A stretch of DNA of 64,000 nt from Agarivorans sp. TSD2052 (GTDB lineage: Bacteria; Pseudomonadota; Gammaproteobacteria; Enterobacterales; Celerinatantimonadaceae): NCBI RefSeq assembly GCF_023238625.1, contig NZ_CP096670.1, positions 795,501 to 859,500 of the forward strand, in the 5' to 3' direction. Each line of letters opens with the position of its first letter. Within the stretch, counting starts at the first letter, position 1. Both the position numbers and the translations under genes were made by a program. This document shows, piece by piece, positions 1-64,000 of this stretch. The notes below the pieces were generated by a model. It was not told the DNA's origin, ran no database searches, and saw nothing but the letters and a program-made list of their open reading frames with translations.

Positions 1-1
1 A

Positions 2-184
2 GCGATGTCTTGGTTTGCAAGGTATGATTTACAGGTTGTCGCCGCGCCGACTTACTATCAAGTTAGAAATTGGCAAAAGCCATTCACCTGGCGCTCCTTT
101 GTTCCTCGTTTAAGTCACATCGCTAAAGCCGATACCGCTGTTTATGAGACTTTAGCAAATTTTTGGCTGCGGCTGAAAAGCTGA
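2..184 (+). CDS. DUF218 (YdcF/ElyC-like) protein, C-terminal fragment
   Basis: The open frame enters from the left edge and ends at a TGA, leaving about 60 codons of a protein's C-terminus. The order of a PTYY segment, a WRSFVPR segment and a final short hydrophobic helix (ETLANFWLRLKS) resembles the end of DUF218 proteins such as ElyC and YdcF, where a proline-rich strand precedes a closing helix. Those proteins are membrane-linked and tied to envelope carbon metabolism. The N-terminal domain lies outside the window, so the assignment rests on this tail only. It converges on the channel gene with 8 bases between stops. Confidence 0.5.
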   Translation, partial: AMSWFARYDLQVVAAPTYYQVRNWQKPFTWRSFVPRLSHIAKADTAVYETLANFWLRLKS

Positions 185-192
185 ATCTACCC

Positions 193-939
193 TTAATCTT
201 TATCTCGCTGCTGCATTTTTTTGAGTTGCTTCTGGATCAAACTTAATTGCTCTCGCAGCATTTTTTGTTCGGCTTGGTGTTGTTGAATTAAGCGCTCTAG
301 CCTCGTTTCTTTAGTGGCGTCATCACGAAGTAATAGCGCCGACATTAAGCCTGATATCGCGCCAAAAAAGCCAACGCCGGTGAAAATCATGATACTGGCG
401 AGAATCCGCCCTGCATCGGTGACGGGCACAAAGTCGCCATAACCGACGGTGGAGACCGTGACTATCGCCCACCAAAGTGCTTCTCCTGAGTTTTGTATCT
501 GTCCGCCTTCTCCCCCTTCGGCCAATAAAATCCCCACCGAACCCGCTAAAACGATTAAAAAGATAATCAGTAGAATCATCGCCAAGGTGGATTCAATTCT
601 TCGGCTAAGTAATTTTTTAAACAGCTGCCGTTGCTTTGAGATAGCACTTATTAACTTGTAGGCGTGAATGAAACGCAGAAAGCGCAAAGGTTCAACCATA
701 GGGATACTGGCTAATAAATCTATCCAATGATGCTGAAAATAACGTTTAGGGTTATTACTACGTAGCATTTTGCTAAAGAAATGGGCAATGAAAACACAGC
801 AAATTAGGGTATCCAAGGTGACCAGTAAAGAACGTAATTCGGAGTCAGTGGGGTAGAAAAATAGGCAGCTGACAATACCAATAGCGATGATTGATAGCAG
901 CATGATCGCCAAGTCGAAGGCATTTACGTTGGTTTTCAT
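193..939 (-). CDS. voltage-gated-type potassium channel family protein
   Basis: 248 residues. Hydrophobic segments near residues 8-30, 35-55 and 115-140 precede a pore loop with the potassium selectivity filter TVGYGD (about residue 164) and a last membrane helix near 180-203. This is the six-helix or reduced ion-transport fold with an Ion_trans_2 pore. The tail from about 210 is charged and glutamine-rich and likely forms a coiled coil (LIQQHQAEQKMLREQ), as in tetrameric channels. It should conduct potassium across the inner membrane. The start has an AGGA ribosome site about 8 bases upstream. It diverges from glnE across a long inverted repeat. Whether it is truly voltage gated cannot be judged. 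Confidence 0.85.
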   Translation of the reverse strand: MKTNVNAFDLAIMLLSIIAIGIVSCLFFYPTDSELRSLLVTLDTLICCVFIAHFFSKMLRSNNPKRYFQHHWIDLLASIPMVEPLRFLRFIHAYKLISAISKQRQLFKKLLSRRIESTLAMILLIIFLIVLAGSVGILLAEGGEGGQIQNSGEALWWAIVTVSTVGYGDFVPVTDAGRILASIMIFTGVGFFGAISGLMSALLLRDDATKETRLERLIQQHQAEQKMLREQLSLIQKQLKKMQQRDKD

Positions 940-998
940 TTATTTGTCCTATCGCCAAGGTGTTCGAACCATCCAAACTATACCTTATTAAGGATCTC

Positions 999-1060
999 AC
1001 ATAAGCCGCTACTAAGTCACCCATATCAAATGATTTGAGTGACTTAGTAGCGACTTATGT
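999..1060. repeat. 62-nt near-perfect inverted repeat
   Basis: Arms of 22 bases at 999-1020 and 1039-1060 match as inverted copies with one mismatch. The 18-base loop contains a further small palindrome (tcaaat-g-atttga). It lies between the divergent channel gene and glnE. No T-run follows on either side, so it does not look like a plain terminator. It could be a leader structure, a protein-binding site or a small palindromic repeat element. Confidence 0.85.
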
Positions 1061-1161
1061 TTGCTCATTTAAGTTTGCAATAAGCAGACATCGGACGCTT
1101 GTACTCGCCAAGCTTTCATGTTCAGATTAATTCATTCTTTGTCTTGTGGTCTTTTCAGGTT

Positions 1162-4026
1162 ATGTCAAATAATTCACCCCTTCAACCCGAACTAGAAGCC
1201 TTGGCGCTTAAGTCTTGGGAGCGCCTTGTAGAGTTACAACCGAGCTTGCTAACTACGCTTAGTCAGCAACAACAGCGGCAAACCCAGGCAGTGTTTGCCA
1301 TTAGTGACTTTATTGCTCGCAGTTGTATAAGCCAGCCCTCTATGCTGGTGGATATTTGGCAGAATAACTTGTTGGATGAGATTCTAAATGAAACTCAAAT
1401 GCGTCAACAGCTTAGCCAAAACTTGGCGGAGCAAATAAATGATGACGGCGCTAAAAAAGTCTTACGTCAATTCCGCCGTTTACAGATGGTTCTGATCGCG
1501 TGGCGTGATTTGATGCTCGGGCAAGCGGCCAGTGACAGTTTTGTTCAAGTGTCGGCGGTGGCTGACAGTAGTGTTGATTGTGCAAACCAGTGGTTATATC
1601 AGCGCTGTTGTTCTGAATCTGGTACCCCCATGGACGCCGAGGGCAATGCCCAACCTTTGGTGGTGATAGGTATGGGCAAGTTAGGGGGGCGCGAGCTTAA
1701 CTTCTCTTCTGATATAGACCTTATTTTTTGTTTCCCCGAAAACGGCGAGACCCAAGGCGGTCGCCGCAGTATTGCTAATCAGCAATTTTTTATTCGCATG
1801 GGACAGCGCTTAATTCAGTTGATTGATCAACCAACGGCAGATGGCTTTGTATTTAGGGTTGATATGCGCTTGCGACCGTTTGGTGACTCCGGCCCTTTGG
1901 CGGTGAGTTACGCTGCATTTGAAGACTACTATCAGCACCATGGCCGTGATTGGGAACGTTATGCCATGGTAAAAGCGCGGGTCATTAATCAAGATTTACG
2001 CTATGACCAAGATATACAAGCCATGCTAAAGCCTTACGTTTATCGGCGGTATATTGATTTCAGTGCGATACAAGCCTTGCGTTCGATGAAGGCGATGATC
2101 AATTCAGAGATCCGCCGCAAAGGCTTACGCGACAATATTAAACTGGGCTCGGGTGGGATCCGCGAAATTGAGTTTATTGCGCAAACTTTCCAGTTAATTC
2201 GAGGCGGTAGAGAGCCGGTGCTGCAAACTCGCTCGTTGTTAATGGCTTTGTCACAGTTAAGTGAACATGGCGAGTTAACGCTAGAGCAAACTAAGTTGTT
2301 GCGTGAACACTATCTTTACTTACGTCAGGTTGAAAACATTCTGCAGCAAATCGACGACCAACAAACCCAAACTTTACCCAGTTCGTCGATTGATCAGCAG
2401 CGTATTGCTTGGGTCATGGGCGCCGTCAGTTGGGATGATTTTTATCAGCAGCTACAAGTGCGTCTCGCTGAGGTTAACTTGTGTTTCCAAAGTGCGATTG
2501 GTGAAGAAGAGCAAAACGAGCAGCCAGCGGGTCAAGAATACGATGATTTGTGGCACTGTGGTGCCGATCGTGAGGCCTTGGCCAGCCTGATGGATAGACA
2601 TGTATGTAGTGCTGAAGAGCAGCTGCGGCGTGTAGAAACTATGTATCACTTCATGCATGCGGTTGAGCATAGACACATTGGTCAGCGGGGCCGGCAAACC
2701 CTAGAAAGACTGATGCCAAGTTTGCTTCAGCAGTTGTTTGAACATCCCAAAACCAGTCTGGTGCTACCGCGCGTTATGGTATTGCTAGAGCGTATTTTGT
2801 CGCGCACCGCATACTTGGAGTTATTGGCCGAAAACCCAGCATCATTACAGCAGTTATTAAGGCTGTGTGCGGGTAGCGCTATGTTGGCTGAAAAGCTCGC
2901 CAGTTTCCCTATCTTATTAGATGAATTGCTCGACCCTAAATTGTTGTATAACCCCGCTAGTCCAGACAGTTATGCCCAACAGTTACGTGAATTTATGCTG
3001 CGCATACCCCCAGATGATATGGAACAACAGATGGAGGCATTACGTCAGTTTAAGCAAATTCAACAGTTAAGGATAACCGCGGCCGATATCGCGGGGGCCT
3101 TGCCATTGATGAAGGTGAGCGATCACTTAACCGCAGTGGCTGAAGTAATTGTCGATGCAGTTGTAGAGCAGGCGTGGTCACAAATGGTAGAGCGTCATGG
3201 TTACCCCGAGCACTTGAGTGAGCAGCAGCGCGGATTTGCGGTAGTAGGTTATGGCAAAATTGGCGGCATCGAAACGGGTTATAGTTCTGACTTAGATTTG
3301 GTGTTTTTACACAATAGCGACAGCAGTACTTATACCAATGGCGCTAAACAAATTGATAGTAAACAGTTTTATTTAAAGCTGGCACAGCGGATTATGCATT
3401 TGTTTAATACGCGCACCGCCTCTGGCGTGTTGTATGAATTGGATATGCGCTTACGCCCCTCTGGTGCGTCTGGCTTGTTGGTATCGGCTATCGAGGCATT
3501 TGAGCAGTACCAACTTAAAGAAGCGTGGACTTGGGAGCATCAAGCCCTAGTGCGGGCTAGAGTGATTTATGGTGACAAAGACTTGGCACAGCGTTTTGAG
3601 CAGGTACGCCATGGGATTTTGTCGATAGCCCGTCAACCTGCTGAGTTAGCCGCACAGGTAACCCAAATGCGCACTAAAATGCGTGACCATCTAAGCCGTG
3701 AAACTCACGAGGTGATTGATCTAAAACAGTCAGCGGGTGGCATGGTAGATATCGAGTTTATTGCTCAGTATTTGGTTTTGCTTAATACTCAGCAGTTTCC
3801 AGAATTGAGCCAGTGGACTGACAATGTTCGTATATTCGAGAGTTGTGCGCGGGTCGGGTTGCTTGATGAAGGTCAAGCTAAAGGTTTGTCTCAGTGTTAT
3901 TTAGACATTCGCGATGAGTGTCATCGCTGTGGCTTGCAAGGCTTGCCTCGTTTGGCGAATAAACAAGATTTTGCTTTAGACTTGAGTGTAGTAGTGGCTA
4001 CTTGGCAGCAACTAATCGTTCATTAA
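1162..4026 (+). CDS. glnE: glutamine synthetase adenylyltransferase/deadenylase
   Basis: The protein (954 residues from the chosen ATG; E. coli GlnE has about 946) attaches AMP to glutamine synthetase and removes it, tuning ammonia assimilation under control of the PII protein. Two nucleotidyltransferase domains are visible: GMGKLGGRELNFSSDIDLIF near residue 170-190 and GYGKIGGIETGYSSDLDLVF near 693-714. Each carries the GxGK...SSDxDL motif with paired aspartates. The N-terminal half deadenylylates and the C-terminal half adenylylates in this family. The frame is open from a TTG at 1099, but homologous sequence begins near MSNNSPLQPELE, so I take the ATG at 1162. The gene appears monocistronic. 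Confidence 0.96.
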   Translation: MSNNSPLQPELEALALKSWERLVELQPSLLTTLSQQQQRQTQAVFAISDFIARSCISQPSMLVDIWQNNLLDEILNETQMRQQLSQNLAEQINDDGAKKVLRQFRRLQMVLIAWRDLMLGQAASDSFVQVSAVADSSVDCANQWLYQRCCSESGTPMDAEGNAQPLVVIGMGKLGGRELNFSSDIDLIFCFPENGETQGGRRSIANQQFFIRMGQRLIQLIDQPTADGFVFRVDMRLRPFGDSGPLAVSYAAFEDYYQHHGRDWERYAMVKARVINQDLRYDQDIQAMLKPYVYRRYIDFSAIQALRSMKAMINSEIRRKGLRDNIKLGSGGIREIEFIAQTFQLIRGGREPVLQTRSLLMALSQLSEHGELTLEQTKLLREHYLYLRQVENILQQIDDQQTQTLPSSSIDQQRIAWVMGAVSWDDFYQQLQVRLAEVNLCFQSAIGEEEQNEQPAGQEYDDLWHCGADREALASLMDRHVCSAEEQLRRVETMYHFMHAVEHRHIGQRGRQTLERLMPSLLQQLFEHPKTSLVLPRVMVLLERILSRTAYLELLAENPASLQQLLRLCAGSAMLAEKLASFPILLDELLDPKLLYNPASPDSYAQQLREFMLRIPPDDMEQQMEALRQFKQIQQLRITAADIAGALPLMKVSDHLTAVAEVIVDAVVEQAWSQMVERHGYPEHLSEQQRGFAVVGYGKIGGIETGYSSDLDLVFLHNSDSSTYTNGAKQIDSKQFYLKLAQRIMHLFNTRTASGVLYELDMRLRPSGASGLLVSAIEAFEQYQLKEAWTWEHQALVRARVIYGDKDLAQRFEQVRHGILSIARQPAELAAQVTQMRTKMRDHLSRETHEVIDLKQSAGGMVDIEFIAQYLVLLNTQQFPELSQWTDNVRIFESCARVGLLDEGQAKGLSQCYLDIRDECHRCGLQGLPRLANKQDFALDLSVVVATWQQLIVH

Positions 4027-4037
4027 GCGTGTCGCTT

Positions 4038-4062
4038 AGGCGCTGAGTTTGCCTCAGCGCCT
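4038..4062. terminator. hairpin between convergent glnE and lpxL
   Basis: A perfect 10-bp stem (aggcgctgag / ctcagcgcct) with a 5-base loop sits between the two stop codons. A clear T-run is missing on both strands, so termination efficiency is uncertain. Confidence 0.6.
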
Positions 4063-4067
4063 ACTTG

Positions 4068-4994
4068 TTAATAGAGGCCTTTTTCACCGGCAGGGCGGGA
4101 TTTAAAGCGCCGGTGGATCCACATGTATTGCTCGGGGGCTTTTAAAATGGCCTGTTCGATGATCTGGTTGATGGTGCGAGCGTCGGCTTCATCGTCTCCA
4201 CAAGGGTAATTCTCCACCGCGGGTTCTATCATCAGGGTAAAGCCTGAGCCATCAGCATTACGCAGTGCATAGGTAGGGAGTATTTGCACGTTTTTTACCT
4301 TGGCGAGAGTGGCTGTGCCAGTAATTGTAGCGGCTTTGGGCTGGGCAAAAAATGGCACAAACACCGCTGCGTGTGTCCCATAGTCATGGTCTGGTGCATA
4401 CCAAACTGCATTTTCGTTTCTTAGTGCTTTAATCATCCCGCGTACATCGGTACGGTCCACTAAGTATTTATTTGATCGGGTGCGCCCATGGTATTGAAAA
4501 TACTCATACACTGAATTTTTGTTGGGGCGATAAATTCCCACGCCTGGGTCAATAGTGCCATAGGCTCTGGCGTGGCTCTCTAATGTCCAAAAGTGAGCAC
4601 TTACTAATAAAATCCCACCGGGTTGTTTTCTGGCTTGTTCTAAATGCGCTAAACCTTCAATTGTAAAGTGTTTGGCAAAGCGCCATTGCGGCCAAAACCA
4701 AGCATTTGAAGTATCGAGTACCGAGTGTCCCAAATGTTGAAAACATTGGTCTACAATTTGTTGGCGCTGCGCGGTCGTTTTTTCCGGGAAACAAATTTCT
4801 AAATTTCTACGGGCGATATGCACCCGTGATTTTAACAAGCGTTTGGCTAAATGACCGATACCTATCGCTAAATAGTGTTGTACTCGGTAGGGCAATAAAC
4901 TGATTGTGAACATAAACCCAATCAGCAGCCAAGCTCCCCAGTTTTTAGGGTGAAACGATGAGGCCGAGAGTTTAGGAGGAGATATTTTCGCCAT
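4068..4994 (-). CDS. lpxL: Kdo2-lipid IVA lauroyltransferase (LpxL/HtrB family)
   Basis: 308 residues, the usual length. It transfers a secondary acyl chain from acyl-ACP to Kdo2-lipid IVA in late lipid A synthesis at the inner membrane. An N-terminal membrane anchor (about residues 18-38) is followed by the acyltransferase HxxxxE motif (HFWTLE, about 134). Further conserved blocks are GVGIYRPN, RSNKYLVDR, WYAPDHDYG and PEQYMWIHRRFK near the end, all characteristic of LpxL. It is closer to LpxL than LpxM, but acyl preference cannot be read from sequence. It diverges from hldE, so lipid A and inner-core heptose genes lie side by side. Confidence 0.9.
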   Translation of the reverse strand: MAKISPPKLSASSFHPKNWGAWLLIGFMFTISLLPYRVQHYLAIGIGHLAKRLLKSRVHIARRNLEICFPEKTTAQRQQIVDQCFQHLGHSVLDTSNAWFWPQWRFAKHFTIEGLAHLEQARKQPGGILLVSAHFWTLESHARAYGTIDPGVGIYRPNKNSVYEYFQYHGRTRSNKYLVDRTDVRGMIKALRNENAVWYAPDHDYGTHAAVFVPFFAQPKAATITGTATLAKVKNVQILPTYALRNADGSGFTLMIEPAVENYPCGDDEADARTINQIIEQAILKAPEQYMWIHRRFKSRPAGEKGLY

Positions 4995-5112
4995 ATTTAA
5001 CTTGTTGTTCCGAGTAATGATAAAAGTCTACCGCATTTTCAACAATTATGCCGCAGACCGAATATTTAACTATGATAAACTGCTATTAATTAATTTTCGA
5101 TGAGAGTGAACA

Positions 5113-6546
5113 ATGCGAATTACCCTCCCTGAGTTTTCCCAAGCTAAGGTGTTAGTTGTTGGTGACGTAATGTTAGACCGATACTGGCATGGACCCACTG
5201 GACGAATTTCTCCAGAGGCTCCTGTTCCAGTGGTTAAAGTAGAGCAAATTGAAGAACGCCCTGGTGGCGCGGCTAACGTAGCCTTAAATGCCGTTGCCTT
5301 AGGGGCTAGTTCTACACTGTTGGGTATGAGTGGTGAAGATGAAGCGGGTATTGCTTTAGAAAACCAATTGGCAACGGTTGGGGTTGCTTGCCAATTTACC
5401 AAGTTTGCTGATTACCCCACTATCACTAAGCTTCGGGTATTAAGCCGCCATCAGCAGCTGATTCGCTTAGACTTCGAAGAAAGCTTTCAAGATGTTGATA
5501 GTAAAGACTTAACAGCAAGTTTTGCTCAGCATATTAAACAGCATCAAGTGGTAATATTATCTGACTACAACAAAGGTGCGCTTAACCAAGTTGGTGATTT
5601 AATCGCATTGGCGCGCGAAGCGGGCGTACCAGTGTTGGTTGACCCAAAAGGTAGTGCTTTTGATAAATACCGCGGAGCCACTTTGCTTACGCCAAACTTC
5701 TCCGAGTTTGAAGCGGTGGTGGGCCACTGTAAAGATGATGACGAAATTATCTCTAAAGGCCTCGCGCTGATTGAACAGTTAGACCTTGAAGCCTTGCTAG
5801 TGACACGCAGTGAACACGGTATGACCTTAATACGTAAGGGCCAGCCCGAGTTACATTTGGCGGCACTTGCCCAAGAAGTTTACGACGTAACCGGAGCCGG
5901 TGACACGGTTATTTCTACGCTTGCAAGCTCGCTAGCCGCAGGCGCAAGCCTAGACGATGCGTGTGCTTTAGCTAATGCAGCGGCCGGTATTGTGGTGGGT
6001 AAACTGGGCACCTCTACCGTGTCTACTATTGAGTTGGCTAATGCGGTATATGGTCACCAAGAAACGGGCTTTGGGGTATTGAGCGAACAACAGCTTAAAT
6101 ATGCTTTAGAAGCCGCCAAGCGACGCGGTGAAACGGTGGTGTTAACTAACGGTTGTTTTGATATTTTACATGCAGGGCATGTATCTTATCTTAACCATGC
6201 AGGCACCTTAGGCGATCGCTTAATTGTTGCGGTTAACAGTGATGACTCGGTTAAGCGTCTTAAAGGCGAAGGCCGCCCTGTGAACAGTGTCGATAGGCGT
6301 ATGGCAGTATTAGCCGGCTTAGGCGCAGTAGATTGGGTGGTTGATTTTAGTGAAGATACGCCGCAGCGTTTAATTGCTAATTTATTGCCTGACTTGTTGG
6401 TAAAAGGCGGTGATTATAAACCTGAAGACATCGCCGGTGGTGCAGAGGTTATTGCCAACGGTGGTGAAGTGCGGGTGCTTAACTTTGAAGATGGTTGTTC
6501 GACCTCTGAAATTATTAGGTCTATTCGTCAAAACCAGATTGACTAA
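5113..6546 (+). CDS. hldE: bifunctional heptose 7-phosphate kinase / heptose 1-phosphate adenylyltransferase
   Basis: 477 residues, matching full-length HldE (RfaE). The protein makes ADP-heptose for the LPS inner core. The N-terminal PfkB-type kinase domain (about 1-318) shows [14 protein letters not shown] near residue 55-68 and the active-site DVTGAGDT near 257. The C-terminal cytidylyltransferase-like domain begins near 342 with [12 protein letters not shown], an HxGH nucleotide-binding motif, and later VKGGDY. Both domains look intact, so this is the fused form and not separate hldA/hldC. A GAGAG stretch lies a few bases upstream of the ATG. Transcription ends at a strong bidirectional hairpin shared with tolC. 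Confidence 0.97.
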
Positions 6547-6563
6547 CTCATACTATTTGCAAT

Positions 6564-6590
6564 AAAAAAGGCGCCAAAAGGCGCCTTTTT
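6564..6590. terminator. bidirectional intrinsic terminator between hldE and tolC
   Basis: ggcgcc, a 4-base A loop and ggcgcc are flanked by an A-run on the left and a T-run on the right. It works as a rho-independent terminator for hldE on the plus strand and tolC on the minus strand. Confidence 0.92.
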
Positions 6591-6605
6591 ACTATCTGAT
6601 ATTTA

Positions 6606-7931
6606 CTATTGGGCTGGCATTAAACCAGAATTCACCAATGCCACATCTTCTTCAGTTAAGGTGCCTGCGGCTTGTTTAAGCGCTAGCATGTTAAGAATGT
6701 AATCGTAACGCGCATTGGATAAATCACTTTTAGCGGAGTACAAGTTACGGGTAGCATCTTGTACATCAACGATAGTACGAGTTCCCACTTCAAAACCTGC
6801 TTCAGTGGCTTCTAATGCACTTTGCGATGAAACGACGGTTTGTTCAAACGCTTTTACTGAGCCAATGCTAGCACTCACGTTGTTTACCACTGAGTTAACG
6901 GTACTTTGTACCGAGCGATAAGTTTGCTCTAGCGCTTCAGAAGAGGCGATGTAGCTAAATTGAGCTTGTCTTACTTGCGAGTCAATGCTGCCGCCCAAGT
7001 AGATAGGCCAGTTGAACTCAAGGCCAATATTACCGGCGTTAGAAGCGCCGCCTTGAAGTGAATCATAGGCGCTATTGCCGTATTTATTGTTGTCATAACC
7101 AATACCGGCTGTTAAATCTAAAGTTGGTAGATGGCCAGATTGTGCCAACTCAATTTGCTCTTGCGAGATTTCTTTAGATATACGTTGGGCATTTAATTCT
7201 AGGTTACGGTCGGTAGCGGTCGCTAACCAGAAGTCTGAGCCATCAGTCAGTTCGGCTGGCTCAAAACGCTCGGTATTTAATACGTTTAGTTGGCGGTGCT
7301 CTATACCCGTTAACTCACGTAGGTCTTCATAACTGTTAGACAAGTCGTTACGCGCTTGAATTTCTTGGGCCAAGGTTCGGTCATATTCAGCCTGAGCTTC
7401 GTGCACATCTGTAATGGCGGTTAAGCCTACATTAAAGCGTTGTTTGGTTTGTTCTAACTGTCGGCCAACCGCGGTTTTGTTGGCTTCAACAAACGATACG
7501 TTATCAATGGCTCGTAGTACATTAAAGTAAGCATTACTGACGCGAATAATCAGGCTTTGAACATCGTTGCCGTACAAAGCATCAATGCGAGTAGCATTTT
7601 TTTCAGAAATGCTTAAGCTGGTCCAATTGGTCTTTGAATAAATTGATTGGCTAAGTCCTACCGACGCATTGGTATTAGTAATGCTGTCAATAGAGCTGTT
7701 GTCGGTAGCAGTATATTCAGCGCCTGCAGCGAAGCCAATTTGTGGCAGTAGCGATGCTCTGGTTTCGGTGATCTGTTCAAAGGCAATGTCGCGCTGGGCT
7801 TTACTTTGCAAAATAACAGGATCTTTTTCTTGGGCTAATTGATAAATTTGCAACAAATCATCGGCTTGAGCTTGAAGGGCGATTGAACCCATACCGCAAG
7901 CCAGTATTAACGATTTTATTTTAAGCTTCAT
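6606..7931 (-). CDS. tolC: outer membrane efflux channel TolC
   Basis: 441 residues with a cleavable signal peptide ending near AQA-DD (about residue 23). The mature start DDLLQIYQLAQEKDPVILQSKAQRDIAFEQI matches the first helix of the TolC outer membrane factor family. The two OEP repeats that build the trimeric barrel and periplasmic tunnel can be followed (about 25-215 and 230-425). TolC docks with RND and ABC pumps to export drugs, toxins and small metabolites. The C-terminal extension is short compared with E. coli TolC. It diverges from nudF, as in many gammaproteobacteria. Confidence 0.93.
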   Translation of the reverse strand: MKLKIKSLILACGMGSIALQAQADDLLQIYQLAQEKDPVILQSKAQRDIAFEQITETRASLLPQIGFAAGAEYTATDNSSIDSITNTNASVGLSQSIYSKTNWTSLSISEKNATRIDALYGNDVQSLIIRVSNAYFNVLRAIDNVSFVEANKTAVGRQLEQTKQRFNVGLTAITDVHEAQAEYDRTLAQEIQARNDLSNSYEDLRELTGIEHRQLNVLNTERFEPAELTDGSDFWLATATDRNLELNAQRISKEISQEQIELAQSGHLPTLDLTAGIGYDNNKYGNSAYDSLQGGASNAGNIGLEFNWPIYLGGSIDSQVRQAQFSYIASSEALEQTYRSVQSTVNSVVNNVSASIGSVKAFEQTVVSSQSALEATEAGFEVGTRTIVDVQDATRNLYSAKSDLSNARYDYILNMLALKQAAGTLTEEDVALVNSGLMPAQ

Positions 7932-8188
7932 TACGCCTTTCCTTTGAACGCTAGTTTTAACTGCGAGATTATATATGAAGTGAGTTAAGTTAGTTGCGAG
8001 AGTCTTAATTCTCTAGTCTAGTGTTTAATCTCACTATTATTCATTGATGCTAGTCTATAACAGCTTTAATTGTAGAGTAAGAGCAAGATAACAAAGAAAA
8101 ACTACTAATCTAAGTTAATTCGGTGTTTGATTTATCGCTCATGACAAAATTATACACTAAGCAGCAAAAAAACGGAGATCCAGTTTGT

Positions 8189-8839
8189 ATGTCGACAATG
8201 CATGAAAACAGCCAATTTTCTCATCAAGACCTAGAAATTAAAGAGGTAGAAGACGTATATCAAGGTTTCTTTAAGCTTCAACGTTATACTCTGCGCCACC
8301 GCTTATACCAAGGCGGTTGGAGTAACTGGATCCAACGAGAAATGATGGACCGCGGGCATGCGGCGGGCATTTTGTTATTTGACCCCAAATTAGACCAAGT
8401 GGTATTAGTTGAGCAGTTCAGAATTGGCGCAGTAGAAACGGGCAGTAGCCCGTGGTTACTCGAAATTGTGGCGGGGATGCTAGATAGTAATCAGGCGCCG
8501 TTGGACGTTGCAGTGCGTGAAGCCCAAGAAGAAGCCGGTTTAAGCGTAAAGCGGGTGATACCCTGTAATAGTTTTTTGCCAGGCGCGGGTGGCTTGAGCG
8601 AGCGGATTCATTTATTTATTGGTGAAGTTGATGCAAGCTCAGCGGGTGGTGTGCATGGCCTAGATAATGAAAATGAAGATATTTTAGTCAAAGTACTTAG
8701 TAGAGAGCAGGCTTTTCAAGCAGTGCAAGCTGGTATTATAGACAATGCAGCAGCGGTAATTACCATTCAGTGGTTACAGCTTAATTTGCAGAAAGTGTTA
8801 CTGCAATGGCAGAATAGTGGCCGCGGTGATGAACGCTAA
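8189..8839 (+). CDS. nudF: ADP-ribose pyrophosphatase (Nudix)
   Basis: It hydrolyses ADP-ribose to AMP and ribose 5-phosphate, clearing NAD breakdown products. The Nudix box lies near residues 96-118, with the catalytic REAQEEAG core intact. The first glutamate of the box is a glutamine here (GMLDSNQ, where E. coli has GMIEEGE), a mild oddity. Downstream, SFLPGAGGLSERIHLFIGEVDA and GLDNENEDI match NudF closely. The frame is open from 8123, but similarity starts at the internal ATG. A GGAG sits about 11 bases before that ATG, giving 216 residues, near the E. coli length of 209. It is the first gene of the run to parE. Confidence 0.92.
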   Translation: MSTMHENSQFSHQDLEIKEVEDVYQGFFKLQRYTLRHRLYQGGWSNWIQREMMDRGHAAGILLFDPKLDQVVLVEQFRIGAVETGSSPWLLEIVAGMLDSNQAPLDVAVREAQEEAGLSVKRVIPCNSFLPGAGGLSERIHLFIGEVDASSAGGVHGLDNENEDILVKVLSREQAFQAVQAGIIDNAAAVITIQWLQLNLQKVLLQWQNSGRGDER

Positions 8840-9269
8840 GGGTGTTTCGTCAAAATATCGAGTTAATCTTGATGAGCTGATGCAATTGTATGCGGCTAAT
8901 TACACCTTTATGATGCGGTTATTTCCGCCTGCTTTAGAGTTGGGCCAGTGTTTACGCCTTACGCCACAAGTGGGGGATGACTACTTACTTGAATGTAAAG
9001 AGCGAACGCGTTATACCTCTTTGTATGAGATCACTCAGGCGAGTGAAATACCGCGTAATTATTTGCAGCCGCAATTGCTGGTGCGCTTATACCACGACGC
9101 GAGGTTGGCGGAAGTGTGTGCTAGTCAGCAGATTTATAAGCTGAAACCAAGGTATGATTACCCAAATAAAAAGATGCATCATCGAGATGAAAAGCATCAA
9201 ACAAATCAGTTTCTTAACGACTGGTTAGCATTTTGTTTTAAACAGCGGATTAAAGTTGAGTTTGAATAG
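8829..9269 (+). CDS. yqiB: DUF1249 family protein YqiB
   Basis: About 146 residues. The conserved end block (VRLYHDARLAEVCASQQIYKLKPRYDYPNKK, then HRDEKHQTNQFLNDWL) is the hallmark of YqiB/DUF1249, a small cytoplasmic protein of unknown biochemical role. The ATG at 8829 lies inside the end of nudF, an 11-base overlap that suggests translational coupling. An alternative GTG at 8817 is possible. The nudF-yqiB-cpdA-yqiA-parE order is the same as in E. coli. Confidence 0.88.
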   Translation: MNAKGVSSKYRVNLDELMQLYAANYTFMMRLFPPALELGQCLRLTPQVGDDYLLECKERTRYTSLYEITQASEIPRNYLQPQLLVRLYHDARLAEVCASQQIYKLKPRYDYPNKKMHHRDEKHQTNQFLNDWLAFCFKQRIKVEFE

Positions 9270-9289
9270 TCGAACTCCAAGAAAACATT

Positions 9290-10114
9290 GTGGCATTTAC
9301 TAAATTAAATATAACTACAGCCGACGACGGCAACGTGCATTTACTGCAAGTCACTGACACTCACCTGTTTGCAAATCAGAAAACCGGTTTGTTAGGGGTG
9401 AACACTTATGACAGCTTTAGTGCGGTGACCCAAAATATTCAAGACGACAATATCGCTTTTGATTACATTTTGGCGACGGGTGATTTGTCTCAAGATCATA
9501 CCAAAGCTTCCTATCAACGTTTTGCTGAAAAAATTGCAGAGCTAGACCGCCCTTGTTTCTGGTTACCGGGCAACCATGATTTGCAGCACAATATGCGCAC
9601 CCTTGAGCAACATGGGGTGATGGCTGCCAAACAATTGATTAGCGAGCATTGGCAAATCATCATGCTGGACACTCAGGTGGAAGGTGAGCCTCACGGTACG
9701 ATGAGTCAACGGCAACTTGATGATCTGGAACACGCCTTAGCTGAGTATCCGGATAAACATGTGTTGATAGCCATGCATCATCAGGCCATACCGGTTGGTA
9801 GTAAGTGGTTAGATCAGCACAATTTAAAAAATGCCGATGAGTTTTTCGCGGTTATTGCTAATTACCCAAATGTTCGCGGGGTGATATTCGGCCATGTTCA
9901 TCAAAACTACGAATTTCAGTTTGATGGCGTCGCGTTTATTGCAACGCCGAGTACCTGTATTCAGTTTTTACCGTTATCGGCTAACTTCGCCTTGGACCAT
10001 CAGCAACCCGGGTGGCGTTTTTTACAACTGACCCCTGAAGGGCGTATTGCTACTCGTTTGCGTCGCTTATCAGAGCAAAGTTTTCTTCCTGATCCAAAAT
10101 CCAAGGGTTATTGA
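9290..10114 (+). CDS. cpdA: 3',5'-cyclic-AMP phosphodiesterase
   Basis: 274 residues, starting from GTG. This calcineurin-type metallophosphoesterase degrades cAMP and thereby dampens CRP signalling. The metal-binding motifs appear in order: TDTHLF (about residue 22), GDLSQD (about 64), GNHD (about 103), MHHQ (about 163) and GHVHQN (about 202). The C-terminus (PSTCIQFLPLSANFALD, then PGWR) matches CpdA specifically and sets it apart from general phosphoesterases. It begins 20 bases after yqiB and is followed immediately by yqiA. Confidence 0.95.
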   Translation: MAFTKLNITTADDGNVHLLQVTDTHLFANQKTGLLGVNTYDSFSAVTQNIQDDNIAFDYILATGDLSQDHTKASYQRFAEKIAELDRPCFWLPGNHDLQHNMRTLEQHGVMAAKQLISEHWQIIMLDTQVEGEPHGTMSQRQLDDLEHALAEYPDKHVLIAMHHQAIPVGSKWLDQHNLKNADEFFAVIANYPNVRGVIFGHVHQNYEFQFDGVAFIATPSTCIQFLPLSANFALDHQQPGWRFLQLTPEGRIATRLRRLSEQSFLPDPKSKGY

Positions 10115-10699
10115 GTGGAGCAAGCATCAGTATTATTGTATTTGCACGGATTTAATAGTTCACCGAACTCGGCTAAAGCACAAGCAATGGCCAGCTACCT
10201 CAAGACACATCAACCGCACATTCAATTTGTATGTCCTCAACTGGCTTGTTATCCAATGGCTGCTTGGCAACAAATTGAACAGCTGCTTGAGCTACACAAA
10301 ACAGCTAATTTAGGGGTGGTGGGCAGTTCATTAGGTGGTTTCTTAGCCACCCGAGTCGCCCAATTAACTCAGGCTCCAGCTGTACTGGTTAATCCAGCGG
10401 TTAAGCCTTATAACTTGCTTAAAGATTTTTTGGGCGAACAAACCAATCCTTATACTCAACAAGTTTACCGTTTAGAACAACAGCATATTGAGCACTTGAA
10501 ACAGTTAGAAGTCTCAAACTTAAGCTGCCAACAACGGCTTTGGGTGCTGTTGCAAACCGCAGACGAAGTGCTGGACTTTAACTTGGCGGTCACAGAGTAT
10601 AAAGGCGCGACATTCACTATCGAAGAGGGCGGCGACCATAGTTTTCAAGGCTTTGAAAACCACTGCGCGGCGATTCTTGACTTTTTGGCACTTAGGTAA
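10115..10699 (+). CDS. yqiA: YqiA-type alpha/beta-hydrolase esterase
   Basis: 194 residues. The frame starts at a GTG directly after the cpdA stop, with no gap. The N-terminal LLYLHGFNSSPNSAKA supplies the oxyanion-side HGF motif. The nucleophile elbow is GSSLGG (about residue 71), and the closing catalytic histidine lies in EGGDHSFQGFE. The family (DUF/UPF0227) shows esterase activity toward short acyl or palmitoyl-CoA-like substrates in vitro, but its physiological substrate is unknown. The tight packing implies co-transcription with cpdA and parE. Confidence 0.9.
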   Translation: MEQASVLLYLHGFNSSPNSAKAQAMASYLKTHQPHIQFVCPQLACYPMAAWQQIEQLLELHKTANLGVVGSSLGGFLATRVAQLTQAPAVLVNPAVKPYNLLKDFLGEQTNPYTQQVYRLEQQHIEHLKQLEVSNLSCQQRLWVLLQTADEVLDFNLAVTEYKGATFTIEEGGDHSFQGFENHCAAILDFLALR

Positions 10700-10710
10700 C
10701 GATTTCTATC

Positions 10711-12603
10711 ATGGCTGATCAATATAATTCAGACTCTATTGAGGTATTAAGCGGCTTAGACCCGGTAAAACGTAGACCGGGTATGTATACCGATACCACT
10801 CGCCCAAACCATTTAGCCCAAGAAGTTATCGATAACAGTGTCGATGAAGCTTTGGCCGGACATGCGCGCTCTATTAGCGTGACCTTGTTTGCTGACCAAT
10901 CAATCGAGGTGATTGATGATGGTCGAGGTATGCCTACAGATATTCACCCGGAAGAGAAGGTGAGTGGCGTAGAGCTTATTTTTACGCGTTTACACGCTGG
11001 CGGAAAGTTTACCAATGATAATTACCAGTTTTCTGGTGGTTTACATGGCGTGGGTATCTCGGTGGTTAATGCCTTGTCTTCTCGGGTGGAAGTACAAGTA
11101 AAACGAGATAGCCAAGTTTTTGAAATGGCTTTTGAAAGTGGTGACAAAGTAGAAGAACTGCATGTCACGGGTACTGTGGGTAAGCGCAACACGGGCACTC
11201 GCGTAAGATTTTGGCCTATTGGTAGCTATTTTGATAGCCCTAAGTTTTCGGTTTCGCGCTTACGCCATTTGCTGCGGGCCAAAGCGGTGCTTTGTCCTGG
11301 CCTTACCATTAAGTTTATTGACAAGGTCAATAACGAAACAGAAGAATGGTATTACGAAGACGGCTTAAAAGACTATCTAAGCCAATCATTTAAAGATTTT
11401 ATTAGTCTACCTGAAGACCCGTTTACTGGGGCGTTTTCCAGTAAAGATGAAGCGGTAGATTGGGCAGTAAGTTGGTTGCCAGAGGGTGGTGATAGCATCA
11501 CCGAAAGTTATGTTAATTTAATCCCTACTGCGCAAGGCGGTACTCACGTTAATGGATTACGCCAAGGCTTATTGGATGCCATGCGCGAATTCTGTGAGTT
11601 TCGAAATTTACTACCCCGTGGCTTAAAGCTGACTCCCGATGATATTTGGGATCGCTGTTGTTACGTGTTGTCAGTAAAAATGCAAGATCCCCAATTTGCG
11701 GGGCAAACTAAAGAGCGCTTATCTTCGCGGCAATCAGCGGCGTTTGTATCGGGAATTGTCAAAGACGCCTTTAGTTTGTGGCTTAATACCAATACTGATC
11801 AAGCTGAGCTGTTGGCTGAAGTGTTCATTAACAATGCCCAGCGACGGATGCGCTCAAGCAAGAAAATTGCCCGTAAAAAAGTCACCTCAGGACCGGCACT
11901 GCCGGGTAAGCTCACCGACTGTACTAGCCAAGACCCGCTAAAAGGTGAACTGTTTTTAGTTGAAGGGGACTCTGCGGGGGGGAGTGCTAAGCAGGCGCGA
12001 GATCGCGAGATTCAAGCGGTTATGCCCTTGCGCGGTAAAATTCTTAATACTTGGGAAGTTGATGCCAGTGAAGTATTAGCCTCACAAGAGGTTCATGATA
12101 TCTCGGTAGCCATAGGCATTGACCCCGATAGTAGTGACTTAAGCGGTTTACGTTACGGTAAAATTTGTATTTTGGCAGATGCTGACTCCGATGGTTTACA
12201 CATTGCTACCTTGTTGTGTGCACTGTTTATGATGCACTTTAGAACCTTGGTTGAGCAAGGCCACATTTATGTAGCCATGCCACCTTTATACCGAATAGAT
12301 GTAGGTAAAGAGGTTTTTTATGCATTGGATGAAGACGAAAAACAAGGCATTCTCGATCGTATTGAAGCAGAGAAAAAGCGCGGCAAAGTGAACGTACAAC
12401 GCTTTAAAGGTTTGGGTGAAATGAACCCTCTACAGCTTCGCGAAACAACAATGGATCCCAATACTCGACGTTTAGTGCAACTCACCGTGGACGATCAACA
12501 AGGTACACTTAGTTTGATGGACATGTTGTTAGCCAAAAAGCGCTCAGGCGATCGTAAGGAATGGTTAGAAGCTAAAGGGAATATGGCATCTGACTTAGTT
12601 TAA
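10711..12603 (+). CDS. parE: DNA topoisomerase IV subunit B
   Basis: 630 residues, the normal ParE length. The ATPase subunit of topoisomerase IV powers decatenation of sister chromosomes. The GHKL ATPase motifs are EVIDNSVDEALAG (about 38), DDGRGMP (about 70) and SGGLHGVGISVVNAL (about 110). The TOPRIM domain carries EGDSAGGSAKQARDREIQ (about 413) and the metal-binding DADSDGLHI (about 490). The short length without the GyrB insertion and the neighbours yqiA and parC identify ParE and not GyrB. It is followed 20 bases later by a cyclic-di-GMP gene and then parC. Confidence 0.97.
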   Translation: MADQYNSDSIEVLSGLDPVKRRPGMYTDTTRPNHLAQEVIDNSVDEALAGHARSISVTLFADQSIEVIDDGRGMPTDIHPEEKVSGVELIFTRLHAGGKFTNDNYQFSGGLHGVGISVVNALSSRVEVQVKRDSQVFEMAFESGDKVEELHVTGTVGKRNTGTRVRFWPIGSYFDSPKFSVSRLRHLLRAKAVLCPGLTIKFIDKVNNETEEWYYEDGLKDYLSQSFKDFISLPEDPFTGAFSSKDEAVDWAVSWLPEGGDSITESYVNLIPTAQGGTHVNGLRQGLLDAMREFCEFRNLLPRGLKLTPDDIWDRCCYVLSVKMQDPQFAGQTKERLSSRQSAAFVSGIVKDAFSLWLNTNTDQAELLAEVFINNAQRRMRSSKKIARKKVTSGPALPGKLTDCTSQDPLKGELFLVEGDSAGGSAKQARDREIQAVMPLRGKILNTWEVDASEVLASQEVHDISVAIGIDPDSSDLSGLRYGKICILADADSDGLHIATLLCALFMMHFRTLVEQGHIYVAMPPLYRIDVGKEVFYALDEDEKQGILDRIEAEKKRGKVNVQRFKGLGEMNPLQLRETTMDPNTRRLVQLTVDDQQGTLSLMDMLLAKKRSGDRKEWLEAKGNMASDLV

Positions 12604-12623
12604 GCACAGGGAACATTAATAAC

Positions 12624-15026
12624 ATGCGCGATTTACGACTGGGTTTAGCTACCAAGGCATTATTACTGCTGTGTGGTGTATTGCTAATCACCTTAGTAGG
12701 GTTGATTAGTTTTAATCACGATAACTTGAAAACTTTTTTTCGAGTGGGTCGCGCTCAAATCATCGAAAATCAGCAATATCAGTTACATAATTATTATCGT
12801 GAGGTATTTGCTCGCCTTCAAAATATAAATGACAGCCAAAGTTATCGCTTCGATTATTATCAGCCGCAGCAACTCCCCACGATTTTTGACTCGTTTTGGC
12901 AAGACTTGCGCAGCAACTCTGAGTTACCAGTGCGCAGCCTGAGCATTATCGACCCCCAAGATGGCTTAAAGTTTGAATATGGCTATCTGGTGCATAGCGA
13001 AAAAGCCTTAGAGTGGATGCTCAATCCGCCAGACCCAGCGGGCCCAAATTGGATTTTAGATTGTCCTTTAAGCTGCCGAATCATTATTGCAACTGAGTTT
13101 GATAACGTCGTAGGTAATGAAGACTATCGTGCGTTTTATAGCTTAGATTCGTTACGTTTATTAGAGTTATTTCCATCCAGCCAAGGCAGCCACCATTTTT
13201 TGGTTGAGCTACATCAAGATAGTTCGTTAACGCTATTGTATGCCGAGTCTGATTATCGAAACGCCATAGAAGACATTATTCAAGGTTTGACTAGCCAAGA
13301 TATTGTAGACGGCATCGAACAGTTCAACACCGAGATGGGACTGACCGAATTGCATGCCTTTGAGGTCAATAGTACCAGTAAGCAAAACCCTGTTTATTAC
13401 GCCATTGTTAACGATGTAAGTACTCAGCTAGAGCAGCTGAAAAATGCTGATTATAATAATTTCCTGTTTGGTATTAGCGCGTGGATTTTTGCCGGCGCTA
13501 TTGTGATATTTGCGCTTAGCCCCTCGCTACGCAGAGTGCGCCGCACGATTGATAACCTACCTTTGCTGGCACGTTCATCTCATAATTTGTTTAGGCGTAA
13601 TTTAGAAGGCACCAGCAAGCGACTATTGCAAGATGAGTCTGATGAACTTAACCACGCACTAATCAGATTATCTTATCAATTAGAAGCACTAGAGCAGCAG
13701 CTAAAAAGCCGCGCAGAAGAGTTAGAATGGGTGGCAAATTATGACAATTTGACCGATCTACCTAATCGCCGAAAATTTGAACGCGTGATCAACCAAATGG
13801 TACATGAGCAGCGCTCTGGTTGTTTGTTGATGGTCGATTTAGATAACTTTAAGTACGTCAATGACATCAGTGGTCATGGCGCTGGTGATGAAATGCTACG
13901 CCAAGTCTCTAGCAGTTTAGAGCGACTACTACCTAGCGATACCATTTTGGCGCGTATCAGTGGTGATGAGTTTGCCGTGTATCTTGAAGGCACCAGTTTA
14001 GCCTACGCAGAGGTGGTAGCTCAGCGTATTATTAGTATGTTGGCTCAAGTCAGTGTACCAGGGCATGAAATTATCCATACCGCCTCAGCCTGTGTGGGGA
14101 TTGTGGCTTTCCCTGAGCATGGTAATAGTTGCGAAGACTTAATGGCGAAAGCTGATATATGTAACAACCAAGCTAAAGAACGGGGCAAAAATTGTGTTGT
14201 CAGTTTTCAAAGTGAAGACGCCGATACTGAGTTAGTTAAACAACACTACTGGTTAGATCTAGCACAAAACGCCATTGAGCGAGATCGCTTAGAGTTGTTC
14301 TATCAGCCCATCATGAACAATAAGCTGAATAAAGTTGAACACTATGAAGTGTTACTGCGTGTTCGTGATGACAATAATCAACTGCATTCGCCTTATCAAT
14401 TGATCTTGGCGGCAGAGAAAAACGGCCAAATCGACAAAATTGATTTGTGGGTAGTGCAACAGGCCTTACAGCAAATGGAAACCAACTTAAGAAATGGTTA
14501 CCAAGACAAGCTAGCGATTAACTTGTCGGCCCGTTCGTTCTGCAGTGAGAAAGTCATTGCCCGCATTGCGCGTGAGTTTGTCAGCAGAAATATTGCCGGT
14601 GATATGATTATTTTTGAGATTACTGAAACCGCTGCGTTACCAAATATGAAACAAGCTGAAGAACATATAAGAAGGCTTAAAGCGTTGGGTTGTGCGATCG
14701 CACTTGATGACTTTGGCGTAGGTTATTCTTCGTTCCACTCTTTAAAACAGCTGCCTTTTGATTTTCTAAAAATTGATGGCTCGTTTGTTAGAGAAATTCT
14801 TAACCAGCCAGAAGACAAAGTGTTTATTCAAGCTTTGGTGGGAATAGCCAACAAGTTGGGCCATAAAACGGTGGCTGAATTTGTAGAGTCTGAGGCTCTA
14901 AACGAAGAACTAATCAGCTTGGGAGTGGATTACTCACAAGGCTATTACATTGGAAAACCAGCTAGCGCACGCTATTTCTGGCAATTTGACAAAGCATCTG
15001 CAGTGCTAGCTTTGCAAGGTACATAA
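12624..15026 (+). CDS. membrane-bound GGDEF/EAL cyclic-di-GMP protein
   Basis: 800 residues. An N-terminal membrane helix (about 10-27) and a second one (about 277-298) enclose a periplasmic sensor of about 250 residues that I cannot assign to a family. A linker with a likely coiled coil leads to a GGDEF domain (about 370-530) and an EAL domain (about 545-795). The GGDEF signature reads SGDEF, with NFKYVND and RxxD-like positions kept, so cyclase activity is possible but uncertain. The EAL signature reads EVLLR, with NLSARSF, EITETA, DDFGVGYSS, LKIDGSF and AEFVES present. The metal and catalytic residues therefore look intact and a phosphodiesterase is likely. It sits between parE and parC, 20 and 15 bases from each. 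Confidence 0.9.
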   Translation: MRDLRLGLATKALLLLCGVLLITLVGLISFNHDNLKTFFRVGRAQIIENQQYQLHNYYREVFARLQNINDSQSYRFDYYQPQQLPTIFDSFWQDLRSNSELPVRSLSIIDPQDGLKFEYGYLVHSEKALEWMLNPPDPAGPNWILDCPLSCRIIIATEFDNVVGNEDYRAFYSLDSLRLLELFPSSQGSHHFLVELHQDSSLTLLYAESDYRNAIEDIIQGLTSQDIVDGIEQFNTEMGLTELHAFEVNSTSKQNPVYYAIVNDVSTQLEQLKNADYNNFLFGISAWIFAGAIVIFALSPSLRRVRRTIDNLPLLARSSHNLFRRNLEGTSKRLLQDESDELNHALIRLSYQLEALEQQLKSRAEELEWVANYDNLTDLPNRRKFERVINQMVHEQRSGCLLMVDLDNFKYVNDISGHGAGDEMLRQVSSSLERLLPSDTILARISGDEFAVYLEGTSLAYAEVVAQRIISMLAQVSVPGHEIIHTASACVGIVAFPEHGNSCEDLMAKADICNNQAKERGKNCVVSFQSEDADTELVKQHYWLDLAQNAIERDRLELFYQPIMNNKLNKVEHYEVLLRVRDDNNQLHSPYQLILAAEKNGQIDKIDLWVVQQALQQMETNLRNGYQDKLAINLSARSFCSEKVIARIAREFVSRNIAGDMIIFEITETAALPNMKQAEEHIRRLKALGCAIALDDFGVGYSSFHSLKQLPFDFLKIDGSFVREILNQPEDKVFIQALVGIANKLGHKTVAEFVESEALNEELISLGVDYSQGYYIGKPASARYFWQFDKASAVLALQGT

Positions 15027-15041
15027 AAAGGGTTATAGAGC

Positions 15042-17333
15042 ATGACTGATGCTAATGATCTCAGTTTAGAAGGCGTAGAACGCCTCTCAATGAGTCAATT
15101 TACAGAGCAGGCGTATTTAAATTACTCCATGTACGTGATCATGGATAGGGCTTTGCCACATATTGGTGACGGCCTCAAGCCAGTACAGCGACGCATTATC
15201 TATGCGATGTCTGAATTAGGCTTATCGGCTAACGCTAAGTATAAGAAATCAGCACGTACCGTGGGTGACGTATTGGGTAAGTACCACCCCCATGGCGATT
15301 CGGCCTGTTATGAAGCCATGGTGTTAATGGCTCAGCCGTTCTCTTATCGTCATCCTTTGGTGGATGGACAAGGCAACTGGGGGGCGCCCGATGATCCTAA
15401 ATCGTTTGCGGCTATGCGTTATACCGAAGCGAAGCTCTCTAAATTTTCGGAAGTGTTACTCAGTGAGCTAGGTCAGGGGACTTGTGATTGGACGCCGAAC
15501 TTTGATGGCACCATGAACGAACCCAAGGTATTACCGGCACGTTTACCACACATTTTATTAAATGGTGTGACCGGCATCGCGGTGGGTATGGCGACTGATA
15601 TTCCACCACATAACGTCAAAGAAGTAGCCAGTGCTTGTGTGCATCTATTAGATAACCCCAAAGCGCAGCTGGATGATTTGTTACAGCATGTGCAAGGGCC
15701 TGATTACCCCACTGAAGCAGAGATAATTACCCCTGCTAAAGATATTCGTAAAATCTATGAAAGCGGTCGTGGCTCAATAAAAATGCGTGCGGTATTTCAT
15801 ACCGAAGATGGCGAAGTCGTGATTACCGCCTTGCCGCACCAAGTGTCTGGCTCTAAAGTACTCGAGCAAGTTGCGGCGCAGATGCAAGCTAAAAAGTTGC
15901 CTATGGTGGTGGATTTACGTGATGAATCTGATCATGAAAACCCAACCCGCATTGTCGTCGTGCCTCGTTCTAACCGAGTGGATATTGATCAGTTAATGAA
16001 CCACTTGTTTGCCTCTACTGATCTTGAACGAAACTACCGAGTAAATATCAACATGCTGGGGCTAGATAATCGCCCGCAAGTGAAAGGTTTAGTTCAGATA
16101 TTGGGCGAGTGGCTGCGTTTTCGTCGTGATGTGGTACGTCGCCGCTTGCAATATCGTTTGGATAAAGTACTGGCGCGTTTACATATTTTGGATGGCTTAT
16201 TAATTGCGTTCCTCAATATTGACGAAGTGATTGATATCATTCGCACCGAAGATGATCCTAAAGCGGCCTTAATGGAACGTTTTGGTTTATCGAATAAACA
16301 AGCTGAAGCGATCCTTGAAATTAAATTGCGCCAATTGGCCAAATTAGAAGAAATCAAGATCCGTGGTGAGCAAGCCGAGTTAGCTGAAGAGCGCGACAAG
16401 CTAGAAAAGCTGCTAGGCAGCGAACGTCGTATGAGCACCTTGCTTAAGAAAGAACTATTAGCCGACGCTGAAACTTATGGCAATGCGCGTCGTTCACCCT
16501 TAATGGTTCGTGCAGAAGCCAAAGCCTTAAGCGAAAAAGAGCTAATGCCAAATGAAGCCTTAACCGTGGTGCTATCAGAGAAAGGCTGGGCGCGTGCCGC
16601 TAAAGGCCATGAAGTGGATGCGCATGGGCTAAGTTATAAAGCCGGTGATACCTTCCTCGCTAGCGCTATTGGGCGCAGCAACCAGCAAGCGGCGTTTCTT
16701 GATACAGCCGGGCGAAGTTATGCTTTAGATTCGCATACACTTCCGTCTGCGCGTAGCCAAGGTGAGCCCTTAACGGGAAGATTTAATTTAGCCCCTGGGG
16801 AGTTGTTCTGTAATGTCGTAATGGCTAATGATGAGCAACGCTATTTGGTGGCTTCAGACGCGGGTTATGGGTTTATCGGTAAGTTTGTCGATATGCTCAG
16901 TAAAAATAAAAACGGTAAAGCCTTTTTGAACCTACCCGCTGGGAGCAAAGTGATTGCACCCATTGAAGTGCATAACTACGAAAAAGATAGTTGCTTGGCT
17001 ATTTCTAACGAAGGCCGCATGCTGGTATTTCCGTTAACTAGCTTGCCTGAGTTAGCTAAAGGCAAGGGGAATAAACTGATTAGTATCCCTTCTGCTAGGG
17101 TTAAAAACCGCGAAGAGTTTGTGACCTTGCTAAGTGTCGTACCCGATGATGCTTCGGTGACGCTATTTGCAGGCAAACGTAAGTTAACCTTAAAACCGAG
17201 TGATTTAGACCACTATCGAGGAGAGCGTGGCCGCCGAGGTAACAAGCTGCCGCGTGGCCTGCAACGGGTTGACGCCATTGAGGTTGAAACAACCGCAATA
17301 GATACCGAAGAGCTTAATCAAGATGATGCTTAG
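15042..17333 (+). CDS. parC: DNA topoisomerase IV subunit A
   Basis: 763 residues. This is the DNA-cleaving subunit of topoisomerase [13 protein letters not shown] opens the breakage-reunion domain, and the catalytic tyrosine lies in MRYTEAKLS (about residue 126). The quinolone-resistance region reads [13 protein letters not shown], with the serine and glutamate (about 87 and 91) that are found in drug-sensitive enzymes. The C-terminal half contains degenerate beta-pinwheel repeats (about 500-740). Translation starts at an ATG 15 bases after the GGDEF/EAL gene. plsC follows 74 bases downstream, as in E. coli. Confidence 0.97.
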
Positions 17334-17407
17334 CTTAAGTTTTTCAGCTTACACTTGTTCACCGAAAAATCAGCAAGTATACTGCTGGCTGTTTTAATGG
17401 GGGTGCT

Positions 17408-18190
17408 ATGTTAGCTGTTATTCGAATTATATTTATTGCCGTAGTGATGTTAACGGCATTTCCGTTTGTGATCTTGTATTGCTTAACTCGACCACGACAT
17501 CCAGATTTGGTCCATCAGATTGGTGTATTGATCGCCAAGTGTGGGCGTTTCGTTGGGATTAAGGTAGAGGTGCGATTTGTTACTCAAGACTTGCCTGAGA
17601 AAGGCGTGTGGGTAGCTAACCACCAAAATAGTTACGATATGTTTACCCTACCATTTGCGCTGCGTAAAGGGGTGGTATCCATCGGTAAAAAGAGTTTGGC
17701 GAAGATCCCGTTTTTTGGTCAAATTTACTGGATTACCGGTAATATTTTGATCGACCGAGATCGCCGTAGTAAAGCTGCGGATACGATTAAGCAAGCCGCT
17801 GAGGCCATTGATAAACGCCACTTGTCGGTATGGATGTTCCCAGAAGGTACACGAAGCTATGGGCGTGGTTTGCAAGCGTTTAAAACCGGTGCGTTTCATT
17901 TAGCGATGCAAGCTAAAGTGCCCATGCTGCCTATTTGCTGTTCGTCTACTCACGGCCAAGTAAAACTTAACCGTTGGAATAACGGCAAAGTGATTGTAGA
18001 AGTAGGCCGCCCAATTGACGTGAGCGATTGGAAGAGTAATTTACGTGCTGAAATCGCTAGCTTGCATCAGCAAATGGAACAGCGTATTTATGAACTCACC
18101 ATGGAAGCACGCGGTGAAGCCGCCGACTATGCAGAGATTCATCAACGTAATATCACCGACACTAGCAAAGCGATGGCAGGAGAGAATTAA
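17408..18190 (+). CDS. plsC: 1-acyl-sn-glycerol-3-phosphate acyltransferase
   Basis: 260 residues. It makes phosphatidic acid from lysophosphatidic acid in the inner membrane. An N-terminal hydrophobic segment (about 3-27) precedes the acyltransferase motifs NHQNSYD (HX4D, about 71-77), GNILIDRDRR and FPEGTRS (about 144-150), with VPMLPICCS as the fourth block. A GGGGG stretch lies just upstream of the ATG. The stop shares one base with the rraB start, a TAATG junction that suggests coupled translation. The parC-plsC order is conserved with E. coli. Confidence 0.94.
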   Translation: MLAVIRIIFIAVVMLTAFPFVILYCLTRPRHPDLVHQIGVLIAKCGRFVGIKVEVRFVTQDLPEKGVWVANHQNSYDMFTLPFALRKGVVSIGKKSLAKIPFFGQIYWITGNILIDRDRRSKAADTIKQAAEAIDKRHLSVWMFPEGTRSYGRGLQAFKTGAFHLAMQAKVPMLPICCSSTHGQVKLNRWNNGKVIVEVGRPIDVSDWKSNLRAEIASLHQQMEQRIYELTMEARGEAADYAEIHQRNITDTSKAMAGEN

Positions 18191-18567
18191 TGAGTACCAA
18201 ACAACTTATTGCTGATTGGCAAACTGAAACCGATTTAATTATTCAAGAATTGTTGGCTGACGGCAGTGATCCTGATGCTGAATACACCATTGAGCACCAC
18301 ATCGCCTGTAAAGACTTTAAGATCCTTGAGAAAGCGGCAGTAGACGTATTTAAAGCTGGCTATGAAGTCAGTGACGCCGAAGAAGCAGAGTGGGAAGATG
18401 GCGATAAGGTATGGTGTTTCGATGTGATTGTTGAAGCGCCCTTAGACGCTGCTGGAATTAAGCAAGATATTGAAAGCCTCGCCAACATCGCCGAAAAGAA
18501 TAAGGTGACTTATGATGGCTGGGGTACCTACTTTGAGTCGGATGAAGACGAAGAGCAGGAAGACTAG
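18190..18567 (+). CDS. rraB: ribonuclease E inhibitor RraB
   Basis: 125 residues. The central block DGSDPDAEYTIEHHIACKDFKILEKAAVDVFKAGYEV and the end block YDGWGTYFE, followed by an acidic tail, match RraB. RraB binds the RNase E C-terminal region and alters degradosome makeup and mRNA decay. It overlaps plsC by one base, which is unlike E. coli, where rraB sits elsewhere. A strong terminator follows and closes the long operon that began at nudF. The window also holds an rraA homologue at 45 kb. Confidence 0.93.
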   Translation: MSTKQLIADWQTETDLIIQELLADGSDPDAEYTIEHHIACKDFKILEKAAVDVFKAGYEVSDAEEAEWEDGDKVWCFDVIVEAPLDAAGIKQDIESLANIAEKNKVTYDGWGTYFESDEDEEQED

Positions 18568-18583
18568 TAGTTGATGATTTGTC

Positions 18584-18614
18584 AAAAAGCGACGCTATAG
18601 CGTCGTTTTTTTTT
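18584..18614 (+). terminator. intrinsic terminator after rraB
   Basis: cgacgc-tata-gcgtcg is followed by nine T residues, with A residues on the left. It closes the nudF-to-rraB run. Confidence 0.93.
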
Positions 18615-18664
18615 GCTACACTGATTAGTACTAGACATGATGACTACAGGCTAAAGAAATAGCA

Positions 18665-19411
18665 GTGATTCAACGATTCGTGGTGTTGGGGTGTTTACTC
18701 TGTTGGCCGGTGCTGGCCCAGCAAACGCTGACAACCGCCAACGCCCATTGGCCCCCTTGGCGAGAGCTTGAACCTGATGGACGTTTATCGGGCATTGAAA
18801 TCGACATTCTCACAGAGCTGAGCCAGCGTTTAGGCTTGCAGTTAGAGACTAAGGGCTGTGGCTGGAAGCGTTGCCTGAAACACATGGTACTGGGCGAAAG
18901 CGATGTTATGACAGGGCTGCTCAAAACTGCAGAACGCGAGCAATACATGGCGTTTATCGACCCGCCGTATCGTAGCAAGCAAAGCCATTGCTTTTATCTA
19001 CATAGAGGAACTGATGTAGAGCTTAACAGCTACCAAGACCTATCCAGTATCACCGTGGGTTTGCAAAGCAAAGTAGCCTATTTTGAACGGTTTGATAATG
19101 ACGATAGTATATCAAAACATGAAGCCATTGATGATGTGAGTTTGTTTCGTTTACTCAAAGGGGATCGCGTCGATACGGTCATTATGTCATGTATTGAAGG
19201 GGACAACTTCCTCAAGCAACAGGGGCTGAGCCAGTGGTTTAAACATGCCCATTACGTTGAGTATAGTGAGCGAAATGTTTATTTGGCAGTGTCTAAGCAG
19301 TCACCGCTGTTGCAACGTAGGCAAGAGATCTCTACTGCTATACAAAGCATGTTAGATAGCGGTGAAATAAGCGCCATACTCAATCAGCACAAATTAGAAG
19401 CGCGCGACTAG
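18665..19411 (+). CDS. periplasmic solute-binding protein, family 3 type
   Basis: 248 residues from GTG. A hydrophobic signal peptide runs to about residue 18 (ends VLAQQ). The mature part begins TLTTANAHWPPWRELEPDGRLSGIEIDILTELSQRLG, the typical first lobe of amino-acid-type (SBP_bac_3) binding proteins. GESDVMTGLLKTAEREQYMAFIDPPY is the matching second motif. No permease or ATPase gene lies nearby, so it may serve a remote transporter or act as a sensor-like orphan, as many marine family 3 proteins do. The ligand cannot be predicted. Confidence 0.82.
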   Translation: MIQRFVVLGCLLCWPVLAQQTLTTANAHWPPWRELEPDGRLSGIEIDILTELSQRLGLQLETKGCGWKRCLKHMVLGESDVMTGLLKTAEREQYMAFIDPPYRSKQSHCFYLHRGTDVELNSYQDLSSITVGLQSKVAYFERFDNDDSISKHEAIDDVSLFRLLKGDRVDTVIMSCIEGDNFLKQQGLSQWFKHAHYVEYSERNVYLAVSKQSPLLQRRQEISTAIQSMLDSGEISAILNQHKLEARD

Positions 19412-19426
19412 CGCGCTCTTTAGGTT

Positions 19427-20128
19427 TTATACTAAGCCGTTAACCAGTCCAAATAAGCCACCAAATACGCCGCCCCAAACCACTAACCAGCCAAGGTGCT
19501 TACGGATCATTTCTTGAATAATTTGCTTAACCAATTTTGGGGTGAGTTCAGCTAAACGTTGCTCAATGATTACCGTTATTTTTTGTTGTACATCACCCAG
19601 GTGTTCTGGTTGCTCAAGCTCTTCGCGTAGCGCTTCACAAAATTGTTCGTCTTCGCTAATTTCAATCACGGCGTTTTTCAGCTTTTCGACAAACGGTTGC
19701 TCTAGGGGGGTCAGCGCATCTTTACCGCCAACCATGGCTAACATTCCTGCAAAAGATGAGCTTTCAATGGTGTCAACTAAAGCATGGTAGGCCGGGCTAA
19801 AGTCGGTTTTATCTATCACTGGGCGCAAATTGAGCTGCACCGCTTTGCCGCTTGCGTCAGATAGAAATCGGTCGATGTTTTCAGCAGTAAAAAACTGATT
19901 AAGCATCAATTGCTTGATACCAGCCTTAAAGTCGTCAAATCGGGCAGGAATAACCCCCGAGCCATATAAACCAGGCACCTTTTCAAACAGCATATGAATA
20001 GCTATCCAGTTGGTTGCCGCGCCAGATAAAGCAAATAAACCAATGGAGAACACCAGCGGCTGATTCGCAAAATGCCCATAGCTCACTAAGGCCAAAGTTA
20101 TCAGATTAGTGATTAAGCTTTTATTCAT
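19427..20128 (-). CDS. DUF445 family membrane protein
   Basis: 233 residues. An N-terminal hydrophobic pair (about 5-40) contains GAATNWIAIHMLFEKVPGLYGSGVIPARFDDFK, the DUF445 signature shared with YheB and YjiN relatives. A soluble helical middle follows, and the C-terminus ends in a glycine-rich membrane helix (LGWLVVWGGVFGGLFGLVNGL). The molecular function of the family is not known to me. The start is supported by an AGGAG about 7 bases upstream. It lies downstream of the valS terminator and so is probably a separate unit. Confidence 0.85.
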   Translation of the reverse strand: MNKSLITNLITLALVSYGHFANQPLVFSIGLFALSGAATNWIAIHMLFEKVPGLYGSGVIPARFDDFKAGIKQLMLNQFFTAENIDRFLSDASGKAVQLNLRPVIDKTDFSPAYHALVDTIESSSFAGMLAMVGGKDALTPLEQPFVEKLKNAVIEISEDEQFCEALREELEQPEHLGDVQQKITVIIEQRLAELTPKLVKQIIQEMIRKHLGWLVVWGGVFGGLFGLVNGLV

Positions 20129-20150
20129 ATTTGCTCCTTTCTACAAAAAC

Positions 20151-20180
20151 AAAAAAGTCCTCCATGGGGAGGACTTTTTT
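20151..20180. terminator. terminator downstream of valS
   Basis: gtcctcc-atgg-ggaggac has an A-run on the left (a U-run in the minus-strand transcript) and a T-run on the right. It ends the minus-strand pepA/holC/valS direction before DUF445. Confidence 0.9.
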
Positions 20181-20192
20181 ATAGGCGGTGTT

Positions 20193-23054
20193 TTACAGTG
20201 CCGCGATAGTCTCTTGCTGAGCCACAAGCTTAGCTTTAGCGCTTTCCATTTCTTCTAGCTTGGCACGTTCTTTAGCAATCACTTGCTCAGGTGCGTTCGC
20301 CACAAACTTTTGGTTAGACAGCTTACCAGACACTTTAGCTAGCTCTTTTTCTAGTTTTTCAAGTTGTTTGCCAATCCGTGCTAACTCGGCGTCTTTGTCG
20401 ATTAAGCCAGCCATTGGGATCAATATTTCCATATCACCCAAAATAGCGGTTGCTGAGGCCGGAGCTTGTTCGCCTTCGGCCAATGCGGTGGTATTTTCTA
20501 GTTTGGCCAGTGACGCTAAGAACGGAGCATTGTCGTTCAAGCGACGTAAGTCTTCAGCAGAGGCATTTTTCAGCAATACGCTAAGTGGTTTGTTGGGGCT
20601 AATGTCCATCTCACCACGAATATTACGGATCGCTAGAATGAACTGTTTCAGCCACTCTAAATCGGCTACCGCTGCTTGGTCAATGCGTGATGCGTCAAAC
20701 TCAGGAAAGGCTTGCAGCATAATGCTATCGCTAGCTTGCGCTTTACCGGCTAACGGTGCCACTTGGCGCCAAATGGTTTCGGTGATGTATGGCGTAATCG
20801 GGTGCATTAGGCGTAACAGACTTTCTAATACATTTAGCAGGGTATAGCGGGTACCGCGTTGCTGTGCTTGGTTACCTTTGAACAATACCGGTTTGGTTAA
20901 CTCTAAGTACCAACCACAGAACTGGTTCCAGGTAAATTCGTAAATTAGCTGAGCGGCAATGTCGAAGCGGTAAGTATCTAGGGCTTCGCGGTAAGCTTTA
21001 ATGGTTTCTTGATACTGGCCTTCGATCCAGCGATCAGCCAGTGAAAATTCCATTTCGCCGCCGTCTTTCCCGCAGTCTTGCTCTTCGGTATTCATTAATA
21101 CATAGCGGCTGGCGTTCCATAACTTGTTACAGAAGTTACGGTAGCCCTCAAGGCGGTTCATGTCCCAGTTAATGTCACGACCAGTGGTCGCCATTGCTGC
21201 TAGGGTGAAACGCAGAGCATCGGTGCCATGGGCTTCAATGCCACCTTCAAAGGTTTTACGGGTATCTTTCTCAATCTTTTTGGCAAGCTGTGGCTGCATC
21301 ATGTTGCCACAACGCTTAGTGACTAAGCTTTCTAAATCGATGCCGTCTATCATATCTAAAGGATCAAGCACGTTGCCCTTTGATTTAGACATTTTATCGC
21401 CGTTCTCATCGCGAATAAGCCCTGTGACATACACGGTGTTAAACGGCACTTGGGGTTTGTTGTTTTCGTCTTTGATGAAGTACATAGTCATCATGATCAT
21501 TCTGGCAACCCAGAAGAAGATAATGTCAAAACCCGTTACCAATACGTCACTCGGGTGGAAGGTAGCAAGGTTTGGGGTTTTCTCTGGCCAGCCCTGGGTG
21601 GCAAAGGTCCATAAACCTGAAGAGAACCAGGTATCAAGGACATCTTCGTCTTGGCGAAGGCTTATGTCGTCGCTTAATCCATGATTGCTGCGTACTTCGG
21701 CTTCATCTCGGCCTACGTACACTTTGCCTGCCTCGTCGTACCAAGCTGGGATGCGGTGTCCCCACCAAAGTTGGCGAGAGATACACCAATCTTGAATATC
21801 ACGCATCCACGAGAAGTACATGTTCTCGTATTGCTGTGGAACAAATTTAATATCGCCATTTTCTACCGCTTCGGTTGCTGTTTTAGCTAGCGGGGCAGCA
21901 CGTACATACCATTGGTCAGTAAGCATTGGCTCAATCACTACGCCACCACGGTCTCCATAAGGAACGGTGTTGTTATGCTCTGCCACTTCTTCTAGTAAAC
22001 CGAGTTCATCAAACTTGGCAACAATGGCTTTACGGGCCGCAAAGCGCTCAAGGCCTTGGTACTCGGCTGGAATGTCGGTTGAGTAGGCTTTTGATGGCTC
22101 ACCCTTTGTATTAAATACTTCTGCTTCGTCACGAATGTCAGCATTCAAGGTAAGAATGTTGATCATTGGTAATTGGTGGCGCTTACCGACTTCGCAGTCA
22201 TTGAAGTCGTGGGCTGGGGTGATTTTCACACAACCAGTCCCTTTTTCCATATCGGCGTGTTCGTCACCCACAATAGGAATGCGACGGCCAACCAAAGGCA
22301 ATTCGATAAATTTACCAATTAAGCCGTTATAACGGGGATCGTCTGGGTTAACCGCAACACCCGTATCACCAAGCATTGTTTCTGGGCGAGTGGTGGCTAC
22401 CACGAGGTAGTTAAGGCCTTCACTGGTGGTTTCACCATCGGCCAGCGGGTAGCGCAGGTGCCACATGTGGCCCTTTTGCTCTTTATTTTCAACTTCTAAG
22501 TCTGAAATAGCGGTGTGTAGCTTTGGATCCCAGTTTACTAGGCGTTTGCCACGGTAAATGAGGTCGTCTTCGTACAAACGTACAAAGGCTTCTTCTACCG
22601 CTTTAGACATGCCTTTATCCATGGTAAAGCGCTCACGCTCCCAATCCACAGAGGCACCTAATCGACGTAACTGTTTGGTAATGGTACCGCCAGATTCTGC
22701 TTTCCAATCCCAGATTTTGTCGATGAAGGCTTCACGACCATAATCGTGTTTAGTTTTGTCTTCTTCAGCAGCAATTTTACGCTCTACGACCATTTGGGTC
22801 GCAATACCTGCATGGTCGGTACCCACTTGCCACAAGGTATTTTTGCCCTGCATGCGTTGATAACGGATCAGCGTATCCATAATGGTGTCTTGAAAAGCAT
22901 GTCCCATATGCAAGCTGCCAGTGACGTTTGGCGGTGGGATCATGATGCTAAACGCCTCTTTAGAGGTGTCGCCATGCGGCTTAAAATGGCCTTGTTGTTC
23001 CCATTCTTGATAAAGCGCCTGTTCAATAGCGCTAGGGTTGTAGGTCTTTTCCAT
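20193..23054 (-). CDS. valS: valyl-tRNA synthetase
   Basis: 953 residues, a class I synthetase that charges tRNA-Val. The HIGH motif appears as GSLHMGH (about 46-52) and KMSKSKGN lies near 552. The connective editing domain lies between them ([17 protein letters not shown], about 222). The C-terminus (about 885-945) is the valyl-specific coiled-coil arm with repeated leucine and lysine ([22 protein letters not shown]). Length and motifs are normal. It lies 14 bases downstream of holC, and the holC-valS pair, following pepA, is the usual gammaproteobacterial order. Confidence 0.98.
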
Positions 23055-23068
23055 TGGATGTACTGACT

Positions 23069-23515
23069 CTATGTAATGTCTGGGTTTGTGTATGCGGCAG
23101 TGTCTAATTGTAGACCCTGCTGGCGATACACTCGATAACGTTCTCTAGCCGCAGCCTTGCCGGTTTCATCTGCTGGCACAAAATCGATAATATGTTGAAA
23201 ATTCCTGGCAAACTCGGGCGCGGTATCTGTGAGGTTCACTAAACACTGGCGGCGTTGCCTAGGTGCTTGCCAAGATATCTCGACAGGCGCCCCACCTTGG
23301 GGGCCCTCACCACTGAGGTTATGCGGGACAAACTGCTCTGGCTCAAATTTCCACAGCTGTTCATCAAGCCGCTCGGCGTGTTGTTGCGATGAGGTATAAA
23401 CAAAAATGCGTTCACCATTTCTGTAATACTGCGCAACTATTTGGCACACTATTTTATCGAGCGCTTCGCTGTCAGTGGTGACAGAATCGGGCATGATATA
23501 AAATTTCGCTTGCAT
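23069..23515 (-). CDS. holC: DNA polymerase III chi subunit
   Basis: 148 residues. Chi links single-strand binding protein to the clamp-loader complex through psi. The N-terminal AKFYIMPD and the central [37 protein letters not shown] are characteristic, as is the following PVEISW strand. The protein ends with a Rossmann-like [13 protein letters not shown] segment and an [12 protein letters not shown] helix. It sits between pepA and valS in the conserved order. No strong ribosome site is visible upstream of the ATG. Confidence 0.93.
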
Positions 23516-23603
23516 ACGCTAGAGACTACTTGTTTGAAATAAGCTCGGCAACGATAACCGCGGCCACTAAACATTAAAAGGCAAAGCCCGTTAAAAACCA
23601 AAA

Positions 23604-23622
23604 CAGGGAGCTAAGCTCCCTG
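23604..23622 (-). terminator. terminator after pepA
   Basis: cagggagc-taa-gctccctg is a perfect 8-bp stem. On the minus strand it is followed by a U-rich stretch (complement of aaaaaccaaaa), so it ends pepA before holC. Confidence 0.85.
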
Positions 23623-23644
23623 TAGGTAGCAAATAACTTAGTGC

Positions 23645-25153
23645 TTATTCTTCGACTTCTTGTCCTGTTTTACTCAGTAAAAACTGAGTAAGCAGCGGCA
23701 CTGGTCGACCGGTTGCACCTTTCTCTCCACCGGTTTTCCATGCGGTACCGGCAATATCTAGGTGAGCCCAGTTGTACTTTTTAGTGAAGCGCGATAAGAA
23801 ACAGGCTGCGGTAATTGAACCGGCAGTTTTGCCTCCAATATTAGCCATGTCAGCAAAGTTGCTGGCTAACTGCTCTTGGTATTCTTCACCTAATGGTAGT
23901 CGCCACGTTTTGTCGCCACTTTGCTCTGCACAGTTTAGCAAATCATGGGCTAGTGGGTTATGTGGAGTCATTAAGCCACTAGTGTGATGACCTAAAGCCA
24001 CCACACATGCACCGGTTAAGGTGGCAACATCAATGACTAACTCTGGGTCGTAACGCTCTACGTAGGTAAGAACATCACACAATACCATGCGCCCTTCAGC
24101 GTCGGTATTAAGCACTTCAACGGTGATACCAGACATCGTAGTAATCACATCACCTGGGCGGTAGGCATTGCCATTTGGCATGTTTTCACAGCCAGCCAAG
24201 ATGCCGGTTACTTTTAGCGGCAGTTGTAACTCTGCAAGAGCTTTCATTGTGCCGTATACACCCGCAGCACCACCCATGTCATATTTCATTTCATCCATGC
24301 CTGCGCCTGGTTTTAGTGAAATACCACCTGAATCAAAAGTAAGGCCTTTACCTACTAATACAATCGGTTTTTGGTCTTCGCAGCCAGGGGCACAATATTC
24401 AATGATGCTCATGATTGATTCATTCTCTGAACCGCGGCCTACCGCTAAGTAAGAATCCATTTTTAACTCGGCCATGTCAGCTTCGCCAAGGGTACTTACT
24501 GTAACGTTGTCGTATTTTTCAGCCAGCTCTTTAGCTTGCTCGGCTAAGTAAGCGGGGTTACAAATGTTAGGCGGGAGATTGGCTAAATCTTTAGCATGTT
24601 TCACCCCACGGGCTACCGCCAAACCATGCTGCACGGCGTTTTCACCAATGGTTAATTCACGGCGAGTAGGCACATTGAACACAATCTTGCGTAGTGGACG
24701 ACGGGTTTCTTCACGATTACTTTTAAGCATATCAAAGCTATATAAGCTCTCTTGGGTGGTTTCAACCGCTTGACGAACCTTCCAATAAGTATTGCGTGAT
24801 TTAACGTGTAGCTCGGGTAAGAAGCATACCGCTTCCATAGAACCTGTGTCGTTTAAGGTATTAATGGTTTTGGTAATGATTTGGCGGTATTGACGCTCGT
24901 TTAACTCGCGCTCTTTACCACAACCTACCAACAATACCCGTTCACTTAATACGTTAGGTACATGATGCAGTAACAATACTTGTCCGGCTTTACCTTCTAG
25001 GTCACCGCGGCGCAATAAGGCGCTGATGTAGCCATCACTGATTTTATCTAGTTGCTCGGCTACTGGTGATAAACGGCGTGGTTCATACACTCCAACAACA
25101 ATACACGCGCTTCGTTGTTTTTCCGGGCTGCCGCTTTTTACGCTAAACTCCAT
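23645..25153 (-). CDS. pepA: leucyl aminopeptidase / PepA
   Basis: 502 residues from the chosen ATG. It removes N-terminal amino acids using two metal ions; in E. coli PepA also binds DNA at carAB and in Xer recombination. The signature [12 protein letters not shown] (about residue 345) and [17 protein letters not shown], with metal-binding lysine and aspartate, are intact. The N-terminus [27 protein letters not shown] is almost the same as in E. coli. The upstream MVIVGVF extension is excluded because an AGGAG lies 6 bases before the chosen ATG. It diverges from lptF. Confidence 0.97.
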
Positions 25154-25346
25154 GAATACTCCTACAATCACCAAAACTGGGTTAAGATAGCCGACTGACT
25201 AGGATCTGATTACTGATCTTGTCTGCTGATTAAACAAATATGGGTTATACAGGCGCATATTGCTATGCGAAACTGTAAAAAATAGAAAGTTTATCTGAAA
25301 ATTTTGCTATTACCAGCAAAGTTCTATGTTTGAAGTGAATGACTGA

Positions 25347-26462
25347 GTGCTAATATTCCGCTATCTGTTTAAAGAAACTGCAAAAACGCAACTGGCAGTG
25401 TTGGCCGTTTTGCTGTTGATTTTTACCTCACAAAAATTTGTCCGAGTCTTGGGGCAAGCGGCAGAAGGCAATGTGGCCGGCGAAATCATCGCTAAGGTTA
25501 TGTTGTTAAATATGCCGGCCTTTTTGATTCTTATCTTGCCAATAAGCATGTTCCTTGGTGTTTTGGTGGCTCACGGCCGTTTATACGCTGATAGTGAAAT
25601 GGTGGTATTGCAAGCCTGCGGCTACAGTACTGCCCAGCTGTTGCGAGACACCTTGATTTTGGCACTGTTCTCAACAGCTGCTGCTGGCTTTAATACCCTA
25701 TACCTCAGCCCCTATACCAATGAACTCGAACAAAAGCTATTTGATCAAATGGACGCCGAAGCGGGGATCTCGGTATTAGTTCAGGGGCGCTTTGAATCTT
25801 TAGGTGGTGGGGTTGTTACTTTTGTTGAACAAATTGAAAATAAAGGCCAACACTTAGAAAAAGTGTTTGTTGCCCATACGCCTTCAGGTGATTCCGATAC
25901 TCGCCCCTCGGTTGTCATGGCCGCAGAAGGCGGTATTGAACGACGCACTGACGGTTCGCAATGGATGGTGCTAACGAACGGTAAACGTTATGAGAAAGCG
26001 CCCGAACAACTAGACTATAGCGTGCTGCATTTTGAGCGCTATAGGGTTTACTTACGCCAACAGGAAGGTAACCAATCACAAAGGCGCTTATGGTCTTTGC
26101 CTACTCGTGATTTATGGGGGGCTACCGAGTTAACGCACATTGCTGAATTGCAGTGGCGAATATCGTTGCCCTTAACCATTCCCATTTTGACCTTTATGGT
26201 GGTACCACTCGCAGCGGTAAACCCTCGACAAGGCCGTTATGCTAAATTGCTACCGGCGATACTACTTTACCTCAGTTATTACCTGATGCTAAGTGCTGCA
26301 CGCAGCGGTGTGGAAGATGGCAGCTTAGCGCCTCATATTGGTTTATGGTCGGTGCATTTATTGATGCTGGTTATAGCCTTGGCGTACCTGTTTATTCGCA
26401 GTGAATACTACTTAAAAATGCGTGGAAAGATTAAAGGAAAAGCCTGTGTTTCGAATTCTTGA
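25347..26462 (+). CDS. lptF: LPS export permease LptF
   Basis: 371 residues from GTG. With LptG it forms the inner-membrane part of the LptB2FG transporter, which lifts LPS out of the membrane. Three N-terminal helices (about 12-32, 50-72, 95-120), a periplasmic beta-jellyroll region (about 135-265) and three C-terminal helices (about 270-360) follow the family pattern. FLGVLVAHGRLYADSEMVVLQACG and VVPLAAVNPRQGRYAKLLPA are signature blocks. lptG begins inside its 3' end. The divergent pepA arrangement is conserved. Confidence 0.94.
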   Translation: MLIFRYLFKETAKTQLAVLAVLLLIFTSQKFVRVLGQAAEGNVAGEIIAKVMLLNMPAFLILILPISMFLGVLVAHGRLYADSEMVVLQACGYSTAQLLRDTLILALFSTAAAGFNTLYLSPYTNELEQKLFDQMDAEAGISVLVQGRFESLGGGVVTFVEQIENKGQHLEKVFVAHTPSGDSDTRPSVVMAAEGGIERRTDGSQWMVLTNGKRYEKAPEQLDYSVLHFERYRVYLRQQEGNQSQRRLWSLPTRDLWGATELTHIAELQWRISLPLTIPILTFMVVPLAAVNPRQGRYAKLLPAILLYLSYYLMLSAARSGVEDGSLAPHIGLWSVHLLMLVIALAYLFIRSEYYLKMRGKIKGKACVSNS

Positions 26463-27513
26463 TTGGTACATTGGGCGCACCATTATTATGTCTTGCCTGC
26501 TGGTACTGGTTACCTTACAAAGCCTGAGCATGATCGTTAAGTTTGTGGAGCAGCTTGGCAGTGTTGGCCAAGGTGATTATCAAGTGGTTGATGCGCTTTG
26601 GTATGTACTACTTAGTGTGCCGCGAGAGCTGGAAGTATTTTTTCCTATGGCGGCCTTATTAGGCTCATTAATTGGCTTAGGTTCGTTGGCTAGCACCAGT
26701 GAGCTAGTGGTGATGCAAAGCGCCGGTTTATCAAGGTTGAATATTGCCACCGCGGTGGTAAAAACCGCTGTGCCAATGATGATTGCGATGATGTTATTAG
26801 GCGAGTATGTGGCTCCGCGTACCGATTTAGCCGCTAAAGAGCTGCGCTCAAGCAAAATATCGGGTGGGGCATTAGTTGCCGTGCAGCGCGGTGTATGGGC
26901 TAAAGATGGTGACAGCTTTGTAAATATTGGAGAAGTTCAAGAGAGCAAAGAGCTGTTTAATATTACCATTTATCGCTTCAATGATGACGCCGAGCTTTAT
27001 CAACAAGTGGAAGGTAACCAAGCCTTTTATGATTCAAACCGCTGGATCATTCGCCAAGCAAAAGTGACAGACTTCAGTGATGACGGAGTGATTAGGCAGG
27101 TGTATGACGACTACCCTTGGAGCAGCACACTAACACCAGATAAATTGAGTGTGGTAACCATTAAGCCGCACGATTTATCGATATCTGGCATGTACTCATA
27201 TATCGGTTATTTAAAGCAAAACAAGCAAGACCCAGCGCGCTACGAGCTGGCCCTAGCACGCAAATTAATGATGCCGATATTAACCGGTATTATGATGTTG
27301 CTGGCCTTGTCGTTTGTGTTTGGCCCATTGCGGAGTTCCAGCATGGGGGCCAAAATTATGTTAGGTGTGGTAGCAGGCTTTAGTTACTATATTTTGGATC
27401 AGGTACTTGGCTCAATGAGCCTAGTTTATGGGGTGCCACCTTATTTTAGTGCCGCTATACCTAGTGTATTAGTGCTAGCGATTGCTTTTTATCTTATTAA
27501 TCGCCGCGCATAA
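26446..27513 (+). CDS. lptG: LPS export permease LptG
   Basis: 355 residues. It is the LptF partner and has the same topology, with N-terminal helices, a periplasmic domain and C-terminal helices. PMAALLGSLIGLGSLASTSELVVMQSAG (about 56-83), GVWAKDGDSFVNIGEV and LSFVFGPLRSSSMGAKI are LptG blocks. The frame is open from 26422, but an AAAGGA precedes the GTG at 26446 with good spacing, and homology starts at VFRILDWYIGRTI. It overlaps lptF by 17 bases, so the pair is coupled. The stop codon lies inside an inverted repeat. Confidence 0.95.
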   Translation: MFRILDWYIGRTIIMSCLLVLVTLQSLSMIVKFVEQLGSVGQGDYQVVDALWYVLLSVPRELEVFFPMAALLGSLIGLGSLASTSELVVMQSAGLSRLNIATAVVKTAVPMMIAMMLLGEYVAPRTDLAAKELRSSKISGGALVAVQRGVWAKDGDSFVNIGEVQESKELFNITIYRFNDDAELYQQVEGNQAFYDSNRWIIRQAKVTDFSDDGVIRQVYDDYPWSSTLTPDKLSVVTIKPHDLSISGMYSYIGYLKQNKQDPARYELALARKLMMPILTGIMMLLALSFVFGPLRSSSMGAKIMLGVVAGFSYYILDQVLGSMSLVYGVPPYFSAAIPSVLVLAIAFYLINRRA

Positions 27514-27527
27514 GCGAGGCGATTAAT
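27496..27527. repeat. inverted repeat spanning the lptG stop codon
   Basis: attaatcgcc (27496-27505) and ggcgattaat (27518-27527) are perfect inverted copies with a 12-base loop that contains the lptG stop. No U-run follows on either strand. It may be a weak convergent terminator or an mRNA-stability hairpin. Confidence 0.65.
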
Positions 27528-27549
27528 CTTCGCTGGGGGGCTAGAGGGC

Positions 27550-28020
27550 TTACTTTTTAGGTAAAGTTACCACCTTGCATTGGCCCCACATATCTTGAAA
27601 AGCAGTATTGTCTTTGGTGACAATAACCATCAAATTGCCTAAGCCCAGTGCAGAGGTAAATAAGCGAATTAAAGCCTGCGAATAGCTAATGTTAGAGCCG
27701 TCTTTATTTTGCACCCGTAGTCGCCAAGCGCGCATACCAATGGTTTGCCCCGAGTTATGCCAAAACCAAATATAGAACAAAATAATACTGCCCCACATCA
27801 ATCCCTGAAACCAAATTTGCGATACTAAGTAGTTCGCGTGCTCTATGCCCTCGGGTAAAATGGTCCAGCCCATGCTGGTGGACAGCGCAACCATCGCTAG
27901 GCCAATCATGGTGGCAACCATTGCAATGGCAATTGCCATTACAGCATCGTATATGTAAGCACCGAGTCGGCGAAAAAAGCCGGCTGATGGAAGCTGTGCA
28001 AAAGAAGAAACTTGGCTCAT
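27550..28020 (-). CDS. RDD family membrane protein
   Basis: 156 residues. GFFRRLGAYIYDAVMAIAIAMVATMIG near the start carries the RDD-type arginine and aspartate pair (RLGAYIYD). Two further hydrophobic segments follow (about 70-95 and 125-145), with GQTIGMRAWRLRVQNKDG between them. RDD proteins are inner-membrane proteins of poorly known role, some linked to ion transport or stress. It converges with lptG, and an lptF/lptG-linked RDD gene is common in related genera. The start is an ATG with no close rival. Confidence 0.85.
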   Translation of the reverse strand: MSQVSSFAQLPSAGFFRRLGAYIYDAVMAIAIAMVATMIGLAMVALSTSMGWTILPEGIEHANYLVSQIWFQGLMWGSIILFYIWFWHNSGQTIGMRAWRLRVQNKDGSNISYSQALIRLFTSALGLGNLMVIVTKDNTAFQDMWGQCKVVTLPKK

Positions 28021-28225
28021 CTATGTTAACCCTCAGAAATTTTGCGCATTTTAGCAAAACTAGCGGGCACAGAGTAATTAATCGTCATTTTTTGCCGCTT
28101 AGGCCGAATAAGCATAGCGCTAGCGCAATTCTTAAACACTTAGCGCCTTATTGGTTAAAAAGCGCTTGCCAATCTTAAAACGCAGCTTATAATGCCAATC
28201 ACTCGCTAAGGCGAGTAAAACAAAT

Positions 28226-28312
28226 GCCAGAGTGATGAAATTGGTAGACATAGGGGATTCAAAATCCCCCGTTAGAAATAACGTGCCGGTTCAAGTCCGG
28301 CCTCTGGTACCA
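28226..28312 (+). tRNA. tRNA-Leu (anticodon CAA)
   Basis: 87 bases including an encoded CCA. The acceptor stem GCCAGAG pairs with CTCTGGT (first pair G-U). The anticodon stem GGGGA/TCCCC holds the loop TTCAAAA with anticodon CAA. A class II variable arm follows, and the T-arm GCCGGTTCAAGTCCGGC is intact. It reads UUG leucine codons. Confidence 0.96.
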
Positions 28313-28323
28313 AATTAGAAAAA

Positions 28324-28346
28324 GCCGTCCTAGTGACGGCTTTTTT
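28324..28346 (+). terminator. terminator after tRNA-Leu
   Basis: gccgtc-ctagt-gacggc is followed by six T residues, 11 bases after the tRNA CCA end. Confidence 0.92.
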
Positions 28347-28426
28347 GTGTCTTAAATTTCCTTAATGCCTCTCAACCTTAATAACCCATTAGGCCCATGC
28401 TCCCGTTGTTATTGGGCTTTATTGGT

Positions 28427-28651
28427 TTAACTCGCGCAGCAACCTTTGTTAGTGGGGTTTTGTTGTATTGGGGGGCAAGGCACCGTGCCGTAGGAGCAAT
28501 ACACACAACAGTCCCCGGCTTTAGGTGTTAATAGCTGTTGGCATTGTTCACATGGGTAATACCACTGGCAGGCGTTTGTGGGCATCATGTCTACTTTTTT
28601 ATGGCCACAGTTTGGGCACGTTATCTCAGATTCTAAGACAATATCCTTCAT
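28427..28651 (-). CDS. GDCCVxC-domain small cysteine-rich protein
   Basis: 74 residues with 10 cysteines. An N-terminal zinc-ribbon-like CPNCGHKK and a CEQC pair precede GDCCVYCSYGTVPCPP, the GDCCVxC signature. Some members of this family are selenoproteins. Here the motif positions are plain cysteines and no in-frame TGA occurs. The protein ends GCCAS. A GAGGAAA ribosome site lies upstream of the ATG. The family often occurs near metal or mercury genes; that link, and any metal- or redox-handling role, is inferred. It diverges from an ECF sigma gene and permease. Confidence 0.78.
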   Translation of the reverse strand: MKDIVLESEITCPNCGHKKVDMMPTNACQWYYPCEQCQQLLTPKAGDCCVYCSYGTVPCPPIQQNPTNKGCCAS

Positions 28652-28840
28652 GACCGTTTCCTCGATTTGTTTGGCGGGGGCAGTTGAGTAGTAAGCTTAA
28701 CCAAGTGCTGATTGTTCGGGATATCTTTGCCAACACTTCTGGGTATGAGCGAAACTTTAACCCGCCACACTACAGATTCTGTTTTAATCCATTACACTCG
28801 TTAATAGGGCTTACCCGCTACGCCAAATATTGCCCATTAG

Positions 28841-29428
28841 ATGATAAGTGATAATACCATGTCTGATATATGTGATTCGTTAACAGTGCCATGCCTTCTA
28901 GATACGTGGCATTTAACCGAGTCTGAACTTTATTACTGGTTACTTAAACAATCGGCCAATCAAGAGATTGCTTTTGATTTGCTGCAAGAAACCTTTCTAC
29001 GGGCCTTGCAGCAAAAAAAAGCCTTTTGTGATATCAAAAACCAACGTTCGTGGCTATTTCGGGTTGCCCGAAATTTGTATGTAGATATGTTGAGGCAATC
29101 TAAGCGACTTAGCTATGATGATGGCTTATTGCTTTCTGCTTACGCAGACACTACGGAGGAGCAGCCCGTTGTTGATAGCCTTGCTCAGTGTTTACCTATC
29201 GCCCTAAAGCAGTTAAGCCCGGCCGATCAAAACATCATTGAAGCTTGTGATCTGAAAGGCATGGCGCAGCAACAGTTCGCAAACCAACATGGCTTAAGCT
29301 TAAGTGCCACCAAGTCGCGCATTCAACGCGCCCGTAATAAGCTTAAACTCACCCTAAAAAAGCAGTGTCTAATTCGGCTAGATGAGCAGCAGCGGGTTTG
29401 TTGCTATGTACCAAAAACCTCGAGTTAA
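28841..29428 (+). CDS. ECF-type RNA polymerase sigma factor (possibly SigZ-like)
   Basis: 195 residues. Region 2 runs from about residue 22 to 88 (LLKQSANQEIAFDLLQETFLRALQ, then NQRSWLFRVARNLYVDMLR). Region 4 runs from about 130 to 185, with a helix-turn-helix (MAQQQFANQHGLSLSATKSRIQRARNKLK). Regions 1 and 3 are absent, which defines an extracytoplasmic-function sigma. The C-terminus keeps cysteines (KKQC, VCC) that may sense redox or metal. A second in-frame ATG lies six codons in (28859). No anti-sigma gene is adjacent. The permease 128 bases downstream on the same strand is its likely target. Confidence 0.85.
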   Translation: MISDNTMSDICDSLTVPCLLDTWHLTESELYYWLLKQSANQEIAFDLLQETFLRALQQKKAFCDIKNQRSWLFRVARNLYVDMLRQSKRLSYDDGLLLSAYADTTEEQPVVDSLAQCLPIALKQLSPADQNIIEACDLKGMAQQQFANQHGLSLSATKSRIQRARNKLKLTLKKQCLIRLDEQQRVCCYVPKTSS

Positions 29429-29556
29429 GCCCTCTTTCACATCTCTTTATATTCTCAGCCAAGATTAATGTGCATCTTTTAGGGCGTGCATGCGTCTTAT
29501 TAGAAAGCATCGGCTAAACATCGCTAAGCCTTGCTTGTAGGAATATAGGAGCCGAT

Positions 29557-30552
29557 ATGTTTGAAATTTTTGCCCTGCTGGCCGACTGGTTAACTTATCA
29601 GGTATTGGCTTTGCCTCGCGCTTCGAAGTTGGCGGGAGCGGTACATTTTTTTATCGAAGATACCAGCAAAATCATGCTGCTATTAGTGGTAATGATTTAT
29701 GTCATCGCCCTGTTTCGTGCGTCGCTCAATGTGGAGAAGGTTCGTTACTATCTGGCGGGTAAAAAGCGGGTTTTTGGTTATTTGAGCGGCAGTTTTTTTG
29801 GGGCCATTACACCTTTTTGTTCTTGTTCTAGTATTCCGGTGTTTTTAGGGTTTACGTCGGCAGGCATTCCGCTGGGCATTACTATGGCATTTTTGATCAC
29901 CTCTCCATTGATTAATGAAATTGCCATTCTGTTGCTATTTAGCTTGCTGGGTTGGAAGTTTACCTTGCTGTATGTGGGTGTAGGGATGTTGATTGGGGTA
30001 TTAAGTGGCCTTTTTTGGGATGTGATAGGGGCAGAGCGTTGGTTGCAACCGTTTGCGACCAAAGCGATGAAAGCCGCTAAGGCGCAACGGCAATCTCCTT
30101 TAGGCGATCAGCCATCGAGCAGGCTCTCATTAAGTGCTAGGCATACTTTCGCCAAACAAGAGATGGCTGAGATAGTGGGGCGGGTTTGGAAGTGGGTATT
30201 TATTGGTGTGGGCATTGGTGCCGGTTTGCATGGCTTTGTTCCAGAGGGCTGGATAGAAGCGCATTTGGGGGCAGGGCAATGGTGGTCTGTACCTGCCGCT
30301 GTATTGGTGGGCATTCCGCTTTATTCAAATGCTACTGGCGTGATTCCGATTATGGAAAGTTTGCTCAGAAATGGATTACCAATAGGTACTACTTTGGCGT
30401 TTTGCATGAGTACGGTTGCGGCCAGTATCCCTGAGTTTGTGATGCTAAAACAAGTCATGCAATGGCGCCTATTAGGGTTACTGTTTGCCTTGCTACTTAC
30501 GGCATTTACCGTAATGGGTTGGGTATTTAATTTATCTATATGGGGTTTTTAG
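29557..30552 (+). CDS. ArsP/YraQ (DUF318)-type permease
   Basis: 331 residues with about eight membrane helices in two halves and a cytoplasmic loop near 165-205. The first half carries GAITPFCSCSSIPVFLGFTSAGIPLG (about 86-111), and the second half shows the repeat-like VGIPLYSNATGVIPIMESLL. The FCSCSS cysteine motif marks the ArsP_1/YraQ group, which exports organoarsenicals or, in other branches, copper or zinc. The substrate here is unknown. It follows an ECF sigma gene and precedes a thioredoxin-like gene by 9 bases, so the two probably share one mRNA. Its ribosome site is TAGGAG. Confidence 0.88.
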   Translation: MFEIFALLADWLTYQVLALPRASKLAGAVHFFIEDTSKIMLLLVVMIYVIALFRASLNVEKVRYYLAGKKRVFGYLSGSFFGAITPFCSCSSIPVFLGFTSAGIPLGITMAFLITSPLINEIAILLLFSLLGWKFTLLYVGVGMLIGVLSGLFWDVIGAERWLQPFATKAMKAAKAQRQSPLGDQPSSRLSLSARHTFAKQEMAEIVGRVWKWVFIGVGIGAGLHGFVPEGWIEAHLGAGQWWSVPAAVLVGIPLYSNATGVIPIMESLLRNGLPIGTTLAFCMSTVAASIPEFVMLKQVMQWRLLGLLFALLLTAFTVMGWVFNLSIWGF

Positions 30553-30561
30553 GAGAGAAAA

Positions 30562-30798
30562 ATGAAAACATTTAAAGTGCTAGGCTCGGGTTGTGCCAAC
30601 TGTGTAAACACGGCCAAACGGATTGAACAAACGGCCAATGAGCTACATATCAAGGTGGTAGTCGAAAAGGTCACGGATCTTGAAACCATCATGAATTATC
30701 AGGTGATGTCTACACCCGCTGTGGTGCTCAATGAACAGTTAGTGCATTCTGGCGGCGTACCCAATAAGGAGGTGATTACCGCTTGGTTGAAAGAATAA
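30562..30798 (+). CDS. thioredoxin-like small redox protein
   Basis: 78 residues. KVLGSGCANCVNTAKRIEQTANEL places a CxxC pair at about residues 11 and 14, followed by a helix. STPAVVLNEQLVHSGGVP carries the cis-proline typical of the thioredoxin fold, and the end GGVPNKEVITAWL matches the minimal thioredoxin_3 family. It sits 9 bases after an ArsP-type permease with an AGGAGAG ribosome site. These two gene types are often paired, which suggests that the protein delivers a thiol-bound metal or reduces the permease cysteines. That role is inferred. Confidence 0.85.
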   Translation: MKTFKVLGSGCANCVNTAKRIEQTANELHIKVVVEKVTDLETIMNYQVMSTPAVVLNEQLVHSGGVPNKEVITAWLKE

Positions 30799-31045
30799 CT
30801 CACCGCCTCAAAAGCCATAGCATGAGTTAAAGGCTGCGAACGGAGCGTTGCAGATGAGCTACCGCTGGTGGATGGTTTCGCCAACGTTTGGGTAACCGTG
30901 GGCTTGCTGGGTGTGTTCTTGTCGAGTAATGATTAAGGCGTGGGCTGCGGAAGAAAGTGCTAATGGCTAAATGTAAGCCCGCCCGCGGTAAATAATGAGA
31001 ACTAAACTCCTCGAGCAGGCCTTACATTTTATCGTCAAAGATTAG
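30799..31045. other. 247-nt gap with short open frame and hairpin arms
   Basis: No convincing gene. An open frame without a start codon covers roughly 30826-30930 and reads ...ELPLVDGFANVWVTVGLLGVFLSSND, possibly a membrane-protein remnant. Imperfect inverted arms (aaatgtaag / cttacattt) at 30969-30977 and 31021-31029 lie just downstream of cheX on the minus strand and may help end it. Confidence 0.4.
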
Positions 31046-31513
31046 TTAGACGTTTTCAAAACAAATTTCAATGGTGGCGTGCCCATGAATGGAAGTGAAA
31101 GGGATCAACACCTTAGGGCCTTCGGTTTTATGGGTAATAGTATGAGATGGGCCAGACACAACAACCGGTGTAGCCATGTCAAAGTCATAACCACTGTCGG
31201 CTAATAAGCGCTTGGCTCCACCGGTTACCATGTTGGTGATTTCGCCCACCATGTCGGTCACTTCTTCATTTATAGAGTCGGGCGCTTCGCCTAGCATACG
31301 GCGCATGATCTCTATGGCTAAGCCCTTATCAAAGCTAATTGAAAGTGAGCCCTTGGTTTGCGGTCCAACCATACCGATCAGCCCTGATACGTCACCGCGA
31401 GCCAATTCATCTCGTTTTAAACCAGGTTTACCTGGTTTCAGCTCTAACTGAGCCATCGTTTCCAGAACATTGAGAAGAGATTTAAGAAAAGGGTTTACAA
31501 AATTTACGTCCAT
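31046..31513 (-). CDS. cheX: chemotaxis protein CheX-like phosphatase
   Basis: 155 residues from the chosen ATG. MDVNFVNPFLKSLLNVLETMAQLE opens the protein. GLIGMVGPQTKGSLSISFD and the catalytic-helix motif EEVTDMVGEITNMVTGGAK (ExxN pattern, about 95-115) follow, then VPFTS-like strands. CheX dephosphorylates CheY-P in other bacteria. No chemotaxis genes are nearby, so it may act on an orphan receiver. The frame is open from a TTG at 31627, but the conserved start MDVNFVNPF selects the shorter form. Confidence 0.85.
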   Translation of the reverse strand: MDVNFVNPFLKSLLNVLETMAQLELKPGKPGLKRDELARGDVSGLIGMVGPQTKGSLSISFDKGLAIEIMRRMLGEAPDSINEEVTDMVGEITNMVTGGAKRLLADSGYDFDMATPVVVSGPSHTITHKTEGPKVLIPFTSIHGHATIEICFENV

Positions 31514-31878
31514 AGTTTCAGATAACTTCCTAGTCTGAATGAATTTAGCATTGCTGCAAATAAGGTATTCTACAGCCAAATAGCGTTGCTTTGGCTTAAG
31601 CATCGCATGAGATCCGATGTGCTGCAACTTTTACAAATAAAACTACGAGCTCACTCACTGATTACTATAGTCCTGATTGCCTCCAGTGGCAGCATTAAAG
31701 CAGGCTTTATTATTTCTTTTGTTAGTTGTTCATTGCGTTTAGGCCAAGTGGTTTTAGGCTTAGTTGCTTATTCTCATTAGCTAGTCGCTTCTATTTGCTC
31801 ATCGCATAGGCTTATGTCAAAGGCATCTTGGTGGCCTACAGCGGTCGCTATAGGCCAGTTGCTGCTCTAGTTATGTTG
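31514..31878. other. 365-nt gap without a supported gene
   Basis: A 64-codon open frame at 31586-31780 has no ribosome site or family features and is rejected. A hairpin with 11-bp arms and one mismatch (31832-31842 and 31847-31857, loop ggtc) lies 22 bases beyond the glycosyltransferase stop. It lacks a clear U-run. Confidence 0.5.
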
Positions 31879-32706
31879 TTACTTACCCTTATAGTTTTGG
31901 GGCAGGCCAATAGATACTAGCCTGAATAGGTAATGCCTAAGCCCGTGAGCTCGCCAACTGGCTAACTCAAAAGTGCGTTGTAAGTTGTTACTAAGCGCCC
32001 ATAATCCGCCTTCTTTATATAGATCTTTCCAATGTTTTTTGAATACCTTGAGTCGTCCATAATAAATGTATTGCCAGCGCGCTGATTCATTGCCTTGATT
32101 AGATCGTCTAAACCACACCAGTGCTTGGTTAATAAACTTGTATTGATGACCCTGACTTAGCAGGGTAAGAAACAAGTCGTAATCTTCGGCAACGACGTTG
32201 GGATCAAAGCCGCCAGCTTGAATAAAATGCTCTCGTTTAACTAGCCAGCTAGATGGAACAATATGAGAATCTACCAGGCTGTCTTTTAAGGCTAAATATT
32301 CGGGTTTATTGATACAGGTTTCATTGGCGCTGCCTTCTTCACTAAAAATGCGGGTTCCGCAGTGACAGCCCGACAGCTCTGCTTCGTCTTGCATTAGCTG
32401 TTGTTGCAGCGCTAACTTGTTGCTTTCCCAATAATCATCAGCGTCTAGAAAAGCCAAAAACTCCCCTTTAGCCTGTTTAGCGCCGGTATTTCTGGCTTCA
32501 GCAATACCCCGGTTCATGGGGTGGTCAATAATGGTAACTTGCTGAGCATATTTTTCTAGAAATGAGCGGGAGTCTTCTTTAGAGCCATCATTGACAACTA
32601 GGATTTCTAAGGCGGGTGCCGTTTGCTGAAACACTGATTGTAAGGCTTTATCAATATACTGATCATTATTGTAATAGGGGATAATGACAGAGGTTTTTGC
32701 GTCCAT
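31879..32706 (-). CDS. family 2 glycosyltransferase
   Basis: 275 residues. The GT-A fold is visible as SVIIPYYNNDQYIDKALQSVFQQT (about 6-29), EILVVNDGSKEDS (about 34-46) and the metal/nucleotide-sugar motif LDADDYW (about 92). GFDPNVVAEDYDLFLTLLSQGH carries the likely catalytic ED pair (about 170). It transfers a sugar from a nucleotide-sugar donor; donor and acceptor are unknown. No polysaccharide cluster surrounds it. It lies directly beside the dusA integration site and diverges from the dusA remnant, so it may be older chromosomal flank. Confidence 0.88.
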   Translation of the reverse strand: MDAKTSVIIPYYNNDQYIDKALQSVFQQTAPALEILVVNDGSKEDSRSFLEKYAQQVTIIDHPMNRGIAEARNTGAKQAKGEFLAFLDADDYWESNKLALQQQLMQDEAELSGCHCGTRIFSEEGSANETCINKPEYLALKDSLVDSHIVPSSWLVKREHFIQAGGFDPNVVAEDYDLFLTLLSQGHQYKFINQALVWFRRSNQGNESARWQYIYYGRLKVFKKHWKDLYKEGGLWALSNNLQRTFELASWRAHGLRHYLFRLVSIGLPQNYKGK

Positions 32707-32734
32707 GCTAAATCCTTCGTTAATTAGGCAAAAA

Positions 32735-32764
32735 TTACCAAGTTTTCTCTCTCGGTAGTATACT
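32735..32764 (+). promoter_or_regulatory. candidate original dusA promoter
   Basis: ttacca, 18 bases, tatact: a moderate sigma-70 match 122 bases before the truncated dusA start. It probably drove dusA before the insertion. Inferred from spacing only. Confidence 0.4.
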
Positions 32765-32885
32765 ATCCGGCTAGCGATTCGTTAGCCTAGCATGTTGCTA
32801 TTGATGTTTGTTTGACCATACTCAAAGGGGTAGGGTCATAAACGTAAAGTACCTACTTAATTTTTCTTTTTATGTGTTGAGCCCC

Positions 32886-32945
32886 ATGACTGAAGTTTCC
32901 CTGTTCCAACCCCATCGTTTTTCGGTAGCCCCGATGCTCGATTAA
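32886..32945 (+). pseudogene. dusA: 5' remnant of the original dusA, cut off by an insertion
   Basis: The frame reads [19 protein letters not shown] and then [12 protein letters not shown] is the invariant N-terminal segment of DusA, where the intact gene continues WTDRHCR. The last nine codons match the dusA start at 38373 base for base except one, and in the same reading frame. This is the chromosomal dusA beginning, separated from its body by about 5.4 kb of inserted DNA. It cannot make an enzyme. Confidence 0.88.
32916..32943 (+). repeat. left attachment site (attL) in dusA
   Basis: 28 bases, beginning cgtttttcggtagcccc and ending atgctcgatt, match 38373-38400 at 27 of 28 positions (G/C difference at 32933). 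Position inside the 5' coding end of dusA fits the known target of dusA-specific tyrosine recombinases. Confidence 0.88.
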
Positions 32946-32970
32946 TAGGATTATAAAAACTAATCCTATT
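32944..32970. repeat. inverted repeat abutting attL
   Basis: aataggatta and taatcctatt are perfect 10-base inverted copies separated by 7 bases, starting directly after the att core. It may be a recombinase or excision-factor site, or a structure that stops transcription from the dead dusA promoter. Confidence 0.7.
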
Positions 32971-33240
32971 TTAATCAGAACATTACAAGTCAGTTTTTCT
33001 TTGAGGGGGCAATTTGGAGACGAAATGCTTCTTCAATGACCTTTCTATCGTCAAAAAATTCACTGCAATAGCATCATCTCACTTCTGAAACACATTCAAT
33101 CTTGGTTGGGATGATTGTAAATCTTAACGCCAATAACATTTTCTCTAATTCTTTCTTTAGTAACAGTGGCTGACTCTAAGTTACCAGAATCACTCTATCT
33201 ATTGCGCTCGCAAACGCTTTGAGAAACAATAACTCCAAGG
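32971..33240. other. gene-free start of the inserted element
   Basis: 270 bases with stops in all frames and no recognisable product. An integrase would be expected close to an att site, but I find no trace of one here. Confidence 0.5.
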
Positions 33241-33263
33241 TGTAATCAAGCCAATTGATTACA
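33241..33263. promoter_or_regulatory. palindrome upstream of the PrtN-like gene
   Basis: tgtaatca-agccaat-tgattaca is a perfect 8-base inverted repeat with 7-base spacer. It ends 14 bases before the start codon, beside the ribosome site. This suits an operator for a dimeric repressor. Confidence 0.55.
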
Positions 33264-33276
33264 ATTTGGAGAAAAA

Positions 33277-33506
33277 ATGATCCCCAATTTCAAAAAACTT
33301 GATGCTCGGATGATGTTGTTCATTATGTTGGTATGTTCCCGGTGATTCCTGAACGAGATATTGCTGTGGAGTATCTAGGAATGTCTCCCAATACAGCTTT
33401 GAAAAAAGCGAGAGAGCAAGCGCAGCCACTACCCACTTTTCGTTTGGGTGATAGTGAGAAGGCTGACAGGGTTGTCAGTATTCACCATAGGTCGCGTGTT
33501 TCATAA
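33277..33506 (+). pseudogene. frameshifted PrtN-like (pyocin-activator family) regulator
   Basis: A GGAG ribosome site precedes an ATG that reads MIPNFKKLDARMMLFIM and then hits a stop at 33343-33345. In the next frame, from about 33330, the protein goes on GMFPVIPERDIAVEYLGMSPNTALKKAREQ and PLPTFRLGDSEKADRVVSIH, which matches small PrtN-family regulators. The frame change lies near 33325-33332 and would be fixed by a few inserted bases. The end (HHRSRVS, then stop) also looks shortened. PrtN-like proteins are small DNA-binding regulators or excision-factor-like proteins in mobile elements. The gene is close to attL, where a directionality factor would be expected. Confidence 0.75.
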
Positions 33507-33533
33507 TGGTATCAAAATGAGAGGGAAATAAGG

Positions 33534-33560
33534 AAAAAGCCCTGCGATGCAGGGCTTTGT
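33534..33560 (-). terminator. terminator after the large lipoprotein gene
   Basis: agccctgc-gat-gcagggct gives a perfect 8-bp stem. On the minus strand it is followed by UUUUUCCUU. It lies 30 bases past the lipoprotein stop. Confidence 0.88.
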
Positions 33561-33589
33561 ATTACGTGTAATGTAGTTAGCTACTGTGA

Positions 33590-36500
33590 TTATTTAGTTT
33601 GTGCAACGTTAGGTTGAATACTGTATTTAACAGACTCTTGATACTTGTTGTTTGAAGTACCAATGATGCTATATAAAGTAGCACTTTCACCTTTGGTGCC
33701 ATATACCGTTCTAGGGATAGTAACCGAAGCACTACCTTGAGCTTTATTACTACATGTCGAGTTGTAATCAGCCTTATCGCCAGAGCTTAACCAAAACGAT
33801 TCGAAGTAATCAGAAATAAGCGAACAAGTCACGTCATCACCATCAACGGCTTTCTCAAAGGTTATTGTGGCGTTTGACTCGGTCAAGCTAAGAGTAACTT
33901 GACCGAATTGAGAGTAGCCATCTCGGTTGGTAGGCAGGTAGAAACCCAAGCTATTATCACCTGCATTCGAACTCGCATTTAATCGCGCTTCGACAGCAGC
34001 TTTATCAGTAAAGTGCTCTTTTCGCTCGCCATATGAAACAACCGATAAGGCACCCTGCGATAGCTCACTAGCATCGCCAATCACGGTGTATGTGGTCGAA
34101 TAGAAACCAGCATTAACCTTAATGTTTGCACTTGCTGCATCGATAGTGTAACTGCCTTCTACAACCAGATCGGCATCTGTAGGGCAGGTCGTATTATTCG
34201 AAGCATTACGTTGGTTAACGTAGTACTCGCCATTTTCAAACTTGAATGCATCACACCATACAACTTGATGCGTTAAGTCGACTTCTCCATTAGAAGAGCC
34301 ATGCTCAGTCAAGAAAAATGTTTTCCCTTCGAGCAAGTTAGGATCTAGAGGTGAAGGTAGCGTTGACTTGGGATCCCATACAGTATTGATACTTCGCAAT
34401 AGAGCATCATCGGTAGACTCTAATACGATATCAACTTTTTGACCGATCTCATCTCCGTGTTGACCAACAACAATACGTAACTCACCTTGATTAAATTGGC
34501 GCATGTAATGTTGTTCGTAGTCGGCAGAATTCAGTGAGTTGTAACTCAACAGCTCTTTACCATCACCCGAAGTTGAAATTTCCCAAGTACCAGTCCAATG
34601 CATAGGTAGTGAACTGCCGTAACCATCTAGTTCGCGAGCTTTGAAGGTGCCTGATTTTGTCACCTCTGATGAGTAGATACTCTGCTGATTAACAGTAAAG
34701 TCCGCGCTGAGAAAACGCACTTCATCAGCACCGGAGCTGTCATCCCAGTCCATGCTTTGATAAACGGTGTTATCCATCGCAGGGACAGGTAGCATCGCGT
34801 TGAATGGCAAGTTTTCAGTCGAGTCTAACCAAAACAAGTCGTTTTCAATTTTGAATACAACCTGATAGTCGCCATTGTTTTCTGATGTATAAACAGGTGT
34901 ATAAACTTCTCCGTCACCTAGTAATGTGCCATCCGGTTGGATTTCAACAGGCCAGCAATCATCACTGTTCGGGCTGATAATAAGTGTTTTATTTTCGGGT
35001 AACTCTAGTTGAGCGAGTTGTTGCGGTGTCGCAATATCAATACTTTTCTTCCAACAGAAGTAGTGCTGATCTTGGCTTTTCATCAATGAAGCCCAACCCA
35101 TCTCTAGGTCAAATTCATCTTCACCAATCTCACCCATACGCCACTCACCGCCAATAAAGTGTCTCTCTTCAAAGCGTGCGGCTGGAGCGGGTACTACAGG
35201 GTCTGTAGGTTCTGAAGAGTCCTGTTCTGCTACAGGTACAGTAAACAATGCCAATTCAGGAGGGTTCACACCATCATCTGCATAGAGCTTGAGATTGGCA
35301 TCACCTGAAGATTCAGGTGTGCCTGTTAGCGTAAGAGTTGAACCATGAATGGTTGTATTGACCCCTTCGATCGTATGTTGCGCTGTTAGCGTCAACACAT
35401 CGTCATCTATAAACAGTTGGTCAAGATTAATATCGCTATTAACAACATTACCAACCTGCAAATTAAGCGCTGTTAGCTCATCGGCTATACGCTGTTGCAC
35501 TTCGGTGTTGAGTTCTGGTGCTGCATTCGGTGCTTCTGCAACATTTAGCTTTAGGAGGGCGCTTACTGAAGGGTGATGGTCATCATTCGCTGTCACGTGA
35601 AATGTAAATACACCTTCTTGCTCTGGTGTTCCTATAATATGCAGCTCAGCGCTTTCGTTATCAGCATTGATGCTTAAGCCATTCCCTGTGACGTCTGTTA
35701 CGTCGTAAGTCAAGACGTCGTTGTCTGCATCGATAAATAAGTTGTTAATCGATACACGTTCATCAACACTTTGGGTTGCCGTTAGATTTAAAGCATCAAG
35801 GTCGGACTGTACGGTATTTTGCTCATTCAATACTGGCGCAGTATTGGGTGTAAATATTTCAACTTCAATGACCAAGGGGTAAGAGCGAGAAACACCGTCA
35901 GAGGCATAGGCCAATACATTGTGAACACCCGTTTCCGTTGGCGTGATAGTGAGAGTTGAGCCCTCAATGAGTGCTCCAGCTTTGTCTTGTGCATCAACTG
36001 AATAAGTCAGAACATCGCTAGTATCTTGATCAGAAAATAGTGCGGAGAGATCGTAACTAACTGATTCGCCAAGTTCAAACGCTTCTGGCTGCGAGAACTC
36101 TAGATTAACGCTCGGGCGATGGTTTGTCTCAATACCTTGATAGCCATTTTCATCAGTATGAACAATTGGAGCATAATCATCACTTAGCTCTTGGGTTTCA
36201 TCGGCAATAATGTCTGATGTTTCTTGTGAAATAGCTGAAATAACGCTTAGCTGATCTTCAACGTCAACAAGTACATCATCATTATCTACTAACGTTTCAC
36301 CAACAACGTTGACCGCTTTAGCTTTTTCTGCTTCTTCACCTTCTCCCTCTGCTACTGCAACGTAATCGCCAAAAATGTCTTCAGCGGTATAAACCACATT
36401 GTCATTGATATTGAAGGACTCAACAACCGCTTGTTCGGCCTCTTCTTGTGTCATTTTAGTGCCATTTTCTTCGGCATACTCTATCTGTTCGACAACAAGG

Positions 36501-36871
36501 TTAGTCATTGGACTGACAATGACTGGCTCGTCAGCGCTTTCTGGTACAGAAGGGGCCGCAAGGGTAAACTCATCAACAACAACCCCGCGGGTGATATCAA
36601 TCGTTTCGCTTGGGATGGCTGTAATGCACACCTTTTGATCAATAATGTCATCTGTAAGGTCAAGCGTTAGTTGACCATTTTGATCGGTGGAGCCTTTGTA
36701 AATGTCACAGTTATCACCGATATAGACTTTAGCTTTATACAGGTAACCGTCAATTGCTGTTATCGTGATTTGTTCTGGCGTTGGAGTAGGATTAGATTGG
36801 TTTGAGTCATCGCTACCACAACCGGACAGCGCTAGTGTCATCGCCGTTGCTAAGAAGCTTATTTTTTTCAT
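33590..36871 (-). CDS. large surface lipoprotein with cadherin-like repeats
   Basis: 1093 residues. The signal peptide ends in the lipobox LSGC (cysteine about 18), followed by a low-complexity linker (SNPTPTPEQ), so the protein is lipid-anchored. Residues about 35-95 look like a small carboxypeptidase-regulatory-type beta domain. Three dystroglycan/cadherin-like repeats follow (about 255-345, 347-450, 455-555), each with an NxAPxL start and LFxDxDxDxLTY calcium-type loops. The tryptophan-containing C-terminal half (about 570-1090) is unlike anything I can name. An AAGGA lies 9 bases before this ATG; the ATG three codons earlier would have no spacing. It diverges from a LysR gene and is cargo of the dusA element. 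A role in adhesion or surface defence is possible but not shown. Confidence 0.82.
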   Translation of the reverse strand: MKKISFLATAMTLALSGCGSDDSNQSNPTPTPEQITITAIDGYLYKAKVYIGDNCDIYKGSTDQNGQLTLDLTDDIIDQKVCITAIPSETIDITRGVVVDEFTLAAPSVPESADEPVIVSPMTNLVVEQIEYAEENGTKMTQEEAEQAVVESFNINDNVVYTAEDIFGDYVAVAEGEGEEAEKAKAVNVVGETLVDNDDVLVDVEDQLSVISAISQETSDIIADETQELSDDYAPIVHTDENGYQGIETNHRPSVNLEFSQPEAFELGESVSYDLSALFSDQDTSDVLTYSVDAQDKAGALIEGSTLTITPTETGVHNVLAYASDGVSRSYPLVIEVEIFTPNTAPVLNEQNTVQSDLDALNLTATQSVDERVSINNLFIDADNDVLTYDVTDVTGNGLSINADNESAELHIIGTPEQEGVFTFHVTANDDHHPSVSALLKLNVAEAPNAAPELNTEVQQRIADELTALNLQVGNVVNSDINLDQLFIDDDVLTLTAQHTIEGVNTTIHGSTLTLTGTPESSGDANLKLYADDGVNPPELALFTVPVAEQDSSEPTDPVVPAPAARFEERHFIGGEWRMGEIGEDEFDLEMGWASLMKSQDQHYFCWKKSIDIATPQQLAQLELPENKTLIISPNSDDCWPVEIQPDGTLLGDGEVYTPVYTSENNGDYQVVFKIENDLFWLDSTENLPFNAMLPVPAMDNTVYQSMDWDDSSGADEVRFLSADFTVNQQSIYSSEVTKSGTFKARELDGYGSSLPMHWTGTWEISTSGDGKELLSYNSLNSADYEQHYMRQFNQGELRIVVGQHGDEIGQKVDIVLESTDDALLRSINTVWDPKSTLPSPLDPNLLEGKTFFLTEHGSSNGEVDLTHQVVWCDAFKFENGEYYVNQRNASNNTTCPTDADLVVEGSYTIDAASANIKVNAGFYSTTYTVIGDASELSQGALSVVSYGERKEHFTDKAAVEARLNASSNAGDNSLGFYLPTNRDGYSQFGQVTLSLTESNATITFEKAVDGDDVTCSLISDYFESFWLSSGDKADYNSTCSNKAQGSASVTIPRTVYGTKGESATLYSIIGTSNNKYQESVKYSIQPNVAQTK

Positions 36872-37029
36872 TGTGTACATCCTTCGTACATTGATTTATA
36901 GGTATTGCTTTATTTGAATTTTTCTGGAATGTAACAATCCAGTAATGTCCGATGAGTTTAATTTTTCTAGATAAAAAACTGATACTATTAGATATAATTA
37001 TTTTTATATCTAATTGGTAAGCTATAAGT

Positions 37030-37944
37030 ATGAAGTCGAGTGAGTATCATTTGTTAGCTGTTTTTGCGGCAGTAGTTGAAGAGCGAAAGTACACGAAGGT
37101 AGCTAAGAGATTAGGCATTACTCAGCCGTCAGTCAGTCAAAGTGTCACTAAACTGAGAGATATCTATAATGACCCACTTTTCATAAGGGAAAAGTTAGGC
37201 GTTAGACCGACAGAGTTTGCGTTAGAAATATACCCCGATATTGCGGATGCAATTTCAAGATTAGACGCACTATCTGCTACAAGGACTCAATTTGACCCTA
37301 AGTCGAGCAAGCGTGTATTTAGAATTTCTACTATAAGTCTTTTTGAGCACACTTTAATTCCAAATCTTTTTAGGAGAGTAGAGGAAGAGGCTCCGCATGT
37401 AACGCTTCTGGTTGAAAATCACAGCACCAAAGAGACTAAAGATATGTTACGAGGAGGCAGTATTGATATTGCGATCGAAGGGGTTGTCAAAACACCACCT
37501 TTTATTAAGTCTCAAACATTTTACGATGATGAGTTGGTAGTGGTCTGTGGTAAGAACCATCCATTGTTTTCGAAAGGAACTATTTCAGAGGAGGAGTTTT
37601 TAAACAATCAACATATCACTCTTTCAAGTCTCTCTGACAACGCGAATTTTTTCGAGAGTTTTTCTCCCCATAGTGTAGAACTATTAAAGAAACGAAGAGT
37701 TAAACGGCAGGTCGCAAGTTATTGGGGGTTGTTATCTTCAGTTAAAAATAGTGATAGTTTGGCTATTTTCTCTCGTAAAATGGCGGTTTCGAATATTGAT
37801 TTGTTCAACTTAAAAATATTGGATAATGACTTTATCGACCAAAAAGTCGAAGCATCGATTTATTGGTCAAAATCGAGAAATGTTGATCCCTCGATAGTCT
37901 GGCTGATTAATAAGGTCAAAGAAGCTTCTATTTGTTCTTTATAG
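37030..37944 (+). CDS. LysR-family transcriptional regulator
   Basis: 304 residues. The N-terminal helix-turn-helix (about 8-66) reads LLAVFAAVVEERKYTKVAKRLGITQPSVSQSVTKLRDIYNDPLFIR. The substrate-binding domain begins near 92 (KRVFRISTISLFEHTLIPNLF) and includes GGSIDIAIEGV. The DNA is visibly richer in A+T than the flanks and uses AGA, ATA and AGG codons freely, unlike neighbouring core genes, which indicates foreign origin. The start lies 158 bases from the divergent lipoprotein start. LysR proteins usually control the adjacent divergent gene, so the lipoprotein is the likely target. The effector is unknown. Confidence 0.92.
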   Translation: MKSSEYHLLAVFAAVVEERKYTKVAKRLGITQPSVSQSVTKLRDIYNDPLFIREKLGVRPTEFALEIYPDIADAISRLDALSATRTQFDPKSSKRVFRISTISLFEHTLIPNLFRRVEEEAPHVTLLVENHSTKETKDMLRGGSIDIAIEGVVKTPPFIKSQTFYDDELVVVCGKNHPLFSKGTISEEEFLNNQHITLSSLSDNANFFESFSPHSVELLKKRRVKRQVASYWGLLSSVKNSDSLAIFSRKMAVSNIDLFNLKILDNDFIDQKVEASIYWSKSRNVDPSIVWLINKVKEASICSL

Positions 37945-38357
37945 TCGCAGGGCTAGATATCTTCTGCGGCATCAACCTAACCTCCGCGTGTGACAACTAG
38001 CGCCGCCTAAAGGGAGACGCGTAGTGTCACAGGTTAGTGGATGGTCGAAATAAAATCAGTATGGGTGCTGTTCTTGCCTGCTTTTTCGATTGTTGCTTTT
38101 GTCATTTCGAATCTCTTAGTCATTGTGAAAGTTTCAAAGTGAGAGATCAAATAAACACCTTTGCAGTTGCAATTGAAGCAACCCCATTACGGCTGTATAA
38201 TCCTCCGCCTTATGTTCGTAAGGGGGACGACGTTGTCCCCTAAAATGACTACTATTTGTCCCTCAGTGCTAAACAAAGCTAGAATCGGACAAAATATAGA
38301 ACAATACAAAGCGGCAGGATGTGCGCTGTGTTTTTGAATTTAAAAGAGGTTCTTGAT
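37945..38357. other. gap between lysR and dusA, right end of the element
   Basis: 413 bases. Contains an imperfect inverted repeat near 37978-38036 (taacct...tgtgaca / tgtcacaggtta), a sigma-70 promoter at 38173-38201, a hairpin ggggac-gacgtt-gtcccc at 38223-38240, and a 41-codon frame at 38212-38337 without a ribosome site. No integrase is visible. Confidence 0.55.
38173..38201 (+). promoter_or_regulatory. sigma-70 promoter for the rebuilt dusA
   Basis: ttgaag, 17-base spacer, tataat. The -10 is a consensus match. It lies inside the inserted DNA about 156 bases before the dusA ATG, so the element appears to supply the promoter that now drives dusA. Confidence 0.7.
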
Positions 38358-39335
38358 ATGCACTCATCATCCCGTTTTTCGGTAGCCCCCATGCTCGATT
38401 GGACCGATAGACATTGCCGTTTTTTTCATCGTTTGATGAGTAAGCAGACTTTGTTATATACCGAAATGGTTACAACAGGGGCGATACTTCATGGTAAAGG
38501 TGATTATTTAGGGTTTTCTGAGCAAGAACACCCAGTGGCCTTGCAGTTAGGGGGCTCTAACCCTAGTGAGTTAGCTGAGTGTGCAAAGCGCGCTGAAGAC
38601 CTAGGCTATGATGAAGTTAACCTGAATGTAGGCTGCCCATCTGATCGGGTGCAAAACGGCCGGTTTGGCGCTTGCTTAATGGCTGAGCCTAGCTTGGTGG
38701 CAGAGTGTATTAGCACTATGCAGCAGCAAGTGAATATTCCGGTTACCGTGAAAACGCGAATTGGCATCGACGAGCAAGACAGTTACTCGTTCCTACGTAC
38801 GTTTATCGATCAGGTTGCCGCGGCGGGCTGCGAAACCTTTATTATTCATGCGCGCAAAGCGTGGCTATCGGGCTTAAGCCCTAAGCAAAATAGAGATATC
38901 CCCCCTTTAGACTACTCTCGGGCTTATCAAGTGAAGCAAGATTACCCGCAGCTAACTATTAGTGTAAATGGTGGTATTACTAGCTTAGCGCAATCGCTAG
39001 AACATTTAGAGCACTTAGATGGCGTAATGATGGGGCGTGAGGCTTATCATAACCCTTACTTATTGGCGGCGGTTGACCAGCAAATTTTTGCCAGTAAAGA
39101 AGCCAGCTTAACCCGTCACCAAGTGGCCGAATTAATGCTCCCTTATATTGAGCAGCACCTAGCGGCTGGTGGCCGTTTACAGCATATAAGCCGTCATATA
39201 TTAGGTTTATTTCAAGGCTGTGTGGGGGCTAGAGCGTGGCGTAGACATTTAAGTGAAAACGCTCACAAAAGCGGTGCCGGTATCGACGTGATGCATGCCG
39301 CTTTAGCCTTAGTGCCCGAGGGGGTAAGCGCTTAA
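38358..39335 (+). CDS. dusA: tRNA-dihydrouridine(20/20a) synthase DusA
   Basis: 325 residues. This flavoprotein reduces uridine 20/20a in the tRNA D-loop. [41 protein letters not shown] opens the TIM barrel. [21 protein letters not shown] holds the catalytic cysteine (about 97), and [17 protein letters not shown] and SVNGGI are DusA-type blocks. An AGAGG 8 bases before ATG 38358 decides the start; the open frame upstream to 38319 is not used. The first five codons (MHSSS) differ from the original start preserved at 32886, because the element replaced the 5' end. The enzyme itself looks complete. Confidence 0.96.
38373..38400 (+). repeat. right attachment site (attR) in dusA
   Basis: Second copy of the 28-base direct repeat, 27 of 28 identical to 32916-32943. 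It lies at codons 6-15 of the intact dusA and is followed by the native sequence encoding WTDRH. Confidence 0.88.
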
Positions 39336-39454
39336 ACCTTGTGTTTAATTTCATTGAGGTTTTAGCGTAGCGCTCTCACTGTCAATTTACTCTTTGGCAC
39401 AAGCCTTGCTATTACTACCTGCAAGCGTCAGCATTTTGGCAGGAGAGTGAAGCA

Positions 39455-40093
39455 ATGGAATTTTTGAGTAGGTTAATTGCCCGTTGGGGGGTATTAGACG
39501 TTTTAATGGCGTGGTTGGTGGTAGCCAGTGGCTTACTACTGGTTATTCCTAAGCAATGGCTACCAGAGGCTGGATTAAATCCTCAGTTAAGTTTGGTATT
39601 AACCATTAGCTGTGTAGCAGGTTTGGCTTATTTTATCAGTCGCAGTTTGTTGTTGTTGGTAGCGAGTTTAAGCCGCAGTATGCAGCATCGCCGAGAGTTA
39701 CATCGTTTGTCGTCGATGGTCGCGTGTCTTGACCATTCAGAGCGAGCGGTGTTACGTGAGTTTGTGATAACTCGTCGCACGGTGTTAAGCCTGCCTTTGG
39801 CTGAACCCGCGGTGATGAATTTGATGGAAAACGGCGTATTAAAACCGATGAACATGCAGCATGTTCAAGAGCAACGAACCAACGTTGACATGATGATCAA
39901 TTTGGCCGCTCGGCCATTGTTAAGCTATAAAGCCTTAGGGTTGCCAGTGGGTAAATTGAACGAGGAACAAATAGAGCATTTAAAGTCTATCCGTCCCCGT
40001 TTTTTACAAGCCGACTACAAAGCTAACAGAACTCACTCTGGTAAGTTATTTCGGATCCGCGCTGGTGATGAAGAGAGCAGAACCGCTGCTTAA
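39455..40093 (+). CDS. SieB-like (superinfection exclusion type) membrane protein
   Basis: 212 residues. Two membrane helices (about 14-32 and 44-68) are followed by a basic stretch and a soluble domain containing LSSMVACLDHSERAVLREFVITRRTVLSLPLAEPAVMNLMENGVL. The two-helix plan and the LS...E..vLreF..... pattern resemble the phage SieB family, which blocks other phages. Chromosomal relatives in marine gammaproteobacteria have no proven function. Its ribosome site is AGGAG. It lies just outside the right att site, downstream of dusA, and converges with mgsA with one base between stops. Confidence 0.5.
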   Translation: MEFLSRLIARWGVLDVLMAWLVVASGLLLVIPKQWLPEAGLNPQLSLVLTISCVAGLAYFISRSLLLLVASLSRSMQHRRELHRLSSMVACLDHSERAVLREFVITRRTVLSLPLAEPAVMNLMENGVLKPMNMQHVQEQRTNVDMMINLAARPLLSYKALGLPVGKLNEEQIEHLKSIRPRFLQADYKANRTHSGKLFRIRAGDEESRTAA

Positions 40094-40094
40094 A

Positions 40095-40556
40095 CTACTT
40101 TGGCTCGGTTCTTTGTTTCAAATATCCTGCGTAATCAGGAACGTCCACTGAGAACTCTTGATTAAAATGGCGGCTGGCTAAGATAAAGTCAGCCGTTGCT
40201 TGATTGGTAGCCATAGGAATGTTCCATACCGCCGCTAAGCGTAATAAGGCTTTAACGTCTGGGTCGTGCGGTACCGCATCGAGTGGGTCCCAGAAGAAAA
40301 TCATTAGATCGACTTTTCCTTCTGCAATCATGGCGCCTAATTGTTGGTCGCCACCCATGGGGCCACTCAGCAAAGCTTCTACCTCAAAACCTTGTTGGCT
40401 TAACAGCGTACCGGTGGTGCCAGTGCCAAATAATTGGTGCTTAACTAATTCGTCGCGATGCCTATTTGCCCATTTAATTAATGCGCCTTTCTTATGGTCG
40501 TGAGCCACAAGCGCGATACGCTTGCTAACCTGCATCTTGCGGGTAGTGGTGTCCAT
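40095..40556 (-). CDS. mgsA: methylglyoxal synthase
   Basis: 153 residues, the usual size. It converts dihydroxyacetone phosphate to methylglyoxal and phosphate, a bypass under phosphate shortage. [18 protein letters not shown] near the start supplies the conserved histidine and lysine. GTTGTLL (about 48) binds phosphate. [55 protein letters not shown] carries the catalytic GD and the DPL and HDPD motifs. All known active-site residues appear present. It diverges from the SRAP gene. Confidence 0.96.
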
Positions 40557-40669
40557 GTTACCTCTTTTTTTCCAGTAGTTTGAAAGCGTTTACTAGGGTT
40601 TATGGTACTGTTTGTATTAATGATTAGCTAGCAGCTGAACTGGGTTTATTTCTGGCGTGAGGTAAAACT

Positions 40670-41239
40670 GTGTGTGGTAGTGTAATGATTGGCGGCGAGT
40701 ACCAAATAAGACAAGCCGTTGGTGTAGATTCGTTATTTTTAGAGTTTGGTGATAACCAACAATATCGACCAGGTCAGCGGTTACCGGCCTTGTCTCTCAG
40801 CGGGCAGCAATTGCTGTGTGAACGTTATTCCTGGGGAGTGAAGTCGACTTATCACCCTCAACGATTAATTAACGCCCGTATTGAGTCGGCGGCGCATAAA
40901 ACCACTTTTAAAAATGCTTGGCTAAAGCAGCGCTGCTTAGTGCCTATTAAAGCTTGGCATGAGTGGCGTAACCAGCAACGCTTCGAGTTTTCTACCCAGC
41001 AAGTCTCCCCCCTGTTTATTGCGGGGCTGTATTTTTCTGAGCCCCAAGATGACAGCCAGTCGATGGTGGTTTTGACCCAAACGGCAGTGGCTAGCTTAAG
41101 TGAATATCATCACCGAATGCCCGTGTTGTTTACTTTGGAACAAGGTTTACAATGGCTAAATGGCGCAGCAGTAAACAATGATTGTTCACAGTTTGATTTC
41201 TCAGTGGGCAGTGACAGCCAGCAATTAGCACTGTTTTAA
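40670..41239 (+). CDS. SRAP-domain (YedK/HMCES-type) protein
   Basis: 189 residues from GTG. After methionine removal, Cys2 (MCGS) would be the N-terminal nucleophile. SRAP proteins use this residue to form a stable thiazolidine link with abasic sites in single-stranded DNA. The other active-site positions are visible: NARIES (Asn and Glu, about 65-70), WHEW (about 87-90) and YHHRMPVLF with the conserved histidine (about 147). It is somewhat shorter than E. coli YedK (222) and more diverged. It is followed 13 bases later by a cyclotransferase-fold gene. Confidence 0.88.
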   Translation: MCGSVMIGGEYQIRQAVGVDSLFLEFGDNQQYRPGQRLPALSLSGQQLLCERYSWGVKSTYHPQRLINARIESAAHKTTFKNAWLKQRCLVPIKAWHEWRNQQRFEFSTQQVSPLFIAGLYFSEPQDDSQSMVVLTQTAVASLSEYHHRMPVLFTLEQGLQWLNGAAVNNDCSQFDFSVGSDSQQLALF

Positions 41240-41252
41240 GCAGGGAGAATAA

Positions 41253-41849
41253 ATGGTTTATATTTTTGGGTATGGCAGCTTAATTGATGCCGACTGTCGG
41301 CAATGCACGTTTCCGGCACAGCACGCCTATGCCGCTAGGTTAAAGGGCTTTCAACGTTACTGGAGCGGTTTGAAAAGTGGTGACGATCGCTCAGCGGTGG
41401 TCATTGCCCCCGATGAAAAAGCCAGTGTGAACGGGGTTTTGATCCCCTTTGATGAAGCATTTTTGCCGGAGTTAGACGAACGGGAACGAGATTATCAGCG
41501 TATCTGTATACAGCTACCACAAATAGAGGTTTTATCTGAGTTACCAGAGCAAGCGGCCAAAATTTATACCTACGTGGCTAATGATTATTGGCACCCCCAA
41601 GCGACTAGCCCTATTTTGCAATCTTACTTAGATGTGTGTTTGCGAGGGTGTTTAGCAATTAGTGAGCAATACGCTCGAGAGTTTTTATTATCTACCAACT
41701 ACTGGGTCCATCACTGGGTGGATGACCGCCATCAACCTCTTTATCCTAGGGCTGCCAATATTGATGGTTTGGCGTTACAGCAGATTGATTCGATATTAAC
41801 GGAGATGGAGCACCTCAGTGCCTATCATCCCTTGAATAACAAGCAATAA
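41253..41849 (+). CDS. gamma-glutamylcyclotransferase-fold protein
   Basis: 198 residues. The N-terminal VYIFGYGSLI carries the YGSL substrate-binding motif. GVLIPFDEAFLPELDERERDYQRI has the catalytic glutamate in the usual ELDxRE context (about 75). The family includes enzymes that release 5-oxoproline from gamma-glutamyl peptides or amines. The exact substrate here is not clear, since the C-terminal half (YWVHHWVDDRHQPLYPRA) is lineage specific. An AGGGAG lies upstream of the ATG. Probably co-transcribed with the SRAP gene and ended by a strong hairpin. Confidence 0.8.
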   Translation: MVYIFGYGSLIDADCRQCTFPAQHAYAARLKGFQRYWSGLKSGDDRSAVVIAPDEKASVNGVLIPFDEAFLPELDERERDYQRICIQLPQIEVLSELPEQAAKIYTYVANDYWHPQATSPILQSYLDVCLRGCLAISEQYAREFLLSTNYWVHHWVDDRHQPLYPRAANIDGLALQQIDSILTEMEHLSAYHPLNNKQ

Positions 41850-41873
41850 AAAAGGCGCCTAAGGCGCCTTTTT
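41850..41873. terminator. bidirectional terminator between the GGCT gene and pyruvate kinase
   Basis: ggcgcc-taa-ggcgcc is flanked by an A-run and a T-run. It serves both converging genes. The stem is the same as in the hldE/tolC terminator. Confidence 0.92.
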
Positions 41874-41894
41874 AAACGTCAGTAAACGTTGCTA

Positions 41895-43307
41895 TTAAAG
41901 TACGTGTACAGAAGAAGTGTTAGTAGTACCTGATGGTACTAGCGCACCAGAAACCATAACAATGATGTCGCCTTTCTTAGCTAGGCCAGAAGCAATCGCT
42001 AATTCTTTGCCTGATACGTAGAACGCGTCAGTACTTTCAATGCTGTCTACTACGTGAGGAACAACACCTTTAGTCAAACAAAGTTGAGCTGCAGTTTTGA
42101 TGTTGGTAGTAATAGCTAGGATGTTAGCTTTAGGGAAGTACTTACGTACAGACTTAGCTGACTTACCGCCTTCAGTAGCAACAACAATTAGAGGAGCGCT
42201 TAGCTTCTCAGATGCTTCTACTGCGCCTTTACATACCGCTTCAGTGATACGTAATTTACCGCTATCACGAGCTGGATCAAGGTTAGAAGGCATTACTGCA
42301 TCAGTACGCTCACAAATAGTTGCCATGATAGATACCGCTTCAACAGGGTATTTACCTTTAGCAGACTCACCTGAAAGCATTACAGCGTCAGTACCGTCTA
42401 AGATTGCGTTAGCAACGTCGCCAGCTTCTGCGCGAGTTGGGCGTGGGTTTTTGATCATTGAGTCAAGCATTTGAGTTGCAGTAATAACCAACTTACGTGC
42501 ACGGTTACATTTCTCAATCATCATTTTTTGCGCGAAGATTACTTCTTCAACTGGGATTTCAACACCTAAATCACCACGAGCAACCATGATACCGTCAGAC
42601 ACTTCTAGAATTTCGTCGAAGTTATCTACACCTTCTTGGTTTTCGATTTTAGAGATGATTTGGATTTTTTCGCCACCATTTTCGCTAAGTAGTTGACGAA
42701 TTTCTAAAACGTCTTCTTTTTTACGAATGAAAGATGCAGCGATGAAATCAACGCCTTGCTCACAACCAAATACTAAGTCGCCTTTGTCTTTAGCAGAAAG
42801 AGCAGGAAGTTGAACGATTACACCAGGAAGGTTAACACCTTTGTTTTCGCCTAGGTCACCGTTATTAAGAACAGTACACTTAACTTCGTCGTCAGAAACG
42901 GCAATAACTTCCATTTCAATTAGACCGTCGTCTACTAAAATGATGTTGCCTACTTTCAAGTCTGCAGCAAAACCTGTGTAAGTTACGGCTACGCGAGTGG
43001 CATCACCAATCACTGTTTGGTCAGTAGTGAAAGTGAACTCTTGACCCGCTACTAAGCTAACATCGTCGCCGCCAGCTAATTTAATAGTACGGATTTCAGG
43101 GCCTTTAGTGTCTAGTAAAACAGCGGCTGACTTGCCAGTGTTTTTCACTACTTCGCGAAGGTTGTTGATGCGAACGCCGTGTTCTGCAAAGTCGCCGTGC
43201 GAGAAGTTAAGGCGCATAACGTTCATGCCTGATTCAACTAACTTAGTTAGCATTTCTACCGATTCAGTTTTTGGACCAATGGTACAAACTATTTTGGTTT
43301 TCTTCAT
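41895..43307 (-). CDS. pykF: pyruvate kinase (type I, PykF-like)
   Basis: 470 residues, equal to E. coli PykF. It makes pyruvate and ATP from phosphoenolpyruvate in glycolysis. [16 protein letters not shown] begins the TIM barrel, [12 protein letters not shown] binds substrate, and ISKIENQEG (about 220) holds the catalytic lysine and glutamate region. [12 protein letters not shown] and [20 protein letters not shown] are family signatures. The C-terminal allosteric domain (about 350-470) is present. It reads away from arcA, with about 250 bases between its start and the arcA terminator region. Confidence 0.95.
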
Positions 43308-43513
43308 TGAAGTGACTCTCCGTTAAGGATACTAGTAAAAAAATCTGCGCACATTATACAAGATTGATCACAAAAGGATATGTAGAAAAATAACTACAAA
43401 TCAGCATGTCGATCAAAATAATGTCGATTTATAATTCACAAATGTGGCTTTTTAATTGTTCAATTTTGTAAAAGCTTGCTGGGCTGCTCATAATTTGAGC
43501 ATCTTGCAAGTAT

Positions 43514-43545
43514 AAAAAAACCTCGCGAAACTGCGAGGTTTTGGT
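43514..43545 (-). terminator. terminator after arcA
   Basis: cctcgc-gaaact-gcgagg has seven A residues on the left, which give a U-run for minus-strand arcA. T residues on the right allow some bidirectional use. Confidence 0.88.
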
Positions 43546-43558
43546 GTTTATTTATTAC

Positions 43559-44269
43559 TTATTCGATTTCACCACAAAAACGATAGCCTTCACCGTGAAT
43601 CGTCGCGATGATTTCAGGCGTTTCAGGTATCGATTCAAAGTGCTTTCTAATGCGACGAATCGTTACATCTACAGTACGATCATGCGGCTTTAGCTCGCGG
43701 CCTGTCATTTTTTTCAATAAGTCTGCGCGAGTTTGTATTTGTCCTGGGTTCTCAACAAAGTGCAACATGGCACGAAACTCACTACGTGGCAGTTTGTAAG
43801 TTTCTTGGTTAGGACTAATTAGCGAGCGACTATTGATATCTAGGGCCCATCCGTTGAAGCGATATTCTTCAACTGTGCCTTTGTCTTCACTGGCTGCTTG
43901 ACCGTTTACGGTGCGGTTTAGCAAGTTGCGAGCGCGAATGGTAAGTTCACGAGGATTAAATGGCTTAGTAATGTAATCGTCGGCGCCTATTTCTAAGCCC
44001 AAGATTTTATCTACTTCATTGTCTCGGCCAGTTAAAAACATTAAGGCTATTTGTTCGCGGTCGCGAAGTTCACGGGCCAGCAACAAACCATTTTTACCAG
44101 GAAGATTGATATCCATGATAATTAGGTGAACCGAATGTGCTTCCAGAATGCTATTCATTTCATTGCCGTCGATAGCTTCAAACACATTGTAGCCTTCGGC
44201 TTCAAAAGTGCTTTTTAGCGTATTCCGAGTGACCAATTCGTCCTCGACAATTAAAATATTTGGTGTCAT
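43559..44269 (-). CDS. arcA: aerobic respiration control response regulator ArcA
   Basis: 236 residues. The receiver domain (1-120) has acidic residues in VEDE, the phospho-acceptor in IIMDINLPG (about D53), and K in ITKPFNPRE. The OmpR/PhoB winged helix (about 135-230) reads [12 protein letters not shown]...[23 protein letters not shown], nearly the same as in E. coli ArcA. ArcA represses aerobic genes when oxygen is low; its partner ArcB is not in the window. The ATG at 44269 is preferred over the TTG four codons earlier because it has GGGAAG upstream and matches the family start. Confidence 0.97.
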
Positions 44270-45006
44270 GGTCTTCCCCAATGCTGTTTAGAATAAAGTG
44301 GCTTGCGAACAAGTAGCTATATAGAAGGTAAAGCAAACGCTACAAATTCTTCCATGTTGAGTTTGTGTTAAAACTCGTTGAATGGCAAAAAAATAGGCAA
44401 TAAGTTTGTTCAAAACGCGTGATAAATCAGCGAGAGACACCTTCTAAATGCATTGTTCGTTACAAGCAATAAACATATTCTATTGGCTTAACAGTGATAT
44501 AACAACTTGAGTCTGAAAAAAGCTTACGTTTTCTGCGATGGATTTGATTCAAATCAATCGGAATTAGTCATTATTGTCATTTTCAGCAAACATTACTGAA
44601 AATAAACTACATCTTGTTTTCTGTCGTTAAGCGCTAGCTTTCAGCAAGTCTAGCCTTAGATATCAAAAGCTTGCCGCTACCTTTTCTTGTCGTTGGTACT
44701 TAATGCTTATAAATCGCATTGTTAACCTGCGCTTAAGTTGTCATTAACTTACATGTTTAAAGGGCGCTAATGCCTTGAAGCAAAACAGCTTTGTAAGGTA
44801 ACTTTAGGGAAAGTTTTAATAATTTGCTGTGATTGTTGTATGTTCGTTAATTAATCAACAAGGCTGTGGCGTATCTGGGCTTATTGACGAGTTATGCCAA
44901 GTGGCCAGTGAAAGTCGAGTATAGAAGTATTTGCTACTTGGCCTTAGACCTTCACAGTGCTTTAATTATGACAGGCTCATGCTTACTGCTATCAAGGAAT
45001 GATTAG
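44270..45006. other. 737-nt regulatory gap upstream of arcA and rraA
   Basis: No gene found on either strand. The stretch is A+T rich and holds an FNR-type site at 44544-44557. Nothing else could be assigned with confidence. An unseen small RNA is possible. Confidence 0.5.
44544..44557. promoter_or_regulatory. FNR-type binding site upstream of arcA
   Basis: ttgat-tcaa-atcaa matches the FNR consensus TTGAT-N4-ATCAA in all ten fixed positions. It lies about 275 bases upstream of the arcA start. FNR control of arcA is known in E. coli. Confidence 0.75.
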
Positions 45007-45504
45007 ATGCAAGATTTACTTCCCGAGTTATGCGATCTCTACCCAGAGCAAGTCCAGTTATTCGCGCCGGTATTTCAGATTTATGGTTTAAAAAGGCTGT
45101 TTCATGGCGAAGTGGTGACGGTAAAATGCTGGCAAGACAATAGCCGAGTAAAAGAGCTGCTGGCCACTGCGGGCGAGGGGCGGGTATTAGTGGTAGATGG
45201 AGGAGGAGATCTTCAACGCGCATTAATGGGCGACTTGATCGCTGATTCTGCCTATATCAATGGTTGGGCTGGGGTCGTCATTAATGGGGCTATTCGAGAC
45301 GTAACCACCATTAACACTATTGATCTAGGTGTTCGAGCGTTGGCAGCTTGCCCAATGAAAACTGAACGTAAAGGGTTGGGAGAGGTTGATGGCACTGTCA
45401 GCATTGCTGGAGTGTCTATAGATTCAGGGATGTATTTATATGCAGACGAGAATGGCGTATTGATCAGCCAACAGATGCTAAACTTGCCTGAAGGTTTTGT
45501 TTAG
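45007..45504 (+). CDS. rraA: RraA family protein (regulator of RNase E activity A)
   Basis: 165 residues. The blocks ELCDLYPEQVQLFAPVF, VTVKCWQDNSRVKELL, GRVLVVDGGGDLQRALMGD and WAGVVINGAIRDV follow RraA closely. YLYADENGVLIS near the end is the family closing motif. RraA binds RNase E and the RhlB helicase and slows mRNA decay. The same fold occurs in aldolases (HMG/CHA type), but no accessory catalytic context is seen. An AAGGA sits upstream of the ATG. Its stop overlaps the stop of the convergent barrel gene by 4 bases. Confidence 0.88.
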   Translation: MQDLLPELCDLYPEQVQLFAPVFQIYGLKRLFHGEVVTVKCWQDNSRVKELLATAGEGRVLVVDGGGDLQRALMGDLIADSAYINGWAGVVINGAIRDVTTINTIDLGVRALAACPMKTERKGLGEVDGTVSIAGVSIDSGMYLYADENGVLISQQMLNLPEGFV

Positions 45505-46049
45505 AAGCGGTAGCCTAAGCCAAATTGAACTTGTTGCTGAGTTTGCTCTTTTTGGGCTTCAATTTGATAAACCGCTTTAACATCGATGTTGTTTAAAAGG
45601 TGATAGGTGCTCGACAACTCTAAGCTATTCTCGGTGTTGTCGAATTTTGGCTGGTGAACTTGAACTAACTTACTTTGAATAGATAAACTTTTAAGTGGTT
45701 GGTAGTTCACACCCGTAGACAAATTGAAACCCTTGCGTGTTGCAATATCGTCGTATTGGTTATTGACACCGGCTTCCACAAATAGCGACAGCTCGTTGTA
45801 TAATTTGTGTTGGTAGCCACCATTGAAAAACCATTCTTGGTTGCTATCTTGTTCGCCGTTACTGACAAACTGGCTGGAGTTAAATCCAGTTAAATACCAA
45901 TTGTTTAGTTGGCTACGGGTAGACAAGTTGAGATGCTCTCCGTCACCATAGCTGATGCTTGTTTTACTTTCGATATCAGCGGCTAATACCGAACTGCTAG
46001 CAATAACCAATAAAGCAGCAATAGTATGCTGAAAACGTAACTTAGCCAT
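45501..46049 (-). CDS. small outer-membrane beta-barrel protein
   Basis: 182 residues. A signal peptide ends near VLAAD (about residue 24). The rest alternates polar and hydrophobic residues in strand-like stretches (LSTRSQLNNWYLTGFN, ELSLFVEAGVNNQY, VDIKAVYQIEAQ). It ends VQFGLGYRF, the terminal aromatic residue typical of BAM-assembled barrels, consistent with about eight strands. I do not recognise a specific family or function. The AGGAG lies 5 bases before the chosen ATG; a GTG one codon earlier is possible. It lies between convergent rraA and upstream aceK. Confidence 0.7.
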   Translation of the reverse strand: MAKLRFQHTIAALLVIASSSVLAADIESKTSISYGDGEHLNLSTRSQLNNWYLTGFNSSQFVSNGEQDSNQEWFFNGGYQHKLYNELSLFVEAGVNNQYDDIATRKGFNLSTGVNYQPLKSLSIQSKLVQVHQPKFDNTENSLELSSTYHLLNNIDVKAVYQIEAQKEQTQQQVQFGLGYRF

Positions 46050-46182
46050 CACTGCTCCTTATTGTTATTTTTATTTCCTAATCTAGTATGGTTGATCTGC
46101 CTAAGAAGATCATTGCTGATCTTAAAAAAACCGAGATTAGATTAATAAATCATTCGTTTACCGGTTTTAATAGCAGATTATA

Positions 46183-47889
46183 TTAACGATTTATAAAACG
46201 CCTCCGTCTTCTATAGGGATATACGTCTTCGAATAGACCTTTCTCAATGTTGCGTTGCAGTTGTTGCCAATAGTTGGCTTGAAATAGGTCTTGGTGTAGC
46301 TCTTGAAAGACTTGTTTTACGGTCGGTTTACCGAGTAGAAAAGTGGCAAACTCTTCAGGAAATATATCGTTAGGGCCCACAGAGAAGCTTGGCTGATAGT
46401 CCCACATATCTTCAGGGTATTGAGATTTAGGCAACTCTCTAAAATTACACTCAGTCATATATGAAATTTCATCGTAATCATAAAACACTACCCGGCCATG
46501 ACGGGTGACACCGAAGTTTTTAAATAGCATATCTCCAGGGAAGATATTCGCTGCCGCAAGCTGTTTTATGGCATTGCCATATTCATCAATGACTTGGCGA
46601 GTTTGAGCCTCGTCAGCTTGGTCTAAATACATGTTTAGTGGGATCATTTTGCGTTCAATATAGAGGTGCTTAATAGTTAATGACTCGCCCTCAATAGATA
46701 ACACCGATGGCGCCACGGTTTGTAACTCGTCCAATAAGCTCTGGCTAAACCGAGCCAAGGGAAACTCCACATTAGAAAATTCTTGGGTATCAGCCATTCT
46801 ACCCACCCGGTCATGTTGTTTTACTAAGCGATATTTTTCTTTAACAATGGCATGACTAACATCCTTAGGGGGGGTAAATTCGTCTTTAATGATCTTAAAT
46901 ACCACATCGTAAGAAGGCAGAGTAAATACCGTCATTACCATGCCTTTGATACCCGGCGCTAATTCGAATTGATCAGTCGAATTATGTAAGTGATTCAGGT
47001 AATGCCGATAAAGCTCGGTTTTCCCGTGTTTTTGACAACCAATGGCGGTAAATAGCTCGTAATCGGTCTTGTTGGGTAAGAGTTGTTTAAGAAAGTTAAC
47101 TATACGGCGTGGTGCAGGGGCGTCTACCATAAAGTAAGAACGGGCAAAGCCAAAAATAATACTCACTTCGTCGGTGTCGATAAGTACACTATCTATTGCC
47201 ACTTTACCTTGTTGGTTAAGTAAGGGGAATACAATAGGAAAACTCAGCCCTTCACTTTGATATTGGCCAATTAAGTAAGCGGCTTTATTGCGATAGAACA
47301 CCGGCGTTAACATGGTGATTTTATGCAGCTGCTGGTCACTGAGTTGCGGTATTTGTAGCAGTCGTTGGCAAATAAAGGCGATGTCGCGAGCAAGATCCTC
47401 ATAGGCAATGCTAAAGCTATAGTTATCAAACAGGGTATGCAGTAGGCTTTCCAAGTGAGTATTTTGGTGGCTGCAGGTGAGCAGTTGGTAGTCGAACAAT
47501 TTGCTGCATCGGCTGGGGCGAATGAATAGCTGGTTCTCTTCTATATAGCGATGATGAAATAAACGCTGATAAACTGAGTTGAAGAATGATTCGGCAACTT
47601 CGAAGTTTTCATGTTGAGTAAGCAGCTCTGAGTAATGAGATTTTACCGCCGCACAAAATGCATCACTACGCTGCATGTGACCAGTCAGCGCTTTAATGGC
47701 AGCGCGCGCTTCGGTAACGTGGTGGTCATAAAGTCGGATCCGTTCTCGAGATGCCAATTGAACAGACATCCAATCGGCATCTTCAAAACGCTGTTTAGCA
47801 CCGCGAGTCACTTCGAGAAAACATTGGTAAAAACTATTAAAGCGTTGCAGCATCGCATGTGCTGCTTGGTGTTCCATCCGTTGATCCAT
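46183..47889 (-). CDS. aceK: isocitrate dehydrogenase kinase/phosphatase
   Basis: 568 residues (E. coli 578). AceK phosphorylates isocitrate dehydrogenase to push carbon into the glyoxylate bypass, and reverses this. [23 protein letters not shown]-like [25 protein letters not shown] and [12 protein letters not shown] belong to the regulatory half. [28 protein letters not shown] is the ATP-binding region (lysine near 330). [27 protein letters not shown] is the catalytic loop with aspartates. It ends YPYRRRRRF. No aceA/aceB genes are nearby, unlike E. coli. Two possible starts (MDQR and MEHQ) differ by four codons. Confidence 0.96.
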
Positions 47890-48204
47890 GCTTGTCTTCT
47901 TATTGTTGTTTTTTTATTCACTATGGCAGGATTTAAACACCTGTTCAAATTTTTGTTTGTGGCTGATGACAAATGATCCCGCTTTGGTGAATGAGGGTTT
48001 GCCTTTGTGTTATGGGGGGCATTGCAATGCGCGATTAATTGGCTGCGCATTATGCGTTAAGTGCGGTTCGCTCTTGCTGGTTTCATATAGTCGTTTAGCG
48101 GTGGCGAAATTCGCCTTATAAAGGTAGTTTGAACAAATAAAACTTGACTCTGAAACACAGCTGGTTATGGTATGAACATAAATTGGACTTAGTTTTTTAT
48201 TCAG

Positions 48205-48279
48205 ATGTCAGTACGTTTTGCTTACACAACCACCACAATGATTACCCGCACCACCACATGCGGGTCGGGCTGGTTGTAG
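48205..48279 (+). CDS. thrL: threonine operon leader peptide
   Basis: A 24-codon frame upstream of thrA encodes 8 threonines and 1 isoleucine, in runs TTTT, T and TTT around Met-Ile. This is the classic makeup of a threonine/isoleucine-sensing leader. When charged tRNA is short, ribosomes stall in these codons and the downstream terminator cannot fold. The stop lies 22 bases before the terminator stem. The peptide has no other function in known systems. It is about the size of E. coli ThrL (21). Confidence 0.9.
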   Translation: MSVRFAYTTTTMITRTTTCGSGWL

Positions 48280-48301
48280 CTACTAACTACATCTAAGAAA
48301 G

Positions 48302-48332
48302 CCCGTATCACTCACGATACGGGTTTTTTTTT
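48302..48332 (+). terminator. threonine attenuator terminator
   Basis: cccgtatc-actcac-gatacggg is followed by nine T residues and ends 10 bases before the thrA ATG. Together with the leader peptide it forms a transcription attenuator for thrABC. Confidence 0.93.
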
Positions 48333-48342
48333 GGGAGGAACA

Positions 48343-50814
48343 ATGCGAGTTTTAAAATTTGGTGGATCATCTTTAGCTGACGCTGAGCGATTTAATCGGG
48401 CAGCTGATATTGTATTAAGTAATCAGCATCAGTCGCAAATGGCGGTGGTGTTGTCGGCACCCGCTGGGGTGACTAACGATCTTGTCGCTGTGGTAGATAA
48501 AGTTAGCCACGGTAACGATGGTGAAAGCTATTTAACCCGTATTGAAGCAACGTTCCAGCAGTTGCTCTCCGATTTAAAAGCAAAATATGCGGGTTTTGCC
48601 ATCGAACAAATGCAATTGATGGTGCATCAAGAGCTCGGTGAATTACGTCAACTATTAAATGGTGTTGCCTTATTACAGCAATGCCCTGACAACATTCGCG
48701 CTAAGGTCTTGTCTACCGGCGAGAAACTAAGCATTCATACAATGAACCACTTATTGTCGGTGCGAGGCCAACGTGCTGAAATTATCATTCCACAGCAAAA
48801 ATTGGTTGCCACTACCGGTGGTTATCTTGAAGCAGTGGTCGATATTCAAGCCAGCAAACAACGTTTAAATCGCGCGATGATCCAAGAAGGCCTGATTTAC
48901 TTGATGCCCGGCTTTACCGCTGGAAACCAACACGGTGATACGGTAGTGCTGGGGCGCAATGGCTCTGATTACAGCGCCGCAGTATTGGCCGCTTGTTTAG
49001 ACGCTGAGTGCTGTGAAATTTGGACAGACGTCGATGGCGTTTATAACTGTGACCCGCGGATTGTTGATGATGCGCGTTTGCTACGCAGTTTAAGTTACCC
49101 AGAGGCGATGGAACTTAGCTATTTCGGTGCTAAAGTGTTGCACCCAAAAACCATTGCCCCTATTGCTCAATATCATATTCCTTGCTTGATTAAGAATACC
49201 TTTAATCCTCAGGGTGAAGGCACCTTAATTGGCGCACAAAGCCCGGCCCAAGATGATTTACCGGTTAAAGCTTTATCTAGCTTATCAGAGCTTACCATGC
49301 TTACTGTTTCAGGCCCTGGCATGAAAGGTATGGTTGGCATGGCTGGCCGAATTTTTGAAAGCATTTCACGCAGCCAGATTTCAGTGGCCTTAATTACTCA
49401 ATCTAGCTGCGAATACAGTATTAGTTTTTGTATCCATAGCATCGACGCCTCGCGCGCTTTAAGCGCTTTAAACGAAGAGTTTGAGTTAGAGTTGGCTAAC
49501 CAGTTATTAGAGCCAATTGAAGCGATTGATAAATTGGCTATTATCTCGCTAGTGGGCGATAGCATGCGCCGTAGTAAAGGCGTTGCCGCTCGGTTCTTCA
49601 CTTCGCTAGCTGAAGTGGCGATTAACATCGTGGCGATTGCTCAAGGTTCTTCAGAGCGCTCTATCTCAGCGGTCGTTTCGCAAGAGAAAGCGGCAGAGGC
49701 GATACGTGCCTGTCATCAAAACTTCTTTAACAGCATGCACTACATTGATTTATTCCTTATCGGTGTAGGTGGCGTAGGCGGAGCGTTATTAGAGCAAATT
49801 CATGCTCAGCAGCAACACCTTAAAGAACAACAAATTGGTATTCGTGTTTGCGGTGTCGCCAATAGCCGTAAATTGTTGCTCGACGCTAAGGGCCTTGATT
49901 TAGAGCATTGGCAACAGCAATTAGAAGCAACCACTGAAAATGGCGGCTTTAGTTTAGACAATGTGGCTAGCTTGGTAGATCAAAGTCATTTGATTAACCC
50001 TGTGATAGTGGACTGTACCAGTAACGATGATATCGCCGGTAAATACGCAGAATTCTTAGCCAACGGTTTCCATGTAGTGACCGCCAATAAAAAGGCGAAT
50101 ACTTCTAGTATGGAGTATTACCAGCAATTACGTAAAACAGCCTTAGCTATGCGTCGTAAGTTCTTATACGACACTAACGTTGGTGCGGGTTTGCCAGTAA
50201 TTGAAAACTTACAAAACTTGCTAAAAGCGGGCGACAAACTAGAGCGCTTCAACGGCATCTTATCGGGGTCATTATCATTCATCTTTGGTAAGTTAGATGA
50301 AGGGATGAGTTTCTCAGAAGCCACCACTATTGCACGTGAAAATGGCTTTACCGAGCCCGATCCTCGTGATGATTTATCAGGTATGGACGTTGCTCGTAAG
50401 TTGCTTATTCTTGCCCGTGAAGCGGGTATGCCACTGAGCATTGAAGACATTCAAATTGATAAGGCCTTACCGCCAAACTTTGATCCAAGTGGTGACACTG
50501 AAGCCTTTATGGCGCGTTTGCCAGAAGCCGATGCCTATTTTGCTAAATTACAGCAAGACGCGGCGGCCGAAGGTAAGGTTCTTCGCTACTTAGGTAACAT
50601 TGATAACGGCGTGTGTAAGGTATCGCTAAGCGCTGTAGCCGCTGATGACCCGCTTAACCGAGTGAAAGATGGTGAAAATGCCTTAGCATTTTACAGCCGT
50701 TACTATCAGCCGATTCCGTTAGTATTGCGTGGTTATGGTGCGGGAACAGCAGTCACCGCCGCAGGTGTGTTTGCCGACGTATTAAGAACACTAAACTGGA
50801 ACCAAGAGGTGTAA
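48343..50814 (+). CDS. thrA: bifunctional aspartokinase I / homoserine dehydrogenase I
   Basis: 823 residues (E. coli 820). It carries out the first and third steps from aspartate to threonine. The aspartokinase domain (about 1-290) begins [17 protein letters not shown], with [32 protein letters not shown] regulatory regions lie near 310-460 and include [15 protein letters not shown]. The dehydrogenase starts about 466 with [15 protein letters not shown], followed by TANKKANT and GTL-type [12 protein letters not shown]. The ATG at 48343 has GGGAGG just upstream and is preferred to the TTG in the terminator U-run. Confidence 0.97.
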
Positions 50815-50815
50815 T

Positions 50816-51781
50816 ATGAGTGTCGTTGTTTATGCTCCAGCCTCAACCGCGAATGTCAGTGTCGGTTTTGATTCTTTAGGTGCGGCCTTATCGCCCATTG
50901 ATGGTCAGCTACTGGGTGACAGGGTCATGGTTGAAGCCGCCGAAGGCAGTGATGTGATCATTGAGAATGTGGGTAGCTATGCGCACAAACTTCCAGCCGA
51001 TCCTAAACAAAACATTCTTTACGATTGTTATCATTACTTTGTTAAGCAGTACGCTGAACATCATGGTAAGCAGCTGGGTTGTGTAAAAATGACCCTAGAA
51101 AAGAACTTGCCCATTGGTAGCGGCCTAGGGTCTAGTGCTTGCTCGGTCGTTGCGGCACTAGAAGGCTTAAATGCTTTTGTTAATACGCCTTTCAATAAAG
51201 AGCAAATGCTGATTATGATGGGTGAGCTGGAAGGGCAAATTAGTGGCAGCGTGCATTACGATAATGTTGCACCTTGTTACCTTGGCGGTATGCAACTTAT
51301 GTTGCAACAAGCTGGGGCGACTAGCCAAGCCATTCCTCACTTTGAAGATTGGTATTGGATTGTTGCCTACCCAGGTATTAATATTTCTACTGCGCAAGCT
51401 CGCTCAATTCTTCCGGCCCAATATCGTCGCCAAGACACCTTAGAATTTGGCCGTAATTTAGCCGGCTTTGTACATGCGAGTTACAGTAAGCAGCCTGCAT
51501 TGGCAGCCAGTTTATTAAAAGACAATATTATTGCAGAACCTTACCGCGCTGCGCTTATTCCCGGCTTTGAGCAAGTACGCAGTTATGCCGCGCAAAGTGG
51601 CGCATTAGCTAGTGGAATATCGGGTTCGGGCCCTACAATATTCATTGTTACACCAGTATTAGAGCAAGCCCAGCGCGCCAAAGACTGGTTAGAACAACAC
51701 TTTATTCAAAACGAAGATGGATTTTGCCATGTTTGTAAAATCGATGAACAAGGCACACGAGTAACAGGAACGTCGCTATGA
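50816..51781 (+). CDS. thrB: homoserine kinase
   Basis: 321 residues, a GHMP kinase that phosphorylates homoserine. [21 protein letters not shown] opens the fold. [22 protein letters not shown] (about 97-118) is the phosphate-binding GHMP motif, and [13 protein letters not shown] (about 263-275) is the closing glycine loop. It starts one base after the thrA stop and overlaps thrC by 4 bases, so the three genes are translationally linked. It is a little longer than E. coli ThrB (310). Confidence 0.97.
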
Positions 51782-53055
51782 ACTTATACAATCTAAAACA
51801 CCATGAAGAACAAGTGAGTTTTACTCAAGCGGTAAAACAGGGCTTAGGCCAGCAGCAAGGTTTGTTTTTCCCCGATACAATTCCGCAATTTGATGACATT
51901 GATGCGGTATTAGATCTCGATTTTCATGCACGTTGCGCCAAATTACTGGCTGCTTTATTAGATAACGAGTTATCTGAAGACACCTTGTTTGAGATGGTAA
52001 GCAAAGCGTTTACATTTCCTGCACCGCTAGAAAAAGTGACCGATCAAATAAGCGCTTTAGAGTTGTTTCATGGCCCTACGTTAGCCTTTAAAGATTTTGG
52101 CGGCCGGTTTATGGCGCAATGTTTAGCACAATTTTCAGAAGGCAAAAAAACCACTATCTTAACGGCGACTTCTGGAGACACAGGCGCAGCAGTGGCCCAT
52201 GCTTTTTACGGCATGGAAAACATCAACGTGGTAGTGCTTTATCCAAAAGGCAAAATTAGCCCTCTACAAGAGAAGCTGTTTTGTACTCTTGGTGGCAACA
52301 TTACCACCGTGGCTGTAGAGTCAGATTTTGATGCTTGCCAAGCGATGGTTAAACAAGCTTTTGATGACCAAGAGTTAAAAGCGGCCATTGGCCTCAACTC
52401 TGCTAACTCAATTAATATTAGTCGCTTAGCGGCACAGGTTTGTTATTACTTCGAAGCAGCGGCTCAACTACCTAAAGAACAACGCGCTCAGCTAGTGGTT
52501 TCTGTACCTTCTGGTAACTTCGGTAATTTAACCGCGGGTCTTATTGCTAAAGCCATGGGCTTGCCAATTAAGCGTTTTATTGCTGCTACCAATGTTAATG
52601 ATACGGTACCGCGTTATTTAGCATCAGGAAACTGGGAGCCTAAGCCTACTCAAGCGACGCTGTCTAATGCCATGGATGTGAGTCAGCCAAACAACTGGCC
52701 TCGTGTTGAAGAGCTATTCAAGACCCAAGGCTGGGACTTAAACCAGCTAGGTAAAGGGGTAATGACCGATCAACAAACAGCTGAAGCGGTTAAAGCACTC
52801 GATGCCGAGGGTTACTTGTGTGAACCACACGGCGCGATTGCTTATCAGCAATTAACTGAGCAATTAGCTGAGGGTGAGCATGGTTTATTCTTATGTACTG
52901 CGCATCCAGCTAAGTTTAAAGAAAGCGTAGAAGATATCTTGCAACGTGCTATTGAGATACCAAAGCCTTTAGCCGACAGAGCTGATCTAGAGTTACTGTC
53001 TTTAGAGATGCCTGCAGACTTTGCTCAATTGCGAGCAGTGCTGTTAAAACTCTAG
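51778..53055 (+). CDS. thrC: threonine synthase
   Basis: 425 residues (E. coli 428). This PLP enzyme converts phosphohomoserine to threonine. The PLP lysine is K105 in [29 protein letters not shown] and [16 protein letters not shown] are cofactor and phosphate-binding segments. The N-terminal [29 protein letters not shown] matches the gammaproteobacterial subgroup. The ATGA overlap with thrB marks the operon end, followed by a terminator. Confidence 0.97.
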
Positions 53056-53080
53056 TTTATTTGAAGTAAGGCTCTAACTA

Positions 53081-53110
53081 AGCAGTGATATTATTATCGC
53101 TGCTTTTTTT
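53081..53110 (+). terminator. terminator after thrC
   Basis: agcagtgata-ttat-tatcgctgct (one G-U pair) followed by a T-run. Confidence 0.9.
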
Positions 53111-53275
53111 GTTTAAATTTAGCTATTGTTTCGTCTCAGCGAGTTTTTCAGCTCTTGTTATACCTTTATCTAACATTTAGTTAGTTATCAATTAGCTTAT
53201 TCTAATGTGTAGACGTTGATCTTTTGTTGCTTCTCGCGCATATTGCACCGACTAGTTTTTAAAGATTCGATATCT

Positions 53276-54136
53276 ATGAGTAAAGTGTTAAAAGATTTGC
53301 TTGAGCTACTGAGCTTAGAGCGTATAGAAGAAGGTATATATCGTGGTCAAAGCCAAGATTTAGGTTTTGGTGCGGTGTTTGGTGGTCAAGTGATGGGGCA
53401 GGCCTTGTCTGCGGCTAAAGAAACAGTGGCCGAACATCGCCAAGTTCACTCCTTCCACTCTTACTTCCTACGACCTGGTGACACTAATCATCGCATCGTA
53501 TACGACGTAGAGAGCATTCGTGATGGACGCAGTGTATCTACTCGACGAATCAAAGCAATTCAGTTTGGTAAGCCTATTTTCTATATGACAGCTTCTTTTC
53601 AAGAAGTGGCTCCCGGCTTTGAGCATCAAGATAAGATGCCAGACGTACCAGCCCCAGAAGAGCTCCAATCTGAACAAGAGTACGCTTTCCAGTTGCGTGA
53701 AATGTTGCCTGATTCGGTTCGTGACAAGTTTATCTGTGATAAACCCTTGGAGATGCGCCCGGTAGAATTTGTTAATCCTTTGCAGCCGGAAATACTTCCC
53801 GCTAAACGTTGCGTTTGGTTTAAGGCTAATGGTCAGATGCCTGATGACAGCCGAATACACCGTTACCTTTTAGCTTATGCGTCTGATTTCAATTTCTTAC
53901 CCACAGCATTGCAGCCGCATGGCCGTTCGTTTATTGAACCCACCATTCAAACCGCGACGATTGATCACAGCATGTGGTACCACCAAGACTTCCGCTTAGA
54001 TGAATGGTTGCTCTACGTGGTAGATAGCCCTGCAGCATCACAGGGAAGGGGCTTAGTTCGAGGGCAGTTTTTCACCCGTGACGGTAAACTGGTTGCCTCA
54101 ACCATTCAGGAAGGCTTAATTAGAGAACGCAGTTAA
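53276..54136 (+). CDS. tesB: acyl-CoA thioesterase II
   Basis: 286 residues, equal to E. coli TesB. It hydrolyses medium and long acyl-CoAs. This is a double-hotdog fold: the first hotdog has [27 protein letters not shown] and [13 protein letters not shown], the second has [15 protein letters not shown] with the catalytic aspartate. IDHSMWYH and IQEGLIR near the end supply the threonine/serine-position and glutamine of the triad. The frame opens at 53216, but homology begins at [15 protein letters not shown], so the ATG at 53276 is chosen. It has a single-gene layout between thrC and grcA. Confidence 0.95.
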
Positions 54137-54160
54137 GCGATTTATTCCGCTTCAGATATC

Positions 54161-54188
54161 AAAAAAGCATGCCTAGGCATGCTTTTTT
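54161..54188. terminator. bidirectional terminator between tesB and grcA
   Basis: gcatgcc-ta-ggcatgc is flanked by six A residues and six T residues. It serves both converging genes. Confidence 0.92.
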
Positions 54189-54206
54189 ATTGAGCGACAC
54201 TGAGTC

Positions 54207-54587
54207 TTATAGAGATTCAGTAAAGGTACGTGTAATTACGTCCTGTTGTTGCTCAGTAGTTAGCGAGTTAAAGCGTACCGCATAACCAGAAACACGAATG
54301 GTTAGTTGTGGGTATTTTTCAGGGTGCTTAACTGCGTCTTGCAACGTTTCGCGACGTAGTACGTTTACGTTAAGGTGTTGACCACCTTCTTCGATAGCCT
54401 GAGCTTTCATTGGTACTTCGCGATACTCGATTTGACCCAATGCATCGATAGCTACCACTTCATCTTCAGCGTAAAGCTCATCTTTTACACATAAGCAACG
54501 GGCTTGGTTTTGCTCGTTGTCTAGTAGCCAAAAAGAGCCTAATAGCGCGTCGTTGTCTGCTTTAGTGATTTGAATACCTGTGGTCAT
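54207..54587 (-). CDS. grcA: autonomous glycyl radical cofactor (YfiD)
   Basis: 126 residues (E. coli 127). It replaces the damaged C-terminal end of pyruvate formate-lyase after oxygen exposure. The C-terminal half [44 protein letters not shown] is nearly the same as the formate-lyase tail, with the radical glycine in RVSGYAVRF (about 101). The start [13 protein letters not shown] has GAGG upstream; four earlier codons are excluded. An FNR-type site lies about 105 bases upstream, in keeping with anaerobic induction. No pflB is in the window. Confidence 0.97.
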
Positions 54588-55017
54588 AACATACCTCATT
54601 AGCTAATTGTTGTAATTTTATTACATGTTATAGCGATGCCCGAGCCATTTATTGAATCAATATCGCCACTTGCTGTAACTATACTACAATTGACCTTAAT
54701 CAAAAAAGGGTTTTTTTTGTTTTTTATTATTCTCTTTGTTGATTAAGATTAAGTGGTGCTTGTGAAAATTGTGCTCGTTGTTTTATTGCTGTTGGGTATT
54801 CACTATACAAATTGTGTATATTAGTTAAACAAACGCTGTTTAAGTGGCCATCTCTAGCGAGTAAGCCTATAAAAAATAGAGTGAAAATAGAATTATTGGT
54901 AAAAACTGTGAACTGTGAGAAATACAAATCTGTCTAATTAACGATCTAGCGCAATAATAATTCAACATTGAGTACTTTATACTGAATCAAAGAGTGCTGG
55001 TTAGCCAAGGAGAAGCA
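54588..55017. other. 430-nt gap between divergent grcA and the hemerythrin gene
   Basis: Holds the grcA FNR-type site. A 66-codon minus frame at 54727-54927 has no family features and is not called. The rest is A+T rich, with no clear structure. Confidence 0.5.
54690..54703. promoter_or_regulatory. FNR-type binding site upstream of grcA
   Basis: ttgac-ctta-atcaa matches TTGAT-N4-ATCAA at nine of ten fixed positions, about 103-116 bases upstream of the grcA start. FNR activates yfiD/grcA in E. coli. Confidence 0.7.
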
Positions 55018-55575
55018 ATGTTACAAAGTCTTCAAGAAGATCATAAAAATATCGCCAAGTTGCTTAAGGTATTAGAGCAAAAATTAGCTCATATACGTGA
55101 TGAAAAAGCGGTTAAATACAAATTAATTGCTCATATCATTAGCTACATGCAAGAGTATGCTGATCGTTACCATCACCCCCAAGAAGATCTTATCTACGAT
55201 TACTACGTTAAATATCGAGTGGTAGAAGATGATTTATCTAACCAACTAAAGCAGCAACACGAACACTTGTTAGAAATGACCAGTGAGCTGAGCGATATTC
55301 TAGATATCATTTTGTTAGATGCGGTAGTGCCTCTAGATCAATTTAGTGACAAGTTAGAAGCCTTTATTAAAGCCCAATGGGAACACTTAAATTATGAAGA
55401 AGAGGTGGTATTCCCAGCGCTTAAGCGTCATTTGACTGCGGACGACTGGCGAGCGATAGAGCAAAGCTGGCAACATGGCAATCACGAAGACCCATTATTT
55501 GGACATCGAGTTGCGGAGCAATACAAAGCCTTGTCTGAGCGGATCAAACTGTCTCAACCAGTAGAAGAAGACTAA
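55018..55575 (+). CDS. hemerythrin-domain protein
   Basis: 185 residues. The four-helix HHE-type bundle carries iron-binding histidines and glutamates in DHKNIAKLL (about 7), RYHHPQEDLIYDYY (about 48-55), QQHEHLLEM (about 80) and HLNYEEEVVFPAL (about 125-135). Such proteins bind diiron and sense or store oxygen or nitric oxide, or help iron-sulfur repair. The HPQED and NYEEEVVFP patterns are of the DUF/HHE type and not the longer RIC type. An AGGAG precedes this ATG, so the upstream MLVSQGEA is excluded. A strong terminator follows. Confidence 0.9.
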   Translation: MLQSLQEDHKNIAKLLKVLEQKLAHIRDEKAVKYKLIAHIISYMQEYADRYHHPQEDLIYDYYVKYRVVEDDLSNQLKQQHEHLLEMTSELSDILDIILLDAVVPLDQFSDKLEAFIKAQWEHLNYEEEVVFPALKRHLTADDWRAIEQSWQHGNHEDPLFGHRVAEQYKALSERIKLSQPVEED

Positions 55576-55598
55576 GTGGATGCTAATCCAATAAAAAA

Positions 55599-55619
55599 CC
55601 CGGCTTAGCCGGGTTTTTT
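55599..55619 (+). terminator. terminator after the hemerythrin gene
   Basis: cccggc-tta-gccggg with six T residues; A residues on the left allow use by the convergent DUF3545 gene. Confidence 0.92.
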
Positions 55620-55623
55620 CATT

Positions 55624-55791
55624 TTAGTATTCGTATTCGGTTTGAAGGTCAAAACTACTGTCGATTGACTGTAGCTCTTTTTGTAAGCGAATTTTTTCTT
55701 TAATTGCTTCTATCTCTCGCCACTTTCGTTTTTTGTTTGAACCGCGAGAAGATTTGCTGGTTTCAACAGTATCCAAGTCTAGCCTATCCAT
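55624..55791 (-). CDS. DUF3545 (PA3496-like) small protein
   Basis: 55 residues. A short acidic start (MDRLDLDTVETSK) precedes a basic patch SNKKRKWREIEAIKEKIRLQKELQSIDSSF, the DUF3545 signature also seen in Vibrio and Pseudomonas PA3496-like proteins. That group has been linked to envelope integrity, but no biochemical role is known. It is probably one long charged helix. The AGGAG 7 bases before this ATG decides the start over longer open sequence to 55839. It converges on the hemerythrin gene. Confidence 0.82.
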   Translation of the reverse strand: MDRLDLDTVETSKSSRGSNKKRKWREIEAIKEKIRLQKELQSIDSSFDLQTEYEY

Positions 55792-56096
55792 GGTTATCTC
55801 CTTGTATGTTGTCACAATTAATAAGTACCACACCCACACAAAAAGTAAAATATAAATGTTACAAAAAGGTTATGCTTGGTCACTTTTTTTTGCGTTTTCA
55901 CTAGAATTATCTGTTACTTCTGCTTTCTCGCTAGGTTTATAGGCAACATTAATACCTTTTATTTATATATAGGCGTGTTTTTATCTTGTTTTTGTTATAA
56001 GTCAAAGCATAGTCGTTTGCAGACACCTAGAATCTGCGCTCGCTTAAATTGGGCTTAGTTTTATGAAGCACTACTAACATAAGGTGATTTTGAACC
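55792..56096. other. 305-nt gap upstream of the alanine symporter
   Basis: A+T-rich stretch with no ribosome-site-supported frame. Presumably holds the promoters of the two divergent genes; no single match stood out. Confidence 0.45.
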
Positions 56097-57509
56097 ATGA
56101 ATGAAATAGTTAACTGGTTAAACGACGTACTGTGGGGCAACTTGCTGATCTATTTGCTGGTGGGCACTGGAGTTCTGTTTACCCTTCGTACTGGGTTCAT
56201 ACAGTTTCGCCATTTTGGACATATGTTCTCGGTGATGAAGTCTAGCCGAAGAGGTGATGCCAACGGCATATCGTCATTTCAGGCTTTATGCACGAGCTTG
56301 GCTGCTAGAGTCGGCACTGGCAACCTCGCGGGGGTTGCGATCGCGGTGACATTAGGTGGCCCTGGCGCTGTATTTTGGATGTGGCTAATTGCCTTGTTAG
56401 GGATGGCAACTAGCTTTGCGGAAAGCAGCTTAGCCCAGCTTTACAAAGTAAAAGACAGCGATGGCAATTTCCGTGGTGGTCCTTCTTATTATATGGAGCA
56501 AGGCTTAGGTAAGCGCTGGATGGGCGTGATCTTCGCTATTTGCTTGATCGTGGCTTTTGGCCTGGTATTTAATGCGGTACAAGCTAACGCCATCGCCTCA
56601 GCGATGAACGAAGCTTTTGGCTTTGATAAAGCCATTGTGGGTGGCATATTAGTCGCCGCTGCCGCACTGATTATTTTTGGTGGTATTCGCAGTATTGCTC
56701 GCTTCGCTGAACTAGTGGTTCCGTTTATGGCACTAGCTTATGTCATCGTGGCTCTAGTGGTTGTTATTATGAACATTCAGCAAATGCCTGAGGTATTTAG
56801 CTTAATTTTCCGTTCTGCTTTTGGTTTTGAAGAGGCCGGTGCGGGCGCCCTAGGTGCCGCCATGATGAATGGTATTAAACGCGGCTTGTTTTCTAACGAA
56901 GCGGGTATGGGTAGTGCCCCGAACGCTGCGGCAACGGCGACTCCTTACCCGCCACACCCTGCTTCGCAAGGTTACGTGCAGATGTTAGGTGTGTTCATTG
57001 ACACCGTGGTTATTTGTACCGCTACAGCGGCCATTATCTTACTGAGTCACAACGAACAATTGACCGGTGATGGTATTGCGCTAACTCAGCAAGCCTTGAG
57101 CAGTCAAGTGGGCGATTGGGGCAGTTACTTTGTGGGAGTGGCAATCATCTTTTTTGCCTTTACCTCTATTGTGGCGAACTACTCCTACGCAGAAACAAAT
57201 TTAGTTTTCTTAGAGCATAATCATAAAGCGGGTTTGTGGATTTTCCGTTTGTTGGTGCTAGCAATGGTAATGTTTGGTGCGGTGGTTAAAATTGACATCA
57301 TTTGGAATTTAGCCGATGTGTCGATGGGGTTCATGGCCATTGTTAACTTGATAGCTATCTTGTTGCTGTCAGGCGTTGTGGTTAAGTTGGCAAAAGATTA
57401 CAACCGCCAATTAGACGCAGGTAAAGTGCCTACGTTCAACAGCGACGATTTCCCCGAGCTTAAGAAGCAGCTCAGTTCTGATATTTGGTCGGGCTCCAAC
57501 AAGTCTTAA
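56097..57509 (+). CDS. sodium:alanine symporter (AGCS family)
   Basis: 470 residues with about 10-11 membrane helices. It takes up alanine or glycine with sodium. The N-terminal WGNLLIYLLVGTGVLFTLRTGFIQFRHF and the strongly conserved SSFQALCTSLAARVGTGNLAGVAIAVTLGGPGAVFWMW (about 59-96) are AGCS signatures. The second signature is GIKRGLFSNEAGMGSAPNAAATA (about 263-285). The family specificity cannot be fixed further. It is monocistronic and closed by a hairpin terminator. Confidence 0.95.
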   Translation: MNEIVNWLNDVLWGNLLIYLLVGTGVLFTLRTGFIQFRHFGHMFSVMKSSRRGDANGISSFQALCTSLAARVGTGNLAGVAIAVTLGGPGAVFWMWLIALLGMATSFAESSLAQLYKVKDSDGNFRGGPSYYMEQGLGKRWMGVIFAICLIVAFGLVFNAVQANAIASAMNEAFGFDKAIVGGILVAAAALIIFGGIRSIARFAELVVPFMALAYVIVALVVVIMNIQQMPEVFSLIFRSAFGFEEAGAGALGAAMMNGIKRGLFSNEAGMGSAPNAAATATPYPPHPASQGYVQMLGVFIDTVVICTATAAIILLSHNEQLTGDGIALTQQALSSQVGDWGSYFVGVAIIFFAFTSIVANYSYAETNLVFLEHNHKAGLWIFRLLVLAMVMFGAVVKIDIIWNLADVSMGFMAIVNLIAILLLSGVVVKLAKDYNRQLDAGKVPTFNSDDFPELKKQLSSDIWSGSNKS

Positions 57510-57530
57510 ACCTACGTTGATGGGTTAAAA

Positions 57531-57556
57531 GCCAACTGCTGGTCAGTTGGCTTTTT
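57531..57556 (+). terminator. terminator after the alanine symporter
   Basis: gccaactg-ctggt-cagttggc is followed by five T residues. Confidence 0.9.
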
Positions 57557-57584
57557 ATTATCAAACATACCGACTTCTCGCTGA

Positions 57585-57743
57585 CTACTCGACCAAAAGC
57601 TTTGCCACTTTCGTCAAACTCTCTGCTTCGTTTCGGCTAACAAAGACATAATTAAAGCCATGAGTGGCTGTTGAGGCCGCTAGATAGGCCTGTAGCGAAC
57701 GAATAAACCTCGCATTAAGCACTACGTTGCGCCGGTTTTGTTG
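57585..57743 (-). pseudogene. possible gene remnant, 52-codon open frame
   Basis: The minus frame runs from just after a stop near 57744 to a TAG at 57585. It reads QQNRRNVVLNARFIRSLQ, then AYLAASTATHGFNYVFVSRNEAES, then LTKVAKLLVE. It has no start codon and no ribosome site. The even, protein-like composition suggests the C-terminal remnant of a lost gene downstream of ruvX. I do not recognise the family and it may be chance. The rest of the 57510-57857 gap shows nothing else beyond the symporter terminator. Confidence 0.3.
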
Positions 57744-57857
57744 CTAGTAGGGGCGGTATTAGGGCGCTGCTGGCTGTTACGTTGTGTGCAGTTACATCCT
57801 TTAAGTGTTTGGCTTTAGCTACCTGTTATAACTGATGAGAAGGTAAAAGTGTTGCGT

Positions 57858-58292
57858 TTATGCTTCGTATTGCTCGGTGCACCAACTCTCAAAAATCAGT
57901 GCTGCCGCAAGGCTGTCGACGGCGCCTTTTTCAAGGGTTTTATAACCGCCTAATTCAAAAAGCTTTTCTTTGGCATCGACGGTGGTTAAACGCTCATCTT
58001 GCATTTCAATGGCATAACCAAAACGGCCATGCAAACGGTTGGCAAACTTTTTGGCGCGAGTCGTAAGCTCTTGCTCGCTGCCATCCATATTGAGCGGTAA
58101 GCCAATCACCAATAAATCGGGCTGCCATTGTTCAAGTAGCTTTTCGAGATTGGGCCAATTAGGAATACCATCTTGGGCCTTTATCGCTGCTAAGGGCTTG
58201 GCGGTACCGGTGAGCTCTTGACCTATTGCCACACCAATACTTTTGGTACCAAAGTCAAAAGCCAAGGCCGAACGTTCTCCTGCTCTAGCCAT
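57858..58292 (-). CDS. ruvX: YqgF/RuvX putative Holliday junction resolvase
   Basis: 144 residues, RNase H fold. [16 protein letters not shown] carries the first catalytic aspartate (about 13). [18 protein letters not shown] holds the second strand (about 60-77), [10 protein letters not shown] the conserved DERLTT motif (about 98), and [14 protein letters not shown] the final aspartate. The E. coli protein is essential and takes part in pre-16S rRNA 5' maturation; the resolvase label is historical. It overlaps yqgE by one base in the order rsmE-gshB-yqgE-ruvX. Confidence 0.95.
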
Positions 58293-58855
58293 TACGCGTG
58301 TCCCACTTGGCTAGACAGTTGCCAAATATCGATACCTAAGCTTTTAGCGGCTGCTTCCCAACGTTTATGGCTGGGTACATCAAAAATAATGTCTGCGCTG
58401 GCCGGTAAGGTTAGCCAAGAGTTTTCGGCAATCTCTTGCTCTAATTGTCCTGCTTCCCAACTGGCATATCCTAAAGTCACAATATAATCATCAGGCTGTG
58501 ACTCGGTGCCTAAGGTATCTAACACGTCCTTAGACGTGGTCACCATTAGCTCGTCACTGACTTTTAAACTGCTACTAAAGCCCTTTACCGGCGAATGTAA
58601 AACAAAGCCTCGTTCTTGGGCTACCGGCCCGCCTTGGTAAACGGGTCGGTCAAGATTCTCGCGCAATAACTCTACTTGATTTTGTAATTCTATTTGCTCA
58701 AGTAATGACTCTACCGATAAATCTACTGGCACATTGATCACCAAACCCATCGCGCCTTCGTCATTGTGCTCGCATAGGTAGACAACCGAGCGTTTGAAGA
58801 ACGGATCATTGAGGCTTGGCATGGCCAATAAAAATTGATTCTGCAAAGTATTCAT
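58292..58855 (-). CDS. yqgE: UPF0301 family protein YqgE
   Basis: 187 residues. [40 protein letters not shown] is the UPF0301/AlgH signature. [16 protein letters not shown] and the closing [30 protein letters not shown] follow the family plan. Its function is uncertain; AlgH of Pseudomonas was linked to alginate control. It starts 26 bases after gshB and shares one base with ruvX. Conserved neighbourhood supports a co-transcribed unit. Confidence 0.95.
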
Positions 58856-58881
58856 CTATTAATGGTTAACCTTATTACTGC

Positions 58882-59838
58882 TTAGGCTGATGCGTTAAGT
58901 CTAGCTTCAATTGCATCCATTAACTTGCCTGTAATCGAAATATCGTAGGCCGCTTCAATTTCTTTAATACAGGTTGGGCTGGTGACGTTTATTTCCGTGA
59001 CTTTGTCGCCAATCACGTCTAGGCCAACAAACACCAAGCCCTTTTCTTTCAACGCTGGGCCAATGGCCTTAGCAATTCTCCAGTCGCTTTCCGATAAAGG
59101 TTGAGCTACACCTCGGCCGCCAGCCGCTAAATTACCGCGTGTTTCGCCCTTTGAAGGAATACGGGCTAAACAATAAGGCATAGGCTCACCATCAACGATC
59201 AGTATACGCTTGTCACCATCAACAATTTCGGGGATAAAACACTGTGCCATACAGTATTCTTGACCGTGATTGGTTAAGGTTTCCAAGATCACTCCCACGT
59301 TAGGATCGCCTTCTTTAAGGCGGAAGATTGACGCCCCACCCATACCATCTAATGGCTTCATGATCACGTCTTTGTGCTGTTGATGAAAAGCCTTAAGGCG
59401 AGGCATATCACTGCTCACTAAAGTGGTCGGGGTAAATTCTGAGAACCAAGCGGTAAACAGCTTTTCATTGGCATCGCGTAAGCTTTGTGGCTTATTAATG
59501 ATTAAGCTGCCCTCGGCCTCTGCACGCTCCAATATGTAGGTGGCGTAAATAAACTCGGTGTCAAACGGAGGATCTTTACGCATTAAGATCACATCCAATT
59601 CACTTAAGCTCTGATCCACCGATTCGCCAAGCTCAAACCAAGATTGAGAGTCTTGCTGAACGGCTAAGGGAGACATATTTGCGGCCGCACGACCACCGTC
59701 TAAATAGAGGTCTTGCATTTCCATGTAATAGATTTCGTAACCGCGTGCTTGGGCTTCCATCAACATGGCGAAGCTAGAGTCTTTCTTAATATTGATTTTG
59801 GTGATGGGGTCCATCACGATACCGAGTCTAATACTCAT
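58882..59838 (-). CDS. gshB: glutathione synthetase
   Basis: 318 residues (E. coli 316). This ATP-grasp enzyme joins gamma-glutamylcysteine and glycine. LGIVMDPITKINIKKDSSFAMLMEAQARGYEI opens the N-terminal domain. VILMRKDPPFDTEFIYATYILE binds substrate. VIMKPLDGMGGASIFR (about 155-170) is the ATP-grasp glycine loop, and RGNLAAGGRG and INVTSPTCIKEIE complete the active site. The rsmE stop and gshB start are directly adjacent, with no gap. Confidence 0.97.
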   Translation of the reverse strand: MSIRLGIVMDPITKINIKKDSSFAMLMEAQARGYEIYYMEMQDLYLDGGRAAANMSPLAVQQDSQSWFELGESVDQSLSELDVILMRKDPPFDTEFIYATYILERAEAEGSLIINKPQSLRDANEKLFTAWFSEFTPTTLVSSDMPRLKAFHQQHKDVIMKPLDGMGGASIFRLKEGDPNVGVILETLTNHGQEYCMAQCFIPEIVDGDKRILIVDGEPMPYCLARIPSKGETRGNLAAGGRGVAQPLSESDWRIAKAIGPALKEKGLVFVGLDVIGDKVTEINVTSPTCIKEIEAAYDISITGKLMDAIEARLNASA

Positions 59839-60570
59839 TTATGCTAAGTCTCCAAATTGACATTGCAAAGCGGTAATTGCCGTAAGCGCGGCGGTTTCTG
59901 TGCGTAAGACACGCGGGCCTAATATTGTTTCCTGAAATTGATGCTGATTACAGACGTCAATTTCTTGTTCTGATAAGCCACCTTCTGGCCCAATTAACAA
60001 CCTAACTCCATGTTGCGGAATAGGAAGGGTCTTAATGCTATATGGGGCCTTTGGATGTAAATTCAACTTCATGGCGTCAGTGTTTTCACTGGCCCATTGC
60101 TCTAGGCTTTGCAGTGCGGCCACTTCAGGCACGATACTACGCCCCGATTGTTCACACGCGGCGATCGCTATTTTTTGCCATTGCTGGCGTTTCTTTTCAA
60201 AGCGCTCTTGATTCAGCCTCACTCCACAACGCTCACTGGTGAGCGGGGTGATTTTGTTTACGCCTAATTCTACCGATTTTTGAATGGTAAATTCCATGCG
60301 GTCACCACGAGAAATCACTTGCCCTAAATGAATATTAAGCGGTGATTCTGAATGGTTGGCCTGAACAGCGGTGATTTTCACTGAAACATGCTTTTTACTG
60401 CTGGTTTCGATCACCGCAGCATAATTATTACCATCACTATTGAACAGTTCTAAGTATTGCCCGGCTTCCATGCGTAGTACCCGCCCAACGTGACTAGCAG
60501 CTTCATCATCAAGTTCTGTGGCCATGTTGAGCGAGAGTGGTTGAGAGTGGAAAATTCGTGGTATGCGCAT
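59839..60570 (-). CDS. rsmE: 16S rRNA (uracil1498-N3)-methyltransferase
   Basis: 243 residues, SPOUT/trefoil-knot methyltransferase. [13 protein letters not shown] starts the PUA-like domain. [23 protein letters not shown] (about 94-116) and [16 protein letters not shown] (about 190-205) form the cofactor-binding knot, completed by [19 protein letters not shown]. It methylates U1498 of 16S rRNA. It heads the rsmE-gshB-yqgE-ruvX unit. Confidence 0.95.
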
Positions 60571-60733
60571 GGTTAAAAATAGGCCCTTGGGTAGTTTTTA
60601 TGGTTAAGGATTTGACCGTTAAAGGATAAACCTATTGCTTACTTATGCCTAGTAATCCATTAGTACTTAGGATATTTCTATATTGATTTATTCGTTATTT
60701 ATTATAGTCTGTACCTTTTTCAAGGGACTGAAT

Positions 60734-61162
60734 ATGAAAGTAATTAAACTTGGTTTGGTTGTTTCTATGATGGGGCTTTTAGGTTGCGCTGCGACCAATC
60801 AAAAAGTGGAAGAAATAGCGTTGAACTATCAACCCAATCCTCCTTCGGTTGTTACCGAAACTACTAAACAGTTACTCGTTGAGCGTTGCAATAAAAGAGT
60901 AAGTTCTGTGAGTTATTTACAAACGCAGTGTTATGTTGTGGGTGATGTATTGGTTATTGAGCACCGTCTTCGCGACAAGCGCAGGGAATGGAATGCAAAT
61001 TCTATTTCTGACTCTCAGCTTCGATTAGCTAATAACGTTTGTAATTCTCATGTGGAATTTGGCGCTCTGCAAGATGGTATGGGCTACATGGTTAACTTCG
61101 CTGGGGGAAGAAATGGTTTACCGACCAGGGTTATCACTATTGAGGATTGTAACGAAGCTTAA
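60734..61162 (+). CDS. small putative lipoprotein
   Basis: 142 residues. MKVIKLGLVVSMMGLLGCAATNQ is a lipoprotein signal peptide with lipobox LLGC (cysteine about 18). The residue at +2 is alanine, which favours outer-membrane sorting. The mature part has five cysteines (such as ERCNKR, TQCYVV, NNVCNS, EDCNEA) and may form disulfides. No family is recognised. AAGGGA precedes this ATG; the frame from 60683 lacks a signal-like start. The 3' end overlaps the 3' end of sprT by 45 bases on the other strand. It takes the place where endA lies in E. coli. Confidence 0.68.
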   Translation: MKVIKLGLVVSMMGLLGCAATNQKVEEIALNYQPNPPSVVTETTKQLLVERCNKRVSSVSYLQTQCYVVGDVLVIEHRLRDKRREWNANSISDSQLRLANNVCNSHVEFGALQDGMGYMVNFAGGRNGLPTRVITIEDCNEA

Positions 61163-61615
61163 TCGTTGCTGGCATTTTGTGCACTGATAACTCGCTCCTC
61201 TCAGCACTTTATTGTGTCGGCGTACGCTTAAATGATGGCGTTGGCAGGCACAGCGATATTCAAATGTGCTGAGTTGCAGTTGCTCGATAGAGTAACTGTG
61301 AGTTGTGTTTGCTGGACAATTAAATACCTGCTGCATGATCTGTTGCCACTCTTTACCGTGCGGTTTTACACGCCCATATAGTGCGTGGCATAGTAAATGT
61401 GCTACTTCATGCGGCACGGTTTGCGCCAAAAAATCCGCGGGTTGCTGCTGGTAAAAATGCGCATTAAAACGCAGTTTCCACTGGCTTAGGTTCGCGCTGC
61501 CGGCCACTTTGCTACGTCGCTTCGATAATATTATTTCTGGTCGAGTAAAGGACCGTTGAAAATGCTGTTCTGCTTGCAGAAAGCACCGTTCAATTTGTTG
61601 GTTTAGTTGCTGCAA
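61118..61615 (-). CDS. sprT: SprT family zinc metalloprotein
   Basis: 165 residues. The zincin motif HEVAH (about 70-74), with a downstream HGKEW histidine (about 86), marks the SprT-like domain. A C-terminal zinc ribbon is shown by CACQRHH and CTKCQQ. E. coli SprT has this same layout and lies by rsmE-gshB; bacterial substrates are not established. The N-terminal IILSKRRSKVAGSANLSQWKLRFNAHFY is typical. The stop lies inside the convergent lipoprotein gene. Confidence 0.9.
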   Translation of the reverse strand: MQQLNQQIERCFLQAEQHFQRSFTRPEIILSKRRSKVAGSANLSQWKLRFNAHFYQQQPADFLAQTVPHEVAHLLCHALYGRVKPHGKEWQQIMQQVFNCPANTTHSYSIEQLQLSTFEYRCACQRHHLSVRRHNKVLRGASYQCTKCQQRLSFVTILNSDNPGR

Positions 61616-61702
61616 AATAGGCCGTACATGGTGATATATAAAGGCATTATACGGCTAGTTGGCTTGGGGTCTAGCGGTGATTTTAGTGAGGCCTTGGGCG
61701 AT

Positions 61703-61733
61703 AAAAAAAGCCAGTCTTGAGACTGGCTTGTTT
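61703..61733 (-). terminator. terminator after serA
   Basis: gccagtc-ttga-gactggc has seven A residues on the left, giving a U-run for the minus-strand serA transcript. Confidence 0.9.
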
Positions 61734-61754
61734 GATTCGCGTATCGGCATTTTG

Positions 61755-62984
61755 TTAGTGAAGAATACGGGCGCGAATGGTGCCTTCAATCTCTTTAAGC
61801 TTGGCGATAGCTTGCTCAGATTGAGCGGTCTCTACGTCAATGACTACGTAACCAATGCTGTCGTTGGTTTGTAGGTATTGCGCGGCAATGTTGATTGAGT
61901 CTTCAGCAAAGGCCAAGTTAATTTTAGTTAGCACACCCGGTTGGTTGTGGTGAATGTGCAATAAACGGCTAGTGCCAGTGTGGCCCGGTAGTGCAACTTC
62001 TGGGAAGTTTACTGCAGACAAGGTTGAACCGTTGTCTGAGTACTTGGCCATTTTTGACGCCACTTCAATACCAATGTTCTCTTGCGCTTCTTGAGTTGAG
62101 CCACCTACGTGTGGACTAAGAATCACATTATCAAAAGCGAGTAGTGGCGATTCAAAGGCTTCTTTGTTTGATTTTGGCTCTGTTGGGAATACATCAATGG
62201 CTGCACCAGCCAGTTTTTTGTTTTCTAATACAGAGACTAGCGCATCGATGTCTACAACAGTACCGCGCGATGCATTGATCAGGATAGAACCTTGTTTCAT
62301 TGCAGCAAACTGCGCTTCACCAAACATGTATTTAGTTTGTGCTGTTTCTGGCACGTGTAGGCTTACTACGTCGCTCATAGCCAGTAGCTGGTCCAAGTCG
62401 GCGACTTGAGTAGCATTACCTAACGACAATTTGTTCTCAATGTCGTAGTAATAGACTTGCATACCTAAGGTTTCGGCAAGAATACTTAATTGAGTACCAA
62501 TGTGACCATAACCAATAATGCCTAGCTTTTTACCGCGAGCTTCGTAAGAGTTATCGGCAGATTTAATCCACTCACCACGGTGAGCTTTAGCGTTTTTCTC
62601 TGGGATGCCACGAAGTAGTAAGATAATTTCACCTAATACTAATTCGGCTACGCTTCGAGTATTAGAGAACGGTGCGTTAAATACAGGAATACCTTTCTGC
62701 TGAGCTGCTTTTAGGTCTACTTGGTTGGTACCAATACAGAAACAACCAATAGCAACTAGCTTATTAGCCGCGGCAAGTACGCGTTCGTTTAGGTCTGTAC
62801 GGGAGCGAATACCAATGAAGTGAACATCTTTGATTTTCTCAATCAGATCATCTTCTGCAAGAGAGGTTTTGATCATCTCTACATTCTCATAACCCGCAGA
62901 TTGGAAGGATTGTAGTGAACTAGGGTGCAGACCCTCTAACAACAAAACCTTAATTTTTTCCTTGCCTAACGAATACTTTGCCAT
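61755..62984 (-). CDS. serA: D-3-phosphoglycerate dehydrogenase
   Basis: 409 residues (E. coli 410). First step of serine synthesis. GYGHIGTQLSILAETLGMQVYYYD (about 158-181) binds NAD. NASRGTVVDIDAL and LSPHVGGSTQEAQENIG carry the catalytic arginine, glutamate and histidine (the last near 292). The C-terminal ACT domain (about 335-409), ending GTIRARILH, is the serine-feedback site. The start follows MAKYSLGKEKIKVLLLEG, as in E. coli MAKVSLEKDKIKFLLVEG. It follows rpiA, as in related genomes. Confidence 0.97.
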   Translation of the reverse strand: MAKYSLGKEKIKVLLLEGLHPSSLQSFQSAGYENVEMIKTSLAEDDLIEKIKDVHFIGIRSRTDLNERVLAAANKLVAIGCFCIGTNQVDLKAAQQKGIPVFNAPFSNTRSVAELVLGEIILLLRGIPEKNAKAHRGEWIKSADNSYEARGKKLGIIGYGHIGTQLSILAETLGMQVYYYDIENKLSLGNATQVADLDQLLAMSDVVSLHVPETAQTKYMFGEAQFAAMKQGSILINASRGTVVDIDALVSVLENKKLAGAAIDVFPTEPKSNKEAFESPLLAFDNVILSPHVGGSTQEAQENIGIEVASKMAKYSDNGSTLSAVNFPEVALPGHTGTSRLLHIHHNQPGVLTKINLAFAEDSINIAAQYLQTNDSIGYVVIDVETAQSEQAIAKLKEIEGTIRARILH

Positions 62985-63190
62985 GTTTGCTTCCTAATAC
63001 CCATGTTACCGCTGAGCGGCTAAATTTAGCAAAAAAGCAGCACTTAGGGAATGTAATTTTATTACATCAAATTAAATTCATATTGTAGATAATTAACTGA
63101 CAATAGTTAATTTTAAGAAATATACTACTGGCGAGATAAGTTTCCATAGAGTTTGTATGGATTAATCTATGGATGGTTAGAATATTACAC

Positions 63191-63222
63191 AAAAAAAAGA
63201 GTGCGCTAGGCACTCTTTTTTT
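63191..63222 (-). terminator. terminator after rpiA
   Basis: agagtgc-gctag-gcactct is flanked by A residues on the left and T residues on the right. It ends rpiA before serA, so serA should have its own promoter in the 62985-63190 gap. Confidence 0.9.
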
Positions 63223-63237
63223 TATTTGTCCGCTTGA

Positions 63238-63891
63238 TTAGCGCTTTTTAGCCCCTTCAGGGGTGCCTATAATGACTTGGTTTGCACCACGAGCCGCAAA
63301 TAGACCATTAGTCACAACACCTACTATGGCATTGATATCGCGCTCCATGCTTAGTGGATCAGTGATTTTCATGTTGTGTACATCTAAAATCACGTTGCCG
63401 TTGTCGGTCACCACCCCTTCACGATATACCGGGTCTCCACCCAATTTCACCAACTGGCGTGCCACATAGCTGCGCGCCATTGGGATAACTTCAACCGGCA
63501 ATGGAAAGCCGCCTAGCACCGGTACTTCTTTGGTATTGTCGACAATACAAATGAATTGATCGGCTACTGCCGCAATGATCTTTTCACGAGTAAGCGCTGC
63601 GCCGCCGCCTTTAATCATGTGGTTTTGCGCGTTAATTTCATCAGCACCATCTACATAAACAGACAGTTCACTAACGCTGTTTAAGTCAAATACTTCAATA
63701 CCGTAAGCCAATAACTTTTCAGTTGACGCCTCAGAGCTTGATACCGCGCCTACAATACTGTCTTTCATGGTCGCTAAGGCGTCAATGAAATGATTGACGG
63801 TAGAGCCGGTACCTACACCTACGATAGTGTTTTCTTGAACGTATTCTAAGGCAGCCCAGCCAGCGGCTTTTTTCATCTCATCTTGTGTCAT
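63238..63891 (-). CDS. rpiA: ribose-5-phosphate isomerase A
   Basis: 217 residues (E. coli 219). It interconverts ribose 5-phosphate and ribulose 5-phosphate. [15 protein letters not shown] (about 22-36), [18 protein letters not shown] (about 80-88, catalytic aspartates) and [12 protein letters not shown] form the active site. The closing [23 protein letters not shown] is family typical. Upstream sequence to the window edge contains no further gene that I can support. Confidence 0.97.
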
Positions 63892-64000
63892 TACAGTGCT
63901 CCGAGCAAAGTGTAGGGGAGTGGCCAGTAAAGCTGGCTCATTTGGCGCGGATTATAACCAAGCCCTCGATTTAACGCCAATTGCTATTGCAGATTTTTTG

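Follow-up and report, generated by a model that had tools for sequence, protein, structure and literature searches.

Results

Genes and repeats at the dusA locus

The window, i.e. the whole 64-kb stretch of Agarivorans sp. TSD2052 DNA that was analysed, carries a dusA gene preceded by a divergent pair of genes for a lipoprotein-like protein and a LysR-family regulator, and this pair is enclosed by two copies of a 28-base direct repeat, identical at 27 of 28 positions and 5457 bases apart from start to start (Table 1). The interval between the copies (32944-38372) is about 5.4 kb long. On the plus strand of the window, no two 28-mers other than these copies differ at one position or fewer, and among 20 sequences of equal length generated by a first-order Markov model none contained such a pair. 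The first-pass annotation had described this repeat at both ends of an insertion of about 5.46 kb, each copy lying inside the 5' coding part of dusA, the left one with the original dusA start still in frame and followed by a stop codon; all of this is borne out, apart from the length, which is about 5.4 kb between the copies, as is the presence of a lipoprotein/LysR pair, which accounts for the two long open reading frames (ORFs) of the interval. The four further ORFs that reach at least 60 aa (68-79 aa) matched no Pfam family above the cut-off, and no conjugation or mobilisation gene was seen in the interval in the ORF list or in the Pfam and PHROG searches. The G+C content of the element (41.5%, with 38.0% in lysR and 43.5% in the lipoprotein gene) differs modestly from that of the window (44.5%).

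Table 1. Features of the dusA locus, in window coordinates.
Feature	Position	Strand	Description
Displaced original dusA 5' end	32886-32945	+	ATG at 32886, 19-codon frame, TAA at 32943-32945; resembles the dusA start of G002-G005
Left attachment repeat (attL)	32916-32943	+	27/28 identical to 38373-38400
Putative PrtN/RdfN-type fragment (recombination directionality factor, excisionase), 57 aa	33333-33506	+	About 390 bases inside attL
Terminator-like stem after the lipoprotein gene	33536-33558	-	Weak
Lipoprotein-like protein, 1096 aa	33590-36880	-	LSGC lipobox (by eye), putative Ig (He_PIG) domain PF05345
LysR-family regulator, 304 aa	37030-37944	+	Both LysR domains; divergent to the lipoprotein gene
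Candidate right arm of the island	38172-38357	+	Directly precedes the new dusA start; short spacer matches
dusA with the MHSSS... start	38358-39335	+	Open throughout; 5' end probably from the element
Right attachment repeat (attR), within dusA	38373-38400	+	27/28 identical to 32916-32943

Two secondary structures were noted in the interval. The first is a 17-base inverted repeat at 33233-33271 (88% complementary, fold of -19 kcal/mol), just upstream of the PrtN-type fragment, and is perhaps an operator. The second is a strong hairpin at 37956-38045, of -28 kcal/mol as RNA in a calculation made without shuffle control, directly after the lysR stop codon and near the position where an integrase would be expected; an integron attC site was considered for this hairpin and rejected, the second box giving no fit by eye. 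The scan for terminator-like sites returned three in 5.75 kb, for 4.5 expected in shuffles, and the promoter scan nine, for a shuffle mean of 12.8; both counts fall below the shuffle means, and these scans prove nothing.

The dusA product matches the NCBIfam model NF008774 with an E-value of 1.5e-163, above the cut-off. Compared with the dusA genes of five same-genus genomes (G001 to G005), it shows 86% amino acid identity, for a nucleotide identity of 74-75% and an identity of 44-47% at third codon positions. As the changes are mainly third-position ones, the gene is as expected under purifying selection and, from this comparison of sequences, looks constrained. Among the matches listed there were at least 80 further dusA loci, the best being from Aeromonas with 73-74%, versus 86-87% for G001 to G005.

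Uninterrupted dusA genes in the same genus

The search for dusA covered 40 genomes, the window's own included, and gave a match in 39; six of the others belong to the same genus (G001 to G006). In four of these six, G002 to G005, dusA is uninterrupted and the interval is absent. The corresponding N-termini, MTQVSPYQPH (G002), MTQVLPYQAH (G003), MTQVSPFQAH (G004) and MTKDLPYQAH (G005), follow the pattern MTQ/MTK...Q(A/P), each leading into the same 12 residues, and resemble the left remnant in the window. BLAST comparison of these four loci with the window yielded matches to the left of the insertion and then a jump to 38373, with no row in the interval; the segment 32861-32943 was also matched by G003 and G004, with no row at threshold from G002 and G005. 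When the two flanks of the window were joined and aligned with the four loci, the alignment ran continuously through the att site in all of them. In these four relatives, dusA thus begins like the left remnant and the interval is absent, as the first-pass annotation had anticipated, and the short left frame, far from being conserved as a separate gene, corresponds in G002 to G005 to the start of dusA itself.

G006, the sixth genome, is likewise free of any insertion, yet its dusA begins MHPPLRFSIAPMLD, an MH-type start, so that an MH start alone is no proof of an end supplied by an island. As to the proposal that the right copy joins a new MHSSS start to the whole gene, the joined frame is indeed open from 38358 to 39335, and its start would have been supplied by the element. 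The dusA gene of G006 (L033) is apparently frame-shifted around residue 190 in the genome record. Upstream of dusA, G001, G002 and G004 have a 212-aa gene, to which G005 shows a diverged match and G003 a partial one; it has no match in the window (32710-32880 region) or in the G006 stretch.

A complete island at the same site and a PrtN-type fragment in the window

In the remaining genome, G001, this site is occupied by a complete dusA island, with two copies of the att motif 12,777 bases apart. Its left end retains the old dusA start and, just inside the left repeat, encodes a 124-aa PrtN protein (PF11112, E 1.4e-18); at its right end, a 381-aa tyrosine integrase encoded on the minus strand adjoins dusA (PF00589, E 2.4e-16), and the new dusA start reads MKYPSSRFSV. 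The large ORFs of this island resemble type I restriction-modification genes, as named by eye. When the ORFs of the G001 island were compared with the window's element by tblastn, PrtN was the only convincing match.

This match falls on an open 57-aa frame, of which about 50 positions are aligned and which is of doubtful completeness. The frame was recognised by Pfam PF11112 (E 3.8e-8, 33.8 bits for a cut-off of 24.2, profile positions 12-62 of 74), by phrog_1300 'excisionase' (E 6.3e-10) and, in searches restricted to this segment, by a six-frame comparison with a profile built on seven PrtN proteins of islands (E 5.1e-13) and by tblastn with the G001 PrtN (8e-9). NCBIfam gave no match for the fragment, nor did it for the intact G001 PrtN. 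In the dusA islands of Vibrio, this gene bears the name rdfN and encodes the directionality factor that excision requires (PMC8409611). The putative PrtN/RdfN fragment had escaped the first-pass annotation and, as identified by these profiles, strengthens the case for a dusA island. For the left non-coding part, the comparison with dusA loci returned one 27-base match (E 0.02), which lies in the space separating attL from PrtN in the G001 island, in opposite orientation, and was disregarded.

Search for an integrase and for the right arm

The first-pass annotation had seen no integrase in the interval, and the tyrosine-recombinase searches confirm this. A profile of 11 island integrases compared with the six frames of 32801-38500 (stops as X, HMMER filters off) gave a best E-value of 0.82, tblastn with the same 11 proteins against the same segment a best E-value of 0.15, and tblastn with the G001 integrase against the element no row up to E 10; a decayed integrase in the element was consequently rejected. 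Since no integrase trace is left, it is the insertion site and the PrtN fragment that speak for an integrase-bearing ancestor, and since no integrase of the dusA-associated integrase (DAI) family adjoins dusA, we file the element as a decayed derivative and not as a complete member of the family.

In the loci possessing a full-length integrase, some 130-270 bases separate the start of the integrase gene from the aligned dusA start downstream of it, and the integrase gene points away from dusA; in the window, 414 bases without integrase separate the lysR stop from the dusA start. Part of this spacer resembles sequences found before dusA in other genomes: 38196-38291 matches the spacer between integrase and dusA in Vibrio harveyi L077 (E 1e-4, 70% over 101 columns), 38172-38212 that of G147/L136 (E 0.045, 78% over 41 columns), and 38292-38357 a Xenorhabdus locus, L116 (E 4e-4, 73% over 67 columns), in which a stretch of 2.5 kb revealed no integrase. 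Weaker matches, with E-values of 0.065 and more, came from loci both with and without integrase, and elsewhere in the window's genome the spacer has one further match (its positions 189-231, 79%, E 0.037). These alignments are short, and on them the segment before dusA is a likely candidate for an island arm.

Paired att sites at dusA in the order

Of 394 genomes of the order screened with a degenerate att motif, 250 contained it at least once; the motif is strict, 144 genomes having no match, and the counts that follow are therefore lower bounds. Two or more copies were found in 21 genomes. In 12 of them two copies share contig and strand and lie no more than 60 kb apart, in G123 they lie 523 kb apart, and in eight they are on different contigs. 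In nine of the 12 pairs, an ORF of 350 aa or longer next to dusA encodes an integrase; G115 has an integrase fossil with eight stops, and no integrase was detected in the window and in G153. PrtN-type ORFs occur in seven of the 12, the window's fragment apart, the ends alone having been examined for the five longest elements.

Among the 80 dusA loci listed, five of which extend less than 2.5 kb upstream, integrase sequence transcribed away from dusA lies within 2.5 kb upstream in 21, several times in pieces. A second att copy (at most 6/25 mismatches, flank up to 8 kb) was found in two of the 80: Vibrio bivalvicida (L065), with an att pair of 7.7 kb and a split integrase, and Vibrio sp. Hep-1b-8 (L088), with an att pair of 4.1 kb and a C-terminal piece of the integrase only.

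Several of these loci deserve a brief description. In G153 (L137), the att copies at 1091 and 11183 delimit 10.1 kb in which no integrase or PrtN was found; by eye, some of its ORFs are sugar-metabolism/PTS-like, and one, in pieces, is reverse-transcriptase-like. G115 (L133) carries tandem dusA islands, the integrase fossil adjoining dusA within a 2.7-kb segment and a second, broken integrase lying to the left of the distal att copy. In L077 (Vibrio harveyi NBRC 15634), and likewise in G147, two successive integrase-family matches on the minus strand are found within 2.5 kb upstream of dusA, which for L077 suggests tandem islands or two recombinases.

Discussion

The reading we propose, to which we give a probability of about 0.93, is that the 5.4-kb stretch is a decayed dusA-specific genomic island from which the integrase and an intact directionality factor have disappeared, and in which the lipoprotein/LysR pair and a repaired dusA persist. 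The main case is made by the repeats, the empty sites, the G001 island and the PrtN fragment, and the last three of these lend support to the initial suggestion of a remnant of a dusA-targeted integrative element. The survey of paired att sites, the integrase sequence upstream of dusA in 21 of the 80 loci, the architecture described in PMC4482086 and the constraint on dusA also speak for this reading, whereas the lack of an integrase trace, the shortness of the right-arm matches, the MH-type start of G006, the open frame of the PrtN fragment and the other tyrosine recombinases of the genome count against it. The triggering event would be the integration of an island, by its own tyrosine integrase, into the conserved dusA codons for RFSVAPMLD. 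The first dusA codons of the host would thereby have been displaced to the left end, where they would form the dead frame of 19 codons, and the island would have given dusA a new 5' end that left DusA intact; the survival of DusA with first residues supplied by an island is consistent with the description of such islands by Farrugia et al. 2015 (PMC4482086). A later shrinkage would have removed the integrase gene, which normally adjoins dusA, and would have reduced the PrtN/RdfN directionality gene to a fragment, an order of losses that we infer. The remainder would be the divergent lipoprotein/LysR pair held between two nearly identical att sites. Judging from its gene content, an element deprived of integrase and of a complete RdfN would be unable to excise by itself and would in this sense be trapped.

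The lipoprotein/LysR pair may have been original to the island or may have arrived later. It is conceivable, though we lean against it, that a chromosomal pair moved in secondarily through a recombination that replaced the integrase end. Matches to the lipoprotein were obtained in four of the 40 genomes, the window's own (G000) included, and in G005 a LysR gene and a lipoprotein gene also stand divergently, at a different position of the chromosome, next to an ABC-F-type gene and a purB-like gene (by eye); furthermore, the pair of the window ends just where the integrase would be expected. Secondary entry is nevertheless opposed by the low identity to the G005 pair (37-40% for the lipoproteins and 25% for LysR) and by the lack of a second copy in G000, where the lipoprotein has one match. 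The divergent pairing recurs, and these similarities hint weakly at a common origin of the two pairs.

The element may instead be a non-autonomous and mobilisable one resembling a CIME, with att sites that still function, which the integrase of a related dusA island would excise in trans or by accretion, a proposal that we regard as unlikely. It is favoured by the near identity of the att repeats (27/28), by the full-length integrase of the family in a same-genus genome, and by the tandem structures at dusA, in G115 and in the tandem pair reported in Vibrio (PMC8409611). It is disfavoured by the content of the window's own genome. The att motif has two copies there and hence forms no tandem, and tyrosine recombinases are present (10 PF00589 matches), yet the search for a trans-acting integrase of the dusA type found none: the G001 integrase gave a best E-value of 0.045, and an alignment of seven island integrases, which retrieves the G001 enzyme, itself one of the seven, with an E-value of 2.9e-163, gave 6.7e-8, 1.0e-7 and 6.6e-5, which all fall on other tyrosine recombinases and cover the catalytic end only. 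Could the element still be a working recombination substrate, which incoming dusA islands, such as the one known in this genus, could excise or in which they could land? We doubt it. If so, integrase-less dusA cassettes flanked by att sites would constitute a hidden shared pool of cargo, invisible to surveys based on the integrase.

The two copies of a dusA segment might also evoke an error of assembly or a duplication of the dusA 5' end in tandem, in place of an integration. Either is most improbable, as the likeness of the copies is confined to 28 bases, the genome is a single contig with both copies at the places given, the interval is absent from G002 to G005, and the PrtN fragment is an island feature.

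In conclusion, we regard the locus as the decayed remnant of a dusA island. Its kind is already known, and it is a clean but ordinary case. Within one genus, a single locus is found empty, occupied by a complete island and occupied by a stripped one, a series leading to the end of such an element, in which dusA, with a start that would come from the island, stays open after the mobility genes are gone. As dusA islands have been catalogued through their integrase, decayed ones devoid of it are easily missed. Our literature search found no paper devoted to integrase-less dusA remnants, and the text of PMC4482086 places 48 of 94 dusA islands among the prophages and counts 46 'GEIs and phage remnants'.

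By its gene content, the element can be likened to the CIMEs (cis-mobilizable elements), whose classical size is 1.2-13 kb (PMC7563491) and which keep att sites without working recombination or conjugation genes. The window element is within this size range and has lost its recombination genes, and between its retained att sites it holds the lipoprotein, LysR, the PrtN fragment and the four short Pfam-less ORFs; unlike a CIME it stands alone, without tandem, and the likeness implies neither an ICE nor an IME ancestry. The short or integrase-poor att pairs at dusA of L065, L088, G115 and G153 resemble it, with the differences that the first three keep integrase pieces and that the cargo of all four, by eye, is another. 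With the G001 island it shares the att site, the displaced start and a PrtN gene near attL, and it differs from that island by the latter's length of 12.8 kb, its integrase beside dusA and its restriction-modification-like ORFs. The closest known systems are the dusA-specific genomic islands, or DAI elements, of PMC4482086. In that set, assembled through the integrase, the integrase is universal and none was found in the element described here; the mean size is 42.6 kb and the smallest island measures 4758 bp, for 5.4 kb here; and a PrtN-type gene is present in 60 of the 94 islands, for a fragment in the window. The att repeats described there are imperfect, with a 21-bp consensus and 26-28 bp in two strains, and the islands have the architecture found in the window, with the site in the 5' end of dusA, the old start at the far end and a new start provided by the element.
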